The notes under the pieces are model-generated. The model saw only the letters and a list, made by a program, of their open reading frames with translations, was not told the DNA's origin and made no database searches. The translations under genes and the position numbers were made by a program. From contig CP071032.1 of assembly GCA_017134815.1 (NCBI GenBank), positions 1 to 64,000 of the forward strand: a stretch of DNA of 64,000 nt. The letters run 5' to 3'. Positions 1 through 64,000 of the stretch are shown piece by piece (position 1 is the stretch's first letter; each line of letters opens with the position of its first letter). Source of the DNA: Lentisphaerota bacterium. Its GTDB lineage: Bacteria; Verrucomicrobiota; Lentisphaeria; Victivallales; Victivallaceae.

Positions 1-762
1 ATGCTGATGATTCACGGTAATCCTACATGGTCTTTTATGTATCGCGATTTGATTGCTGAGTTCAGCAAGGAATACCGGGTTATTGCTCCTGATCATCTTG
101 GGTGCGGTCTTTCTGAAAAACCGCAGGATTTTCAGTATCGTCTGGAGACGCATATTGATAATCTCGAGTCGTTGATTTTCACTCTGAAGCTGCGCAATAT
201 TACATTAGTGCTGCACGACAGCGGTGCGGCAATCGGGATGGGATTTGCGGTGCGACATCCGGAGATGATTTCAAGGCTGATCATATTAAATTCCGCCGCC
301 TTTTCGGTGGAATGGCTTCCTTTCAGGCTGGTTCTCTGCAAAATACCATGGCTGGATGATAAGATTATTCGTCGTTCAAATTTATTTGTCTGGTTTTCAA
401 ATCTCTTGAATTCTGTAAAGAAAATGCCGCCTGAGATAAAAAAGGCCTATAAACTGCCATATCAGTCTTTTGATGACAGAATCGCTCTTTTGCGTTTTGT
501 ACAGGATATTCCTTTGGACCCCGAACACATTTCCTATGAGGTGCTGCTTGAAATTGAGCATGGACTCTGGATGTTCAGAGAAATGCCGGTTTGCATAATC
601 TGGGGAATGCGTGACTGGCTTTACAGCAGACGGTACCTTATGCGCTGGAAGCTGTATTACCCTCAGGCAGAGGTACTGGAACTGGACAATGCCGGGCAGT
701 ATCTGCTTGAGGATGAGGGGCAGGAAGCTATAAAATTTATCCGCCATTTTATCAGGAAATAA
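1..762 (+). CDS. OleB-like alpha/beta hydrolase (haloalkane dehalogenase family), 5' end probably outside the window
   Basis: Alpha/beta-hydrolase fold. The oxyanion-hole motif HGNPTWSF begins at residue 5, and PDHLGCGLSEKP and a HDSG nucleophile elbow (Asp at about residue 73) follow. The block FVQDIPLDP and the overall spacing resemble OleB, the haloalkane-dehalogenase-like beta-lactone decarboxylase of long-chain olefin synthesis (recalled similarity). The family usually has about 30 residues before HGNPTW, so the visible ATG at base 1 is probably internal. Near the C-terminus, where the family has AGH, this protein has AGQ (codon 697-699), so the catalytic histidine appears to be missing. 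The downstream amidohydrolase starts 7 bases after the stop, so the two are probably co-transcribed. Family call is firm; OleB function is inferred. Confidence 0.75.
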   Translation: MLMIHGNPTWSFMYRDLIAEFSKEYRVIAPDHLGCGLSEKPQDFQYRLETHIDNLESLIFTLKLRNITLVLHDSGAAIGMGFAVRHPEMISRLIILNSAAFSVEWLPFRLVLCKIPWLDDKIIRRSNLFVWFSNLLNSVKKMPPEIKKAYKLPYQSFDDRIALLRFVQDIPLDPEHISYEVLLEIEHGLWMFREMPVCIIWGMRDWLYSRRYLMRWKLYYPQAEVLELDNAGQYLLEDEGQEAIKFIRHFIRK

Positions 763-769
763 AACCAAC

Positions 770-2152
770 ATGATGTCCGGCGAGCTTACAATAAGGCAGG
801 GAAGAGTAATTGACGCTGCCAGCAGGCTTGACAAGGTGTGCGACATATTGGCGGAAGGCGGCAGAATAGCCGCAATCGGAGACAGTGTAAAGATAAAAGG
901 CAGAGAAATCAATGCTGCAGGTAAGCTTGTATTGCCCGGTCTGATTGACACTCATGTTCACTTTGCCGAAAATACTCGCGGCTACTATATGCTCACCCGG
1001 GCCGGTGTAACAACCGCCATTGACCTGCTTGGTGAAAGCAGATTGTTTTTTAAAAGCTTCAGCAAATCCCACGTTGGTCTGAATGCCGCCTATCTTTATC
1101 CGCTTTTGCCCGAAAGGACAGTAAGTTCCTCAAATCCTTCCTTGAATGAGATAACCCGTGTTGTTGACAACGCCCTGAAGGCGGGGGCGATCGGGATAAA
1201 GATTGTCGGGGGACATTATCCGCTTACTCCTGAAGCCACAGCTCTGGCGATTGAAGCCTGTGCCGGACGAAAGTGCTGGTGTGCGGTTCATGCCGGATCT
1301 ACAGAAAGCGGCAGCGACCTCAATGGTTTTAAAGAATTGATACAGCTTGCCGGGTCCAATCCGGTACATATTGCGCATGTAAACTCTTATTGTCGCGGTG
1401 AAGTTCTTGGGGACCCTGTAGCTGAGGCAGTTGCGGCCTTAAGTATTTTGAGAAAACATGACAGTTACATTGCTGAATCTTATCTATCAGCAATAAACGG
1501 CTGCTCCGGACGCCTGGAAACGAGCGGTAAACCAGCCAGCAAAGTAACAGCAAAATGTCTGGAAAAAGGCGGGTATAAAGCTGATGCCGCCGGTATCCGA
1601 GAGGCTATAAGCGCTGGCTGGGCGCAGGTAAACGGGCTTTCCGGAAAAGAAGTTGTCTTGCTGGATCGGGAAAAAGGGCTTAAGTATTTTAATAAAAGCC
1701 ACGGCAAAGTAATGCTGAGCTTTCCGGTAAATTCGGCTGCGGCCCAGATAGCTATTGCGCTGGATCGAAAAGAAAGCGGCGAATTCACAGTTCCTGCATT
1801 AAGTACAGACGGTGGCAATATACCACGTAACTGTACTTTGCAGAAAGGGCTGGCGCTGGTACGTTTTGGTGCGTTATCAATGCACGAGTTTATTTTGAAA
1901 GCCTGCTGGAATCCAGCAATAATGCTGGGAATTCAGGATTATAAAGGCTCTATCAGCTGCGGAAAGGATGCTGACTTGATTATAGTCAACCCTGAAAATG
2001 CTGAGGTCGAAATTGTAATATCCAGCGGCAGGATTTCTTTTGAGCATGGTGTTTTTTATGAAAATGAAAACACTTTGCTTGCCGGAAGTGGCCCGGAGGT
2101 CACTGAAGGGATCAGCTGGCGGGAAATATCTCCTTTATGGCTGAGGCAATAA
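770..2152 (+). CDS. Amidohydrolase (D-aminoacylase/dihydroorotase-like)
   Basis: Metal-dependent hydrolase of the amidohydrolase superfamily, cytoplasmic. An N-terminal beta-sandwich segment is followed by PGLIDTHVHF, the usual HxH metal-binding motif. Further histidines lie in AVHAG and HIAHVN, and a conserved aspartate in LSTDGGN, which fit the TIM-barrel metal site. The C-terminus returns to the sandwich with GKDADLIIVNPE, typical of D-aminoacylases and dihydroorotase-like proteins. The 460-residue length is normal. Two methionines open the frame and no strong ribosome binding site distinguishes them. It follows the hydrolase gene by 7 bases. The substrate cannot be told from the sequence; cyclic amides or N-acyl amino acids are possible. 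Confidence 0.8.
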   Translation: MMSGELTIRQGRVIDAASRLDKVCDILAEGGRIAAIGDSVKIKGREINAAGKLVLPGLIDTHVHFAENTRGYYMLTRAGVTTAIDLLGESRLFFKSFSKSHVGLNAAYLYPLLPERTVSSSNPSLNEITRVVDNALKAGAIGIKIVGGHYPLTPEATALAIEACAGRKCWCAVHAGSTESGSDLNGFKELIQLAGSNPVHIAHVNSYCRGEVLGDPVAEAVAALSILRKHDSYIAESYLSAINGCSGRLETSGKPASKVTAKCLEKGGYKADAAGIREAISAGWAQVNGLSGKEVVLLDREKGLKYFNKSHGKVMLSFPVNSAAAQIAIALDRKESGEFTVPALSTDGGNIPRNCTLQKGLALVRFGALSMHEFILKACWNPAIMLGIQDYKGSISCGKDADLIIVNPENAEVEIVISSGRISFEHGVFYENENTLLAGSGPEVTEGISWREISPLWLRQ

Positions 2153-2177
2153 AAAAGGAGCAGCTTTCAGCCGCTCC
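2151..2177. terminator. Bidirectional hairpin terminator between convergent genes
   Basis: GGAGC-a-GCT pairs with AGC-c-GCTCC around a three-base loop. On the minus strand the hairpin is followed by six T residues, so it best serves the lipoprotein gene ending at 2221. It also lies just after the stop of the plus-strand amidohydrolase. Confidence 0.6.
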
Positions 2178-2220
2178 AGTTTCAGCAAAAGGAGATCTGC
2201 ATAAAAGCCGGTAAATAAAT

Positions 2221-2664
2221 TTATTTAACAGCTTTGATTCCGGTTACATTTGCAGGGTACCCGGTTACTTTGCAGTTTACTTTCCTGTAGACAAAATAAT
2301 CGGTTGATTTAATTTCATATTTCGAGCCAAGGATCATATCGGCTTTATTGAGTTTACATGCGTTGTAAACCGCCGCTGATTTTGCCTCTGCACTGGATGA
2401 CATAAATGACATGCTTCCCATTCTGGTGCAGTCAGCACAACCATCTCCGCCCCAGGAGAATAATCCAAAAAGTACATGGATTGACGCCTGGCCGGTGACT
2501 TTTTTGGGCTGGTGCTTTACAACGGCTTCGTATTCAGGGATTTTAAGTTTTTCCACATCAACAGAATTGCCGCCGTCATTGGTATTTACGCTGGTGCAGC
2601 CTGTTGTGCCGAAGCCGATTGCCGCAGCTGTCATAGTCAGAAGAAGATACTTGGTTAATTTCAT
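2221..2664 (-). CDS. TRL-like small lipoprotein
   Basis: 147-residue precursor with a lysine-containing N-terminus, a hydrophobic stretch and a lipobox-like FGTTGC, so probably lipidated at that cysteine and held in the envelope. The mature part contains LFGLFSWGGDGC, AAVYNACKLNKAD and a closing segment with KVTGYPA, which resembles the TRL-like family of small bacterial lipoproteins of unknown function. A GAGGAG ribosome binding site lies six bases before the ATG. It is monocistronic, with a hairpin downstream. Family assignment is from recalled motif similarity. Confidence 0.7.
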   Translation of the reverse strand: MKLTKYLLLTMTAAAIGFGTTGCTSVNTNDGGNSVDVEKLKIPEYEAVVKHQPKKVTGQASIHVLFGLFSWGGDGCADCTRMGSMSFMSSSAEAKSAAVYNACKLNKADMILGSKYEIKSTDYFVYRKVNCKVTGYPANVTGIKAVK

Positions 2665-2909
2665 TTTTGTCTCCTCAGTTTTTCATTAAACAATGCATTA
2701 AAGATGCATCATTATTTGATAAGACCCGCCGGTTAACAATCCGTGAGCCTGATCAAGGGAATCAAGAATAACTACTCCTTTTGCTTCTTGAATAAACTTC
2801 CCTGAGAATCAATATAATCATTTGAAAATGAAATACAATGTTTTTGCCCTGTTTTGAAATGTTTTATTTCCTGTGCCGGCTGGAACTTACGCAAATTTCA
2901 GTAAGAAAG

Positions 2910-2930
2910 CCCAATAAAAAAATTGGGGTT
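2910..2930 (-). terminator. Possible weak terminator hairpin
   Basis: CCCAAT and ATTGGG pair around an A-rich loop immediately after the stop of the zinc-ribbon gene. On the minus strand it continues into CTTTCTT rather than a clean T-run, so the call is tentative. Confidence 0.35.
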
Positions 2931-4929
2931 ATTTTCGGCGCCTTCTTACTTTCAGGGCCTCTTTTACTGATATATACCTTACTTCCAGAGAGCCGCAATA
3001 TGGACATTGCGGCGGCAGAGTTTTGGAAAACATGTCGCTTCTTTTTGCCGTTCTGGATTTAATTTCCGGCACCATATACGGGAAACACTTCTTACATTTC
3101 GAACAGTAAAATGCCATGCCGAGTTTGCCGTCGCAGTTGGTACAGGTTGCTCCTTCTACCTTGGCAAGTCTGCGGATCCCGCGCTGTTTGCATTTGCGGC
3201 ACATTACATGATAGCGACACTTTTCTGGCCGATGCTTACGGTCAACTTCACTGGTTCGCCTGATAGTGCTGAAAACCAGCAGGGAAACCAGGGTAATGCT
3301 GGCGAAAAGAACATATCTTTTAGAAGTTTTTCTTCTGGTATCCGGCATAAACCCCTTAACCGCTTCAAATATTATCAAAATGGTGGCAAAAATTAAAGAG
3401 CGTTCTGCCCGGTTTCTAAGGAACTGCTCAACCCTTGATGCTTCTATCGGTTTCTGTATAGCGGCTCTTCGAGTCGCTGCGATTTTTTCAAGTCTTGCTC
3501 TTTCCGCTGATTCAGTAGAAAGTCTTTTGGCTTTTTCTTCATCATGGTTAATGTCTTTTAAAGTTTTCTGAGAGGCAGCTGGGTATTGCTGTTTAAGTTT
3601 TTGCTCTTTTTTAATATTATTAATTTCTTTTTTAAAGGTTTTTCGCTGTTCAGGTGTGGCTGTTGTTTTCTTCTTGTACTCTGCTTGACGCTGCTTGATG
3701 AGTTCCAGTGGATGGGCACTTTGTTGATTAGAGCTAATAATGTTGCTCGAAAGTTTACCCTCTTGTTTGACAGGGTGAGCGCTTTTGGGTTTTGGCGGCA
3801 TACTGCCAATCACCTTGGCGGCTCCAGTACCGGGCTTATGAAGTTTTAATGGTTTTACCTGCGGCCCTGTCGGCCTTGAATTTGCCTTCGGAGGTCCGGA
3901 CTCAGAATTTAGCGGAACTGAAATCATTTGACCACAGCGGGTGCACTCAGCTTTTTTCCCAGCAAAAGTTTTCCATAACCTGTATTTCTGACCACACTGT
4001 TTACACCAGCAAATAATATCCTCTTTTTCACCATGAGCCATTTTAAGTGCCTGGTCAATACTTTTAATGCTCCTGGCTTTTGCTATCTTATATTTAGTGT
4101 TTTTGGGAGGCGGTCCACTTTCAGAAGCTGCCGGGACGGTAAATTCTTCACGACAGTTTGAGCACACCGCGCGCTGGCCAATAACTTCTCTGGGCAGTCG
4201 ATATTTCTGGCCGCATTTTTTACACCAGAAAAGGACTTTATCTTCCTGTTCAGGTTCATATTTATTGTAAAGTCCGCTTTGTGCTCTGTTTTTTATTGCC
4301 GGGTCAATTTCAGATTCATGTGGAACCGGCAGACTGCTGCCGCATTTGTTGCAGCATGCTTCTTTACCAGCAAACTCTCTGCCCAGTCGATATTTCTGGC
4401 CGCAGACCTTGCACCAGAAGGTAATCTTCTCCGGTTGGCTATTAATAGCTTCAGGCTGAGCTGGTAATGATTTATCAGGAGGCTCTGCTTCTGACAGGTG
4501 TGGAACCGGCAGGCTGCCGCCACATTTGTTGCATTTAGCCTTTTTGCCAGCAAATTCCCTGCCCAGTCGATATTTCTGGCCGCATTTTTTACACCAGAAA
4601 AGAATTTTGTCGGGCTGGCTTGTAGAAAATTCCGATGGCGGAGCATATTCGGATTGATGCGGGACCGGCAGACTGGCGCCACATTTGTTGCATTCAGCTT
4701 TTTTTCCGGAATATTCCTGGTTGAGTCGATATTTCTGGCCGCATTTTTTACACCAGAAAAGAATTTTGTCAGGTTTATTATTTGTTGAATCCTCGTGTGC
4801 GCTGATAGTTGATTTTTCAGGAACAGTAATGCTGTTCATGCAATTCATGCATAAAACTTTTTTACCGGCCAGATCTTCATCCAGTTCATATTTCTGATTG
4901 CAGTTGCTACACCTGAACCTGACGGACAT
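2929..4929 (-). CDS. Six-fold zinc-ribbon repeat membrane protein
   Basis: 666 residues. The N-terminal half has six consecutive zinc ribbons of MJ0042 style, each about 35 residues with CxxC, then GQKYRL, GKKA and a second CxxC ending in VP. Proline/serine-rich linkers separate them. A basic, helical, Lys/Glu-rich central region follows. Two hydrophobic segments (around LIFATILIIFEAV and YVLFASITLVSLLVF) probably cross the membrane. The C-terminal about 90 residues hold further Cys pairs (CRKC, CTNC, CSKC, CPYC), at least two more ribbons. No catalytic domain is seen. Binding of protein or nucleic acid through the ribbons is possible, but the function is unknown. A GAGGT ribosome binding site lies four bases before the ATG at 4929. 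Confidence 0.75.
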   Translation of the reverse strand: MSVRFRCSNCNQKYELDEDLAGKKVLCMNCMNSITVPEKSTISAHEDSTNNKPDKILFWCKKCGQKYRLNQEYSGKKAECNKCGASLPVPHQSEYAPPSEFSTSQPDKILFWCKKCGQKYRLGREFAGKKAKCNKCGGSLPVPHLSEAEPPDKSLPAQPEAINSQPEKITFWCKVCGQKYRLGREFAGKEACCNKCGSSLPVPHESEIDPAIKNRAQSGLYNKYEPEQEDKVLFWCKKCGQKYRLPREVIGQRAVCSNCREEFTVPAASESGPPPKNTKYKIAKARSIKSIDQALKMAHGEKEDIICWCKQCGQKYRLWKTFAGKKAECTRCGQMISVPLNSESGPPKANSRPTGPQVKPLKLHKPGTGAAKVIGSMPPKPKSAHPVKQEGKLSSNIISSNQQSAHPLELIKQRQAEYKKKTTATPEQRKTFKKEINNIKKEQKLKQQYPAASQKTLKDINHDEEKAKRLSTESAERARLEKIAATRRAAIQKPIEASRVEQFLRNRAERSLIFATILIIFEAVKGFMPDTRRKTSKRYVLFASITLVSLLVFSTIRRTSEVDRKHRPEKCRYHVMCRKCKQRGIRRLAKVEGATCTNCDGKLGMAFYCSKCKKCFPYMVPEIKSRTAKRSDMFSKTLPPQCPYCGSLEVRYISVKEALKVRRRRK
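3900..4925. repeat. Tandem coding repeats for zinc ribbons
   Basis: The same stretch, beginning CAGTCGATATTTCTGGCCGC, recurs near 4198, 4384 and 4564, and a near copy near 4727. The spacing is roughly 165 to 185 bases. Divergent copies lie near 3965 and 4875. DNA identity is highest in the central copies, which suggests recent unit duplication or conversion within the gene. Confidence 0.75.
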
Positions 4930-5278
4930 AAAACCTCACAAAAATAATCTATGTTTCCCGCTAACTTATAAATTAACATTAAATTAGATAAAAAACAAAC
5001 CATTGATGCTTTGTTTTTGAATGTTTATTACAAAAAAAGATATAATATTGTTTAGTTTAAACAAGAAAAGCGATAAATAGATTTTTTAAATTATTTTGCT
5101 GTAAAAAGCAGAAGTCTGATGTTTAATATTCAGAAGAATATTATATAAACGAATTCTGAAAAACTAACCGTAGTAAACGGTTGTATTTTTCAACGCATAA
5201 ATCACATAAATACGAGTAGTGTTTTTAAGACGTTTGTATCCAGTTCACGCAATAAGCGGTTGTTGAAAATATAAAAAG
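4930..5278. other. AT-rich intergenic region
   Basis: Non-coding, strongly AT-rich, with no convincing open frame or RNA gene. It must hold the promoter for the minus-strand zinc-ribbon gene (several TATAAT-like stretches near 5040) and the 3' end of the pilin/LamG gene. No clear terminator hairpin was seen. Confidence 0.5.
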
Positions 5279-6274
5279 TTATGAGTGTTCCGCTCCCATC
5301 TGCCAGTGGCCGAAGATCTCTTTGTCCGAAAGCGCTCTTCCGTAGATAAGGAACTCGTCAACCTTGCCCTTGAAGTGACAGCCGATACTGCCTTCTTTTG
5401 TAGGATTTCCATATCTGTTATCGCGACGGAAGCGCAGTGCTCCAACAATTAACCTGGCATCGCATTTGGTTAAGGTTGCCTGATAAAAGTTAGTAGCACG
5501 ATGCACCAGTTTTTTTCCGTTAAAAAAAACATCGACGGTCTGTTTACCTTTTACAAAACGATTTCTGAGAACCAGATGAAACCAGTCGGTATTGTTAAGT
5601 CTTACATTTTTAGTTCCGTCTTCACATATATCATCAAAACCAATGCATTTCCTGCAGACGTCAACCTCAAATTGTCCTCTGGCTGTTGATTGGTCATAAC
5701 TGCTGCCGTCAAAATACATGTCATACTGCCCGTAGCCTCTGGGCGGCCTAGCCATGTAGCTTTTGGCAAAGACGCCATCCCATTTTCGCAGCCGGTCAAA
5801 CTTGACCCAGATTAGAACAGTGAAGTTATCTTCTTCCCCGTAGTCGATGTGTTTCACCTGGTCGATTTCAAGGTAGGTACCGAATCCGTCAAACTGTAAA
5901 GCTCTTTTGTCCCCCCACCACCTGCCTTTTGTCCACTGTGGGTTTTTTACGATATTGTCTGTTCCGTCAGGTATGATGCCATGCCCGTATTTCACGATTC
6001 CACGGTAGCTTTTTACATTGAATCCTTTTTGTTCATTGCCGACTGCTGAATTTTTTACGATATGGCCTTTCCCTTCCTGAAAGTTGAAGTTGATGGTACA
6101 GGTCGGATCATTGCTGCACTGGCGGTTGAATGCCATCCAGCGGACAAAACGGGCGCGCGCCCTTGACTTGCTGAATGCCGGCAGCAGCAGATTGATGAGT
6201 ATTGCAATTATGCTGATAGTTACAAGGAGCTCTATAAGGGTAAAGTTGGGGGTGCTCCCTGGCCTTCGATTCAT
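5279..6274 (-). CDS. Prepilin-type exported protein with LamG domain
   Basis: The start is placed at the methionine at 6274, giving MNRRPGSTPNFTLIELLV: a short basic leader, then the type IV prepilin cleavage/methylation site and a hydrophobic helix ending in AFSKSRARAR. An upstream in-frame start is possible but adds a non-pilin-like leader. The rest is a concanavalin A/LamG-like domain: ALQFDGFGTYLEI, FTVLIWVKFD, WFHLVLR, KGKVDEFLIYGRALSDKEI. The product is about 331 residues and probably exported through a type II or type IV pilin-like pathway, with a carbohydrate- or ligand-binding surface. Such pilin/LamG proteins are widespread in Lentisphaerota and Planctomycetota. Confidence 0.8.
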   Translation of the reverse strand: MNRRPGSTPNFTLIELLVTISIIAILINLLLPAFSKSRARARFVRWMAFNRQCSNDPTCTINFNFQEGKGHIVKNSAVGNEQKGFNVKSYRGIVKYGHGIIPDGTDNIVKNPQWTKGRWWGDKRALQFDGFGTYLEIDQVKHIDYGEEDNFTVLIWVKFDRLRKWDGVFAKSYMARPPRGYGQYDMYFDGSSYDQSTARGQFEVDVCRKCIGFDDICEDGTKNVRLNNTDWFHLVLRNRFVKGKQTVDVFFNGKKLVHRATNFYQATLTKCDARLIVGALRFRRDNRYGNPTKEGSIGCHFKGKVDEFLIYGRALSDKEIFGHWQMGAEHS

Positions 6275-6530
6275 ATGAATATTCTCTTTGCTTACAATTA
6301 ATACACTGTCCCAGTAAGATATAATACATCTTATTTGAATATATTTCAAGTTTAATAATTTAGAGATATGACATGATGAGTATTGTGTGCAGCTCATTGA
6401 TGAGTATTTTGATGCAGTATAAGGATTGAATTTAACGCTCTTGTATAGAGTTAATATGTAAATATATTATTATATATCTAATAAATATTTATCAGAACGA
6501 ATATGCAGCATTGCCGCCTCTGCATAAAAA

Positions 6531-6884
6531 TCATTTTGATGCAGCAGTTTTCACCATAAGCCCCAAAAGCATCCCGATGATATAATAAAAGACAACTTGT
6601 CCTATAAACAGGGATGCATATTCGATAACTTGTGACACTATAACCGGTATGTCTGTCGGCAAAAGCATTTTGACAGCTCCGAATGCAGCGAATCCCGGCA
6701 AAGTGAAAAAGTAAATAAGGGCAGTTCCGATATTCCAGGGAAAGGAAAGTTTATCCGGCGAACTGTAAAGCGGTGACATGCCGACTTTCCAGTAAGAGGC
6801 GTCAATAAAGACCAGAATGGCACAAAGCACCCCGAAACCCACCAGACAGTTGATGATAAAATTGCGTAATTTTACTCCGTCCAT
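6531..6884 (-). CDS. Small membrane protein, unknown function
   Basis: 117 residues from the ATG at 6884, chosen because AAAGGAGGA lies six bases upstream; a longer frame has no such site. Three hydrophobic segments are visible: IINCLVGFGVLCAILVFI, a central IYFFTLPGFAAFG region and VVFYYIIGMLLGLMV. It is probably an inner-membrane protein. No family was recognised. It stands alone between AT-rich spacers. Confidence 0.6.
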   Translation of the reverse strand: MDGVKLRNFIINCLVGFGVLCAILVFIDASYWKVGMSPLYSSPDKLSFPWNIGTALIYFFTLPGFAAFGAVKMLLPTDIPVIVSQVIEYASLFIGQVVFYYIIGMLLGLMVKTAASK

Positions 6885-6979
6885 GATAATTCCTCCTTTA
6901 AGTATCTTATGCTGACAGTTAATAAAAATCAAGTATGATGCAGTATATTATTGCCGCTTTATAAATTCATAACTCTATA

Positions 6980-7723
6980 TTAACCAAGATTTCTCATCAA
7001 TTTAAGAGCGTTTTTAACAGCATGTCCTGCAATATCGTTATTAAAGTAGACATAAGAACTGATGTGCTTCTTGGAATTGCTAATAATTTTATGCGCCAGA
7101 GAGTGAAGAAAATCTTCAGTGTAACTGCCGCAGTAAACAGCATTTTCCGGGCCGTGCAGCCGGAAATACTGCACCGGCAGGGAAACTTCATTTATTTCAA
7201 ATGGCAGGCCGGGCCAGTCGGAACAGCAGCGTACCGCGTTATAATGGCTCAGAAGTCTGTCTGTTTCGGGGGTGTACCAGGCCTGGTTTCTGAATTCAAA
7301 TATATGCTGGATTTTTTTGAACGCAGAGAGGTTTCTTAAAAATTCTTCAAGGTCTGCGGATGTCGGCGTTAACTCCGGGGGCAACTGCCACAGGATTGCC
7401 CGCAGTTTATCTTTCAGGTTTTGCGCAGGCCCGAGGAATCTGTTCAAGTAGGCGGTGCCGACATTAAGTTTGTGATAATGGGTTACAAACTTGCTCCCCT
7501 TTAGAATAAACGAGAAATTTGCCGGAGTAGTTTCATACCATTTTATGAAGTTCTGAGGAGAAGGCGTTCGGTAAAATGTTGAATTAATTTCCACAGAGTT
7601 AAAGCGCGCCGCATAATAACGAAGCCGTGAAGTATCAGCAAGTTCTTCTGGATAGAAGACCTCACGCCAGTGACTGTAGGCAAATCCGCTGGTGCCGATA
7701 TAAATTTTTGAACTCGAGTTCAT
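6980..7723 (-). CDS. DUF72 (YecE-like) family protein
   Basis: 247 residues from the ATG at 7723 with a GGAG site 11 bases upstream; a TTG nine bases earlier sits too close to that site. Family hallmarks: IYIGTSGFAYSHW near the start, FNSVEINSTFYRTP, FSFILKGSKFVTH, LWQLPPEL, FEFRNQAWY and YVYFNNDIAGHAVKNA at the end. DUF72 proteins form a TIM-barrel-like fold of unknown biochemical role. It follows the Lrp-type regulator by 52 bases in the same direction, so the two may be co-transcribed. Confidence 0.85.
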   Translation of the reverse strand: MNSSSKIYIGTSGFAYSHWREVFYPEELADTSRLRYYAARFNSVEINSTFYRTPSPQNFIKWYETTPANFSFILKGSKFVTHYHKLNVGTAYLNRFLGPAQNLKDKLRAILWQLPPELTPTSADLEEFLRNLSAFKKIQHIFEFRNQAWYTPETDRLLSHYNAVRCCSDWPGLPFEINEVSLPVQYFRLHGPENAVYCGSYTEDFLHSLAHKIISNSKKHISSYVYFNNDIAGHAVKNALKLMRNLG

Positions 7724-7775
7724 GGCCGGCAACGCTCCATTGCGTGAACAACACTGAAATTTCTGGATCAGAAGT

Positions 7776-8222
7776 TCAGTCTTTCTGGATATTAAGCCAT
7801 TTATTATAGCTTTTCATAACCATAAAACTTTCAGTCGAGACAATACCCTGTACGCTGGAAAGTTCTTCGTCAATAAACCTGATCAGGCCGGTTTTAAACT
7901 CCAGCCAGACTTCAATAATCATATCATAACGCCCGCTGGTAATCATAACCGCGTCAACATCTGGCAAGTCTGATATCTGCTCAGAAATTTTCTTCAGTTC
8001 TCTGCTGGTGGCAATATTTACGCCTAAAAGGACCAGTTGCCTGTTGCTGACAGATTCCGGGTTTACAGTTGCGGTAATGCGAAAGTCACCTGATTCTGAG
8101 AGGCGTTTTAGCCGGTTTCTGACTGTGCCTTCAGATACGCTCAGTTTTTCGGCCAGGTCGCTGTTTTTTAAACGCCCGTCAGTACTGAGCTGCATCAGTA
8201 ATTTCTTATCTAATTCGTCCAC
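7776..8222 (-). CDS. Lrp/AsnC-family transcriptional regulator
   Basis: 148 residues, starting at a GTG (8220-8222) with AAAGGA eight bases upstream. An N-terminal winged helix-turn-helix (LDKKLLMQLSTDGRLKNSDL, then LSVSEGTVRNRLKRL) is followed by the RAM ligand-binding domain (VNIATSRELKKISEQI, VDAVMITSGRYDMIIEV). Lrp-type proteins bind DNA as dimers or octamers and usually respond to amino acids. No target can be named. The gene lies just upstream of the DUF72 gene. Confidence 0.9.
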   Translation of the reverse strand: MDELDKKLLMQLSTDGRLKNSDLAEKLSVSEGTVRNRLKRLSESGDFRITATVNPESVSNRQLVLLGVNIATSRELKKISEQISDLPDVDAVMITSGRYDMIIEVWLEFKTGLIRFIDEELSSVQGIVSTESFMVMKSYNKWLNIQKD

Positions 8223-8278
8223 TTTTTAAAATCCTTTTTCTTTCAGGCTGCAATTGTTCAGATTTCAAAAACTGCAAA

Positions 8279-8902
8279 TTATTCGAGGTTTGCAGTCTGT
8301 TTAAATTTTTCAGCCATTTTTTCAGCACAATATTTTATAAAAATCTGTCTTTGAGCTTCTTGATTCTTGATCGTAATCAGCCGCAGCTTCAAGTAATTAG
8401 CAAAATCTTTCCGCTCATAGCGGTTTGCCGTGTCAAAGTCCTTCCTGATTGTCAGCAGCAGTTCTCCGTCACTGGTGTCAAGCCACCATAACTGGACCTT
8501 GACTGAGAGTTCCGGGTTCTCCTTTATGCTGATTACGCCGCACAGTACTGTTGAGCAGCCAAGGGCTTTGCCCAGCGTTACGAATTCTCTGGTGCGAATA
8601 TTGAATTTGTCTTTATTATCATTTTTGCTGGCTTTGGTAAAAGCATCCTGCATACTCAGCAGGTCACCACTGTAAACGACTTGATTTTTACCCAGCAGAG
8701 TCTGCATTCTGAGCCGGAAGTTTTCCCCGAAATCCCCTGCATATTTTTCCGGATAAGTTTTCAGCTTGACAATGAGCATCTGCTTGTGCAGCATCGCCCG
8801 GGTTTTCTCCGGTTGACAGTTATCAATTATCCAGGGAGTTCTGCAGCCGTTACAGAATAACGTTGCAAGCAGCAGAACGGGTAAAAATATGCTTTTTTTC
8901 AT
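8279..8902 (-). CDS. Lipoprotein with CsgG/FlgO-like domain features
   Basis: 207 residues from the ATG at 8902, which has GGAG five bases upstream. The signal peptide ends in a lipobox-like LFCNGC. The mature protein includes LGKALGCSTVLCGVISI, then VKVQLWWLDTSDGELL, an arrangement like the periplasmic lipoproteins related to CsgG and FlgO (alpha/beta domain with an internally consistent 'sort of class, tested strength, output of work' strand order). This similarity is from pattern only. It follows hemW by 26 bases on the same strand. Role unknown, probably envelope. Confidence 0.6.
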   Translation of the reverse strand: MKKSIFLPVLLLATLFCNGCRTPWIIDNCQPEKTRAMLHKQMLIVKLKTYPEKYAGDFGENFRLRMQTLLGKNQVVYSGDLLSMQDAFTKASKNDNKDKFNIRTREFVTLGKALGCSTVLCGVISIKENPELSVKVQLWWLDTSDGELLLTIRKDFDTANRYERKDFANYLKLRLITIKNQEAQRQIFIKYCAEKMAEKFKQTANLE

Positions 8903-8928
8903 GGAAGCTCCACATCTCAAGTAGTTTT

Positions 8929-10050
8929 TTATTCAAGCCAGGCTTCGGCGATTGTATTCCAGAAAAGCAGCCCTTTGGTTGTAAGTTTGATCGAATCGGG
9001 TTCGACAGCCAGCAGTTCCGGGTATTGACGTTTGACTTTAAGGGCCTTTTCTATGAGTGACGGCCACTCTATATTTAAAGTTTGCTGCAGCGGAATATTT
9101 TCCCACAATGTGCTGTTCCAGCCGTTAACAGTACGCAGCCCGATGATGAATATTTCAATCATACGGTACTCCGGTTCGATGATGTCTTTTTCTGGCGGCG
9201 AATCATTCAGCCACGAGTCCAGGCAGTGCGGCTGAGTCCAGCGGATTCTGCCATCAAACGACGAAGCAGCCGGCCCGAGTCCAAGATAGGTCTTGCCGTA
9301 CCAGACATTCATGTTATGCCGGCATTCTGCACCGGGAAGCGAGTAGTTTGAAACCTCATAACGCGGAAAGCCCTTTTTATGCAGAAACTGGCCGGTTTTC
9401 TCCCACATCGAAGCGGTTTCCTCGTCATCAACCGGGTCGAGATTGTCAATTTTTTCAGCAAGCTGGGTTCCCTCTTCAACCGTGAGAGAATAGCATGAAA
9501 TGTGCTTGATATCTGAATTAACTGCCAGATTAAGCTCGCTGATCCAGTCTTTATCGGTCTGTCCAGGAATGCCGTATATCAGGTCAATATTTATATTGTC
9601 AAAATTACGTTCTTTAATCATTTCTAGTGATTTGCGGATGTGCTCCTGGTGAGAGCGTCTGCCGAGCCTGTCCCGCAGGCAGTCGTCAAAAGACTGGATC
9701 CCGATACTGATTCTGTTGATTACCGGTGAAATGATATCAAGCCTTTCTTCACAAAGAGTTTCAGGGTTGCATTCCATAGTAACTTCAGAGTTGTTATTCA
9801 ACGGAATATACTTACGGGTTATGTCCATAAGTTTCTGCAGCTGCTGTGGCTTGAGCAGGGAAGGGGTACCGCCGCCAAAATATAAGGAGTCAACCGGCTG
9901 CCCCAGATTAGTCATGCTCAGTTTTTGTTCGATCTTATCAATAAAATCGTCTATCTGCCCCTTGTCGGGGGATGATACCGAATAAAACCCACAATAGTCA
10001 CATTTTGTCTGGCAGAATGGGACATGGATATATATATTTTCAAAATTCAT
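8929..10050 (-). CDS. hemW: Radical SAM heme chaperone HemW
   Basis: 373 residues, cytoplasmic. The cluster motif CQTKCDYC near residue 13 binds a 4Fe-4S cluster with S-adenosylmethionine. SLYFGGGTPSLL and MECNPETL follow, then IGIQSFDD and IDLIYGIPGQT, all typical of HemW and the HemN-related family. The C-terminal HemN-like domain contains RHNMNVWYGKTYLGLGPAAS. HemW delivers heme to apo-proteins; older annotations call it oxygen-independent coproporphyrinogen oxidase. It lies 13 bases after the FMN oxidoreductase gene and ahead of a lipoprotein gene, probably one operon. Confidence 0.88.
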   Translation of the reverse strand: MNFENIYIHVPFCQTKCDYCGFYSVSSPDKGQIDDFIDKIEQKLSMTNLGQPVDSLYFGGGTPSLLKPQQLQKLMDITRKYIPLNNNSEVTMECNPETLCEERLDIISPVINRISIGIQSFDDCLRDRLGRRSHQEHIRKSLEMIKERNFDNINIDLIYGIPGQTDKDWISELNLAVNSDIKHISCYSLTVEEGTQLAEKIDNLDPVDDEETASMWEKTGQFLHKKGFPRYEVSNYSLPGAECRHNMNVWYGKTYLGLGPAASSFDGRIRWTQPHCLDSWLNDSPPEKDIIEPEYRMIEIFIIGLRTVNGWNSTLWENIPLQQTLNIEWPSLIEKALKVKRQYPELLAVEPDSIKLTTKGLLFWNTIAEAWLE

Positions 10051-10063
10051 TAAAATTGCCTCA

Positions 10064-10645
10064 TTACCATTGAGAAAGTTCAGCGCCGAAACTCATTGCC
10101 TTTTCTTTAATATCAATATCAGTAGCTGTTTTAATCGGGTCCATCGGAGTATTCGGAACTAAAAGACTTTTATGCTTTCTTCCAATGAAGCCTGCAAGTT
10201 GTTTTATTATTGACTCAGTCATCTTCAGTCCGCTGCCCATGTCACCGGCGGCGGAAGCGACTACTGCAATATTGGTGCGGCCAAAGTTATTTTCAACTTT
10301 ATTCTCTTTAAATTTAAACAAAGAATACATCCTGTCCATAATCAATTTAATTTGCGCACTGAGACTGAAGAAGTAAACCGGTGAGGCAAAAACCAGTACA
10401 TCATAATCCGGTATTGAAGCAATAATATCAGAGGCTTCATCATTAATTATACAGCGATATTCAGTTGAATCCTGACACCCGTAACATGAAGTGCAGCCGT
10501 TACTTTTATACTTCAGGTGCGCGGCATCAACTATATCTACTTCAGCACCGTAATCTCGTGCTCCATCGGCCACCCAGCCTGAAAGCAGTGCGGTATTTCC
10601 GGTTTTACGATGACTGCCGGTAATGATTAGAATTCGTCTCTCCAT
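10064..10645 (-). CDS. NADPH-dependent FMN oxidoreductase / iron-sulfur flavoprotein-like
   Basis: 193 residues from the ATG at 10645, with a strong AAGGAGGA six bases upstream. Flavodoxin-like fold: ILIITGSHRKTGNTALL binds the FMN phosphate. A cysteine group, CTSCYGCQDS followed by CIINDEA, matches the Isf-like NAD(P)H-dependent oxidoreductases. FASPVYFFSLSAQIK is the usual second FMN loop. Probably a cytoplasmic electron-transfer flavoprotein of anaerobes. First gene of a likely operon with hemW. Confidence 0.82.
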   Translation of the reverse strand: MERRILIITGSHRKTGNTALLSGWVADGARDYGAEVDIVDAAHLKYKSNGCTSCYGCQDSTEYRCIINDEASDIIASIPDYDVLVFASPVYFFSLSAQIKLIMDRMYSLFKFKENKVENNFGRTNIAVVASAAGDMGSGLKMTESIIKQLAGFIGRKHKSLLVPNTPMDPIKTATDIDIKEKAMSFGAELSQW

Positions 10646-11015
10646 TGTATCCTCCTTCAGTTGGATGCTGAATGAAAACCCCGTTTGCAATAGACGGTTT
10701 TCTCATGAAGCGGAATAATTCTCCTCCAAAAATCAGCGTTTCATGACGTCTTATTTCAAGGTGTCGGATATATTATATCGAAAAGGGCTGTTTTCTGCAA
10801 GGCGTTTATTTAAAAAATATTAAAAATTTAGCTCCGCCGGGGTTAATCAGTTTTTCCAACATCTCCTGGAGAAAAAAGGATGTGGAGGCACCTGGATAGC
10901 TAGGCACCTCCACAATTCAAACAACAACGAGGAGATTGTATTGGTTATCGGGAATAAGCCGGGGAAATCAGCTTATACCCGGGAATAAGGTTTGAGAGGC
11001 GTTCAGCCCCTGTTT
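10646..11015. other. Intergenic region between adhE-1 and the flavoprotein operon
   Basis: No gene seen. It contains a hairpin near 10673-10705 (GAAAA..CCGT pairing with ACGG..TTTTC) in the leader of the flavoprotein operon, AT-rich promoter-like sequence near 10760, and the adhE-1 terminator at 10871-10914. Confidence 0.5.
10871..10914 (-). terminator. Rho-independent terminator of the first adhE
   Basis: TGTGGAGG (10881-10888) pairs with CCTCCACA (10907-10914) across an 18-base loop. On the minus strand the stem is followed by TCCTTTTTT, about 100 bases after the adhE stop. Confidence 0.7.
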
Positions 11016-13628
11016 TCAGCCGTTATAAACTTTCATATACAGCTCTTTGATTTCGCTGATCAGCGGATAACGCGGATTGGCGCCGGTGCACTGGTCATCG
11101 AATGCTTTTTCAGAAAGTTCATCGACCTTAGCCTCGAAATCTTTCTTTGAAATACCGTATTCCTTGATGGACTTCGGAATTTCAAGTTGTGTTTTGAGGC
11201 TCTCAATTGCTTCGATAAGGTTTTGGACTTTTTCAGCTTCAGTTTTACCTGCAAGTCCCAGAGAAGATGCGATATCCGCATATCGGGTCTGGGCTTCAGG
11301 GCATTTGTATTGTGAGAAAGTACCTTGTTTAGTTGGCTTGTCTGTGGCATTGAATTTTATAACTTCATTTATTAACAGGGCGTTAGCCAGGCCGTGAGGG
11401 ACATGGAATTCCGCCCCCAGTTTATGTGCCATGGAGTGACATACTCCAAGGAAGGCATTGGCAAAAGCCATGCCGGCGATAGTTGATGCGTGATGTATTT
11501 TTTCACGTGCTTTCTGGTCATTCTGGCCGTTTTCATAAGCGGCTGGCAAGTATTTAAATATGAGTCTGATGGCTTCTAAAGCCAGGGCATTTGTGTATTC
11601 ACTGGCCAGAATTGAAGTGTATGCTTCGATCGCATGAGTAAGGGCGTCAAGGCCACTGTAAGCGGTCAGCTTTTTAGGCATACTCATTACCAGTTCACTG
11701 TCGATAATAGCAATGCTGGGTGTCAGTTCATAATCCGCCAGCGGATATTTCTGACCGGTCTTTTCATCAGTAATTACCGCAAATGGTGTAACTTCTGAAC
11801 CGGTTCCACTGGTAGTCGGAATCGCGACAAGAATAGCTTTTTCTCCAAGTTTGGGGAATTTATATACGCGTTTCCTGATATCCATAAACCGCATTGCAAT
11901 GTCATTGAAAGCGGCATCCGGGTGTTCATACATCAGCCACATTATTTTTGCGGCATCCATTGGCGAGCCGCCGCCCAGTGCAATAATTACATCCGGTTCA
12001 AAGGCTTTCATGCGTTCAACTCCAGCCTTGGCTGTTGCCAGAGTCGGATCAGGTTCCACGTCCGCGAAAATTTCAAAATTGATTCCGAGATTTTCAAGGC
12101 ATTTGATTGTGCCAGCCAGATGACCGTTGTTGTACAGGAAGCGGTCGGTGACTATAAAGGCACGTTTTTTGCCGGCCAGATCACTAAGTGCCACCTGCAG
12201 ACAACCGCATTTGAAATAGATTTTCGGCGGAACCCTGAACCACAGCATATTTTCTCTCCTTTGGGCAACAGTTTTGATATTGATCAGGTGTTTGGGGCCG
12301 ACATTCTGACTGACGGAGTTGCCGCCCCAGCTGCCGCAGCCCAGTGTAAGTGAGGGGGCCAGCCTGAAGTTGAAAACGTCACCAATGGCTCCCTGGCTCG
12401 CTGGCATATTGATCAATGTACGTCCGGCTTTCATGCGTTTGCCGAATTCGTTGATACGGTCTTTATTGTCCGGGTCAGTGTAAAGAACGCTGGTGTGTCC
12501 GAGACCGCCGAATTCAACCAGAGCCTGTGCTTTGTCAAAAGCATCGGCATAGTTTTTGGCTTTGTAAAGAGCCAGCACCGGTGACAGTTTTTCAAAAGAC
12601 AGCGGGTACTCACGTCCGATTCCGTTAGTTTCAGCAATAAGCACTTTTGCTGCTTCTGGAACTTTAAAACCGGCCATTTCAGCAATCTTGTATGCTGGCT
12701 GCCCGACTATTGCAGGGTTTAATTTTCCGTCCTGAATTATGAAAGCTGCCAGCTTGGCTGATTCAGTTTTGTCTGTCAGGTAGGCGCCGCGTTTTTCAAA
12801 CTCGGCTTTGACTTCCTTGTAAATCTCGGAAACCGCAATAATTGATTGCTCAGAAGCACAGATCATCCCGTTGTCAAAGGTTTTGCTTTGCAATACGGAG
12901 CTGACTGCCATCTGTATATCGCAGGTTTCGTCCATTACAGCCGGAGTGTTTCCAGCTCCAACGCCAAGTGCCGGAAGGCCACTTGAATAAGCGGCTTTGA
13001 CCATACCAGGTCCCCCAGTAGCAAGGATCAAGCTTATGTCTTTATGTCCCATTAAGTGTTGTGAAAGCGGGACACTTGGTTCGGATATCCATCCGATGAG
13101 ATTTTTTGGAGCGCCGGCTTTTACAGCGGCTTCCAGAACGAGTTTTGCGGCAGCAACAGTACATCTTTTTGCCCGGGGATGGGGAGAGAATATGATTCCG
13201 TTTCTGGTTTTGATAGCCATCAGGGATTTAAAGATGGCGGTTGATGTCGGGTTGGTTGTAGGGACAATCCCGGCAATAACTCCAACTGGCTCGGCTACTT
13301 TTATGATGCCGAATGAATCATCGCGTTCAATTTCACCACAAGTTGGGGTATTTTTGTATTTATTGTAGACATATTCTGAAGCAAAGTGGTTCTTAATGAC
13401 TTTGTCCTCGACCACTCCCATCTGGGTTTCCTCAACAGCCATTTTTGCGAGCTCTATGCGGGCATCATTTGCGGCCATGGCGGCGGCCCTGAATATATTA
13501 TCTACCCGTTTCTGGTCATAAGTCGCGTATTTCTCCTGTGCAGCCTTAACGCCGGCAATAATTTTATCCATTTCTTCAAATTGCGCATCGGCGGATAGGT
13601 CAGCCGGCTCTTTCTTTTCCTTGGTCAT
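11016..13628 (-). CDS. adhE: Bifunctional aldehyde-alcohol dehydrogenase AdhE (copy 1)
   Basis: Reduces acetyl-CoA to acetaldehyde and then to ethanol, regenerating NAD. About 870 residues from the ATG at 13628, preceded by GGAGGG at eight bases; the same start context (TATGGAGGGC, MTKEKK) occurs in the second copy. The N-terminal aldehyde dehydrogenase half has DNGMICASEQS with the catalytic cysteine near residue 255. The C-terminal iron-alcohol dehydrogenase half has IALGGGSPMDAAKIMW for NAD, and the histidines of ALTHAIEA and GVCHSMAHKLGAEFHVPHG for iron. AdhE typically forms spirosome filaments. It lies downstream of a close paralogue, with separate terminators, so the two can be regulated independently. 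Confidence 0.95.
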   Translation of the reverse strand: MTKEKKEPADLSADAQFEEMDKIIAGVKAAQEKYATYDQKRVDNIFRAAAMAANDARIELAKMAVEETQMGVVEDKVIKNHFASEYVYNKYKNTPTCGEIERDDSFGIIKVAEPVGVIAGIVPTTNPTSTAIFKSLMAIKTRNGIIFSPHPRAKRCTVAAAKLVLEAAVKAGAPKNLIGWISEPSVPLSQHLMGHKDISLILATGGPGMVKAAYSSGLPALGVGAGNTPAVMDETCDIQMAVSSVLQSKTFDNGMICASEQSIIAVSEIYKEVKAEFEKRGAYLTDKTESAKLAAFIIQDGKLNPAIVGQPAYKIAEMAGFKVPEAAKVLIAETNGIGREYPLSFEKLSPVLALYKAKNYADAFDKAQALVEFGGLGHTSVLYTDPDNKDRINEFGKRMKAGRTLINMPASQGAIGDVFNFRLAPSLTLGCGSWGGNSVSQNVGPKHLINIKTVAQRRENMLWFRVPPKIYFKCGCLQVALSDLAGKKRAFIVTDRFLYNNGHLAGTIKCLENLGINFEIFADVEPDPTLATAKAGVERMKAFEPDVIIALGGGSPMDAAKIMWLMYEHPDAAFNDIAMRFMDIRKRVYKFPKLGEKAILVAIPTTSGTGSEVTPFAVITDEKTGQKYPLADYELTPSIAIIDSELVMSMPKKLTAYSGLDALTHAIEAYTSILASEYTNALALEAIRLIFKYLPAAYENGQNDQKAREKIHHASTIAGMAFANAFLGVCHSMAHKLGAEFHVPHGLANALLINEVIKFNATDKPTKQGTFSQYKCPEAQTRYADIASSLGLAGKTEAEKVQNLIEAIESLKTQLEIPKSIKEYGISKKDFEAKVDELSEKAFDDQCTGANPRYPLISEIKELYMKVYNG

Positions 13629-13830
13629 GTTTTTGCCCTCCATAATTGGCATTCATGTCCTCTTAAAGATTTCCTGTATTTTCTTCGAGTTTAAGTTGTA
13701 CCCGATTTAAGCATAACTAGACACCTATTTCACTTTATTGTTCCAATTTTCTAAATATTTCTATAATTTTCTATTAAATGTAACAGTATTCTAACAAAAA
13801 GGCTCATATTGTAGGATAAAATAAGCCTTT

Positions 13831-13870
13831 AAAAACAGAAACGGAGACGCCGGTAAGGGCGCCTCCGTTT
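13831..13870 (-). terminator. Rho-independent terminator of the second adhE
   Basis: AAACGGAG-a-CGCC (13839-13851) pairs with GGCG-c-CTCCGTTT (13858-13870). On the minus strand it is followed by CTGTTTTT. It separates the two adhE genes into different transcription units. Confidence 0.8.
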
Positions 13871-13902
13871 CAGATAAAAAAGAAGAAGAAACTTAAAGAT
13901 TA

Positions 13903-16518
13903 TTATCGGCCGTTATAAACTTTCATGTACAGCTCTTTGATTTCGCTGATCAGCGGATACCGCGGGTTGGCTCCGGTACACTGGTCGTCAAAGGCTTTCT
14001 CAGAAAGTTCATCGACTTTGTTTTCAAAGTCTTTTTGCTGAATACCGTATTCTTTCAGGGATTCAGGTATATCGAGTCTGGCTTTCAGCTTTTCGATGGC
14101 TTCAATGAGCTTTTCAACTTTTTCGTTTTCAGTTTTTCCGCCAAGCTTCAGGAACGTTGCTATATCTGCGTAGCGGGTTTTTGCTTCCGGGCATTTGTAC
14201 TGAGAAAAAGTTCCCTGTTTGGTTGGCTTGTTTGTCGCATTGAATTTAATTACTTCACTTATGAGCATTGCGTTTGCCAGGCCATGCGGAACGTGAAATT
14301 CAGCTCCAAGTTTATGAGCCATTGAGTGACAGATTCCCAGAAAGGCGTTGGCAAAGGCCATCCCTGCAATAGTGGACGCATGGTGGACCTTTTCCCTGGC
14401 TTTCTGGTCGCTGGGACCGTTTTCATAAGCGGCCGGCAGGTATTTGAACAGCAGCCTTATGGCCTCCATTGCCAGGGCGTTGGTATACTCGCTGGCAAGT
14501 ATTGAAACACGCGCTTCCAGGGCATGGGTTAATGCGTCCAGTCCGCTGTAAGCGGTCAATTTTTTCGGCATGCTCATAACCAGTTCAGTGTCAATTATGG
14601 CAATGTCAGGAGTGAGCTCGTAATCTGCCAGCGGGTATTTCTGATCAGTCTTTTCGTCGGTAATTACGGCAAAAGGCGTAACCTCAGAACCGGTCCCACT
14701 GGTAGTTGGAATTGCAACCATCAGTGCCTTTTCTCCCAGCTTTGGAAACTTATAGACACGCTTGCGGATATCCATAAAGCGCATTGCGATGTCATCAAAA
14801 GCCACATCCGGATGTTCGTACATTAACCACATGATTTTAGCTGCATCCATTGGAGAACCGCCGCCCAAAGCAATTATTACGTCCGGTTTAAAGGCGTTCA
14901 TACGTTCAACGCCAGCTTTAGCCGTTGCCAGAGTTGGGTCCGGTTCAACGTCCGCAAAAATTTCAAACTGTATTCCAAGGTCTTCAAGGCATTTAATTGT
15001 GCCTTGCAGGTGCCCGTTATTATAAAGGAAGCGGTCTGTTACGATGAAAGCGCGTTTTTTGCCGCTCAGATCACTCAATGCAACCTGCAGACAGCCGTAT
15101 TTGAAGTAAATTTTTGGCGGTACTCTGAACCATAGCATGTTTTCTCTCCTCTGGGCAACGGTTTTGATGTTGATCAAATGTTGAGGGCCGACATTCTGAC
15201 TGACAGAGTTGCCGCCCCAGCTGCCGCAGCCAAGCGTCATAGACGGGTCAAGCCTGAAATTGAATACATCGCCTATAGCACCCTGGCTGGAAGGCATATT
15301 GATTAAAGTACGCCCGGCTTTCATGCGTTTGCCGAATTCATCAATACGGCCTTTGTTGCGCGGATCGGTGTAGAGCACACTCGTATGTCCGAGTCCGCCA
15401 AACTCAACCAGTGCCTGGGCTTTGTCAAATGCGTCGATATAGTCTCTGGCTTTGTAGAGTGCCAGTACTGGAGACAGCTTTTCGTATGAAAGCGGATAAT
15501 CAAAGCCTATGCCTTCTGCCTCAGCTATCAGAACTTTTGCTTCTCTTGGGACTTTGAAACCTGCCATTTCAGCAATTTTATGGGCAGGCTGTCCGACTAT
15601 TGCGGCGTTCAGTTTGCCGTCCTGGATGATAAAGTCAGCCAGCTTTTCAGTTTCGGCCTTATTGGTCAGGTAGGCGCCTCGTTTTTCAAATTCCGCTTTG
15701 ACTTCTCTGTAAACTTTGTTGACCGCTACTACTGATTGTTCAGAAGCGCAGATCATGCCGTTGTCAAAAGTCTTGCTTTGGAGTACAGAACTGACCGCCA
15801 TTTCAATGTCGCAGGTTTCGTCCATAACCGCCGGAGTGTTTCCCGCTCCCACTCCCAAAGCCGGAAGTCCGCTTGAGTAAGCGGCTTTTACCATGCCGGG
15901 GCCGCCGGTCGCCAGGATCAGGCTGATGTCTTTGTGACTCATTAAATGCTGGGATAGAGCCACACTTGGTTCCTCTATCCAGCCAATCAGTCCTGCCGGG
16001 GCTCCTGCTTTTTCTGCTGCTTTAAGGACAATTTCCGCTGCGGCGATTGTGCATTTTTTTGCCCGTGGGTGAGGGGAGAAAATAATCCCGTTACGAGTTT
16101 TTAAAGCCATGAGTGATTTGAAGATAGCTGTGGATGTCGGATTGGTTGTCGGTACTACGCCGGCAATAACGCCAACCGGCTCCGCGACTTTTATTATACC
16201 GAATGACTCATCACGTTCTATTTCGTCACAGGTTGGAGTATTTTTGTATTTATTATAGACATACTCAGAGGCAAAGTGGTTTTTGATTACTTTGTCTTCT
16301 ATTACGCCCATACCGGTCTCCGCTACTGCCATCTTTGCCAGTGCAATACGAGCGTTGTTGGCAGCCAGAGCGGCGGCTCGGAATATTTCGTCAACCTGTT
16401 TCTGAGTAAAGGTTGCGTAAGTGGTTTGTGCAGCTTTGACCCTGGCGATGGTTGCGTCCAGGTTTTTAAGCTGAGTATCAACTGCGGCAGCTTCAATGTC
16501 TTTTTTTTCCTTGGTCAT
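13903..16518 (-). CDS. adhE: Bifunctional aldehyde-alcohol dehydrogenase AdhE (copy 2)
   Basis: About 871 residues, aligning over its full length with copy 1 and differing at scattered positions, mostly conservative. The start is set at the ATG at 16518, with GGAGGG upstream as in copy 1. The catalytic cysteine motif NGMICASEQS, the GGGSPMDAAK nucleotide site and the iron-binding histidines are all intact, so both copies should be active. Differences cluster in the first 30 residues and the C-terminal 40 to 60 residues. The gene is divergent from the flavodoxin; the spacer holds AT-rich inverted repeats that could be operators. Confidence 0.95.
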   Translation of the reverse strand: MTKEKKDIEAAAVDTQLKNLDATIARVKAAQTTYATFTQKQVDEIFRAAALAANNARIALAKMAVAETGMGVIEDKVIKNHFASEYVYNKYKNTPTCDEIERDESFGIIKVAEPVGVIAGVVPTTNPTSTAIFKSLMALKTRNGIIFSPHPRAKKCTIAAAEIVLKAAEKAGAPAGLIGWIEEPSVALSQHLMSHKDISLILATGGPGMVKAAYSSGLPALGVGAGNTPAVMDETCDIEMAVSSVLQSKTFDNGMICASEQSVVAVNKVYREVKAEFEKRGAYLTNKAETEKLADFIIQDGKLNAAIVGQPAHKIAEMAGFKVPREAKVLIAEAEGIGFDYPLSYEKLSPVLALYKARDYIDAFDKAQALVEFGGLGHTSVLYTDPRNKGRIDEFGKRMKAGRTLINMPSSQGAIGDVFNFRLDPSMTLGCGSWGGNSVSQNVGPQHLINIKTVAQRRENMLWFRVPPKIYFKYGCLQVALSDLSGKKRAFIVTDRFLYNNGHLQGTIKCLEDLGIQFEIFADVEPDPTLATAKAGVERMNAFKPDVIIALGGGSPMDAAKIMWLMYEHPDVAFDDIAMRFMDIRKRVYKFPKLGEKALMVAIPTTSGTGSEVTPFAVITDEKTDQKYPLADYELTPDIAIIDTELVMSMPKKLTAYSGLDALTHALEARVSILASEYTNALAMEAIRLLFKYLPAAYENGPSDQKAREKVHHASTIAGMAFANAFLGICHSMAHKLGAEFHVPHGLANAMLISEVIKFNATNKPTKQGTFSQYKCPEAKTRYADIATFLKLGGKTENEKVEKLIEAIEKLKARLDIPESLKEYGIQQKDFENKVDELSEKAFDDQCTGANPRYPLISEIKELYMKVYNGR

Positions 16519-16621
16519 GGTCCAGCCCTCCATATCGGCATTCATGTCCTGTTGTAAAATTTTTAACTGTAAATCAGCTGTTTGCCGGTTTAAATATAAA
16601 AATTTATTAGATAAAATAATA

Positions 16622-16718
16622 TAGATATTTTTATATCTAATTGTTGTAGTTTAATTATACCCTCGGGCGGAAAAAATACAATAGTATATAGATAAAAAAA
16701 TATGAATATTTTTATATC
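16622..16718. promoter_or_regulatory. Two AT-rich inverted repeats upstream of adhE copy 2
   Basis: TAGATAT-TTTT-ATATCTA (16622-16639) is a perfect inverted repeat. About 50 bases on, a 13-base stem with one mismatch spans 16691-16703 and 16706-16718 and also ends in TATATC. The shared ATATC half-sites and their place 100 to 200 bases before adhE suggest regulator-binding sites. The regulator is unknown. Plain AT-richness could also give such repeats. Confidence 0.45.
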
Positions 16719-16893
16719 TTGACTGATGTATTTGTCTAATTGTTTAGAGATTAGGTTATTATGACTTGTTTCGTGCTGATGGTCGACTGTTGTCCACTTG
16801 CAAACACTTGCAATAAGCAACGGTTTTCAATAAATTACTTGAAATTTAAATAGGGTAGCCTAATTTTATAAACATAAGCAAAGGAAAAGAGAT

Positions 16894-16920
16894 TTCACTC
16901 AAAGAAAGTGAATCTTATAA
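16894..16920 (+). promoter_or_regulatory. Inverted repeat and TATAAT box upstream of flavodoxin
   Basis: TTCACT and AGTGAA (16894-16899, 16907-16912) form an inverted repeat directly before TATAAT-like sequence at 16915-16920. The position, 24 to 50 bases before the flavodoxin ATG, fits a promoter with an operator. No good -35 box was seen. Confidence 0.4.
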
Positions 16921-16943
16921 TTAAAAATTTATGAGGTGTCATC

Positions 16944-17441
16944 ATGGCCAACGTTGCTATAATTTACGGCAGCACTACAGGAAATACCCAAAGTGCAGCA
17001 GAAAAGATTCAGGCGCAATTCGGAGCGGATGCGGTTTTACTTGAAGCCGCGACTGTTTCTGCAGCTGACCTTAAGGATTATGATGTATTAATTCTGGGGT
17101 CCTCAACCTGGGGAATCGGCGAATTGCAGGATGACTGGGTCAGTGTAGACTGGCTTGACGGTGCTGATTTAAACGGCAAAAAAGTAGCCTTTTTCGGTTG
17201 CGGTGATCAAGCTGGATTTGGGGATTCTTTTGTGGATGCTCTGGGTATTTTAAAGGATAAGCTTGCGAGTTCAGGAGCATCATTTATTGGTGCATGGCCA
17301 GTTGACGGGTATGACTTTTCAGGTTCGACAGCTGTTGAAGGGGACCATTTTGTCGGACTGCCGCTGGACGAGGAGAATCAAAGCGATTTGACCGACGAGC
17401 GTATTGCACAATGGGTGGAACAGCTAAAGGGTGAGATTTAG
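16944..17441 (+). CDS. Flavodoxin (long-chain type)
   Basis: 165-residue acidic FMN electron carrier. IIYGSTTGNTQ near the start is the phosphate loop; SSTWGIGELQDDW and GCGDQAGFGDSF are the two further FMN loops, with an inserted segment as in long-chain flavodoxins. It replaces ferredoxin as electron carrier, often under low iron. The ribosome binding site is GAGGTG, seven bases before the ATG. It is transcribed divergently from adhE copy 2. A short GC hairpin follows the stop near 17463-17486. Confidence 0.93.
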   Translation: MANVAIIYGSTTGNTQSAAEKIQAQFGADAVLLEAATVSAADLKDYDVLILGSSTWGIGELQDDWVSVDWLDGADLNGKKVAFFGCGDQAGFGDSFVDALGILKDKLASSGASFIGAWPVDGYDFSGSTAVEGDHFVGLPLDEENQSDLTDERIAQWVEQLKGEI

Positions 17442-17884
17442 AAACATTGATTCCGGATAGGCGCGGTCGCTTATTTTGAGGCCGCTTAATATCAATAATT
17501 TGTGATAGATTTATGTCTGTCTGATGGCCTGGACAACCGGACGGCCGACATGAAGCGTTCCAAATGTATTTTGACTTCCGTTGTACTCCGAAAAGTGGGT
17601 GGCTCCGGGCTCAGGGTGATTTCAGCAGCCATTTTATTCACCTTGAGTCGGGGGCCGCTACTTTTTATACGGCTGCGTCTTCTGCCAGTCATTACCCTGC
17701 ATACGACCAAATATCGGTTTAATTATTTCGCACTGTGTCTGCCCCGACATAAAGGGAACTCTACAAATGAAAATGAGGAAGTGAAAATATCTAAAACTGC
17801 CAGTGACCCATGTGGGTTAATTGCTGGTCTAAGTTTAAATAGAATGTTTAATAGTAAATTAATATAAAAATATTAATTAGTCGG
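17442..17884. other. Intergenic region with an unexplained GC-richer patch
   Basis: Between flavodoxin and the symporter. Bases about 17500-17760 are clearly more GC-rich and less AT-biased than other spacers here and are open in more than one frame (72 codons on minus, 121 on plus). Neither translation resembles a protein I know, and no strong ribosome binding site precedes them. It could be a degraded gene, the edge of a mobile element, or a structured RNA. Confidence 0.4.
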
Positions 17885-17953
17885 TTGAATTTTCTTCAAG
17901 TCTTATTAGATTTTTCTAACTGCACAATATTATACAAAAAAAGAAAATACCTG

Positions 17954-19414
17954 GTGACTGCTTTAGATTTTATAATATGCGGGATATACCTGGCCTTGAC
18001 TGCAGGCATAGGTCTATATGTCGGCTTTAAGCGTAAATACAGTGATGACAGTGAATATTACCTTGCCGGACGAAGGGTAGGGATATTCGCCATTGGGATT
18101 TCGGTAATGGCTACGGCTTTCAGTGCGATTAACTACCTCGCGATTCCCACTGAGATAGCTGAACATGGGTTATACGTTATCCTGGCATTCCCTGTTTTTT
18201 TGCTGGTTACCATCCCGGTGGCTTACAGTGTGATACCATTTTTCTGCAGACAGCGGCAGACCAGCGCTTATGAATTCCTGGAGCAAAGATTTGGCTTAAA
18301 AGTCAGGCTGCTGGCAGGCGGTCTGTATATTTTCTGGCAGCTCAGTCTTATGGCCTTAATTCTGGTGGCTTCTTCAAGGATACTGTTCCTGCTTTCAGGA
18401 GTGCCGGTACCTTGGTTGATTGCCATCCTTGGTTTGACTGCCGGCGGTTGTGCGGTTATCGGCGGGTTAAAAGCTGTGATATGGACCGATGTGCTGCAAT
18501 TTTTTGTTATTGCCGGCAGTATTGCCCTGGTTCTTATTGTGACTGCAAACGGCAGTGACAGCGGTATCATTGCCGGAGGGCTTGAGCTGGGTAAACTTAA
18601 GCCGTTTTTACCTTTTGATTCACAGGTATTATCTCCGGATCCAAGTGTACGCATGACGTTATGGAGTGTTTTTACCGGCACATTTGTCATGTTTATGGCA
18701 AGATATGGCGCGGATCAGTCGGTAATCCAGCGCTACGCAGCCGCAGGCTCAATAGCCAAAGCGAGAAAGATGTTTATATGGAATATCAGCGCAGCTTTGT
18801 TTTGTCTGATAATGCTTGCCATGTTTGGGCTGGCTCTGGCTCACTTTGCGCACCTGAATGGTATGGCCGGAAAGCCCGGACTGCTGGTGATGGTTAAACT
18901 GCTGCACCGGCTTCCGAATGGCGTTAACGGGCTGGTTGTTGCCGGCATACTTGCAGCGGCAATGTCCAGTCTTGATTCAGGAGTTAACTCAATCGGGGTG
19001 ACCTGGCAGCGTGATTTTCAGCATCGGCTGATATCTGTCAGGGGCAATACTATTCTGCATAAGATGCTGGAAAGCACGGTTTTTACAATTATATCCATAT
19101 TGCTGGCTTTGGTAATTCTGGTTTGCTTTAAAAAGCATTCAATCTTTGTAATGACTGCCAGAACGATTAATGCCCTGGGCAGTCCGTTGCTGGTTGTGGT
19201 TGGTGCCGGCATGCTGCCGGTAAGGCTGCGTCCCGTTTGGTCTGGTGTATTCTGGGGCGGCCTTGGAGGTATTTTTTTCAGTATCATATTTTGTCTGTCT
19301 GTAGATAAACTGGCCGTGCACTATTATGCGGCAGTAAATTTTGTTGCGACAGCGGCTATGGTCATTATAGTTCATTTTTGGTGCAAATTACGCCTTTGGG
19401 TAAAGGGCAGGTGA
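17954..19414 (+). CDS. Sodium/solute symporter (SSS family)
   Basis: About 486 residues from an in-frame GTG at 17954, placed just before the first membrane helix; a TTG at 17885 would add 23 unlikely residues, so the start is uncertain. A dozen or more hydrophobic helices are visible. Family motifs: YYLAGRRVG after the first helix, MATAFSAINYLAIPTE with sodium-site residues, and GGLKAVIWTDVLQ in the middle, followed by DQSVIQRYAAA. This pattern fits SSS transporters for monocarboxylates, sugars or sialic acid; the substrate cannot be told. Inner-membrane. Single gene. Confidence 0.88.
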   Translation: MTALDFIICGIYLALTAGIGLYVGFKRKYSDDSEYYLAGRRVGIFAIGISVMATAFSAINYLAIPTEIAEHGLYVILAFPVFLLVTIPVAYSVIPFFCRQRQTSAYEFLEQRFGLKVRLLAGGLYIFWQLSLMALILVASSRILFLLSGVPVPWLIAILGLTAGGCAVIGGLKAVIWTDVLQFFVIAGSIALVLIVTANGSDSGIIAGGLELGKLKPFLPFDSQVLSPDPSVRMTLWSVFTGTFVMFMARYGADQSVIQRYAAAGSIAKARKMFIWNISAALFCLIMLAMFGLALAHFAHLNGMAGKPGLLVMVKLLHRLPNGVNGLVVAGILAAAMSSLDSGVNSIGVTWQRDFQHRLISVRGNTILHKMLESTVFTIISILLALVILVCFKKHSIFVMTARTINALGSPLLVVVGAGMLPVRLRPVWSGVFWGGLGGIFFSIIFCLSVDKLAVHYYAAVNFVATAAMVIIVHFWCKLRLWVKGR

Positions 19415-19529
19415 GCAGTTCTGTTTGACTTGTCTGGATTATTCTGTTAATGTTGTCTTGTAAATTTTATTGCCTGCATCCTATACTGTAATGTACAATT
19501 TTTATGAGTATTGTTTTAGAAAATATTCA

Positions 19530-19558
19530 TAGTCAAAACGCCATCTATGGTATATAAT
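19530..19558 (+). promoter_or_regulatory. Candidate promoter of the thioesterase gene
   Basis: TAGTCA (19530-19535) and TATAAT (19553-19558) are separated by 17 bases. An AGAGGAG ribosome binding site and the ATG follow within 30 bases. The match at -35 is four of six. Confidence 0.5.
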
Positions 19559-19587
19559 TAGGAAGAAAAGAGAAGAGGAGAACCCAA

Positions 19588-19962
19588 ATGCGAGTGAAAG
19601 TAACTTCTAAGATATGCATGACAAAAGATCTCGGGACTCACGGAAATCTGTTCGGCGGCAATATGCTGGCCTGGATGGATGAAGCGGCGGCGATTTATGC
19701 AATGCAGGTAACGAAGATGCCGCGGATTGTCAGCATCAAGTTTGCTGAGATTGTATTTAAACAGCCAGTGCTTGAGGATGATATTATCTGCTTTTTCTGT
19801 GAAAAACCCAAAAAGGGCAATACCAGTGTTACATTTGATATTTTTGCTGATGTGAACGGCAACGAAGTTTTTCGTACAGCCTGCACTTTTGTCGCTCTTG
19901 ATAAATACGGCAGGCCACACAACATTAAATGGGAGAATGTAGACAACAAATACTTTGAATAA
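19588..19962 (+). CDS. Acyl-CoA thioesterase (hotdog fold, YciA-like)
   Basis: 124 residues. GTHGNLFGGNMLAWMDEAAA carries the catalytic aspartate and central helix of the hotdog acyl-CoA hydrolases; VSIKFAEIVFKQPV and the paired strands to FVALDKYGRP complete the fold. It hydrolyses acyl-CoA to free acid and CoA in the cytoplasm. GAGGAGAA lies seven bases before the ATG. Single-domain length is normal for the family. Confidence 0.88.
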   Translation: MRVKVTSKICMTKDLGTHGNLFGGNMLAWMDEAAAIYAMQVTKMPRIVSIKFAEIVFKQPVLEDDIICFFCEKPKKGNTSVTFDIFADVNGNEVFRTACTFVALDKYGRPHNIKWENVDNKYFE

Positions 19963-20115
19963 GCAGTAAAATAGATAAAATTACTGAAAATATTTGATTC
20001 AGACTTGAAACTTTGATTTTTATGTTTAGTTGTTAATTCGTTTGTTTTTATTACAATAAGGACACCTGTAACAAGTCTGTGAAGTAGAATTCTTGAACTA
20101 ATATATTGGTGAGTT

Positions 20116-22626
20116 ATGGCAGATAATCTGGTTATAGTGGAGTCCCCGACAAAAGCTCGTACTATTGGCAAAATGTTGGGCAGCAACTATAAAATCTTGG
20201 CTTCGATGGGACACGTACGTGACCTGCCGGAGCATTCTTTTGGTGTGGACTTGAAAAATCACTTTGAGCCAAAGTATGTCGAGAACTCACGCAGTAAAAA
20301 GGTTGTTAAGGAACTGAGGTCAGCGGCTAAAAAGGCAAAAGCTATTTTTCTGGCGCCTGACCCGGACCGTGAGGGAGAGGCTATTGCCTGGCATCTGCAG
20401 GAGCTGCTTGCTCCGCAGTTTGAAGGCGACTTTCAACGGGTGACATTCCATGAGATTACCAAGAGTGCTATTTCCAGAGCTTTTGAACATGCTACCAGCT
20501 TGAATATGAATCTGGTAGATGCTCAGCAGGCCCGCCGGGTTCTTGACCGGCTGGTTGGTTACAAAGTAAGTCCACTTCTCTGGTCACATATTGTTCGCGG
20601 CACCAGTGCCGGCAGGGTCCAGACTGTAGCTTTGCGGCTGGTGGTAGAACGCGAAAGAGAAATTCTTGATTTTAAGCCGGAAGAATACTGGACTTTTTCG
20701 CTGATTCTTGAAGCTGACGGGAAAAAGTTCGAGGTAAAACTCTTTAAAATAAACGGCAATAAGTTCAAAATAGACAATGAGCAGGATGCCGCTGCACTGC
20801 TGGAAGCTGTTCTTAACGGTGATGGTTTTACAGTAGATTCCATCGAGACCAGTGATCGTCGCCGCAATGCTCCGCCCCCGTTTACTACCAGCACACTGCA
20901 GCAGGCTGCCAACAACATGTTGCGTATGTCAGCCAGCAATACTATGCGGGTTGCCCAGCAGCTTTATGAAGGCATTGATACCGGTGCCGGGCAGTTTGGT
21001 CTTATTACTTATATGCGTACTGACTCTGTTAATATTGCCAGAGAGGCTCAGGCTGCCTGCCGCGATTTTATTGGCAATAATTTTGGTCAGGATTATGTAC
21101 CGCCAAAGCCTAATTTTTACAAAAGTAAATCCGGTGCACAGGAAGCGCATGAAGCCATTAGACCGACTGATGTTACAATAACACCTGAGAGCATCAGGGG
21201 TAAGCTGGATGATCACCAGTATAAACTTTATAACCTGATCTGGAAGAGATTTGTCGCCAGCCAGATGTCAAAAGCTTTGCAGAGACAGACTGCGGTTAAC
21301 ATCATTAATCACGGAGCTGACGGCAAGTCCTATATTTTCCGGGCAAATGCCATGGTTACGGTTTTTCCCGGTTTCTTGAAAATGTTCGGAGAGCCGACTT
21401 CACAGGAAGCGGTTCAGCACGCGCAGGTGCTTGGCAGTTTAAGGGAAGAACAGCCGTGCGGCCTGGTTGATTCTAAAAAGGAACAGAAGTTTACTGAACC
21501 GCCGCCGCGCTACTCTGAGGCCGCGTTGATCAAGGCTCTGGAGGAAAACGGTATTGGCCGTCCTTCCACTTATGCCACAATTCTAAGAACAATCCAGACC
21601 AGAAATTATGTTGAGCGGGAAAAGGGCAAACTGCACCCTACAGAGCTTGGGTTTAAAGTCTGTGATTTTCTGATCAGTATTTTGCCGAATTTATTTGAAG
21701 TTGACTTCACTTCAAAAATGGAGACGCTGCTGGATAATGTTGAGGAGGGAAAACTTGGCTGGACCCAGATGCTGGAAAAATTTTATGACAGCTTCAGTAA
21801 CTGGGTTGAGGAGGCAAAAGCTATCGGTGCGCCTGATGCCGAAAAAGCCGGTATTCTGCTTGGGCAACTGGAAAAAATCCAGAACTGGGCGCCTGCTGAG
21901 AAGCGCGGCCGCCGCACCTATGATGACAGTAAATTTTATAAGTCAATTCGTGATAAATATGCTGAAGAGCCCAAGCTGACTGCGAGGCAGTGGGGAGTAC
22001 TGCTCAGGCTTGGAGCCAAATACATTGCGGAGCTGCCTGAATTGAAAGCTCTGTCTGAAAAGCATGACTTTGCCGGAGAATTAGAAGAAGCGGTTGCCAA
22101 GCAGAAAGAGCTGGAAGAAAAGCTGGCTAATGGACCAAGTGAGACTGATATCAAGCGAATGAAGCATGTTCTGAGCTTCTTTGAGAAAGTTCAATGGGCA
22201 GAGCCTGTAAAGCGGGGAAGACGAACTTATGATGACAAGAAATTCTTTACCTCATTTACAAAACAGGTTGACCAGGGCAGACTTCTATCAGAGAAACAGC
22301 TTGGTGTACTGCAGCGCTTTGCTGTAAAATATCGTGAAGGTATTGAACAGTACGAAGCTCTTTGCAGGCTGATTGGAATTGACCCTAATCAGACTGAGGA
22401 AGAAGTTGATGCCGGTGGCAAGCCTGCAGAGCAGGACCCCGAGGTTCAGAAAATGCTTGATACCATGGCAAAGGTAACTGCCTGGGCGGAGCCGGTAAAG
22501 AAAGGGAAAAGGGTTTTTGACGATAAAGCCTTTTTTGAATCCCTGGCCAAACAGGCATCGGCCGGCCGCAAACTGTCACCGCGTCAGGCCGGAGCATTGA
22601 AGAAGCTGGTTGTTAAGTACTCCTGA
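20116..22626 (+). CDS. topA: DNA topoisomerase I with atypical C-terminal repeats
   Basis: 836 residues. Relaxes negative supercoils by single-strand passage. TOPRIM domain: VIVESPTKARTIGKML at the N-terminus and DPDREGEAIAWHL near residue 82. The active tyrosine is in LITYMRTDS, about residue 299. The core ends with EENGIGRPSTYATI and LHPTELG. The usual C-terminal zinc ribbons are absent: no CxxC pairs remain after the core. Instead there are three repeats of about 50 to 55 residues (roughly 585-640, 690-745, 784-836), each with W, P, KRGRRTYDD or similar, a phenylalanine-rich helix and a closing KY. They may replace the zinc fingers in DNA binding; this is inference. Confidence 0.95.
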   Translation: MADNLVIVESPTKARTIGKMLGSNYKILASMGHVRDLPEHSFGVDLKNHFEPKYVENSRSKKVVKELRSAAKKAKAIFLAPDPDREGEAIAWHLQELLAPQFEGDFQRVTFHEITKSAISRAFEHATSLNMNLVDAQQARRVLDRLVGYKVSPLLWSHIVRGTSAGRVQTVALRLVVEREREILDFKPEEYWTFSLILEADGKKFEVKLFKINGNKFKIDNEQDAAALLEAVLNGDGFTVDSIETSDRRRNAPPPFTTSTLQQAANNMLRMSASNTMRVAQQLYEGIDTGAGQFGLITYMRTDSVNIAREAQAACRDFIGNNFGQDYVPPKPNFYKSKSGAQEAHEAIRPTDVTITPESIRGKLDDHQYKLYNLIWKRFVASQMSKALQRQTAVNIINHGADGKSYIFRANAMVTVFPGFLKMFGEPTSQEAVQHAQVLGSLREEQPCGLVDSKKEQKFTEPPPRYSEAALIKALEENGIGRPSTYATILRTIQTRNYVEREKGKLHPTELGFKVCDFLISILPNLFEVDFTSKMETLLDNVEEGKLGWTQMLEKFYDSFSNWVEEAKAIGAPDAEKAGILLGQLEKIQNWAPAEKRGRRTYDDSKFYKSIRDKYAEEPKLTARQWGVLLRLGAKYIAELPELKALSEKHDFAGELEEAVAKQKELEEKLANGPSETDIKRMKHVLSFFEKVQWAEPVKRGRRTYDDKKFFTSFTKQVDQGRLLSEKQLGVLQRFAVKYREGIEQYEALCRLIGIDPNQTEEEVDAGGKPAEQDPEVQKMLDTMAKVTAWAEPVKKGKRVFDDKAFFESLAKQASAGRKLSPRQAGALKKLVVKYS

Positions 22627-22649
22627 CAGTTTTATAAATTTAATTTTGA

Positions 22650-22682
22650 GACAGTTCCTTTTCCAGGAACTGTCTTTTTTTT
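22650..22682 (+). terminator. Rho-independent terminator of topA
   Basis: GACAGTTCC and GGAACTGTC pair perfectly around a seven-base loop, followed by eight T residues. It lies about 25 bases after the topA stop. Confidence 0.93.
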
Positions 22683-22764
22683 GTGTTTCTTTTTATTACT
22701 TTCTGGACATGGCTGCTTTCTAAGTTATATTTAGCGGAACTACTATTAAATATTAGGTTTCATT

Positions 22765-24030
22765 ATGCTTCAGAGAGTAATTAAAGCTTTTGCCTGGGTT
22801 ATTATAATTGTACTGGTATATTTGCTCTTTACGTTTCGCTATGATATTTCAAAACGTACAGGGCACGGTTTGAAGCGCAGATTTGAACCGCCAGAGTTCT
22901 TCTGGAGAAGCAGGGAGAATCGCAAGGGCGCCAATTTTTTCAATGTTAAAGAACAGTCTAAACGTATTGCTGCTGCACGTAAGTTCGGACTGTCCTGGAT
23001 CAGACTTACTCCTTCCAAATGGCATTCTTCCGTACCTGGGGCGGTTCCTGGAGATTTTCTGATTGGACATAATGGATATAAAGGACTTAACAAAAAAGAC
23101 CTGGCGGTTCTGGAGAAAATTTTAGATGAGGCTTTGACAGCTAAAATTAAGGTTGTTTTGACATTCCTTGATTTTCCCGGACATCGCTGGACTCAGCATA
23201 ACAACGGTAAACCTGACCGCAGAATATGGCAGAGCTTTGAAGAGCAGAAAAAGGCTATCAGATTTTTTACTGATATTGCTGCTGCTTTGCGGCATCATCC
23301 AGCTCTGGTGGGGATTAACCCTGTCAATGAGCCATGTCCAGAGCTTGCCGGGAAAAGACTCAAAGACTGGTATGCGGATAATTACGAAAAGTGGGCGGCT
23401 AGCGTTAAAGGCACTCCTCAGGATTTAAACCTTTTCTATAAAAAACTGGTCAAAAGCATTCGCAAGGTTGCTCCTGAATTACCGATAATACTTGATTGCG
23501 GTTACTTTGCTACGCCCTGGGCTTTCAAGGTGCTGGAGCCGGTAGATGATGACAATACATACTATGCATTTCATGTTTACGAACCCTGCAGTTTTACATT
23601 TCAGCGGCCTAAAGATGGGAATTACAGTTATCCCGGAGTTTCCCCGTTTGGACAGATGGAGGCGGCTGATACCGGAGTTAACTGGAATAAAGAAACTCTT
23701 GAAAACATACTTCTGCAGCCGGTTACTGACTGGCAGCGCCGCTACGGGATTCCTTCCAGAAAAATAATTGCAGCCGAATTTGGCGTATTCAGAACAGCTC
23801 CCGGTGCTGATAAATACCTTGAGGATCTGATAGATATTTTCAATCATTACGGCTGGCATTGGGCATTTTATTCATTCAGAGAGGACTCCTGGGATAAAAT
23901 GGACTATGAACTGGGTACCGGGGCTGTACCGCAGAAATACTGGAATGATATAGAGAACGGCCGGTTGTTTGACTACGGGAGAATACAGGATAAAAAGCTG
24001 GTCAAAATAATAAAGAACGGTTTGAAGTAA
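22765..24030 (+). CDS. Membrane-anchored glycoside hydrolase family 5 enzyme
   Basis: 421 residues. An N-terminal hydrophobic helix (about residues 10-25) with few residues before it suggests a membrane anchor or uncleaved signal, so the enzyme acts outside the inner membrane. TIM-barrel signatures: LSWIRLTPSKWH early, VGINPVNEP with the acid/base glutamate at about 189, YYAFHVYEP, and IIAAEFGV with the nucleophile glutamate at about 338. WHWAFYSFREDSWDKMDYELG near the end is typical of GH5. Likely a beta-glucanase or mannanase; the exact substrate is unknown. Follows topA after a strong terminator, so separately expressed. Confidence 0.88.
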   Translation: MLQRVIKAFAWVIIIVLVYLLFTFRYDISKRTGHGLKRRFEPPEFFWRSRENRKGANFFNVKEQSKRIAAARKFGLSWIRLTPSKWHSSVPGAVPGDFLIGHNGYKGLNKKDLAVLEKILDEALTAKIKVVLTFLDFPGHRWTQHNNGKPDRRIWQSFEEQKKAIRFFTDIAAALRHHPALVGINPVNEPCPELAGKRLKDWYADNYEKWAASVKGTPQDLNLFYKKLVKSIRKVAPELPIILDCGYFATPWAFKVLEPVDDDNTYYAFHVYEPCSFTFQRPKDGNYSYPGVSPFGQMEAADTGVNWNKETLENILLQPVTDWQRRYGIPSRKIIAAEFGVFRTAPGADKYLEDLIDIFNHYGWHWAFYSFREDSWDKMDYELGTGAVPQKYWNDIENGRLFDYGRIQDKKLVKIIKNGLK

Positions 24031-24093
24031 GCGGCACGGACTGGTTAAATATTCTAATCTCATAAGAGGCGTTTTATAAGGTATAAGGCCAGA

Positions 24094-25371
24094 TCAGCTT
24101 CTTTTTTCGAGATAGCCGCGAATTATTCGATGCAGATTACGGTGTCTGCCGTCCGGCAGGTTAAAGCGTTCGCAGACTTCCTTGATTATTTTTGCCGTAT
24201 GGAAAACGTAGCCGCTGGCTAAATCCGCAGCGGTACGCTGCAGGCTCATTCTAATATCCGGTATTCGGCAGGTGGCGGTATTGGCTGGAGTATGCTTACG
24301 AGTTGCCGGTGCGCCGTCCAGAGCGATGCCTTCGACATTTTCGAGCCTGACTTTTATTGTCAGCATTTCTTCCTCATAGTCCATTTCCGAGTAAAGCCGA
24401 CTGAAAAAAACAATGGCCTCTGCAAAAAAACGAACCAGCCAGTGATAGTTGATTATTTTATGAGGTGCAGGCCAGTATTCAAGGTAGTTAAACATACCGG
24501 TCTGGAAAAACTGCCACATTTTCAACTCATTATCAGGCAGTGAACGCAGCGCGACATTAGAGAAATAGGCTTCCTGCATATCTTTTTCGCTGACAAAATC
24601 AGGCTCTGAAAGCAGTGACAAAGCTCCTTGAGCAAAGCGCTTAATTTCAGATAAGGAGTACTTTCCGGTAATATATTCCTGAGGGTATACCGAGATCTGA
24701 ACAAGTACTGCCGGTGTATCTTTTTTATGCGGGTGCCTTCTCCTGAGAAAATAATTCTTTCCATTTGAACTGTCTTCGAGAAAATGTCCTTCCTCGCTTT
24801 TAAGCGGAATGTCACGATTTTCGTAAAGCACGCCGCGAATCATCTTTCCAAGCAGTTCACGCTGGTTTCTCAGAGCACGCTGGACCAGCGCATGAATTTC
24901 ACTGGCCCGATAGGCGGGGCGACTGGCCGCATCAGCGGTCCGGATGTAAAACACACCCTGTTGAAGTTCATTGTTAAAACCGTATGCACAGACATGCGGA
25001 ATGTCCGCAAAGCGCCTGATTACAAAAATTGCGTATCTTTTGCCGTCAACAACAGGTCTTTCCAGGGTGAAATCAATCTCAGGATCGGCGTATTTATTGA
25101 TGAAGTTACCGATCATTGTGGGGTCAAATGATTTGGCCTGCTCTTTACTCAGGCCGGTGAAGAGCGAAGGCTGCCCGGCAGAATCTTCACCAACACCGAC
25201 GACAATGTAGCCGCCCTTGGTATTGGCGAGCGCCATGCAGTGCCGGGCAAACTTTGCCCGGCCGGTCCGGTTCAGCCGATTCCAGTTTATCGCGGCTTTA
25301 TAGTCGAGTTCTTCCGACTCTACACCGCGGTAAACAATGCTGCTCCAATCTATTGCGATGTCATCAGGCAT
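24094..25371 (-). CDS. AlbA_2/Schlafen-domain protein
   Basis: 425 residues. The N-terminal about 170 residues match the divergent AAA_4/AlbA_2 (Schlafen-like) domain: ESEELDYKAAINW, FARHCMALANTKGGYIVVGV and GVFYIRTADAASRPA. No winged-helix tail typical of transcriptional regulators was recognised; the C-terminal half is unassigned. Related domains occur in regulators and in Schlafen nucleases, so nucleic-acid binding is a reasonable guess. It starts three bases after the stop of the carboxymuconolactone-decarboxylase-like gene, so the two share a transcript. Confidence 0.78.
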   Translation of the reverse strand: MPDDIAIDWSSIVYRGVESEELDYKAAINWNRLNRTGRAKFARHCMALANTKGGYIVVGVGEDSAGQPSLFTGLSKEQAKSFDPTMIGNFINKYADPEIDFTLERPVVDGKRYAIFVIRRFADIPHVCAYGFNNELQQGVFYIRTADAASRPAYRASEIHALVQRALRNQRELLGKMIRGVLYENRDIPLKSEEGHFLEDSSNGKNYFLRRRHPHKKDTPAVLVQISVYPQEYITGKYSLSEIKRFAQGALSLLSEPDFVSEKDMQEAYFSNVALRSLPDNELKMWQFFQTGMFNYLEYWPAPHKIINYHWLVRFFAEAIVFFSRLYSEMDYEEEMLTIKVRLENVEGIALDGAPATRKHTPANTATCRIPDIRMSLQRTAADLASGYVFHTAKIIKEVCERFNLPDGRHRNLHRIIRGYLEKRS

Positions 25372-25374
25372 AAA

Positions 25375-25752
25375 TCATTTTGCTTTTATATCAGAGTTCA
25401 ACGAAATACCTTTATTGAAGTTATTAAACATGCTCATCATGGCTGCAACTTCAATCGCTCCAGAAATTTCTTCCTCAGAAACACCGGCTTTGAGTGCCAT
25501 TGCACGATGAGCGTCCAGACAGTATTCACAACCGTTAACGGCGCTGACTGCTATGGAAATTAATTCTTTGGTCTTGGGATCAAGGTTTTTCCCGGCGGCA
25601 TCCGCCATTTTCAGGACTGAATCAAGAAAATTTCCGCTTCTGCCCATTGCCTGAAATACTTCCGGCAGGAAACCGAAATTTTTTTCGAGATTTTCCTGAA
25701 TTTCAGATGCTTTATGGTCGCCGCTCTTATTATAAAGTTTTATTCCAGCCAT
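25375..25752 (-). CDS. Carboxymuconolactone decarboxylase / AhpD-like protein
   Basis: 125 residues. The motif ELISIAVSAVNGCEYCLDAH contains the redox CxxC and following histidine of the AhpD-like family; LKAGVSEEEISGAIEVAAMM follows as usual. Such proteins act as peroxidase partners through the two cysteines. AAAGGAG lies six bases before the ATG. It is first in a two-gene unit with the Schlafen-domain gene. Confidence 0.87.
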   Translation of the reverse strand: MAGIKLYNKSGDHKASEIQENLEKNFGFLPEVFQAMGRSGNFLDSVLKMADAAGKNLDPKTKELISIAVSAVNGCEYCLDAHRAMALKAGVSEEEISGAIEVAAMMSMFNNFNKGISLNSDIKAK

Positions 25753-25845
25753 TGTGAACTCCTTTCAAGTGAATATTGTACTAGAACTCCTGGATAAACA
25801 ATATGGCTGTGCAGTTGAATTTTCAACTTGCCAAAATACTTAATA

Positions 25846-25874
25846 AGAAAAAACCCCGCTTCCGGGCGGGGTTT
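25846..25874 (-). terminator. Rho-independent terminator
   Basis: AAACCCCGC and GCGGGGTTT pair around a six-base loop; on the minus strand six T residues follow. It ends the two-gene unit 26200-27027/25879-26196. Confidence 0.9.
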
Positions 25875-25878
25875 GAAA

Positions 25879-26196
25879 TTAACTGTCGTGCGACAGCACT
25901 TTCCATTTACCGTTTTCTTTTTTGAACTTGAACTTCCATTTAACGGAAATCCCGTAGTTGCCGCCGGCTTCAACCATTTTGGCAGTCGCGGTCGCAGCGT
26001 TGTCTTCAGTCTTCAGCGTGACAAACTCTTTAACCTTCATGCCCATACTCTTGTTCCGGCAATACTGCTCAATTGCTTTTTTAAACGGTGCGGTGTTGCC
26101 GCTGACTGCAGGTTCAGATTGACCGCAGCCGGTAGAGGTGCAAACGAGCGTCAGGATACAGGTCAGGCCCAGAAGGGCTTTTACGAATGTTTTCAT
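25879..26196 (-). CDS. Small lipoprotein, DUF4878-like
   Basis: 105 residues. A signal peptide ends in a lipobox-like TSTGC. The mature part, FKKAIEQYCRNKSMGMKVKEF then ATAKMVEAGG and WKFKFKKENGKWKVLSHDS, looks like a small NTF2-like or DUF4878-type lipoprotein domain. It starts three bases after the stop of the upstream exported gene. Function unknown. Confidence 0.65.
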   Translation of the reverse strand: MKTFVKALLGLTCILTLVCTSTGCGQSEPAVSGNTAPFKKAIEQYCRNKSMGMKVKEFVTLKTEDNAATATAKMVEAGGNYGISVKWKFKFKKENGKWKVLSHDS

Positions 26197-26199
26197 CTA

Positions 26200-27027
26200 T
26201 CAGTCCTCTAGTTCAAACTCGATATCGTCAATAAGAATGGCCGAATCCTTATCGCCTTTGCTGTTGGCAATAACCACGACTTTGACATATTTGGTACCGG
26301 GCCAGAACTGTCCTGCTGAAGAACCACTGGTCATTATTCCTCTTACCTTGACCTTGAACTCCTGCCAGGCGCCGCTCATGGTAACTCCGTTTGCGCCGCA
26401 GTACATATACGAGCTGCCGACACGGTGTTCGCGGATTTTGGTGCCTGCCGGATAAGCAAAGTTACATGGACGCTGCAGGGTAATTTCCCAGGCGTCGCCT
26501 TTCTTTTCGATTTTGTCAATGCCGTGTGCGGTTACATTGTAATTGGGCAGGTCTGAAAACTGTCCTGAAGTATCCACGTCAAAGGCAATACTGGCAAGCT
26601 TGTGCTGTTTCCAGTTTGATGCGTCCTTTACCTTGATTACCTTATCTCCTTTTTTACAGGGAGCCGCCAGTACAGTTTCTGTGCCGGGAATGTTGTATAC
26701 ATTTACCGGGGCAATTCTCCTTTGAGTCTGGTCAAGGCAAACCAAGCCAAAATAAAGTTTTCCCTTGTGGTTGCCAACCGACTTGAATTTTCCTGAAAGC
26801 TCGTATTCCTGGTTTGGATTCACTGGAAAAGCTCTGGCGCTGATTAACTTTGCCGGGCCAGTGACTTTCAGGCACATCTCATTGTCATCGCCCTGGTTGA
26901 CATTGATTGTGGAGCTCGCAGGGTTGACGGCCCAGTCAATTTTGTTCATTGAGAGGTCACTGCTGTCAGCAAAAACGCTGGCAGCGGACAGCAGGCCTGC
27001 TGTGATAAGGATGCTTGAACGAATCAT
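26200..27027 (-). CDS. Exported protein with carbohydrate-binding-like domain
   Basis: 275 residues with a typical signal peptide ending near SVFADSS. The rest is beta-rich. VNPNQEYELSGKFKS, VCLDQTQRRIAP and a closing WPGTKYVKVVVIANS...ILIDDIEFE resemble jelly-roll carbohydrate-binding domains of the CenC type. No catalytic module is present. Probably periplasmic or surface-located, binding polysaccharide; substrate unknown. First gene of a pair with the small lipoprotein. Confidence 0.65.
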   Translation of the reverse strand: MIRSSILITAGLLSAASVFADSSDLSMNKIDWAVNPASSTINVNQGDDNEMCLKVTGPAKLISARAFPVNPNQEYELSGKFKSVGNHKGKLYFGLVCLDQTQRRIAPVNVYNIPGTETVLAAPCKKGDKVIKVKDASNWKQHKLASIAFDVDTSGQFSDLPNYNVTAHGIDKIEKKGDAWEITLQRPCNFAYPAGTKIREHRVGSSYMYCGANGVTMSGAWQEFKVKVRGIMTSGSSAGQFWPGTKYVKVVVIANSKGDKDSAILIDDIEFELED

Positions 27028-27113
27028 AATATTCCTCCGGTTGTTGTTTTACAATATATTGGTGGAGAATGATACTCAAATATCTTAGCAACTTTATTAA
27101 TTAATTCAAATTA

Positions 27114-27662
27114 TTAAATTAAATTGACCCGGTGCAGCAAACGTGGTTCCTGCATTGGTCCTTCTAAAGAACAGACTGACATGGTATTCAGCATGAATTC
27201 TTCAGCCGGCGGCTGTATTCTTCTGATGATGTCTTCTTCCGGAAATTCGGTGGTTGCAGCCAGCCTCAGGGTACAATGCGGTTTGTATGGATGCGGATTA
27301 CGGTTGAAAAGGATTGCCGAGTCGATCAACTGATTGTGCAGGTCAATAAAAGGCTCAGGATTGATAACAGTGTAGTAAAAAATTCCGGTTTCAGGAAATT
27401 TTTCAACGTTTCCGAATTCAGCTTTGAAAGGTTTGTTCAGACCTGCAATCCGATCAATTTCCCTGAACACAAATTCCGGATCCTGATTTGGAGCTATAGT
27501 TCCAAGTCCATTGCTGCCGGCCAGAGATATTTCAATAGACAGGTGTGAACGGTCGATATCAAAAAAACGCCGCATCTGCCTGATTTCATCAGCTACAGGA
27601 GAGGGTACATTGAGTACAATGTATGTCGGCGCCGCAAAGAGGTCTTTTGATGAATGGTTCAT
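27114..27662 (-). CDS. 2H phosphoesterase / 2'-5' RNA ligase-like protein
   Basis: 182 residues. The two H-x-[ST] motifs that define the fold are HLSIEI (about residue 39) and HCTLRL, near residue 130, with alternating strands between. 2H enzymes ligate or hydrolyse cyclic or 2'-5' phosphodiester bonds, cytoplasmic; the physiological substrate is usually unknown. Neighbours give no clue. Confidence 0.75.
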   Translation of the reverse strand: MNHSSKDLFAAPTYIVLNVPSPVADEIRQMRRFFDIDRSHLSIEISLAGSNGLGTIAPNQDPEFVFREIDRIAGLNKPFKAEFGNVEKFPETGIFYYTVINPEPFIDLHNQLIDSAILFNRNPHPYKPHCTLRLAATTEFPEEDIIRRIQPPAEEFMLNTMSVCSLEGPMQEPRLLHRVNLI

Positions 27663-27984
27663 TCGGGCTTGATATAACTCCTTTTATTTCTTAACTTGAA
27701 TAACCTAATATGTGCTTTGAACATATCAAATTTTTTTTCGAAAAATTACCTGTTTAGCAGGGAGATTATCTTTAAATGGGGTAAAAGCAACAGTGTAATC
27801 AGGTAATATTGTATTAGATATTCTTACGTGGCTGCAGTCTGTCAGGGTAAGAATCCTGACAGTATAAAGCTGTTGAATACACGGTTTTGACTGCGCTGGT
27901 ATAAGATAACCTGAAAATCACTACCGAAATGCCGTTTTAAGTGCTATTTCGATAGTGATGGTAAAAAGTCAGTTTAACAGGTTA
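27663..27984. other. Intergenic region with the 3' hairpin of the exported-family gene
   Basis: No open frame. The segment 27916-27984 carries a hairpin, homologous to that at 50232-50275, that follows the minus-strand family gene. The rest (27663-27900) is AT-rich and would hold the promoter of the 2H phosphoesterase gene. Confidence 0.5.
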
Positions 27985-28377
27985 TCAATTCAGATGATCA
28001 TCAATTCGCTCTCTAACTTGAGCCTGTGAGTTTCCAGCAAAAGATGCGCTGTAACCTCCATTCATAATCCTGTTTATATCAAAAGCGCCTTCATTTTGCA
28101 GTATGCCATAGAAACCTCCCATGTATTCAATTATGTTAAAGGCATGGTAATTTTCAAAGTCCAGTTTCGGAGTTACATAATCAGTAATTCTTGCCTGGAC
28201 CGCTTCCAGTGAATTCCCATCAAAAGATACATTGTAATCTCCATTTTCAATTTTGCTCATATAAAAAGCACCCTGATCTTGCTGTATACCGTAGAATTTT
28301 CCCCTGTATTCAACTACGTTAAAGCCATGGTAGTTCTCATGGGCCAGCTTTGGTGGCTCTTCCGTTGGGCTGAAGGG
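27916..28377 (-). repeat. Inverted repeat copy A (C-terminal cassette plus hairpin)
   Basis: Reverse complement of 49815-50276 with 5 differences over 462 bases; within the first 409 (28377 down to 27969) there is a single silent difference. It covers the repeat-bearing C-terminal module of the family protein, its stop codon and the downstream hairpin. The upstream core of the two genes is clearly diverged, so the identity is local. Confidence 0.95.
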
Positions 28378-29364
28378 ATCCTGATGCGCATTAAATGGTC
28401 TGCTTACATGGACAATATTTTCTACCCAGTCACGCAGCACCCCTTTGCTGAATTCATCAAGATTGAGGTCTTCTCCAACTTGTTTAACTGCAGTTAGCAT
28501 TACATTAAAATCATCATTTTCATAAACAGCTCTTCTTACAGCATCAGAACTCCGGGGTGTGTTACACAGTAAGTGATATGTTACATAAATGTTTTCACCA
28601 TTGTCACCTATTTTCGCTACTGTCCAAAAGCTGGAAATTTCAGCGATCGGGACAAATCTTGCGTTATCCGGTGAAATATGGGGATGTGGGTTATCATCAA
28701 CTCTGTGGCAACTGACGTGAACATTTGAAATTCTCTCCATCGGGAAGGTTTCGGCGGAGGCGGCCAGGATGCCTTTAGGAACAAACATACCCATGGGAAG
28801 GTCTCTTGAAAAAGTGACTATATCTGGATGCTCATTTACATGAGAGTTATACCATGCCAGCAGGCCGTGGTAACCAATGTTAAATTCTTTGCCAACTAAA
28901 GTCTCAGTATCAGGATGAGTCCCCTTTCCGGTAATTACAGCAGTAACAAAGCATCTTAGATCAGCGATTGCTATAACTTCACCAATGTTTTGAAACTGAT
29001 TGATGTTTGGAATTATGCCCTGACGTAAGTTGCGTGGGGCTATTTCAAGCATGTCGGAAGAAGCAGTAATGACCAGAATCTTGTTTCTGAATTTATATTC
29101 CTCACCATACTTGGCTATAAAAGGCACTTCTGGCATGAATGAGTAGCGGTAATTTAGAAACGGATCATCATGGTACCAAAAACCTTGGCGAGCCGAAACA
29201 CTCCATGTTGGAGAAAGACTCCATTGGGTAAAACAACGAGTATAGTCATCATAATCTTCAGAACTTCTGTCCCAGAAGTCTCTGCCAACTAAAACCTGAC
29301 CGGAAACTTGAGTCGCGATCAGGCTTACTAAAAAAATAAATACTGCCAGTAAATTTTTATTCAT
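27985..29364 (-). CDS. Exported family protein A with two C-terminal repeats (unrecognised family)
   Basis: 459 residues with a signal peptide ending near QVSGQ. It shares with three other products here a core including RNLRQGIIP, AVITGKGTH, GKEFNIGYHG, MGMFVPKGILAAS, FPMER and FVPIAEISSFWTV, closing with FSKGVLRDWVENIVHVSRPF. I do not recognise the family. The C-terminus holds two tandem repeats of about 55 residues with NYHGFNVVEY, FYGIQ, GAF and a GNS(L/Q) turn. Repeats of this general kind are known as add-ons to other bacterial proteins (recalled), but no function is claimed. AAGGAGAG lies seven bases before the ATG. Periplasmic or surface location is likely. Confidence 0.7.
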   Translation of the reverse strand: MNKNLLAVFIFLVSLIATQVSGQVLVGRDFWDRSSEDYDDYTRCFTQWSLSPTWSVSARQGFWYHDDPFLNYRYSFMPEVPFIAKYGEEYKFRNKILVITASSDMLEIAPRNLRQGIIPNINQFQNIGEVIAIADLRCFVTAVITGKGTHPDTETLVGKEFNIGYHGLLAWYNSHVNEHPDIVTFSRDLPMGMFVPKGILAASAETFPMERISNVHVSCHRVDDNPHPHISPDNARFVPIAEISSFWTVAKIGDNGENIYVTYHLLCNTPRSSDAVRRAVYENDDFNVMLTAVKQVGEDLNLDEFSKGVLRDWVENIVHVSRPFNAHQDPFSPTEEPPKLAHENYHGFNVVEYRGKFYGIQQDQGAFYMSKIENGDYNVSFDGNSLEAVQARITDYVTPKLDFENYHAFNIIEYMGGFYGILQNEGAFDINRIMNGGYSASFAGNSQAQVRERIDDHLN

Positions 29365-29960
29365 TATAATCTCTCCTTAATTTCTGTAAAAATTTAAACA
29401 GCAAAATGAAAATAATTACTATTGTTATAATTTCAAATAATGTAATATGATATATCAGCTGAATTCTGATACTGACCTTACAGCATTTCTTACAAGCAGT
29501 TCAAATCTTATTTTATTTAAGTTTCATATACAGAAAAGCATTTCTCTCAGCAGCACCTGGGGTAAGAGAGGTACCATAAAGACGTTAAAGAGAGCTTAGT
29601 CAAAACTGCTGGGACAGATTTAATGTTCAGCTGGTCATTTTGTAAATAATTCAATTTTATAAGCTTGATAATCTTTTTATATACATAATATCGAGGTTCA
29701 TCCTGTTTTTATATGGTTTAAAATCTGATTTTAGCAGGTTGTTGCAGTAGAAGTGTTTGCGACAAAAGAATTTGAAAGTTAAGCGGTATGTTGCGCAACC
29801 TGCCGAGATTGTGGACAGACTGGCGGCATTTTCAGCAGGTAACTGATATTTCTAACAGCAGCAAGAAAGATAAATCTATAAGTATGTAAGCTTTATTATT
29901 ATAAATGTTATGATATAGTATAATTTAATACTGAATAATAAAGGATTATGCGCAATTCAA
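29365..29960. other. Divergent intergenic region upstream of uvrA
   Basis: About 600 bases with no credible gene. It is AT-rich and probably holds the promoter of family gene A (minus) and of uvrA (plus, TATAAT at 29919-29924 without a clear -35 box). An 8-base inverted repeat GCAGGTTG/CAACCTGC lies at 29734-29741 and 29796-29803. No LexA-like site was recognised. Confidence 0.45.
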
Positions 29961-32810
29961 ATGCTGCAGAATATTTATATAAAAGGAGCCGCTCAACACA
30001 ATCTGAAGGCGATTGACGTTGAGATACCACGGAATAAGTTGACTGTAATTACTGGTTTGTCAGGTTCGGGCAAATCGTCGCTGGCTTTTGATACGCTGTA
30101 TGCTGAAGGTCAGCGCCGTTATGTCGAAAGTCTCTCTGCTTATGCCAGGCAGTTTCTGGATCGCTTGCAGAAGCCTAAGGTTGACCACATAGAGGGGCTT
30201 TCACCGGCTATTGCCATAGAACAGCGCACTGCTGGTTCAAATCCACGTTCAACTGTTGCGACAGTTACTGAAATTTATGATTATCTTAGACTACTCTATG
30301 CTCATACCGGTATTCCGCACTGTCCGGAATGCGGCAAGGAACTGAAATCACAGTCGGCCCAGAGTATTACAGCCCGGATTATGGAATACCCGGCAGACCG
30401 TAAACTTATGCTGCTGGCTCCTTTTGTCAGCGGGCGTAAGGGAGAACACCGGGAAATACTGGAAAAAATCAGCAGTGAAGGTTTTGTCAGGGCACGCATT
30501 GACGGTGAGTTTGTCCTGCTTGATGAAAAAATACCAAAACTTGAGAAAAATATCAGGCACAGCATTGAAGCCGTGGTGGACCGCCTGGTAACCGGCAGCT
30601 TAGATGCTTCCCGGCTTAATGACTCCGTTGAGGTGGCCTTGAAGCATGGCGATGGCATTTTGACTGTCCTGATTGAAAACGATGTTCCAGATGGGCCGAA
30701 GTGGATTGAAGAGCAGATCAGTGAGCACCTTGCCTGTCTGGATTGTAGTGTCTCCTTTGGGCAGCTGCAGCCTCGTAACTTTTCTTTTAACAGTCCATAC
30801 GGGGCATGTCCGGAGTGTTCTGGCCTTGGAGTGCTGATGGTTATGAACCCGGAACTGGTGGTCCCGGACACTTCGCTTTCAATCAAGAAAGGGGCTATTC
30901 CGGGCTGGCGGCGCGGCCCGAGACGACTGATTATCTATTATAATATGTTGCTGAGAAAGCTGTCTGAACACTTCAATTATCCTGAAATGCTGACCACGCC
31001 GTTCAAGGACCTACCGGATAAAATCCGACGTGCCTTGTTGTTTGGAACAGAAGAAAATCTGGAATTTGATTATGTAATCAGAGGTCGCCGTTTCCATTGG
31101 AGCAAGCCGTTTGAAGGAATTCTGGCCAATATGCAGCGCCGGATGGAAGAAACTGAGAGCGACTCGGTTCGTGACCGCTTACGGAAATACTTGAGCCCGC
31201 ACGTCTGTCCGAAATGTAATGGGGCTCGCCTGAATCCGGTAAGCCTGGCAGTGACTGTCGGCGGAGCAGCAATAAATGAAGTTAACGCGTTATCAGTAGA
31301 AAAAAGCCTGAGTTTTTTTCAGAAGCTTGAGCTTTCCAGGGAAGGACAGGTAATTGCTGGTGAGGTATTGCGGGAGATCTGTTCGCGGCTGGGTTTTTTG
31401 AATGATGTCGGCCTGTCTTATCTGACACTGGACCGCCAGAGCGGTACTCTATCCGGCGGTGAGGCACAGCGCATCCGGCTGGCTACTCAGCTGGGCTGCG
31501 GACTGGTTGGGGTGCTGTATATACTGGATGAGCCCAGTATCGGCTTGCATCAGCGCGACAATGACCGCCTGCTTGATACCCTGGAAAGACTGCGGGACAT
31601 CGGCAATACAGTAGTGGTTGTTGAGCATGACCTGGATACTATTATGCGGGCTGATTATGTACTTGACCTTGGCCCGGGGGCAGGACGGCACGGCGGTGAA
31701 GTTGTTGCCCACGGTACTCCGGCCCAGGTGAAACGAAGTAAGAAGTCCCTTACCGGAAATTATATTTCCGGCAAGAAGGAAGTTCCGGTCCCGGAAGCCA
31801 GGTCCAGAGGGACCGGCAACAAACTTACAATAAAAGGGGCACGGCATAATAATCTTAAAAATGTTGATATTGATATTCCGCTTGGTACCTTCTGCTGCGT
31901 GACCGGGGTTTCCGGTTCCGGCAAGAGTTCACTTATCAACGAGATTTTGACCAGAGGGTTGCATAAGCATCTGAAGATTGGCGATGAACAGCCCGGGGAG
32001 CATGATGCGATAAAGGGCCTTAAACACATTGATAAAGCAATTGTTATCGATCAGAGTCCTATTGGGCGGACCCCGCGTTCCAATCCGGCTACCTATACCG
32101 ATGCCTTTGCTCATATCCGCAAGTTATTTGCTGAACTGCCGGAATCAAAGGTGAGGGGCTATAAGCCGGGGCGTTTCAGCTTCAATGTTAAAGGGGGACG
32201 CTGCGAAGACTGCCGCGGTGACGGCATAAAGAAAATTGAAATGCAGTTTTTGTCTGATGTATATGTTGAGTGCGCAACTTGCGGCGGCAAGCGGTTCAAT
32301 GCCGAAACGCTTAATATTCGTTTCAAGAAGATGAATATTGCGGATGTTCTGGATATGACGGTTAACCAGGCAGCCGAATTCTTTGAAAAAGTACCGCCGC
32401 TGTACCGAAAGCTTAAGACACTGCAGGATGTTGGTCTTGGCTATGTCCATCTTGGGCAGCCGGCAACAACCCTGTCTGGTGGCGAGGCCCAAAGGGTGAA
32501 ACTGGCCTCCGAGCTGTCCAGAATTCCACGCGGCCATACTATATACATCCTTGATGAGCCGACTACAGGATTGCATATCGCCGATATTGAGAAACTGCTG
32601 GAAGTGTTATTGAAGCTTCGTGACATGGGTAATACCGTATTGGTTATAGAGCATAATCTCGATGTAATAAAAACTGCAGATCATGTAATTGACCTTGGCC
32701 CTGAAGGAGGAGATGCGGGTGGCCGGATAATCGCCAGCGGTACGCCGGAGGAGGTTGCCGCCAGTGAAGAGTCTTACACAGGGGAATACTTGCGACATTA
32801 TTTAAAATAA
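29961..32810 (+). CDS. uvrA: Excinuclease ABC subunit A
   Basis: 949 residues, the usual length. UvrA finds bulky DNA lesions and loads UvrB in nucleotide excision repair. Two ABC ATPase units: GLSGSGKSS at about 32 and GVSGSGKSS at about 650, with signatures [15 protein letters not shown] and [15 protein letters not shown] and Walker B ILDEPS and [10 protein letters not shown]. Zinc-binding CPECG/CLDC-type pairs and the C-terminal CEDCRGDG...CATCGG module are all present. The AEC transporter gene follows by 32 bases and may be co-transcribed. Confidence 0.97.
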
Positions 32811-32842
32811 TGTTCGTTTTTTGATAAATAGAAGGAAACGTA

Positions 32843-33763
32843 ATGCTTGAAAGAATTATTTTTGCGATTGTGGAGATGTTCTGCATGTTCGCCGTGGGGG
32901 CGTATGCGGTCAGGTTGAAGATAATTGAAGAGATCGATCTTAATAAATTGAGCCGCCTGGTTATTGATGTAATGTTTCCATTGATGGCCTTTCACTCCAT
33001 AACCAGACACTTTGATACCTCAAATATCAACGAGTTATGGCTGCTGCCCGCTTTGGGATTCGGTATGATGTTTTTCGGTGGGCTTCTCGGCTATGGGCTG
33101 CGTTACGGTATGCTTAACCGCGGGGAAGGCAGGATGGAAACTTTTCATCATTACTGCGCAATAAATAATTACGTATTTCTACCGCTGCTGGTTCTGGGCA
33201 ATGTCTATGGACATAAGTACATGTCACTGCTGTTTATAATGAACATAGGTTCAACTGTCGGCATCTGGACTGTCGGGGTAGGGCTGCTTGGCGGCGGCAG
33301 TATCAAGGGCGTTTTGAAGAATATTTTCACGGTCAACCTGTTTGCGGTTATAATTGCCCTGATAGTGGCTTTTTCCGGCTTGCCGATACCGGGGTTTCTG
33401 GATAATGTCTTCAGAAAGATCGGCGGGGCGGCAGTGCCTTTTATGCTGATTATTATCGGGGCGGCAATTTACAGTAACGGCAGGTTCCTGTTTACCAGCT
33501 TATGGGATATTGTTTACTTGACAGCGGTAAGGTTGATAATCATTCCTCTTATTATAATAGGTATATTGAGACTGCTGCCTATACCGGAAGAGGTTTACCG
33601 GGTTGCTGTTGTGGTGGCAATTATGCCGGTTTCAGCTTCATCAGCTATTATTACCCGGCGTTTCGGCGGAAACCCGGATTTTGCCGGACAGGCGATAATT
33701 GTGACGACAACAGTATCAATGGTTACTATTCCACTGATGTTTTCGTTGTTCGTCTTAGGCTAG
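32843..33763 (+). CDS. AEC-family (auxin efflux carrier-like) permease
   Basis: 306 residues with about ten hydrophobic helices, inner membrane. KIIEEIDLNKLSRLVIDVMF near the start and the final VVAIMPVSASSAIITRRFGG stretch fit the auxin-efflux-carrier family of bacterial permeases, which move small organic acids such as malate. GAAGGAAA lies six bases before the ATG. Its stop codon directly abuts the recX stop on the other strand. Substrate unknown. Confidence 0.85.
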   Translation: MLERIIFAIVEMFCMFAVGAYAVRLKIIEEIDLNKLSRLVIDVMFPLMAFHSITRHFDTSNINELWLLPALGFGMMFFGGLLGYGLRYGMLNRGEGRMETFHHYCAINNYVFLPLLVLGNVYGHKYMSLLFIMNIGSTVGIWTVGVGLLGGGSIKGVLKNIFTVNLFAVIIALIVAFSGLPIPGFLDNVFRKIGGAAVPFMLIIIGAAIYSNGRFLFTSLWDIVYLTAVRLIIIPLIIIGILRLLPIPEEVYRVAVVVAIMPVSASSAIITRRFGGNPDFAGQAIIVTTTVSMVTIPLMFSLFVLG

Positions 33764-34243
33764 TTACTCAAAGTAGTCGGAGTTATTCTGGAGCTCAGGT
33801 GCAGAAGTCATCAGTTTTTTAATTATGTCTCCTGAAAAGCCGCGATATGCCAGAAAGCGGTAAATTTTTTCCCGTTTTTTCCGGATATCTTTTTCGCGGG
33901 AAATGGTTTTTAGTTTAAATTCCATGGCCCTTCTGGCATTTTCCTCCTCTGATTTATCCGCATCGCTCATGGCCTTGGCAATATTATCCTGGCTGATACC
34001 CTTGCGGCGCAGATTTGCCCGGATCTTATATTTACCGCAGCCCCGCCAGCCGAGTTCGGCCGCGTAGTCGCGGGCGAAAAGCTCATCGTCGATGAAGTTA
34101 AGCCGTATGCATTCAGCAATAACTTCATCGACCAGCTGTCTGCTGACATCTTTTTTCAGCAGTTTGTTGCGCAGTTCAATGGCGCTGTGCGCTCTTATAC
34201 CAAGCAGCTTCAGCGCCTTATCCATTAACTTCTGTTTATCCAT
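33764..34243 (-). CDS. recX: Regulatory protein RecX
   Basis: 159 residues of the RecX family, which modulates RecA filaments. The tandem three-helix repeats are visible: KALKLLGIRAHSAIELRNKL, then FIDDELFARDYAAELGWRGCG and KIRANLRRKGIS. recA is not in the window. It is convergent with the AEC gene with no spacer, so transcripts must overlap. Confidence 0.88.
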   Translation of the reverse strand: MDKQKLMDKALKLLGIRAHSAIELRNKLLKKDVSRQLVDEVIAECIRLNFIDDELFARDYAAELGWRGCGKYKIRANLRRKGISQDNIAKAMSDADKSEEENARRAMEFKLKTISREKDIRKKREKIYRFLAYRGFSGDIIKKLMTSAPELQNNSDYFE

Positions 34244-34267
34244 TTATATACATGGTACGTTTTTGCG

Positions 34268-35983
34268 TTATTTCTTTTTGACTAAATATAACGCATAATG
34301 ATGGTTTGGTACAGTTTTCTCAAGTACTTCTACTTTGCCTTTAAAAGCTTCCGGCATGGAGTCAAAATCTTCAGGCGGCATAAGTATGAATTCATGTTTG
34401 ACCTGTTGTGTTTTATTGTCAAAAAGATCATCCTGGCTGCCGGTTCTGGTATAGTCGCGCCGCATGAAAAATACAGCCTCAGTAATCCATTCATTATGAT
34501 AGCAAACCTTGCTGCTTACTGGAACATGGGACTGAGAGCGCTTGCAAAAATGCTTTACAGTCTTCAGCGTGTTCTGAGATGGGTCTATCCAGATGTAGAA
34601 GACACAGAATATCAGCAGCATGACCAGCAGAAAAGCATTAACTGCGGCCTGAGGACGCCCTTTTTCAAGTAAACGTCCAATCCAGAACAGGTACCCTAAA
34701 GCCAGAGCCAGGGCCGCACAGCTCAAAATAAACATGTTATTGATAAAGTCACTGACTTGCATCATGCCCATTCCGTCACGCTTACTGATGTGGTCAATCT
34801 TATCCTGGACGGCCATGCTTCCAAGCTGATGCAGCAGGCCGCTTTTAACCACTATAGCGGCAACTAACCCAGCTATTGCAATTCCAACCCAGAAAAAAAT
34901 CCACTTTTTGCTAAGAATCGGTTTCTGTTCAATGATCCATGCCAGATAGCGTCCAATCAAAATAGCCATCGGGGCAAAAAGCGGTAACAGGTAGTCGCCG
35001 CGTTTGATTGCGGCACTTGAAAAAAAGACAAATACCACAAGAAACCATATTAACAGATAATAAGTGGCTGGCCGCAGCTTAACCAGTTTTTTACGAAAAT
35101 TAAAGAGGCCGAAAGGCAGCAGAATTGACCAAGGCAGTGCCATGGCAAAAAGTTTAGGCAGATAGTAGAAGAGTGTTTTTCTTCTTCCACCACAATAAGT
35201 CATATTTATACCGGTAAAGCGGCTGATATTCTGGTTCATAAAGAAGTCTTGCGCGAATTCACCATGTGTTCTGGCAATTTCATAGGCATACCAGGGACCA
35301 TTGACCGCCAGCCCGATAAAGAAACCGCTGACAGGTTTAAGTTCCCAGAAAATTTTGAAATTCCGTTCTTTTATTGCAAGCGCTACAACGGTCAGGGCCA
35401 CTAAGGCGACACTGACCGGGCCTTTGACCAGAACACTCAGGGCCAGCACCAGGTAAAACAGGTACAACCAGCGATTTGCTTTCTTTTTTTCAAAATACCC
35501 GATATACAGCAGAAGCATTGAAGCCGTATAAAACGCGCATAAAACTATGTCTATTCTGGCAAGCCTGGAAAGGTTGACAAAACCTATCATTGAAGCCAGC
35601 ACAAAGCCGGCCAGCAGACCAGTCCGCTGGTTGTAAATTCTGGCGCCCAGCCATGCGGTCATAATAACCGTTGCCAATGCGGCAATTATTGAGGGCAGCC
35701 TTACACTGAACTCATTGACTCCGAACACCGCTCCGCTCAGTGCGTAAAACCAGTAGCACATAATTGGTTTTTCAGTTTCATGCGCTTCTTTGATGTGGAT
35801 ATGCAGCCAGTTGCCGCTTTCCAGCATATTCTGTGCGATAACTGCAGCACGCCCCTCCTGAGCAGAATAAATTCCATCGCTCCAGATGTTGATAGAAAAA
35901 ATAATACATGCAAACAAAATCAGCAGCAACCACTTAAAACCCGGGCGCTTAAGCAGGCTGGCAGAATGCTCCTCTTTACTCAT
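34268..35983 (-). CDS. ArnT/PMT-like glycosyltransferase
   Basis: About 571 residues from the ATG at 35983, which has GGAGGG four bases upstream; the ATG 12 bases earlier has none. The N-terminal region carries YSAQEGRAAVIAQNMLESG and ETEKPIMCYWFY, like the catalytic loop of the ArnT and PMT families of polyprenyl-phosphate-sugar glycosyltransferases. About a dozen membrane helices follow. It probably transfers a lipid-linked sugar to an envelope acceptor such as lipid A or a protein on the periplasmic face. It ends 24 bases before recX, so the two are neighbours on the minus strand. Confidence 0.82.
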   Translation of the reverse strand: MSKEEHSASLLKRPGFKWLLLILFACIIFSINIWSDGIYSAQEGRAAVIAQNMLESGNWLHIHIKEAHETEKPIMCYWFYALSGAVFGVNEFSVRLPSIIAALATVIMTAWLGARIYNQRTGLLAGFVLASMIGFVNLSRLARIDIVLCAFYTASMLLLYIGYFEKKKANRWLYLFYLVLALSVLVKGPVSVALVALTVVALAIKERNFKIFWELKPVSGFFIGLAVNGPWYAYEIARTHGEFAQDFFMNQNISRFTGINMTYCGGRRKTLFYYLPKLFAMALPWSILLPFGLFNFRKKLVKLRPATYYLLIWFLVVFVFFSSAAIKRGDYLLPLFAPMAILIGRYLAWIIEQKPILSKKWIFFWVGIAIAGLVAAIVVKSGLLHQLGSMAVQDKIDHISKRDGMGMMQVSDFINNMFILSCAALALALGYLFWIGRLLEKGRPQAAVNAFLLVMLLIFCVFYIWIDPSQNTLKTVKHFCKRSQSHVPVSSKVCYHNEWITEAVFFMRRDYTRTGSQDDLFDNKTQQVKHEFILMPPEDFDSMPEAFKGKVEVLEKTVPNHHYALYLVKKK

Positions 35984-36294
35984 CAAACCCTCCATTAAGA
36001 ATAACTTCTAATACTTCTGAAAGAACACTGCCGGCAATGACAAACTGCCGGCAAATTTCGTAAAACATATTATAATTAAATAATCGCTTAAAAGATACAA
36101 TCAAAAACAAAAAAAGCAAAAAATTAGAATAAACATGCTGTTATCTAGTAGTATTTTTGAATTATATTCTAAATTTTGTGATATTTTTTGTAAAAAGTTT
36201 GAGATTTCAGAATTATGACTTATCTTATAATCTTAGCCAGTGCCAGTTTTGGTGACTAAAATTTATAAGTGATTAATGAGTTGAAATTATACCT
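35984..36294. other. Divergent intergenic region
   Basis: AT-rich promoter region between the ArnT-like gene (minus) and the acetyltransferase gene (plus). A hairpin of TGCCGGCA with itself (36029-36036 and 36046-36053) lies in the leader of the minus gene. No gene is seen. Confidence 0.5.
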
Positions 36295-36819
36295 ATGAGT
36301 GAAATTTATAACAAGCCTTCATTAGACGGGATAGCCGTTCGACATTTTTCACCGGAAGATGCGATAATGCTGGCAGCGATAGCCAAGCGGGCTTTTGATA
36401 CGGATTGCTTAAGCGAAGAACCTGATGCAGACACGGTTCCAGAGGGCTATTCTGATCCTGACTGGTATCGTGATTTGAATACCGACAAAGAGCAGTGCAT
36501 GGTTATTCTGAAGGACGACAAGATTGTCGGCGGAGTAGTAGTGTCGGAGGAAAAGCAGGAGAACTGGCTCGAGAGAATTTTTATTGACCCTGAGTTTCAG
36601 CAGATGGGAATAGGGTCTTATGCCATAGATAAAGTAGAAAACGATTTTTACCCTGAATCCAAGGTCTGGAAAATTGATTCCCCGGTGAATAACCGCGGGC
36701 CTCATGAATTTTACATGAAAAACGGGTTTATTAAAGAAGGCCTTCTGGATGATAACTGGTTGTTATTTGTCAAGTTTAAAGCATTAAACAATAACTTAAA
36801 AGGTGATAAGTCTGTATGA
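36295..36819 (+). CDS. GNAT-family N-acetyltransferase
   Basis: 174 residues. The acetyl-CoA-binding region is WLERIFIDPEFQQMGIGSYA, with the Q/RxxGxG/A-type loop, and GPHEFYMKNGFIKEG matches the C-terminal strand of GNAT enzymes. The acceptor is unknown. Its last bases overlap the start of the phosphatase gene (ATGA), so the two are translationally coupled. Confidence 0.85.
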   Translation: MSEIYNKPSLDGIAVRHFSPEDAIMLAAIAKRAFDTDCLSEEPDADTVPEGYSDPDWYRDLNTDKEQCMVILKDDKIVGGVVVSEEKQENWLERIFIDPEFQQMGIGSYAIDKVENDFYPESKVWKIDSPVNNRGPHEFYMKNGFIKEGLLDDNWLLFVKFKALNNNLKGDKSV

Positions 36820-37262
36820 AAGTGCTTTTTGTCTGCACCGGCAATACATGTCGAAGCCCCATGGCAGAAAAATACTTTTCAAAATTATGCGCTGATGCCG
36901 GCCGGGCTGATATCGAGGTTATTTCAGCCGGCACCTATGCTGGTCCTGGAGATGCAGCTTCCGGCAATGCCGTAAAAGTTATGGCTGATTACGGAATCGA
37001 GATGGAAGGTTTCAGCAGCAGTCCCTTGAGCAGGAAACTGATTTCTGAAGCTGATATTATTGTGGTGATGTCATCTGGACACCGAGAACGGATTGCCGCC
37101 TTCTGTCCAGGGTGCGTTGATAAAGTGCGGCTTTTGATGGACTTCAAGCATGGCGGGGATGTGCCTGACCCGTTCGGAGGGGATTATGAGGACTACAGGC
37201 AATGCTTTGAAGATATGAAAGATGCTCTGGAAAATCTTTTTCTGGATCTAATTAATATATAG
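36816..37262 (+). CDS. YwlE-type low-molecular-weight phosphatase (predicted protein-arginine phosphatase)
   Basis: 148 residues. The P-loop is CTGNTCRS with cysteine 7 and arginine 13. Threonine 11 matches YwlE, where this residue (instead of isoleucine in tyrosine phosphatases) gives specificity for phosphoarginine; this is known from YwlE work. The general-acid aspartate is in VPDPFGGDYEDY. It precedes the rpiB-glyA fusion. In Firmicutes the order ywlE, rpiB, then glyA nearby is well known, so the gene order supports the YwlE identity. Specificity itself is inference. Confidence 0.82.
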   Translation: MKVLFVCTGNTCRSPMAEKYFSKLCADAGRADIEVISAGTYAGPGDAASGNAVKVMADYGIEMEGFSSSPLSRKLISEADIIVVMSSGHRERIAAFCPGCVDKVRLLMDFKHGGDVPDPFGGDYEDYRQCFEDMKDALENLFLDLINI

Positions 37263-37305
37263 AAAATAACAGCTAACTTTCAAGAATCACATGAGGTGTC
37301 CGAAA

Positions 37306-39024
37306 ATGGAACAAATCAAAGACTGGTTCGGCGGTGACATCACTGTTGCCGTGGGTACTGATCACGGTGGCTTCGAATTAAAAAAGCAGCTCCTGGCCGC
37401 TCTTGCTGAAAAGAATGTCAAATCTATGGATTTCGGACCTTTTGAGATGGATCCTGAGGATGATTATCCGGATTTTGCCAGCGAGGCTGCAAAAGCCGTT
37501 TCACTGGGACAGGTTGACTGTGGTATCCTTATCTGCCGCAGCGGAATAGGAATGGCTATTAACGCCAATCGCTTCAATTATGTTCGTGCTGCTCTGGTTG
37601 AAGATGCCGGTACGGCTGTGATGAGTCGTGATCATAATTGCAGTAATATGCTGGTTTTGCCTGGCGATAAGCTGAATTTTGCTGAAATGATGGAAATTGT
37701 TGAGGCGTGGCTGAGTACTCCTTTTTCCGGTGAAGAGCGCCATGCCCGTCGACTTGGCAAGATAGAAGTTGAATCTTACGATGATATTGCCGCAATTCGT
37801 AAGGTTGACCCGGTTATTGCGGAGCTTATCGACAAAGAAGCTGAACGTCAGGAAGAAGGTATTGAGCTGATTGCTTCCGAAAATTTTACCAGCTGCGCAA
37901 TCCGTGCTGCTCAGGGATCGCTTCTTACCAACAAATATGCTGAAGGCTATCCCGGTAAACGGTATTATAACGGCTGTGTGTTTGTGGATAAGGTTGAGCA
38001 GATAGCTATTGACCGTGCCTGTGAGCTTTTCGGTGCTGAAGCAGCCAACGTACAGCCGCATTCCGGAAGCCAGGCTAACATGGCTGTGTATTTTGCTCTG
38101 CTTGAGCCCGGAGACACTGTGCTGGCAATGAGTCTGGACCATGGTGGTCATTTGACTCACGGTCATCCGATGAACTTCAGCGGTATGCTCTACAATATTG
38201 TTCCATATGGAGTGACTAAGGATACAGAGACTATTGATTACGACGAAGTTGAGCGCCTGGCAATAGAAAACCAGCCAAAAATGCTGCTTGCCGGAGCCAG
38301 TGCTTATCCGCGCACTATTGACTTTAAAAGACTGCGGCAAATTGCCGATTCTGTAGGCGCCTACCTTTTTACAGATATGGCCCATATTGCTGGACTGGTC
38401 GCGGCCGGTGCTCACCCAAGTCCGGTACCTTACTGTGATGTAGTTACTACTACTACCCATAAAACCCTTCGCGGCCCGCGCTCTGGTCTTATTCTCTGCA
38501 AGGAAGAGTTTATCAAGAAAATAAATTCAAAAGTTTTCCCGGGGCTTCAAGGTGGTCCGCTCGAGCATGTAATTGCGGCAAAAGCTATTTGTTTCGGCGA
38601 AGCCATGGGCGAAGAATTCAAAGCTTATCAGCGTCAAACTGTCAAGAATGCTGCAAAACTGGCGGAGGAACTTGAAAAACGCGGTTTCCGCATTGTTTCA
38701 GGTGGTACCGACAATCACTTGATGCTTGTTGACCTGCGTCCGAAAGGCGTTACCGGCAAAATTGTTGCAAATGCGCTTGACAAAGCGCTAATAACGGTTA
38801 ATAAGAATATGATACCGTTCGATCCTGAAAAGCCATTTGTTACCAGCGGCATCCGTATTGGAACTCCCGCGGTAACCACGCGCGGCATGAAAGAAGCCGA
38901 AATGGTCAAGATCGCTGACTTTATTGAACGCGGCGTTGCCGCCGGTGAAGACGAAGCTGCTCTGGCGGCGATTGCTGAAGAAGTGAAGGTCTTTACCCGC
39001 GATTTCCCGATGCCGCGTTTCTAA
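37306..39024 (+). CDS. RpiB-GlyA fusion: ribose-5-phosphate isomerase B domain joined to serine hydroxymethyltransferase
   Basis: A single uninterrupted frame of about 572 residues; the start is the ATG at 37306 with GAGGTG upstream (an in-frame ATG at 37291 overlaps that site). Residues about 1-150 are RpiB-like: [31 protein letters not shown] and RDHNCSNML. The usual GTGIGM is RSGIGM here. After a linker, residues about 160-572 are a complete Gly[37 protein letters not shown] with the PLP lysine, and [10 protein letters not shown]. GlyA makes glycine and methylene-THF from serine; RpiB interconverts ribose and ribulose 5-phosphates. Confidence 0.93.
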
Positions 39025-39045
39025 ACGTTCCTAAGAGGAAAGCAT

Positions 39046-40293
39046 ATGATTGACATTAAACTGCTCCGGGATAACCCGGAGCTGATTAAGAAAAACTGTA
39101 AACGTCGCGGCTGCGATATTGATGTCGATGCCATTGTGGGGGTCGACACAGAATACCGTGAGACCGTCCAGAAGACCGAAGCCATGCGAGCTGAGCGCAA
39201 CCGGTTAAGCAAGGAATGCCGGGACAATCCGGATGCCAGAGTTAAGGTTAAAGAACTCAAGGAAGAGTTGTCGGTTCTTGAAGAGCGCCAGAAGGAGCTC
39301 AGCGAAAAACTCGACGCCATGCTGGCCTGGATGCCGAATATGCTCGCAGAGGATGTGCCGCTTGGCGATACCGACGAGGACAATGAAGAATTGCGCCTTG
39401 AAGGCACTCTGCCGGAGTTTGACTTTAAGCCTCGTGATCATCAGGAGCTTGGTGAAATTCTGGATATTATTGACACGCAGCGTGGCGCCAAGGTTGCCCA
39501 GTCCGGGTTTTATTACTGGAAAGGCAAAGGGGCTCAGCTGTGCAACGCTCTGTTTTTCTGGACTCAGCGGGAACTTGCCAATCGTGGCTTTACCTCATTT
39601 TTTACTCCCTGTGCTGCTAAAGAGAGAACTTTATTCGGAACCGGATACTTACCATTTTTTGCGGATCAGACTTATCAGCTGCAAGGTGAAGATCTGGCCT
39701 TGATCGGGACTTCCGAGCAGACACTGGTAGGTTATCATGCTGATGAGACGCTTGATGGCGAAAAGCTGCCGTTGTGTTACTGCTCATTCTCTCCGTGCTT
39801 CCGCACTGAAGCTGGAAGTTACGGCAAAGCCAGCCGCGGCATATTCAGAGTGCACCAGTTTCACAAAGTTGAACAGATTATTTTCTGTCGGCCGGAGGAT
39901 TCACCAAAGTATCATGAATTCTGTCTGGAAAATGAGGAGCACCTGTTGCAACAGCTTGGCCTGCCTTACCGGGTAGTGAACGTCTGTGTTGGTGATATGG
40001 GTGCCCCTGGATATAAGAAGTTTGATATTGAAGCGTGGTTTGCCGGGTTCGGCAGCTATCGCGAAGTGACTTCCAATACCAATCTTACTGAATTTCAGAG
40101 CCGCCGCCTGAATATTCGTTATAAAGACACTGACGGTAATCGCGGTTTTGTGCACACTATCAGTGCAACCGCCGTGACTGACCGGGTAGCGATTGCAATT
40201 CTCGAGAACTTTCAGCAGGCAGACGGTACTGTTATTGTTCCTGAAGTGCTTCGTCCGCTGACCGGGTTTGATAAAATTGAACCGGTGAAGTAA
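39046..40293 (+). CDS. serS: Seryl-tRNA synthetase
   Basis: 415 residues. The N-terminal coiled coil (KTEAMRAERNRLSKEC onwards) contacts the tRNA long arm; the class II catalytic core follows with LALIGTSEQTLVGYH, motif 2 FRTEAGSYGKASRGIFRVHQ and motif 3 near the end before NFQQADGTVIVPEVLRP. GAGGAAA precedes the ATG. It follows the fusion gene by 21 bases and ends the likely operon before a strong terminator. Confidence 0.97.
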   Translation: MIDIKLLRDNPELIKKNCKRRGCDIDVDAIVGVDTEYRETVQKTEAMRAERNRLSKECRDNPDARVKVKELKEELSVLEERQKELSEKLDAMLAWMPNMLAEDVPLGDTDEDNEELRLEGTLPEFDFKPRDHQELGEILDIIDTQRGAKVAQSGFYYWKGKGAQLCNALFFWTQRELANRGFTSFFTPCAAKERTLFGTGYLPFFADQTYQLQGEDLALIGTSEQTLVGYHADETLDGEKLPLCYCSFSPCFRTEAGSYGKASRGIFRVHQFHKVEQIIFCRPEDSPKYHEFCLENEEHLLQQLGLPYRVVNVCVGDMGAPGYKKFDIEAWFAGFGSYREVTSNTNLTEFQSRRLNIRYKDTDGNRGFVHTISATAVTDRVAIAILENFQQADGTVIVPEVLRPLTGFDKIEPVK

Positions 40294-40310
40294 GCTTACA
40301 GCAGATCGGA

Positions 40311-40338
40311 AAAACCCGCCTCAATGGCGGGTTTTTTT
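40311..40338. terminator. Bidirectional rho-independent terminator
   Basis: AAAACCCGCC and GGCGGGTTTT pair around TCAAT, with a long T-run on the plus strand for serS and a five-T run on the minus strand for the convergent GyrI-like gene. Confidence 0.92.
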
Positions 40339-40348
40339 AGCCTGTTAG

Positions 40349-40843
40349 CTAATATGTATCGGCATCCGCCACTTTTTTAACCGGGATACAAATATCCACT
40401 ACCCATTTTTTCAAAGGGTGTGTCAATGCGCAATTATAATATATTTCCAGGCATGGCGGTAAATCCATAATGCAGCCGCTTGTTGGCAGCCATTCTGAAA
40501 ACATAATGTCCCAGGCGGGGTCAAAGTTGTCATTGAAAACATTAAATAACCCCATGGCGTACATGCGGCTTGGCAGTACCTGAACTTCAATTCCACTGTC
40601 GGGAGCAGGGGTAACGTTGTCTGGAATACAGATGCAGGCGTCGCTGCGGCAATCTTCGGGTGGAGTGGAATAGGGATCATGCCAGTAAGCGGTCATTCTT
40701 AAATGTGAGCCGTCTAATTTAATATGGCCTTTGGCCCAGATCATCAACTTTTCAAAAGACTGGCTTATTTCAGGTCCGTAAGCTCCGAAACGACTGACAT
40801 AGGCTACGCGTAAATCCGGCAGCTTCTTGATCGGGATATCCAT
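40349..40843 (-). CDS. GyrI-like / AraC effector-binding domain protein
   Basis: 164 residues, stand-alone SRPBCC-like effector domain. It opens with KKLPDLRVAYVSRFGAYGP, typical of GyrI-like small-molecule-binding domains, contains DACICIPDNVTP, and closes with CLEIYYN. No DNA-binding domain is attached. Relatives bind drugs or cations; the ligand is unknown. An AGGAG site precedes the ATG at 40843. Confidence 0.82.
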   Translation of the reverse strand: MDIPIKKLPDLRVAYVSRFGAYGPEISQSFEKLMIWAKGHIKLDGSHLRMTAYWHDPYSTPPEDCRSDACICIPDNVTPAPDSGIEVQVLPSRMYAMGLFNVFNDNFDPAWDIMFSEWLPTSGCIMDLPPCLEIYYNCALTHPLKKWVVDICIPVKKVADADTY

Positions 40844-41028
40844 GTTGAAGTCTCCTGTTAATTCCTAAAGACATCATACCTTTTCCAGACTGAAAATTCA
40901 AGTAGTCAGTCGGTTTATGATTAAAAACAATTTATTATAGACTGGAACGGCCAATTTTTGTCCGTTCTGCTCTTGTCCTTAGTTATAAACAAAACTAAGA
41001 GCCACTTTAATCCGGGAGGAGAGGTTTA

Positions 41029-41109
41029 ATGATTGCAATACAGTGCGATCCTCTGCGGCATGAAAAAAAGCGTATATTAATAGATAGGGCAGGATTAGTG
41101 AAAATGTAA
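41029..41109 (+). CDS. Candidate 26-residue leader peptide or small protein
   Basis: ATG at 41029 to TAA at 41107-41109, preceded by CCGGGAGGAGAGG, one of the strongest ribosome binding sites in the window. The predicted peptide begins MIAIQCDPLRHEKKR and is basic, without membrane helix or aromatic run. It lies about 170 bases before the permease start. Two short stems occur upstream: GAACGG/CCGTTC and CTTAGT/ACTAAG, within 40940-41000. It may regulate the permease by leader translation, or encode a small protein, or be chance. Confidence 0.4.
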   Translation: MIAIQCDPLRHEKKRILIDRAGLVKM

Positions 41110-41281
41110 GTCAATTAGATGGTTGTGCTTTTTTATGTTGTTATTTTAGAATAATATTATAAAAATTATTGATTTTTTTGATGAATTGTCTTTGACTTTT
41201 CTATTGTGGCCACTCATAATAATTAGTCAGACATTCTTGAACGTATTAGTAAATGAAACTTTCAAGCTTGAGGTAGATGTT

Positions 41282-42481
41282 TTGAAAGCTAAATCTCCGC
41301 TTCAGTCGAAGACCACGATGTGCCTGCTTATTATTGGTTGCCTTACCGGTGCTGGAATTCTCGCATTGCCTGTTCAGATTGGAATTGCCGGATTGATTCC
41401 CGCTCTTGCAGGGATGTTTGCCTTAGGTGCCTGTATGCTTTTTTCTGGTATGATACTTGCATATGAAGTGGTTGATTCCCGTGATGATCTTTTTCATTAT
41501 CCAACATTATTTGGGCGTTATCTGGGGGCAACCGGCAAATGGGTGGCGATTGGAGCCAATGCTCTGGTAATTCACGGCTTAATGGTTGCCTATCTGGCTG
41601 GAGGGGCTGCGGTGATAACTCGTTTTCTGGGTAAATACAATAACTTGCCTCTGGCGCTGATGTTGTTTTTTACGGTCTTGTTTACAGTTATTTTATGCGG
41701 TAAGCGGATGATTCATCGCGGCAGCAGTATGCTGATAGTTGCCATGTGGGTTTTATTCGGATTGATAATGTATATTTCTCAGAAGCACGTGCAGGTGCCG
41801 CGCTATAATTCAATTGACTGGAAGTTTTTTCCTTTTTCACTTCCGGTAATTTTAACTGCTTACTGGTATCATGGTATTATTCCTAATGTCTGTCGACATC
41901 TGGAGTGGAGCTTTAAGGACACAATAAAAGTTATGGCCATTGCGGTTTTGATCGCTACTTTGATGTATGTTGCCTGGATATTGGCGGCAATCGGCGTTGT
42001 TCCACTTTCAAGCGGCAGTAACAGTCTGACCGGGGCCTTTCGGCAAAGCCTGCCGGTTACAGTGCCCATGCAGCATGTTCTTGGAGGGAAAAGTTTTCTC
42101 ATTACTTCTCTGTTTGCTCTGGCGGCCCTGACTACGTCCTATATTTCCATGTCCCTTGGAGCTATCGGTTTTCACGAAGATTTACTGCGGCATGTAATCA
42201 GGAGAAAAAGAAGAGAGCTTATTCTGGCTGTCTCTTTTCTACCTTCATTCTTTATTGCGCTTTTTTTTCCAAATATTTTTCTCAAGGCAGTTAATCTGGT
42301 AGGAGGGGTCGGGATAGCTATACTTTACGGTATTCTGCCTTGTATTATCGGCTTGATTCGTTCCAGACGGGATAAACGCTTCTGGTATTCAGTAGCCTGC
42401 GGAACCAGTTTACTGGTTTTTGCCGTATTGCTGTGCTGGCAGACCCTGGTCGAGTTCGGAGTGTTCAAGCCCCACATTTAA
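41282..42481 (+). CDS. Amino-acid permease of the aromatic-amino-acid (HAAAP) family
   Basis: About 399 residues. The start is set at TTG 41282, with GAGGT seven bases upstream; upstream in-frame codons lack a site. The first helix has TTMCLLIIGCLTGAGILALP, the hallmark unwound GAGILALP of the HAAAP (TnaB/TyrP-like) branch of amino-acid transporters. About eleven helices follow. Probably imports tryptophan or tyrosine by proton symport; this is by family only. Confidence 0.82.
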   Translation: MKAKSPLQSKTTMCLLIIGCLTGAGILALPVQIGIAGLIPALAGMFALGACMLFSGMILAYEVVDSRDDLFHYPTLFGRYLGATGKWVAIGANALVIHGLMVAYLAGGAAVITRFLGKYNNLPLALMLFFTVLFTVILCGKRMIHRGSSMLIVAMWVLFGLIMYISQKHVQVPRYNSIDWKFFPFSLPVILTAYWYHGIIPNVCRHLEWSFKDTIKVMAIAVLIATLMYVAWILAAIGVVPLSSGSNSLTGAFRQSLPVTVPMQHVLGGKSFLITSLFALAALTTSYISMSLGAIGFHEDLLRHVIRRKRRELILAVSFLPSFFIALFFPNIFLKAVNLVGGVGIAILYGILPCIIGLIRSRRDKRFWYSVACGTSLLVFAVLLCWQTLVEFGVFKPHI

Positions 42482-42512
42482 TTGCCAGGTTCATGGTCGT
42501 TTTTTTCACTCA

Positions 42513-42532
42513 GGGGGGTGTCTTATCCCCCC
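42513..42532 (+). terminator. Possible terminator hairpin
   Basis: GGGGGG and CCCCCC pair around TGTCTTAT about 30 bases after the permease stop. No immediate T-run; a TTTTT lies about 15 bases later. Tentative. Confidence 0.4.
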
Positions 42533-42587
42533 TCAGTCAATTCAATTTTTATATCAGCTTGCTTCAGGCTGTATTATTTGCTGAAAT

Positions 42588-43262
42588 CTATTTTTGATAT
42601 CTGGTCGGGTCTGGAATTTTAGCGTCGGAAAAGCCTTTTTGCCTCAGGTAACAGCTGTCGCATTTGCCGCAGGCAAGACCGTTGTCATCCGGGTTATAAC
42701 AGGTGATGGTCATGCTGTAGTCTACCCCCAGTTCAATTCCTGTCTGAATTATTTCTGATTTTGTCAGATATTGCAGCGGGGCGTGGATGTTGAATTCCCA
42801 GCCTTCATCATCAGCCTTGGTCCCCAGCCTTGCTGCGTTGCGGAACGCGTCAATAAACTGTGGCCTGCAGTCAGGGTAGCATGAATAATCTACAGAGTTT
42901 ACGCCGATGAAAATATCCCGCGCCTCAAGTACTTCAGACCAGCCTATTGCGAAGGATAGAAAGATCAGATTTCTGGCCGGTACATAGGTTACCGGTATTT
43001 CGTTGAAGTTTTTATTAACGTCCGGTACCTCGATATCATCAGTCAGAGCGGACCCGCCCCATAGCCTTAAATCTATATTTACTATAATATGCTTTTCGAC
43101 TCCAATTGTTTTGGCAATGTCTTTAGCGGCCTGCAGTTCGCAGGTATGTCTCTGTCCGTAGTCGAAACTGAGAGCATAGCAATCGTAACCCTGGCTTCTG
43201 GCCATCGCAAGGCAGGTGGCTGAATCAAGACCTCCACTCAGCAGTATAACAGCTTTTGGCAT
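42588..43262 (-). CDS. queC: 7-cyano-7-deazaguanine synthase QueC
   Basis: 224 residues from the ATG at 43262 (GAGGAC upstream). Makes preQ0 for queuosine from 7-carboxy-7-deazaguanine with ATP and ammonia. [15 protein letters not shown] is the PP-loop; [13 protein letters not shown] and [17 protein letters not shown] follow, and [20 protein letters not shown] near the end is the four-cysteine zinc site. No other queuosine gene is in the window. No preQ1-riboswitch-like sequence was seen upstream. Confidence 0.96.
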
Positions 43263-43377
43263 AATAAGCGTCCTCTTTTTGGTTCCTGCATGGTTTAAAA
43301 ACAAACTTCACTGCATAATCTATACCATCAGAAGTTGCAGGCAAGCAAAATAGTTATTTGAACCAGAAGAAATAAGG

Positions 43378-43818
43378 TTATTTTTTCTTAAGCTGGTCAG
43401 TTTGGGTCATGTTCTTGTCAGAAGTTTTTGTGCGTTGCGGTTTAAATTCGGTATTTGTCTGTGTACTATCGGAAAAAATATAAAATACATTATGCTCCGG
43501 ATCCTGGCAGCGATAAAGGGTTTCTCCCATTTTCAGCGACTTTGATATACTGGTTTTAAAACCGTGCTTGCTCAGTCGTTTTTTGGTTTCAGAGATATCA
43601 TCGACTTTACAGATCCAGGCAGTAGCCGACGATTCATGCTCAAGAAACCTGGCAGCTGATTTTTCAAGGGTAAGGACAAAATTCTCACCAGCCTCGAATT
43701 CAACCCAGAAGTTGCTGTCCATGACTGGTTCTCCAAGATTCAGTACGTCCCGATAAAAACTTCTGCAAAGATCAATATTCTTGACCTTGATAATGACTCC
43801 GAATAGATTATTTTCCAT
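43378..43818 (-). CDS. VOC-superfamily (glyoxalase/bleomycin-resistance-like) protein
   Basis: 146 residues, two beta-alpha-beta-beta-beta halves. FGVIIKVKNIDLCRSFYRDVL at the start, WVEFEAGENFVLTLEK in the middle and YRCQDPEHNVFYIF at the end are typical of VOC proteins. The C-terminal about 20 residues are a charged Lys/Thr/Gln-rich tail. Substrate unknown; could be a thiol- or drug-binding protein. Confidence 0.82.
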   Translation of the reverse strand: MENNLFGVIIKVKNIDLCRSFYRDVLNLGEPVMDSNFWVEFEAGENFVLTLEKSAARFLEHESSATAWICKVDDISETKKRLSKHGFKTSISKSLKMGETLYRCQDPEHNVFYIFSDSTQTNTEFKPQRTKTSDKNMTQTDQLKKK

Positions 43819-43966
43819 GAGGAAACGTTTTTTTAGTTGATTTTTCCTTTTACTGTGGCATTAGAATAATTCGTCATAGCAAAAAAATCAATATGGCTGT
43901 GCTATATTATTAAGTATTATTTTAAAGAATAAACAAGGAAACATAAATATATTAAAGGAAATCGGT

Positions 43967-45406
43967 ATGAAACACAATGCTTATGAAAATCCCTTGACTG
44001 GGCGTTATGCAAGCAAAGAAATGAGTTTTAACTGGTCACCGCAGAAAAAACATTCAACCTGGCGGCGACTCTGGCTGGCACTGGCTGAATCTGAAAAAGA
44101 GCTTGGACTGCAGATTGATGATGAACAGCTCAAGCAGATGAGTGAGCACCTGGAGGACATCGATTTCGAAGCGGTTGCGGAAAAAGAAAAACAACTGCGG
44201 CATGATGTTATGAGCCACATTCATGTCTTTGGCGAGCAGTGCCCGGAGGCTATGCCGATAATTCACCTTGGGGCAACCAGCTGCTTTGTGACTGATAATA
44301 CTGAGCTGATTCAGCTGCGTGACGGCATGAAGTTGATTCGCACCAAACTGGTGCAGTTGATTGCGGCTCTGAGTAAATTTGCTGAAGAATACAAGGCTAT
44401 GCCGACACTGGGCTTTACTCACTATCAGCCGGCTCAGCTGACTACTGTCGGCAAGCGTTTTTCTCTGTATCTTCAGGACTTTGTCTTTGACCTGGAAAGA
44501 CTTGAGTTTGAACTTGAAAATATGCCTTTCCGCAGTGTCAAGGGAACAACTGGTACCCAGGCGAGCTTTCTGGCACTGTTTAATGGTGATGGTGAAAAGG
44601 TTAAACAGCTGGAGCACATGGTTGCCGATAAACTTGGATTTGAAAAAGTGATTGACGTCAGTGGGCAGACTTATTCGCGCAAGCTTGACTTCTATGCTTT
44701 GTCAGTCCTGTCCGGTATCGCACAGTCCGCCTATAAACTGGCAGGTGATGTTCGTCTGCTGGCAAATCTTCGTGAGATTGAGGAACCCTTCGGTAAAAAA
44801 CAGATTGGCTCAAGCGCTATGGCTTACAAGCGCAATCCAATGCGCAGCGAACGGGTATGTTCACTGGCCCGTTATGTTATGAGCCTGCCTGCAAACGCCG
44901 CTAATACTCATGCCGCCCAGTGGTTTGAGCGCACTCTGGATGATTCCGCCAACCGCCGCATTTCATTGCCTGAGGCTTTTCTGGCAACAGATGTTATCCT
45001 CTCTCTGCTGATAAACATTAATACCGGTCTTCAAGTCTGGCCCAATGTTATAGCACGCCGGGTGGCTGCGGAACTGCCTTTTATGGCAACTGAGAATATT
45101 ATGATGGCTGCGGTTAAAGCTGGTGGTGACCGCCAGGAGTTGCATGAGGCCATCCGTGAGCATTCAATGGAAGCAGCACGCAAGGTCAAGGAAGAGGGTG
45201 GCGACAACGACTTGCTTGACCGCCTTAAGGCAGATCCGCATTTCGCGTCGATCGCAGATCGCATTGATGAGCTGGTAAATCCGGTTGAATTTGTCGGTCG
45301 CGCCCCGCAGCAGGTTTCAGAATACCTGGAATCAAAAATAAAACCGCTGCTTGCCGCGCACAGTGGAGATCTGGCACAGGCTGCAGGTGAAAATATCGAC
45401 GTTTAA
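43967..45406 (+). CDS. purB: Adenylosuccinate lyase, eukaryote-like type
   Basis: 479 residues. Cleaves adenylosuccinate and SAICAR to fumarate plus AMP or AICAR. The N-terminal [31 protein letters not shown] and [13 protein letters not shown] match the animal enzyme more than the E. coli or Bacillus type, by recall. The signature loop is [18 protein letters not shown]. purA lies at the far end of the window, not in the same operon. A strong terminator follows. Confidence 0.95.
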
Positions 45407-45898
45407 TTCCATCATTTGAATAATGTCGCCCCGCTGCTGCGGGGCTTTTTTTTGCCAGAAAAAGTCACATATAACTGTTTTACCAGGACCAGCAGGCTAA
45501 GGGAGCTAAAAATCATTAAATACTAATGTACGTTGAGGTCAATCTGGAAGCGGTAATAATTTTTTTCAAGGTAGTTGCAGTTCTTCCCAATCGATGATTT
45601 TTAGTTTTTGCATTATTGCAGTTTTTTTTTCAAAAATGCAAAAAATAAGTTAAAAATTATTATTTCTAAATGTCTATATTTCAAATAAATGAAATATTGC
45701 TAATTGATGTTTGAATAATTTATTTTAGCATGTACTATACGGTGCAATTCGGAGAAGGGGAGAATTTCCTGCACGAGATATCAAGTTATTCCCATCAGGC
45801 TGCTATCAGTATAGCTGTGCAGTCTGGAATGACTTTTGAATCACTCAAATAACAATAAGCTAATAAGTATTAATTAAACAAAAAACAAAGAGTTGTAT
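45407..45898. other. Intergenic region upstream of family gene B
   Basis: Contains the purB terminator at its start, then about 440 AT-rich bases without a believable gene. The promoter for family gene B must lie here. No obvious repeat was seen apart from A/T runs near 45610-45670. Confidence 0.45.
45428..45453 (+). terminator. Rho-independent terminator of purB
   Basis: GCCCCGC and GCGGGGC pair around TGCT, followed by eight T residues, 22 bases after the purB stop. Confidence 0.95.
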
Positions 45899-46876
45899 AT
45901 GAGAAAATTATTATTAGGGTTATTTATTTCATCATTATGTTTAACCGGCTTTTATTCTTTTGGCCAGGCTGTAAAAAAAGATGACCTCTATGACTTGACG
46001 TCAACCAGTGATGTTCTTGATGAGACGAAAGGTGCTACGCAATGGAGTCTGGGATGGATGGCATGGTCACTTGAATTTCCAGTAAACTTTCGTTATGCTT
46101 TATTCTCTGAAGTTCCTGCAATCGGCCTGTATACGGATGAAGGCTATAATTTCAGGAGAAAAATTCTGGTGATCAATTTGAATGCCGGTATGCTGGAGCT
46201 TGCCCCGCGTAATTTGAGACAAGCTATTATTCCGGGAGTAACTCAGTTTCAGAATATCGCTGAAATCATGGCTATTGCCGGATTGAAATGTACTGTTACA
46301 GCGGTAATTACCGGTAAAGGTTCACATACAGATGATGTGACCATGGTAGGCAAGGAATTCAATATTTCTTATCACGGTTTACTGGCTAAATATAACTCAA
46401 CTTTGGATGATCACGATCCTGTAACTTTTTCAAGGGATCTTCCTATGGGAATGTTTGTTCCAAAGGGAATTCTGGCCGCTTCTGAAGATACTATTCCTAT
46501 GGAAAGATTTGCCAATGTGCACCAAAGCTGTCACGTTGAGCAAGATGATGAGAATAACTGGAAAATTTCTCCAAATAATGGTCGTTTTGTGCCGATCGCT
46601 GAAATTTCCAGCTTCTGGACGGTTGTAAAAATAGGTGACCAAGGCGAAAATATCAGCATTACATACCACTTGTTATGTAATACTGCAGCTATAGCTGATG
46701 CCGTGAGAAATGCAGTTGAGTCAAACCCTGATAATTTCAACGCAATGCTGGCTGCAGTAAGGGCGGTTGGAGACAACCTGAACCGTGATGAGTTCAGTAA
46801 AGGCGTTCTGAAAGACTGGGTAGACAACATTTCTCACATCAGCAGACCTTTCAGTGATGCTGACCCGGTAATGTAA
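45899..46876 (+). CDS. Exported family protein B (core only, unrecognised family)
   Basis: 325 residues from the ATG at 45899. A signal peptide ends near FYSFGQA. It has the complete shared core and almost nothing after it: RNLRQAIIPGVTQFQN, AVITGKGSHTDD, GKEFNISYHG, MGMFVPKGILAAS, IPMER, SCH and FVPIAEISSFWTV, ending a few residues beyond LKDWVDNISHISRPF. It therefore defines the minimal domain of the family, about 300 residues. No homologue or catalytic motif was recognised. It is first of three tandem plus-strand members and has its own terminator. Confidence 0.7.
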   Translation: MRKLLLGLFISSLCLTGFYSFGQAVKKDDLYDLTSTSDVLDETKGATQWSLGWMAWSLEFPVNFRYALFSEVPAIGLYTDEGYNFRRKILVINLNAGMLELAPRNLRQAIIPGVTQFQNIAEIMAIAGLKCTVTAVITGKGSHTDDVTMVGKEFNISYHGLLAKYNSTLDDHDPVTFSRDLPMGMFVPKGILAASEDTIPMERFANVHQSCHVEQDDENNWKISPNNGRFVPIAEISSFWTVVKIGDQGENISITYHLLCNTAAIADAVRNAVESNPDNFNAMLAAVRAVGDNLNRDEFSKGVLKDWVDNISHISRPFSDADPVM

Positions 46877-46890
46877 TCTTAGATGCCTTT

Positions 46891-46920
46891 ATCGGCTGAG
46901 TATGATTGTACTCAGTCGAT
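46891..46920 (+). other. Stable hairpin after family gene B
   Basis: ATCGGCTGAGTA (46891-46902) pairs with TACTCAGTCGAT (46909-46920) with one G-T pair and a six-base loop. It starts 15 bases after the stop and lacks a T-run, so it may protect the mRNA 3' end. Confidence 0.6.
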
Positions 46921-46960
46921 AGCGTTATAGATCGTAAGCAAAATATGATGTTATAACTAT

Positions 46961-47010
46961 CTCTGCATCATCAGCAAATTTAAACTGCTTTGTTGATGCA
47001 GAGTTTTTTT
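46961..47010 (+). terminator. Rho-independent terminator after family gene B
   Basis: CTCTGCATCA (46961-46970) pairs perfectly with TGATGCAGAG (46994-47003), followed by seven T residues. Confidence 0.88.
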
Positions 47011-47486
47011 GTGGATAAAATATTAATTTCAGGCTTTTTTTAAGGGAGGGGGTTCTGATGAGAAGGGCTAGTTGGGTAATTTATATATTTTCAAAATTAA
47101 TAACTTCGAGTCAAGCAGCAGCTTTGTCGCTGAACCGGCGATTTTGCATGTAATGCCAAATTTCTGCCTCTGTAAACTACTTCGTAGAAAGAGATACTAA
47201 GCAAATGGTTTATACGAATTCAATCCAGTGGTATTTTGGCAACATCCAGTCAGCCAGACTCTTTGAATGTTAGCGGCTTGACTGCGTTGATAGCTGGACA
47301 GTTTTAAATAGTTTCTTTTTTAGGGGAAATAATACTCAATCCAATATAGTGCTTTAATCAGATCTACAAAAGATTTCAGCTAGTAAATAAATGCCTGATC
47401 ATAATAAACCATAATTTGGAAAGGTCAGGTTACCGCGGGCTGCGGCCTGCAGGATATTTGATTGTTATAATGAATGGTAGTTTTTT

Positions 47487-48779
47487 ATGAAGACATTTTT
47501 TTTGATTATCTTAAGCTTAATATTTTTCATGAATACATTTTCTGTATGTGCGCAGACCAAGCGTCATTATGTATGGGACGCCACATCTTTAAGTGAGCCT
47601 TTGAATGATATGTTTATAACTCCACAGTGGGCATTGTGGCCGGCATGGGATTTAAGTGTGCCAAACAGCTGTCATAAGCTGCTGGGAGAGGTCCCGGCCA
47701 TTGGATACTATGAGGAAGAAAGCTATAAATTCAGGCAGAAGCTTTTAATTGTAAATATGAATGAAAATGCGCTTGAGCTGCTGCCGAGAAATATGAGGCA
47801 GGCAATTATTCCAGGCATCAAACAGTTTGATAACATGGGAGAGGTTGTCTTAAAGAATAATCTAAGGTGCTTTGTTTGTGCTGTCATTACCGGAAAGGGA
47901 TCACATGCGGATGATGAAACAATGGTTGGGAAGGAATTCAACATATCTTTTCACGGTTTCGTCTCACGGCATTTTGAAGAGGGAGAAGAAAACTTTGCCT
48001 ATTATGTGCCGGCAGGGATGTTCGTGCCCAAAGGGATTCTGGCAGCTTCTGAAGGAACGATACCAATGGAAAGGTGTGAAACATTCTATCTGAGCTGCCA
48101 GCAGAAATGGGATAAAAAAAGAAAATTCTTTTCTTCCAGCAGTTCACATTTTGTTCCTGTTTCCGAAATCTCAAGCTTCTGGACATTTGCCAAAATGGGA
48201 AAGAAGGGAGAGGACATAATGGTCACTTATCATCTGCTTTTTAATACCGCCCGGGTTGCAAACGCTGCCAAAACACTAGTACATAAAGACGACTTCTGGG
48301 AAATGCTGGAATCGATCAGGAGTTTAGCGGATGACTTAAGTCTCGACGAATTAAGCAGCGGAATCCTTCGGGACTGGGTGGATAATGTTGCCCATGTCAG
48401 TAATCCATTTGGGAATGAGGTTCTGGAGAGTGCTGAAAAAAAGGAACTCACGCATAATAAGAACGTGTATGACGCTATTAATATAGCAGTTACCAAGGAA
48501 TATGACAGGCTGGCTGCACGAACTGAAGAAGCGGATTGCGTCGATAAAGCCAGAAAGATAGATGAAGCCAGAAGCGAGTTTGAAAGTTCCTCAGAGGCCA
48601 TGGAACAGACTGATGGCAAGCAGAAAAGCCTGCTGCTGCTCCGTAAGCTCTATCCGATTCTGAAGGACCATAGATCATGGATATTTCGTTTTGGGAGAGC
48701 AACCGCCTGGAAAAACGTCCGTAAGGTTGCCATACTGTACGATATAAAACCGGAAGATATAACTTCTCCGCAGGAATAG
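47487..48779 (+). CDS. Exported family protein C with helical C-terminal tail (unrecognised family)
   Basis: 430 residues. A signal peptide ends near FSVCAQT. The shared core shows RNMRQAIIPGIKQFDN, AVITGKGSHADD, GKEFNISFHG, GMFVPKGILAAS, IPMER and FVPVSEISSFWTF, ending near LRDWVDNVAHVSNPF. After it, about 120 residues are charged and helical (KKELTHNKNVYDAINIA onwards, with Glu/Lys/Ala-rich stretches), possibly a coiled coil, unlike the tails of A, B and D. The role is unknown. No clear ribosome binding site precedes the ATG. Gene D follows after 63 bases, so C and D are probably co-transcribed. Confidence 0.7.
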   Translation: MKTFFLIILSLIFFMNTFSVCAQTKRHYVWDATSLSEPLNDMFITPQWALWPAWDLSVPNSCHKLLGEVPAIGYYEEESYKFRQKLLIVNMNENALELLPRNMRQAIIPGIKQFDNMGEVVLKNNLRCFVCAVITGKGSHADDETMVGKEFNISFHGFVSRHFEEGEENFAYYVPAGMFVPKGILAASEGTIPMERCETFYLSCQQKWDKKRKFFSSSSSHFVPVSEISSFWTFAKMGKKGEDIMVTYHLLFNTARVANAAKTLVHKDDFWEMLESIRSLADDLSLDELSSGILRDWVDNVAHVSNPFGNEVLESAEKKELTHNKNVYDAINIAVTKEYDRLAARTEEADCVDKARKIDEARSEFESSSEAMEQTDGKQKSLLLLRKLYPILKDHRSWIFRFGRATAWKNVRKVAILYDIKPEDITSPQE

Positions 48780-48842
48780 ATTAAAAGTTGAAGAAAACTG
48801 CTGAAGTTAAAAAAAAGTTGTGAAAATAAAAAGGAATTAAAT

Positions 48843-50207
48843 ATGAAAAAATTACTGCTGTTTTTATTAGTTTTATTAAGTTTTTCAATCGTGCCTCAAG
48901 TTTCAGGCCTGCAGCGACTTGATGATGCCTGGGATACTGCTTCTACCAGTTTTATACTGGGGGAAGATAATTCCATTACCGTCTTTGCTCCACAGTGGAC
49001 GCTTTGGCCCATTTGGAATTTGACTACGTCTAATGGTGAGTACCGATTGATAGGAGAAATGCCGGCAATAGGAGTTTATAAGCGGGAAGGATATGATTTC
49101 AGACAGAAGCTGCTGATTATAAATCTGAATGAATCCGCTCTTGAACTGCTTCCCAGACATATGCGACAGGCAATTATACCTGGCATCAAACAGTTTGATA
49201 ATATGGGTGAGGAAATTGTAAAAAATAACCTGAAATGCCATATTTGTGCTGTTATTACAGGTAAAGGGTCGCATACTGATGATGTAACAATGGTGGGCAA
49301 GGAGTTTAACCTGTCATTTCATGGATTTATTGGAAGACACTTCCAGCCAAACCTGGCGGATTTTGCTGCTGATATTCCCGTGGGAATGTTTGTACCCAAA
49401 GGTGTGCTCGCAGCTTCTCATGATACCATCCCAATGGAAAGATGCGGAGCCATACATGTCAGCTGCCATAGAGATGGTCCTAATAAATGCCTTTCTCCAG
49501 ACAATGCAAGGTTTACCGCGATATCCGAGATTTCCAGTTTCTGGACTGTTGCAAAAAACGGAGGGCCGGGAGATGACATTATCATAACCTATCACCTGCT
49601 GCTCAATACGGCACGAATTTCAGATGCTGCATATTGGGCGGTAAATTATGACTACGATTATGATTTAATACCGGCTGCCGCCAAATATGATTTAATGCTG
49701 GCTGCCGTCAGGAGGATTCCGAATGAGCTCAACCTTGATGAATTCAGTGCAAGTGTGTTGAAGGACTGGGTTGATAATGTTGTACACGTCAGCAGGGAAT
49801 TTAATCCAGAAGAACCCTTCAGCCCAACGGAAGAGCCACCAAAGCTGGCCCATGAGAACTACCATGGCTTTAACGTAGTTGAATACAGGGGAAAATTCTA
49901 CGGTATACAGCAAGATCAGGGTGCTTTTTATATGAGCAAAATTGAAAATGGAGATTACAATGTATCTTTTGATGGGAATTCACTGGAAGCGGTCCAGGCA
50001 AGAATTACTGATTATGTAACTCCGAAACTGGACTTTGAAAATTACCATGCCTTTAACATAATTGAATACATGGGAGGTTTCTATGGCATACTGCAAAATG
50101 AAGGCGCTTTTGATATAAACAGGATTATGAATGGAGGTTACAGTGCATCTTTTGCTGGAAACTCACAGGCTCAAGTTAGAGAGCGAATTGATGATCATCT
50201 GAATTGA
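48843..50207 (+). CDS. Exported family protein D with two C-terminal repeats (unrecognised family)
   Basis: 454 residues with a signal peptide ending near PQVSGLQ. The core resembles protein C most closely in the middle (MRQAIIPGIKQFDNMGE, AVITGKGSHTDD), yet the C-terminus from PFSPTEEPP onward is identical in sequence to that of distant protein A. That tail holds two tandem repeats of about 55 residues (NYHGFNVVEY...; NYHAFNIIEY...). So D looks like a C-like core carrying the A tail. AAGGAA lies six bases before the ATG. Periplasmic or surface location expected. Confidence 0.7.
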   Translation: MKKLLLFLLVLLSFSIVPQVSGLQRLDDAWDTASTSFILGEDNSITVFAPQWTLWPIWNLTTSNGEYRLIGEMPAIGVYKREGYDFRQKLLIINLNESALELLPRHMRQAIIPGIKQFDNMGEEIVKNNLKCHICAVITGKGSHTDDVTMVGKEFNLSFHGFIGRHFQPNLADFAADIPVGMFVPKGVLAASHDTIPMERCGAIHVSCHRDGPNKCLSPDNARFTAISEISSFWTVAKNGGPGDDIIITYHLLLNTARISDAAYWAVNYDYDYDLIPAAAKYDLMLAAVRRIPNELNLDEFSASVLKDWVDNVVHVSREFNPEEPFSPTEEPPKLAHENYHGFNVVEYRGKFYGIQQDQGAFYMSKIENGDYNVSFDGNSLEAVQARITDYVTPKLDFENYHAFNIIEYMGGFYGILQNEGAFDINRIMNGGYSASFAGNSQAQVRERIDDHLN

Positions 50208-50276
50208 TAACCTGTTAAACTGAGTTTTTATCATCACTATCGAAATAGTACTTAAAACGGCATTTCGATAGTGATT
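49815..50276 (+). repeat. Inverted repeat copy D (C-terminal cassette plus hairpin)
   Basis: Partner of 27916-28377 in opposite orientation; see that entry for the comparison. The centre-to-centre separation is about 22 kb, and the enclosed segment runs from family gene A through uvrA, recX, serS, purB and genes B to D. Confidence 0.95.
50232..50275. terminator. 14-base stem hairpin after family gene D
   Basis: ATCACTATCGAAAT pairs with ATTTCGATAGTGAT around a 15- to 16-base loop. The version after gene A differs at one stem base, which keeps a G-U pair in its transcript. No T-run follows on the plus strand, so termination is uncertain. Confidence 0.6.
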
Positions 50277-50377
50277 AGTTTATCCATCGCCAGGGTGCAA
50301 CGCTGTCGCTGCTCCAGCTCAAGCAAACAGAAGATAAGTAAGCTTTCATTTGTTTGCGGCTGGCTATAGAATGATTT

Positions 50378-51826
50378 CTAAAAAGGGAACGATCCCAGTG
50401 TGTGGCCCATGGCATAATCTAATGATAGTCTCATCAATTCTGGATTTCTTTCGACTGCAAAAAAACATGGAATACCGGGAAAGGTGCCTATGGCAGTGAC
50501 CCTTACGTTACTTAGATTTAGGTCATTAAGTCTTTCCCTGATGATAGTCTGGATGCGTTTTGTATCTGCAACCGGAGTTAACATTCCAGACTCATCTTTT
50601 GATATTAGAAGCTCTTCTTTCATAACTAAAATCAAAGGAATTCTCATGCCTGTTCTTCTGAACAGTGTAAGATAATTGCAGATTTTCTGAGCAATCTCAC
50701 TTCTATACAAACAGGTTTTTTGCAGGTCGGGTTTAATTCTTTCTGATAATGAGGCCAGAACAGTTTGATCACTCAGTATCTCATCTCTGGAAGGTATTGC
50801 AACATTCAGCTCTTTGCAAATTCTTTTCAGTACGCTGTAATAGTATTCCGGTGCATGATTAAAGTATTCCGGGGCCAGGAACCTGCCAGACGATATCGGG
50901 GTCTGAAATCCAAAGCAGAAAACACTTTTACAACGCCGTTCAATAAAAGTCAATAACCTCAAAAGGTCGTCTCTATATTGTGGTTTGTAATTTTGAGAAG
51001 TATAAACAGGAAGTCCGTACTTCATGATTACGTCAGTTATTTCCTGTGGATAACGGCCATCATTATTACCGCTAAAGACATTTCTTTCAAGATGGTTTCT
51101 CATATAATCAGGATTAAACTCCGAAAAAGAAACTTCTTCATTGAAGCCGTCAATACCCACAATAGCCGGCTTATTGCTGAATACCTTAAAAAAATTCAGC
51201 AGAAATAAAGTTGCAATCTGATAACTGGCCTCTTGATTTGAGAAAAAAATAACGACATCCGAATCATCTAATATCCGGCTGAACTGCAATGATAATGCAA
51301 TCTTGGCTGGAGCTACAAAACTTACATTAGAGCGGTCAAAGTCTATTATGCCCCTCATACAGTCGCCACAAACCTCCCTTCTGTTCAAATATCGAAAATG
51401 AACTTTTTGACTTGAAGGGCAAACACGAAAGCCATACGGGGTAAATATCAAGTCTTCTGCCAAATCTGAAAAGTCAGGTTCGTAGCAGTAAAGCTCTTCA
51501 CCTATAGATTTTTCTAATAGTCCTTTTGAGAATATTTCATGCTCGGTAATTTTTCCGGACCCGCCTGGCATCAGGTAGGAGTTGCAAAGGATATCATCAG
51601 TTTTTTTGTCTGCTCTACTGAGTTTTCCACGAATCTTTTGAATATGACTCTTGAGCTCCTGGTGGTACCTCGCTCTAAGCTTGTAATCCTCTACATTGTT
51701 ATACCTGAAAGGTAATTCGTCAGCGCCTATTTCTCGGTTACACTCCTCGCATCTGGTAGCCATGGCTATAAAACCCGGCATAAGAACCAAGGTGAAAACG
51801 AACAATTGCAAAAATGTTTTTTTCAA
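50378..51826 (-). CDS. Exported protein with two CxxC knuckles, unknown function
   Basis: 482 residues, signal peptide ending near IAMAT, then CEEC at 26-29. A second pair, CGDC, lies at 153-156, so the two may together hold a zinc. The middle includes VVIFFSNQEASYQIATLF and PAIVGIDGFNEEVSF, with an alpha/beta look; the end has IPLILVMKEELLISKDESG and VRVTAIGTFPGIPCFFAVE. No family was recognised. It is convergent with family gene D and not homologous to it, but it shares the exported character. Confidence 0.6.
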   Translation of the reverse strand: MKKTFLQLFVFTLVLMPGFIAMATRCEECNREIGADELPFRYNNVEDYKLRARYHQELKSHIQKIRGKLSRADKKTDDILCNSYLMPGGSGKITEHEIFSKGLLEKSIGEELYCYEPDFSDLAEDLIFTPYGFRVCPSSQKVHFRYLNRREVCGDCMRGIIDFDRSNVSFVAPAKIALSLQFSRILDDSDVVIFFSNQEASYQIATLFLLNFFKVFSNKPAIVGIDGFNEEVSFSEFNPDYMRNHLERNVFSGNNDGRYPQEITDVIMKYGLPVYTSQNYKPQYRDDLLRLLTFIERRCKSVFCFGFQTPISSGRFLAPEYFNHAPEYYYSVLKRICKELNVAIPSRDEILSDQTVLASLSERIKPDLQKTCLYRSEIAQKICNYLTLFRRTGMRIPLILVMKEELLISKDESGMLTPVADTKRIQTIIRERLNDLNLSNVRVTAIGTFPGIPCFFAVERNPELMRLSLDYAMGHTLGSFPF

Positions 51827-52344
51827 AACTTCCCCCTTCTATAATTTTTCAATAAATATAATCGAAAGATTTTTATTGGCTGTAGTCCCTTCATCCAGCC
51901 AAATCCTGGGCATAGAACATAACGTCTTCAAGCTTTTTTACAAATAATATATTATGAAAATTTAAGCATGTGCTTCACAAAAAAATAGACCAGTTTATGT
52001 GTTTATAAACGATTTCAACGCTCCTGGTTTTACTATGCTCTAGAAGCTGATGAATTATATGCTTGAATTAAAGGTTCAGGCTTTATCAGGAGCTTAAACT
52101 ATAACTGGTATTTTTTTGATATCCTGTAGGCCAAAACTGTTGAGGTAAAGATAATAGCGGAAACAAAAAAAGAATCTAAAAAATATTATTATATTACTCA
52201 ACAGGGAGGAGAAAACTTGACAAACAAATATAAGATGTTATGTGTAAAGAATAATGATTTTGTAATATTCTCATAAATTTATTCATTGGAATACCTTCTT
52301 AATTATTAAATCCATAATTTTAACCGCAAACCCTGAGGACTTTT
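51827..52344. other. Divergent intergenic region upstream of the BCCT transporter
   Basis: 518 AT-rich bases. TTGACA occurs at 52217-52222, just after a GGGAGGAG stretch, with a weak TATGTG 16 bases on, so it may be either a promoter or the TTG start of a 19-codon frame ending at 52276. No tRNA or other gene was found. Confidence 0.4.
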
Positions 52345-54486
52345 TTGAACAACAGATTTTTTCGGCTGAACCCATACGTATTTTTGCCTTCGGCTGTTTT
52401 TGTAATTGTCATCTTAATTCTTGGCTCTATTTTTGCTGATCAGGCTTTAATTTTTTTTAATTCTTTACAAGATTTTGTGTCTAATAATTTTGGCTGGTTT
52501 TATCTGTTAAGTGTTGCCGGTTTTCTTTTCTTTATCGTATGGCTGATGTGCAGTCACTATGGAAGAATAAGACTTGGTCCTGATGATGAAGAGCCCGAAT
52601 ACGGATTGTTAACCTGGTTTGCCATGCTGTTCAGTGCCGGCATGGGGATTGGACTGCTGTTTTACAGTGTGGCCGAGCCAATCAAGCTCTTTTCCAATCC
52701 TCCTGGACATTTAGTTCCTGAAAATTCTGCGACAGCAGCTTTAGATGCCATGCGCTATACATTTTTTCACTGGGGATTTCACGCGTGGGGAATTTATATT
52801 ATCATAGGCCTTTCGCTGGCTTACTTTTCGTACCGGCATAAGTTACCTTTAACTATAAGGTCTGTTCTTTACCCGATTTTGGGAGAGAAAATTTATGGTT
52901 TCTGGGGGAATCTGGTTGAGATAATGGCAGTGCTCGGGACCCTGTTTGGTGTAGCTACTTCCCTTGGACTTGGAGCTATGCAGGTAAATTCTGGTCTTAA
53001 CCATTTAAATTTCTTTACAAATACAACCGGTCATCAGATTGTTTTGATACTGATAATTACATCAATTGCGACGTTATCAGCAGTTTCTGGAGTAGATAAG
53101 GGTATTAGAAGACTAAGTGAGCTCAATCTTTTTCTTGGGATCCTACTGTTAATATTTGTATTTATAGCCGGAGGCCCCTCATTTTTATTAATGGCATTTG
53201 TACAAAATATCGGTAATTATCTGCAAACGTTTATCAAGACAACATTTGATACTGGATTATTCAGAAATACTTCATTTCAAAAAGAGTGGACTCTTTTTTA
53301 CTGGGGCTGGTGGATTGCAAGTTCTCCTTTTGTAGGAATGTTCATTGCCCGCATTTCAAAAGGGAGAACTATACGCGAATTTATTGCAGGTGTTTTAATC
53401 GTTCCTTCTCTTTTATCATTTTTCTGGCTCACTGTTTTCGGCAACACCGCTTTGTCGATTCAAATTTTTGGAAACGGTGGTATGGTGGAGGCAGTGGACA
53501 GCAATATAGCTACCTCTCTTTTTGTATTGCTTGAAAAGCTTCCGCTTCAAACCATATCAAGTACGTTAGCTATATTTGTTATCGTGTTTTTCTTTGTCAC
53601 CTCTGCAGACTCCGCTTCTCTGGTTGTTGACCTTATAACAGCTGGAGGACAGAAAAAAACCCCTCTATGGCAAAAAGTATTCTGGGCATTTTCCATAGGG
53701 TTGATTGCCATAGTTCTGCTGTTATCCGGAGGTCTGGTTGCCTTGCAAACGGCGGTGATCACAATGGCGTTGCCTTTTGCCGTAATAATGCTCTTTATCT
53801 GCTTCAGTTTATGGAAGGGGCTTAAGACAGAGGTCGAGATCAAAAAGGCTAAATCAAATATATCTGCTCATGGTGTATTATTGTCCAAAGAATCAATCTC
53901 TGTTCCTGGCATAAGCCCGGTTGATACTCCGATTTCAAAGACTTTTGATATTGAGTCTCAAGACATTCTATCAAATATACCAGCTAAGGAAGAAATTATT
54001 GAGAATTGCTCTTCGGAGCTTTATGAAGAGAACTGGAAAAAGAGACTTGAAAGGTTGAAAAAAAGGAGCTTCCATAAATTTTTTGCTTATCATTATGATA
54101 ACTTGCCTGAAGAAGGCTTACAAAAGATGAATCATAAGCTGGAAGATTTCATTCAAAATATAGTTAAACCTGCCTTTGAAGAAATTGAAAGCGAAATCCT
54201 GAAGTATGATAGAAGTGTCAAGTTAAGCATATCAACTCATCAGGCGTCAATAATTGTTTTAAAAGATGATATTGAGGAATTGTACTATGGCATAAGGGGC
54301 AAAATATATCATAAATACGGTTATACTTTTCCAGCGTTCAATCCAACCGATGTGAAAATGGAATGTTTTGCTCAGGTAATCTTAAGAAGTGGTCCCAAAA
54401 AGGTTCATGAACTTAAGAGATTTACCCCTGAACATATTATTCACGATTTTCTGAATGAATATGAAAAGTGGGCTATCCTGAACTAG
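52345..54486 (+). CDS. BCCT-family (BetT-like) choline/betaine transporter with long cytosolic tail
   Basis: 713 residues from a TTG start (52345) with GAGGA five bases upstream. Twelve membrane helices. Family markers: MGIGLLFYSVAEP, FFHWGFHAWGIYIIIGLSLA, RHKLPLTIRSVLYPILG, and the tryptophan region WTLFYWGWWIASSPFVGMF followed by ARISKGRTIREF. After the last helix (about residue 500) come about 200 cytosolic residues, with WKKRLERL, in the place of the long BetT tail that senses osmotic state. Probably imports choline, betaine or a similar quaternary amine; the substrate is inferred. Confidence 0.9.
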   Translation: MNNRFFRLNPYVFLPSAVFVIVILILGSIFADQALIFFNSLQDFVSNNFGWFYLLSVAGFLFFIVWLMCSHYGRIRLGPDDEEPEYGLLTWFAMLFSAGMGIGLLFYSVAEPIKLFSNPPGHLVPENSATAALDAMRYTFFHWGFHAWGIYIIIGLSLAYFSYRHKLPLTIRSVLYPILGEKIYGFWGNLVEIMAVLGTLFGVATSLGLGAMQVNSGLNHLNFFTNTTGHQIVLILIITSIATLSAVSGVDKGIRRLSELNLFLGILLLIFVFIAGGPSFLLMAFVQNIGNYLQTFIKTTFDTGLFRNTSFQKEWTLFYWGWWIASSPFVGMFIARISKGRTIREFIAGVLIVPSLLSFFWLTVFGNTALSIQIFGNGGMVEAVDSNIATSLFVLLEKLPLQTISSTLAIFVIVFFFVTSADSASLVVDLITAGGQKKTPLWQKVFWAFSIGLIAIVLLLSGGLVALQTAVITMALPFAVIMLFICFSLWKGLKTEVEIKKAKSNISAHGVLLSKESISVPGISPVDTPISKTFDIESQDILSNIPAKEEIIENCSSELYEENWKKRLERLKKRSFHKFFAYHYDNLPEEGLQKMNHKLEDFIQNIVKPAFEEIESEILKYDRSVKLSISTHQASIIVLKDDIEELYYGIRGKIYHKYGYTFPAFNPTDVKMECFAQVILRSGPKKVHELKRFTPEHIIHDFLNEYEKWAILN

Positions 54487-54723
54487 AGGAATTGGCTGAC
54501 AGGTCAAGGAGCGCTGAAGGTCAATCAGGTGCTTGAGCAAAGATATGTTACCAAAAAAGAACCTCACTGTTTACTCTGCAAAAAATTTAATGATTTACTG
54601 AAATATTCTGACTAATATTTTTTGCTTTGAGCAGCAGCTTGCCCTTGATATTTTGCTGAAGGCAAGTTACTTTGAATAAGTCGGAGGTGGTACGAACATT
54701 TTAATGCATGGGATCCGGTCTTT

Positions 54724-55752
54724 ATGTTAAAAAGGTTTTTATCACGAATTGCTCTGGCACTTTTGACAACAGGGGTGATTATATGTCTAATTTATGCCGG
54801 TGTCGCCGGTAACCGGCTGCGCACTGGAAAATATCGGGTTTTTAAGCTTGCCCACTCACTTGATCCTTCACATCCGGTTTCTAAATCTCTGGTGTATATG
54901 GCAGAACAGCTGCAGAATATCTCCGGCGGTACCATGAAAATTGATATTTATCCCGGCTGTGTACTTGGTGGAGAAGCAGAGATGACTGAACAGCTGCAGA
55001 ACGGCATAATCGATATGATGAAATCGAGCGGTGCGGCAATGGAGGTTTTTATTCCAGAAATGAAGGTCTTCGGTTTGCCTTATGTATTTCGCAACCGCTA
55101 CCACTTCTGGACAGTGCTTGACGGTGCGATTGGACGGGAGCTGCTTGACAAGGGGCAGACAAAACATATTTACGGGATTTGTTTTTTTGATGCCGGCAGC
55201 CGTAATTTCTATACCCGTGACCGGGCCATCAACAAACCTGAAGATCTGGAAGGTTTAAAGATTCGGGTGCAGGGCAGCCGTATGGCAATGCGGCTGGTGG
55301 AAACGCTCGGGGCTTCTCCAACCCCGATTTCATTTGGAGAACTTTATTCAGCATTACAGCAGGGAATTGTTGATGGCGCAGAGAATAATTTACCCAGTTT
55401 TTTTTCAAACAAGCATTATGAAGTCTGCAAGTATTTCTCTTTTGACGGCCATACCATGATTCCAGACATGTTGATTATGAATTTGAACGTATGGCGCAAC
55501 CTCAATCAGCAGCAGCAGCAATGGATACTTGAAGCGGCTGAACGTGCCTCAAAATATGAGCGGCTGCTCTGGCGGAAACAGACGCAAGAAGCGTTGAAAG
55601 CCTGTAGAAAGCTTGGAGTAAAATTCAGCTATCCTGATAAAAAAGCGTTTATCAGAAAAGTTGCTCCTTTGCTGCAAAGATATGAGAAATCCAGCGTGCT
55701 GGGAGAACTGCTGAGAAGAATTCGTGAAACTCCGGACAAGGTGAGGGAATAA
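54724..55752 (+). CDS. TRAP transporter substrate-binding protein (DctP type)
   Basis: 342 residues. An N-terminal hydrophobic signal/anchor is followed by the periplasmic binding protein. KLAHSLDPSHPVSKSLVYMA begins the first lobe; LEGLKIRVQGSRMAMRLVE carries the arginine that pairs with the substrate carboxylate, and SFGELYSALQQGIVDGAENN is the usual second motif. The subfamily look favours a sugar acid or other carboxylate. It is first in a three-gene TRAP operon; the downstream genes follow directly. No clear ribosome binding site near the ATG. Confidence 0.92.
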   Translation: MLKRFLSRIALALLTTGVIICLIYAGVAGNRLRTGKYRVFKLAHSLDPSHPVSKSLVYMAEQLQNISGGTMKIDIYPGCVLGGEAEMTEQLQNGIIDMMKSSGAAMEVFIPEMKVFGLPYVFRNRYHFWTVLDGAIGRELLDKGQTKHIYGICFFDAGSRNFYTRDRAINKPEDLEGLKIRVQGSRMAMRLVETLGASPTPISFGELYSALQQGIVDGAENNLPSFFSNKHYEVCKYFSFDGHTMIPDMLIMNLNVWRNLNQQQQQWILEAAERASKYERLLWRKQTQEALKACRKLGVKFSYPDKKAFIRKVAPLLQRYEKSSVLGELLRRIRETPDKVRE

Positions 55753-55753
55753 C

Positions 55754-56281
55754 ATGTTTCGTGGAATAGTCAGGTTTTTGTTCAGACTGTCAAAGAGGTG
55801 TATTGAACTCCTTTTGATATTTCTGGTAGCGGTACTGGTGCTGGATGTGTTGTGGGGGGTGTTTTCCCGCTACGTTCTTGGAACTCAGAGCAGCTGGACT
55901 GAAGAACTTGCAAGGATGCTTTTAGTCTGGGTAGCCATGCTTGGCGGCAGCCTTGCCTACAGCCTGAAAGGGCACCTGGGGTTAGACTTCTTTGTTGGAA
56001 TGATGGACAGGACAAGTGCCCGCATGGCTGAACTGGTTGTGCACGGATTTATGGTATTTTTTGCTGTCGCTGTTTTAATGTACGGCGGCTGCAGACTGGT
56101 TTACAGTACTTACGAGCTGCAGCAGCATATGTCAACGATGCCGTTTGATAAATGGGTAGTCTATCTGGCTGTGCCGCTGAGCGGGGTCTTTTTTCTTCTT
56201 TTTGCCGCCGAGTTTTTCGTAATAAGCATTATAAATCTGCGGCTTGAGCGTTCGAAAAAGCGGGAGGCGGCCAGTGTCTGA
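55754..56281 (+). CDS. TRAP transporter small membrane subunit (DctQ type)
   Basis: 175 residues, four membrane helices. WGVFSRYVLGTQSSWTEELARMLLVWVA (spread over helices 1 and 2) is the DctQ signature; the conserved tryptophan and EELAR are present. It joins the binding protein to the large membrane subunit. It starts 1 base after the DctP stop and overlaps the DctM start. Confidence 0.92.
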   Translation: MFRGIVRFLFRLSKRCIELLLIFLVAVLVLDVLWGVFSRYVLGTQSSWTEELARMLLVWVAMLGGSLAYSLKGHLGLDFFVGMMDRTSARMAELVVHGFMVFFAVAVLMYGGCRLVYSTYELQQHMSTMPFDKWVVYLAVPLSGVFFLLFAAEFFVISIINLRLERSKKREAASV

Positions 56282-57566
56282 AGTTATTATTGTGATGCTG
56301 ATAATCTTTGTGGCACTGTTGGTTCTTAACTGCCCAGTGGCAATTGCAATTTCACTTTCTTCTTTTGGAGCGATACTTTGCGCCGGCGGAGAGCCTGCTT
56401 ATACTGTTGCGATGCGGGTGGCTAACGGCGTGGATTCATTTGCGCTGCTGGCCATTCCGTTTTTTATTCTGTCCGGTCTGATTATGGGGAAGGGGAGTAT
56501 GGCGCGACGCCTGATTGACCTGGCTGCGGCGCTTGTAGGCCGTTTCCCCGGCGGATTGACCTATGTAAATACATTGACCTGTATGATGTTTGGCTCTATT
56601 TCCGGCTCCGCTGCCGCTGCGGTATCTTCGGTAGGCGGCTTTATGCTGCCGGAAATGGCCCGTAAGGGGTATGACCGGGATTACAATGTGGCGGTAACTG
56701 CAACCGCCGCGACTACAGGGCTGATGATTCCTCCCAGCAACATAATGATTGTTTATGCCGTTTCAGCCGGGAGTGTGTCAATTGCGGCGATGTTTATGGC
56801 CGGGATCCTGCCGGGAATCATCACTGGTATCTGCATAATGATTGTCGGCGGCTGGATTGCAGTAAAGCGCGGTTACGGCAGCGGCGGCAGCACTTCTTGG
56901 GGGGAGCTGCTTAGAGCTGCAAAGCGTGGCTTTTTGAGCCTGCTGCTGATAGTTATTATATTCGGCGGTATACTGGGTGGAATCTTTACTGCCACCGAGG
57001 CGGCTGCGGTAGCGGTAGCTTATGCTTTTGCCCTTGAGTTCTTTGTTTACCGTGAGTTAAGACTCAAAGATGTTCCACCACTACTGTTGAAGACGGGATT
57101 GACAACAGCGGTGGTTATGCTGCTTATTGGTTCCAGTTCGGCAATGTCCTGGATTCTGACCACTCAAAATGTACCGCAGACTGTCAGTGATGGACTGCTG
57201 CATATTTCATCCAATCCCTACGTCGTTTTGTTAATTATCAACCTGCTGCTGCTTGCGATAGGAACTTTCATGGATATGACCCCGGCAGTTTTGCTGTTTA
57301 CACCTATTTTTCTGCCGGTAGCGGTAAATCTTGGATTAAGTCCGGTTCACTTCGGGATGATTATGATTGTTAATCTCTGTATAGGTTTGTGTACTCCTCC
57401 AGTCGGCACCTGTCTATTTGTAGGATGCGGAGTGGGTAAAACAACGATTGCCCGGGTTACAGGTCCGATGATTCCTTTCTGGGGGGCAATGCTGGTGGCC
57501 TTGCTGCTGACCACCTATCTGCCTTTTTTGTCCATGTGGCTGCCGCGAATATTGAAACTGGTTTGA
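56274..57566 (+). CDS. TRAP transporter large membrane subunit (DctM type)
   Basis: About 430 residues from a GTG at 56274 with GGGAGG six bases upstream, overlapping the DctQ stop by 8 bases. About twelve helices. Motifs: LLAIPFFILSGLIM, GSISGSAAAAVSSVG, TATAATTGLMIPPSN and GTFMDMTPAVLLFTPIFLPV, all DctM hallmarks. It carries the sodium-driven translocation pathway. The following aldo/keto reductase may act on the imported compound. Confidence 0.93.
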   Translation: MSEVIIVMLIIFVALLVLNCPVAIAISLSSFGAILCAGGEPAYTVAMRVANGVDSFALLAIPFFILSGLIMGKGSMARRLIDLAAALVGRFPGGLTYVNTLTCMMFGSISGSAAAAVSSVGGFMLPEMARKGYDRDYNVAVTATAATTGLMIPPSNIMIVYAVSAGSVSIAAMFMAGILPGIITGICIMIVGGWIAVKRGYGSGGSTSWGELLRAAKRGFLSLLLIVIIFGGILGGIFTATEAAAVAVAYAFALEFFVYRELRLKDVPPLLLKTGLTTAVVMLLIGSSSAMSWILTTQNVPQTVSDGLLHISSNPYVVLLIINLLLLAIGTFMDMTPAVLLFTPIFLPVAVNLGLSPVHFGMIMIVNLCIGLCTPPVGTCLFVGCGVGKTTIARVTGPMIPFWGAMLVALLLTTYLPFLSMWLPRILKLV

Positions 57567-57623
57567 CATTGCTGCAGCGGACCAATACTGTTTACCAGTC
57601 CGGGTTTAACCAAGGGAAATCAA

Positions 57624-58748
57624 ATGCTTTACAAAAAATATGGAAATACCGGCGAAACTGTCTCTGCTGTCGGCATGGGAGGTATGCGTTTCGATATGGA
57701 GTTGCCGCTTGAGAAAAGTGCGGAACTGCTGCATTATGCTTTGGAAAAAGGCATTAACTATTTTGACACTGCTCCGCAGTACCATGAAGGAAAAAGTGAG
57801 GAAATTTTTGGTATTGCGTTTCAGCAAATGCCGCGTGATAAATTTATGGTTTCCACCAAGCTTATGCCTGAGCGCATAACCGACGCTGCTGACGCTTACC
57901 GGAAAGTCTGCATGAGCCTTGAAAAAATGCACGTCGACTATATCGATTTTTTTCACGTCTGGTGTATCCGCAAGATGGCTCATTATGATGACGCTATGCG
58001 ATCGGACGGACTCTACGAGGCTCTGCTTAAAGCTAAGAGTGAAGGATTGATCAGGCATATTGTCTTTTCCTCGCATCAACAGGGTGATGAGGTAAAAAAA
58101 ATCATAAAAACCGGGAAGTTTGAAGGTGTGCTGCTGGGGGTGAATATTTTGAATTTTCCGTATCGCTGGAACGGGGTCAAGGCCGCGTGTGACAGTGGAA
58201 TGGGAGTAGTGGCAATGAATCCTCTGGCAGGCGGGCTGATCCCTCAGAATGAAGCTAAACTGCAGTTTTTAGCCGGTAAGAACGAGACTCCAGCAGAAGC
58301 TGCCCTGCGCTTTCTGATTGCTGCGCCTGAGATAACGGTTGCCCTTAACGGCTTCTCATGCAGAGAGCATATTGATACAGCCTGCAAAGTAGCGGACAAT
58401 GCACGGCCTTTTACGAAAGCGGAACTGAAAAAGGTCAAAGACAACCTTGGAGAGGGGGCAACCAGTATATGTACTTCATGTGGTTATTGTGACTGTTGCC
58501 CGAAGAATATTCCCATTGTCAAATACATGCAGATTTATAATGACCGGGTTCTTTTTAAAATTCCTGAGGACAAGCTGCAGGAGCATATGGCATTCCAGCA
58601 TCAGTGGGGCCTGCTGGCGGAGGACGACTCCTGGGCCGAGGCTTGCATAGCCTGTGGGCGCTGTGAAAAATCATGCACTCAGCACCTGCCTATTATAGAA
58701 CGTCTTAAAGACCTTGCAAAATGGGAAAAACCGCTCAATAAAAAATAA
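57624..58748 (+). CDS. Aldo/keto reductase with C-terminal 2[4Fe-4S] ferredoxin domain
   Basis: 374 residues. The TIM-barrel half has GMGGMRFD, INYFDTAPQYHEGKSEEIFG with the catalytic Asp and Tyr, VSTKLMP with Lys, and DYIDFFHVW with His. The C-terminus has two cluster motifs, CTSCGYCDCC and CIACGRCEKSC, so electrons can come from ferredoxin-type carriers as well as NAD(P)H. It follows the TRAP genes by 57 bases, so a role in metabolism of the imported substrate is plausible but unproven. Confidence 0.9.
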   Translation: MLYKKYGNTGETVSAVGMGGMRFDMELPLEKSAELLHYALEKGINYFDTAPQYHEGKSEEIFGIAFQQMPRDKFMVSTKLMPERITDAADAYRKVCMSLEKMHVDYIDFFHVWCIRKMAHYDDAMRSDGLYEALLKAKSEGLIRHIVFSSHQQGDEVKKIIKTGKFEGVLLGVNILNFPYRWNGVKAACDSGMGVVAMNPLAGGLIPQNEAKLQFLAGKNETPAEAALRFLIAAPEITVALNGFSCREHIDTACKVADNARPFTKAELKKVKDNLGEGATSICTSCGYCDCCPKNIPIVKYMQIYNDRVLFKIPEDKLQEHMAFQHQWGLLAEDDSWAEACIACGRCEKSCTQHLPIIERLKDLAKWEKPLNKK

Positions 58749-58751
58749 AAA

Positions 58752-58771
58752 AGGAGGCATATTTGCCTCCT
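58752..58771. terminator. Bidirectional terminator between aldo/keto reductase and glyS
   Basis: AGGAGGCA and TGCCTCCT pair around TATT. The A-rich sequence before it gives a T-run on the minus strand for glyS. It also follows the plus-strand reductase. Confidence 0.8.
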
Positions 58772-58793
58772 GAAATATTCTGTTAAAATCAGG

Positions 58794-60125
58794 TTAAAAA
58801 CCGATTTTCTCCTCCAGATAGCTGCGCAGTTGAGTGACGTTGACACGTTCCTGTTCCATGCTGTCGCGATGACGAACAGTAACAGCGTTGTCCTCAGCTG
58901 ATTCAAAGTCATAGGTAATGCAGAACGGGGTACCGATCTCATCCTGACGGCGGTAGCGTTTACCGATTGAACCGGTGACATCAAACTCGCTGCGGAAGTG
59001 ACGGTTGAGATCGTTGTACAGGGTCTTGGCTGAATCAGAAAGTTTTTTGGACAGCGGCAATACTGCGACCTGAATCGGAGCCACCAGTGCTGGAAAACGC
59101 AGGACGGTGCGGACGTCAGTCGCTTTGCCTTCTTTCTGGGTTTCAGCGGTATCTTCATCATAAGCGTTGCAAAGCAGTGCCAGAATAGTGCGGTCAAGAC
59201 CGACAGAAGTTTCGATAACGGTCGGCATTACTTTGCGTTTGTTGTCATGGTCCATGTACTGCATATCCTGTCCGGAAAATTCCTGATGTCTGGACATATC
59301 CCAGGTGCCGCGATGATGGATGCCCTCAAGCTCTCCCCAGCCAAACGGAAATTTAACTTCAATATCAAGTGCGGCTTTAGCATAGTGGGCCAGTTTCTCG
59401 TGATCATAGATTTTCATGAAATCATCAGTGAACCCGAGTTTCTCCCGATAATATTTTATACGCTGTTCTTTCCAGTATTCGTACCATTCCATACCCTCAG
59501 ACTCTTCACAGAAAAACTCCATTTCCATCTGGGTAAATTCACGTGAGCGGAAGGTGAAATTGCGCGGATTGATTTCATTACGGAATGCTTTCCCGATTTG
59601 GGCAATACCAAACGGCAGTTTCTGTCTGGCAGCAACCCGTACATTATGAAAATCAACAAAAATCGGCTGGCAGGTTTCCGCCCGCAGGTAAGCCGCGTGG
59701 TCTTCATCAAATACCGGTCCGACAAAAGTCTTCATCATCAGGTTGAATTCACGAGGCTCGGTCAGGTTTTTGGAACCACAGCTCGGGCATACTTCCGGAT
59801 CTTCCATCTGATCAACGCGATGCCTGGCTTTACATTCACGGCAGTCGCACATCTCATCGCTGAACTGGTCAAGGTGACCGGACGCCTTCCACACTTTCGG
59901 ATGACAGATGATAGTGGAATCAAGACCTTCAACATTATCACGGGTTTCGACCATTTCCCGCCACCACAGTTGTTCTACAGCACGTTTCATCCTGGCGCCG
60001 TACGGGCCATAATCCCAGAAGCCGTTAATTCCGCCGTAAATTTCGGAGCTCTGAAATATAAAACCGCGCCGCTTGGCGAGGGAAACTATTTTTTCCATCA
60101 ACTGAGTGTCTTTGTTTTCTGCCAT
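58794..60125 (-). CDS. glyS: Glycyl-tRNA synthetase, alpha2 dimeric type
   Basis: 443 residues, class II. KIVSLAKRRGFIFQSSEIYGG starts the catalytic domain; MCDCRECKARH and VCPSCGS form the inserted zinc site; FRNEINPRNFTFRSREFTQM is motif 2; VETSVGLDRTILALL is motif 3. The C-terminal anticodon-binding domain ends in KIGF-like sequence. This is the eukaryote/archaea/Thermus-like type, not the alpha2beta2 type of E. coli. Single gene facing the reductase. Confidence 0.95.
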   Translation of the reverse strand: MAENKDTQLMEKIVSLAKRRGFIFQSSEIYGGINGFWDYGPYGARMKRAVEQLWWREMVETRDNVEGLDSTIICHPKVWKASGHLDQFSDEMCDCRECKARHRVDQMEDPEVCPSCGSKNLTEPREFNLMMKTFVGPVFDEDHAAYLRAETCQPIFVDFHNVRVAARQKLPFGIAQIGKAFRNEINPRNFTFRSREFTQMEMEFFCEESEGMEWYEYWKEQRIKYYREKLGFTDDFMKIYDHEKLAHYAKAALDIEVKFPFGWGELEGIHHRGTWDMSRHQEFSGQDMQYMDHDNKRKVMPTVIETSVGLDRTILALLCNAYDEDTAETQKEGKATDVRTVLRFPALVAPIQVAVLPLSKKLSDSAKTLYNDLNRHFRSEFDVTGSIGKRYRRQDEIGTPFCITYDFESAEDNAVTVRHRDSMEQERVNVTQLRSYLEEKIGF

Positions 60126-60414
60126 GATATTTTCCGTATATTATTCAATTGTGAGTGGTATTTAAATAAACAAACCATACATATAGCTTAAATTACGGTA
60201 TTTGCGAATAATATACACGCAAAAATCATGGAAATTAACCTGTGAAAGTATGTAGCGTAGATATTGTATTCGGTCTTTGACCTTTTAATTCAGATCTGCA
60301 CCAGTCCCGGTCAGCCTGGAATAATCGTCCAGAACGCAATCAAAGTCATTATGCTTAAGCAGCAGAAAGCGCATAACTGTTGAAAGTTTATTCAGGCATC
60401 AGAGCCCTTATATT

Positions 60415-61593
60415 TCAGGCAACTTCTTTACGGAAGCGATAGATGCTCTGGCAGATGCCGAGTCCGCTCATGGCGAAGAGAATAAAGCTGCCCCCGTAAC
60501 TGACAAACGGCAGTGATAGTCCGGTTACCGGCGAAACCCCGATACTCATGCCGATATTAATGAACATGTGGGAAAAAATTACTGCCGCCATGCCGACCGC
60601 GATGTAACGTCCATAATGGTCTGGAGTCATAAAAGCAGTTCGGAGAACAGATACCAGCAGCAGAATATAAGTTGAGAGCAGAACCATGCAGCCAAAAAAA
60701 CCGGTTTCCTCGGCGATTACCGAAAAGATGAAGTCATTATTGGAAACCGACTGCGGCAGAAACCCCAACGCGTTCTGAGTTCCTTTCCCAATCCCTTTGC
60801 CGGTAAACCCGCCCGAACCGACCGCCAGCCTGGCCTGGAACTGATTATAACCGCGGTTCTGAATATCCCTTTCAGGATCCAGAAAGGTCAAAATCCGTTC
60901 CTTCTGGTAATCTTTGAGAAACGGGTGAATCTTATAGGTTTCATTCAGAATTTCGGCAGTAAGTACTACAGTGGCTACAATCAGGGCGGTAAAAATATAG
61001 CGCCACTTAATACCGGCTGTGAAAATAATAGCTCCTGTGAGAGGGATCAGTATTAACGCGCTGCCGAGATCCGGCTCCCGGACAATCAGCAGAAAAGGCA
61101 CTCCTACAACTGCGGCGACCAGCAGCAGACTGCGGAGGCGGTTGATATTGAAACCATGTGAGGACATAAGGGCACTCAGGTAAAGAATCACTGAGAGTTT
61201 AGCAAATTCACTGGGCTGAATGCGCAACCCTATTCCGCCGAAAACCAGCCAGCGCCGCGCACCATAAACCTTGGTTCCGAAAAACAGCACCAGCAGCAAT
61301 AAAAAAGCTATTGCTGCGTAAATAATCCAGGAGAGCGGCTTCAAAGTGCGGTAATCACCAACCGCAAAAAAAGTCCAGACACAAATTCCCAGCAGTATCC
61401 ACTGAACCTGCTTCAGCCAGAAAGAGGCCGCAGCCGGGGTTCCTATCTGTTCACCGGTTGAATAGATGAAAATCAGGCCGTATAGCAGGAGTGCCCCCAG
61501 CGAGAGCAGCTGAAGCATGTCAAACTGTCCGGCATAGGATATTATCTTTTCAAAAAAGCTGTTTGCCCCTCCGACTTTTCGTCTGGATATCAT
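60415..61593 (-). CDS. rodA: Rod-shape determining peptidoglycan polymerase RodA
   Basis: 392 residues of the SEDS family, about ten membrane helices. SEDS hallmarks: RRWLVFGGIGLRIQPSEFAK, LIVREPDLGSALIL, and RGYNQFQARLAVGSGGFTGKG, then FLPQSVSNNDFIFSVIAEETG, and SPVTGLSLPFVSYGGS at the end. RodA polymerises glycan strands for side-wall growth. It is last of a run purA, glycosyltransferase, rodA on the minus strand. mreB and mrdA are not in the window. Confidence 0.93.
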   Translation of the reverse strand: MISRRKVGGANSFFEKIISYAGQFDMLQLLSLGALLLYGLIFIYSTGEQIGTPAAASFWLKQVQWILLGICVWTFFAVGDYRTLKPLSWIIYAAIAFLLLLVLFFGTKVYGARRWLVFGGIGLRIQPSEFAKLSVILYLSALMSSHGFNINRLRSLLLVAAVVGVPFLLIVREPDLGSALILIPLTGAIIFTAGIKWRYIFTALIVATVVLTAEILNETYKIHPFLKDYQKERILTFLDPERDIQNRGYNQFQARLAVGSGGFTGKGIGKGTQNALGFLPQSVSNNDFIFSVIAEETGFFGCMVLLSTYILLLVSVLRTAFMTPDHYGRYIAVGMAAVIFSHMFINIGMSIGVSPVTGLSLPFVSYGGSFILFAMSGLGICQSIYRFRKEVA

Positions 61594-61649
61594 GGTGAAT
61601 TACTGTTTTAAATATTTTCGGTTCCAGGGAGGATTCTCCGAAAATGCTA

Positions 61650-62456
61650 CTAGCTGTCGAGAGAACCGTCCTGCATAATTTCCTTTACTATAGGAGATGA
61701 GAAGATTCTTTCCAACTGTTTTTTGCATTTTTTTTCAGTACGCCGGCGGACACTGAACTCCGGGTTGAGCACCATAGTTGCATGTGCCAGATGGTAAATG
61801 TATTCAGACATTTGCCAGGGGGAAAGGACATGGGTTTTATAGCCCCGTTCCAAAAGCTCAAGATACAGCTGCTTGCCGCAAGTGAGTTTCGTTTCAGGAT
61901 AATAAAACTTCATCTTTTCTTTTTTGAGGATATCCGAACGGTACAGGGCGCAGATTGTTCTAATATAGAATTTCTCCGCGTTTTTATCCCTCATCTGTCG
62001 CAGCCACTTTTTGTAGTCTGTGCATTGTTTGAGGATAATTTCCCATTTCGGCTTCAAATCCAGTTTGCCGCCGCCGGTACAGGCAGTGTCCTGCGGGCAC
62101 AGCTTCACCAGCTCACTGAGCCATCCTTTTTTATGGACGAGGGTATCAGAGTGCAGTGCCATGAAGTATTCCGTATTACAGGCTTTCAGGCCAATATCAA
62201 GGGCAGACCCATGCGCCCAGGAGCCGTTTTGCTTCATTTCATCGGGAGAACGTTCGATCAGCTTTATCCAGCTGACCGAACGTAAATATTCCAGAGATGA
62301 ATCATTGGAGCCGTTGTCAACGACTATGACTTCATAAGGATACTCTGTGTACTGCCTGATACTTCTCAGGCAAAGTCGTGTCAGATCTTCGGTCTTGTAG
62401 TTGACCACACAGATTGTGACTTTGCCTCTCTCTACCTGCTGATTACTGTTCTGCAT
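61650..62456 (-). CDS. Family 2 glycosyltransferase
   Basis: 268 residues. VTICVVNYKTEDLTRLCLRS opens the GT-A fold; VIVVDNGSNDSSLEYL and YFMALHSDTLVHKKGWL include the DxD-like region (HSDT here). Cytoplasmic or membrane-associated, adding sugars to a cell-envelope glycan. It starts five bases after purA, likely co-transcribed with it; rodA follows after 56 bases. Confidence 0.85.
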   Translation of the reverse strand: MQNSNQQVERGKVTICVVNYKTEDLTRLCLRSIRQYTEYPYEVIVVDNGSNDSSLEYLRSVSWIKLIERSPDEMKQNGSWAHGSALDIGLKACNTEYFMALHSDTLVHKKGWLSELVKLCPQDTACTGGGKLDLKPKWEIILKQCTDYKKWLRQMRDKNAEKFYIRTICALYRSDILKKEKMKFYYPETKLTCGKQLYLELLERGYKTHVLSPWQMSEYIYHLAHATMVLNPEFSVRRRTEKKCKKQLERIFSSPIVKEIMQDGSLDS

Positions 62457-62461
62457 AGCGA

Positions 62462-64000
<1,539 letters not shown>

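Follow-up and report, generated by a model that had tools for sequence, protein, structure and literature searches.

A three-unit tail without cysteine pairs on the DNA topoisomerase I of a Lentisphaerota bacterium, and its kinship by profile comparison with a small helicase-borne domain

The way in which a type IA topoisomerase finds single-stranded DNA and its partners depends on its C-terminal domains. The DNA analysed here, a 64,000-nucleotide stretch of a Lentisphaerota genome (hereafter the window), contains a topA gene in which the catalytic core is followed by a region without the CxxC pairs of zinc ribbons, raising the question of what this enzyme carries in their place and what the replacement might do. 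In E. coli, the TopA C-terminal domains bind single-stranded DNA and RNA polymerase and recognise negative supercoiling, according to the openly available text of PMC4678816. Two major types of bacterial TopA tail are described in the main text of PMC9369019, both of which contain a four-stranded sheet according to the openly available text of PMC10969213.

The topA gene and its three-unit tail

TIGR01051 covers TopA residues 5–569 with an E-value of 1.8e-217 and a score of 724 bits, against a curated cut-off of 456. Pfam detects the Toprim and Topoisom_bac (PF01131) domains, and the motifs TYMRTDS, at residue 298, and DPDREGEAIAWHL, at residue 82, are present. With a full core above the cut-off and catalytic motifs, the window protein is a bacterial DNA topoisomerase I. 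A PF01131 search of the 3.2-Mb single-contig genome found topA and no other gene, and TopA is apparently the sole type IA enzyme of the source genome. The features of the gene are as follows.

20116–22626, forward strand: topA, DNA topoisomerase I, 836 residues, an intact and complete open reading frame
20116–21822, forward strand: catalytic type IA core (Toprim and Topoisom_bac), to about residue 569, motifs intact, from profiles and motifs
21856–22047, forward strand: repeat unit 1, residues 581–644, from profile matches
22048–22167, forward strand: linker between units 1 and 2, poorly conserved (mean identity of linkers 21%)
22168–22356, forward strand: repeat unit 2, residues 685–747, from profile matches; predicted helix, beta hairpin, helix, helix
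22357–22452, forward strand: linker between units 2 and 3, poorly conserved (mean identity of linkers 21%)
22453–22623, forward strand: repeat unit 3, residues 780–836, ending the protein, from profile matches; best helicase-domain-profile match of the genome (E 1.8e-6)

The initial annotation had read the region behind the core as three tandem repeats without CxxC pairs, and a leave-out profile and a scan of the tail confirm this. Specifically, a profile of 85 units from other TopAs, excluding the source genome and its genus mate, was run against the 1089 reading frames of the window in six-frame translation, and exactly units 1–3 rose above noise (E 6.7e-23, 7.5e-26 and 7.3e-25). The tail contains one cysteine and no CxxC, and CxxC is absent from all 30 TopA tails scanned, the window's tail included. 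Three details of the annotation need adjustment: the units measure 57–64 residues rather than about 50–55; the shared motif, given as KRGRRTYDD or KGKRVFDD, reads KKGKRVFDD in unit 3; and the glutamine said to end the first FF or FY helix does so in units 2 and 3 but not in unit 1, the glutamine that is invariant in 28 of 28 aligned units being located one helix later (LSxxQ).

Relative to unit 1, sequence identity is 44% for unit 2 and 36% for unit 3. The net charge is +5, +4 and +8 for units 1–3, a modest +9 for the entire tail and +1 for the core, and acidic residues (DD) are also present in every unit. A unit-profile search of the source genome found the repeat in TopA only; a fourth row, in a 59-residue frame at E 0.88, was taken as chance.

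AlphaFold2, run on the tail with no alignment, predicts an identical order of elements in all three units (pLDDT 72, pTM 0.38), and a model of unit 2 from six sequences reaches a pLDDT of 85 and a pTM of 0.67. In the latter, a helix (positions 2–9) is followed by a beta hairpin (18–20 and 23–25) and two further helices (27–39 and 46–58). Specifically, the predicted hairpin corresponds to VKR-GR-RTY, the helix after it begins with the second D of YDD, and the final helix begins with LSEKQ. Neither Foldseek nor VIA-align revealed a significant relative of the tail or of one unit. The best Foldseek E-values in the PDB were 0.084 (tail) and 2.2 (one unit), and the best among viral models was 0.16; VIA-align Z did not exceed 3.9, and rows for bromodomains at Z about 3 were read as a common helical arrangement. 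The lack of a match does not establish that the fold is new.

Spread across the phylum and known tail domains

Genome counts given here refer to genomes of the window's phylum only, taken to be Verrucomicrobiota as GTDB defines it, with the window's class taken to lie near Lentisphaeria. With the unit profile A1 at E ≤ 0.01, the repeat is found in 247 of 387 sampled genomes, and a manual count gave exactly three A1 matches in 235 of the 247 repeat-bearing genomes. In the window's class, 128 of 131 genomes have at least one A1 match, and the three members without a match are drafts of 84–88% estimated completeness. The three-unit tail is a lineage trait. An insensitive scan beyond the phylum matched 19 stretches and returned one relative (L033). 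In the window's order, one TopA (L031, genome G129) was observed to carry four repeat units, not three.

A tree of 91 units from 30 TopAs, which has few columns and many open forks and omits L018 because a stop splits its frame, shows grouping mostly by position in the protein rather than by organism, with 4 changes of unit-position label versus 44.0 when labels are shuffled. The exceptions are unit 1 of L015 and of L023, which fall beside unit 3, and unit 1 of L033, which stands apart. Since the units group by position, the triplication is inferred to be mostly older than the sampled lineages. Across 29 relatives, mean identity to the window TopA is 63% for the core, 44, 49 and 57% for units 1–3, and 21% for the linkers.

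A search with the full-length window TopA at E 1e-50 gave no match in 101 of 288 genomes. Re-searching 13 such genomes with PF01131 revealed a type IA enzyme in 11 and none in 2 (both about 84% complete). These enzymes are divergent, scoring 70–116 bits by phmmer with the window TopA (12 of the loci L034–L048, with E 1e-20 passed), and Toprim_Crpt (PF13342) repeats are present in all ten Pfam-scanned type IA proteins, from nine genomes without the repeat. Because ten of ten scanned type IA enzymes from lineages without the repeat (L034–L046) combine a divergent core with Toprim_Crpt, the phylum is apparently split between two type IA enzymes. The Toprim_Crpt repeats of the second enzyme are likewise tandem and occupy the same position, but they are unrelated to the TopA units by profile (hhalign probability 5.8% only) and are borne on a more divergent type IA core.

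Pfam and NCBIfam searches with the tail and with 28 single units gave no matching family, and a PDB sequence search with the tail and the unit profile gave nothing significant. In particular, Topo_C_ZnRpt (PF01396), PF13368, PF13342, PF08272 and SWIB all gave no match for the tail at E ≤ 10 or for the 28 units at E ≤ 1. The four zinc cysteines of Topo_C_ZnRpt are absent, the tail has no GPY anywhere, as the Topo_C_Rpt (PF13368) signature GR(F/Y)GPY would demand, and the four-stranded antiparallel sheet plus helix of Topo_C_Rpt is absent from the predicted unit fold. Topo_C_ZnRpt and Topo_C_Rpt tails are likewise tandem small domains behind the D1–D4 core and, by analogy, would be holders of single-stranded DNA; unlike the units described here, their domains are four-stranded beta sheets with C4 zinc or GR(F/Y)GPY. 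Chlamydia TopA also ends in a non-standard domain, but its SWIB is single and occurs together with zinc fingers (openly available text of PMC12445093).

The initial annotation had suggested a new C-terminal module and had named two findings that would speak against it, a match to a known domain such as SWIB and an earlier description of a lineage-wide zinc-less finger. Neither turned up, the former in Pfam and NCBIfam and the latter in the open-licence literature on type IA tails (titles, abstract starts and passages of main text), although the tail is indeed lineage-wide, and the suggestion of a new module is supported to that extent. Verrucomicrobia, Lentisphaerae, Chlamydia and Planctomycetes all go unmentioned in the main text of PMC9369019.

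A two-helix core in common with helicases

Among PHROGs, the TopA tail retrieved phrog_21015 (E 4.3e-7) and phrog_27072 (E 3.7e-7), both annotated as function unknown; of the 28 units searched singly, 16 also match phrog_21015 at E ≤ 1. Tracing phrog_21015 through its relatives brought up a Pif1-like helicase from the window's own bacterial family (PIF1 domain by Pfam; locus L082, identical to L095, genome G028), and a tblastn search of phages brought up a Thermus phage helicase bearing an SNF2 domain, along with standalone phage proteins about 100 residues long. The phrog_27072 profile matched 20 of 194 genomes, and all 26 rows listed lie in TopA-size frames (835–937 residues), so that no further protein was found.

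We aligned 12 helicase and phage domains, without TopA, as alignment A2 (consensus NGVGFNxxDAxIxxxLA...LTxxQ...RKxxxKYxGQL). Comparison of A1 with A2 by hhalign gave a probability of 97.3% (E 2.2e-11, 37 columns), and 97.4% in the reverse direction. Unit positions 1–3 taken singly gave 96.5, 97.1 and 96.5%, while subsets of A2 gave 90.2% (SNF2), 97.0% (standalone) and 85.5% (the eight Pif1-type sequences). Over 100 shuffles of the A2 columns, the probability never exceeded 20.9% and the score never exceeded 19.2, versus 51.7 for the real alignment. Furthermore, A2 matched 30 of 30 isolated tails at E 9.6e-10 or better (3.5e-18 for the window's tail); none of 3000 shuffled tails came through at 1e-3, and no TopA core did better than 0.018.

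In the strongest check, which leaves the choice of partner to the search, the A2 profile was run over 194 genomes of the phylum and matched 90 at E ≤ 0.001. The ten best rows are not TopA and lie in frames of 587–620 residues (seven), 713–728 residues (two) and 105 residues (one). Seven of these ten were read as loci and look Pif1-like by eye, a single one of them (L082) being Pfam-scanned; the L082 gene is itself a row of A2, so its match is by construction. Below the ten best, nearly all rows lie in TopA-sized frames, and 20 of the 22 loci L103–L124 coincide with TopA coordinates, the other two being absent from the TopA coordinate listing. The window TopA was caught at 22522–22635 (E 1.8e-6) and 22234–22338 (E 8.8e-4). 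The rows include at least one that does not resemble TopA (G096, 482 residues, E 6.5e-4), and some further rows lie in short frames.

The domain motif also occurs in plasmid DEAD/DEAH-box helicases, at residue 700 of 999 in Rhodovastum (E 3e-5) and near residue 28 in Mycolicibacterium and Rhodococcus, where the E-values of 0.8 and 0.04, respectively, mean that both assignments rest on the visible motif. The plasmid helicase carriers (L136–L138) belong to Alphaproteobacteria and Actinomycetes. The bare unit consensus had no match in phages and plasmids. Scanning viral contigs with one unit or one domain at a time gave no relative in two scans and one relative in each of three others; one of these (L135) was discarded, its ORFs being unlike the domain when read. 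Rows at E about 1 to 9 (those of mycobacteriophage, Gordonia and Mesorhizobium and the weakest from plasmids) were put down to chance and set aside. Two Streptococcus rows (53% covered, E 8) were also set aside, and Gordonia FlyingTortilla was rejected because its match lies in a frame other than that of the annotated gene.

Profile comparison thus shows, as judged from sequence, that the two-helix core of the unit is homologous to a small, undescribed domain that is borne by phage SNF2-type, plasmid and Pif1-like helicases and also makes up standalone phage proteins. The expectation that the repeats recur in other DNA-binding proteins, set out in the initial annotation, holds for this core, which is found in SNF2-type, DEAD/DEAH and Pif1-like helicases. 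The homology spans 37–40 columns only (D, helix, LS/LT..Q, helix, KY); the preceding segment reads KRGRR.YDD in TopA units and NGxGFNxxD in helicases, and sameness of the two is not demonstrable. Since NGxGFNxxD is replaced by KRGRRxYDD, the TopA unit is a relative, not a plain member, of the phrog_21015-like domain.

The phrog_21015 proteins (standalone phage proteins of about 100 residues, e.g. Xanthomonas phage XacN1 ORF059) share the two-helix core D...L......LS/T..Q......KY..QL, but have it in single copy, with NGxGFN instead of KRGRRxYDD and no topoisomerase attached. Similarly, the C-terminal domain of the Pif1-like helicases of the same family and of the phage SNF2-type helicases (Thermus phages MN1 and phiLo) has a homologous core and belongs to DNA-acting enzymes, but is present in one copy on motor proteins, and the Pif1 subset alone scores lower (85.5%). 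In the Pif1-like helicases L082/L095 and L097–L102, from the same family and order, the C-terminal domain homologous to the repeat core is preceded by a conserved DIDHLLxVYxNQ stretch.

Proposed role of the tail

From these comparisons, the tail is most likely a nucleic-acid-binding region of a new, zinc-free kind. Our preferred reading, to which we assign a probability of roughly 0.6, is that a zinc-free tail in three copies, its core belonging to an undescribed helicase-borne family, holds single-stranded DNA near the gate for processive strand passage. Three small domains, each with a predicted helix, beta hairpin, helix, helix fold, would form a zinc-free accessory region on poorly conserved linkers; by position, they take the place of the zinc ribbons or Topo_C_Rpt of other TopAs. 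The basic, aromatic hairpin of each unit (W..P.KRGRR.Y) may be offered to nucleic acid; the tail would keep the single-stranded part of negatively supercoiled DNA close to the gate, and this holding would make strand passage processive. In this way, the units would do in the window TopA what zinc ribbons do in E. coli TopA. DNA binding by the units is plausible: where the enzyme domain of a helicase-domain carrier is known, that carrier acts on DNA. The main weakness is that the proposed contact hairpin falls just outside the region shown to be homologous to the helicase domain. We also consider it on balance probable that over a large part of the phylum TopA has a third, unrelated kind of tandem tail, which was triplicated early in the sampled lineage and is akin to a module found on phage and plasmid helicases, so that helicases and a topoisomerase have in common one undescribed nucleic-acid grip in place of zinc ribbons.

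The units could instead be protein-binding modules that dock TopA and the helicases to a common partner, such as RNA polymerase, SSB or a part of the replisome, with little DNA contact. In both E. coli and M. smegmatis, TopA contacts RNA polymerase through its C-terminal domains (openly available text of PMC10969213), and the helicase-borne domain is placed as an adaptor could be, near the N-terminal end of or inside plasmid helicases, C-terminally in phage and Pif1-like ones, and on its own in proteins of about 100 residues. However, the conserved candidate residues are basic plus W/Y, and because the carriers span phages and plasmids of distant hosts, a single conserved protein partner is less likely than nucleic acid. 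We therefore regard docking as unlikely.

Convergence of two short amphipathic helices, with the TopA repeat an unrelated, lineage-specific invention, seems decidedly improbable. A helix-turn-helix with LS..Q and KY could arise anew, the match covers just 37–40 columns with a differing hairpin segment, and the Pif1 subset alone reaches just 85.5%; yet the shuffled-column (≤ 20.9%) and shuffled-sequence (0 of 3000) controls are negative, and the A2 genome search caught, besides helicase-like ORFs, nearly only TopA tails. Drift of zinc ribbons, Topo_C_Rpt or Toprim_Crpt repeats past recognition would account for the equal place in the protein and the tandem repetition, and E. coli D8–D9 are ribbons with cysteines lost (main text of PMC9369019), but it is very hard to credit when PF01396, PF13368, PF13342 and PF08272 are all unmatched although PF13342 is found in ten of ten sister topoisomerases, when the profile–profile probability against Toprim_Crpt is only 5.8%, and when the unit fold is predicted to be mostly helical against the four-stranded sheets of the two known types (openly available text of PMC10969213).

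With its predicted helical, zinc-free tail, an enzyme that apparently has no type IA companion in its genome lets one ask which property of a tail is really needed. The units also offer a first handle on an unannotated domain recurring on phage, plasmid and chromosomal helicases.

Downstream of topA, the reading frame at 22765–24030 (forward strand) has, by eye, the look of a family 5-like glycoside hydrolase, and that at 24094–25371 (reverse strand) the look of an AlbA/Schlafen-type ATP-binding protein.
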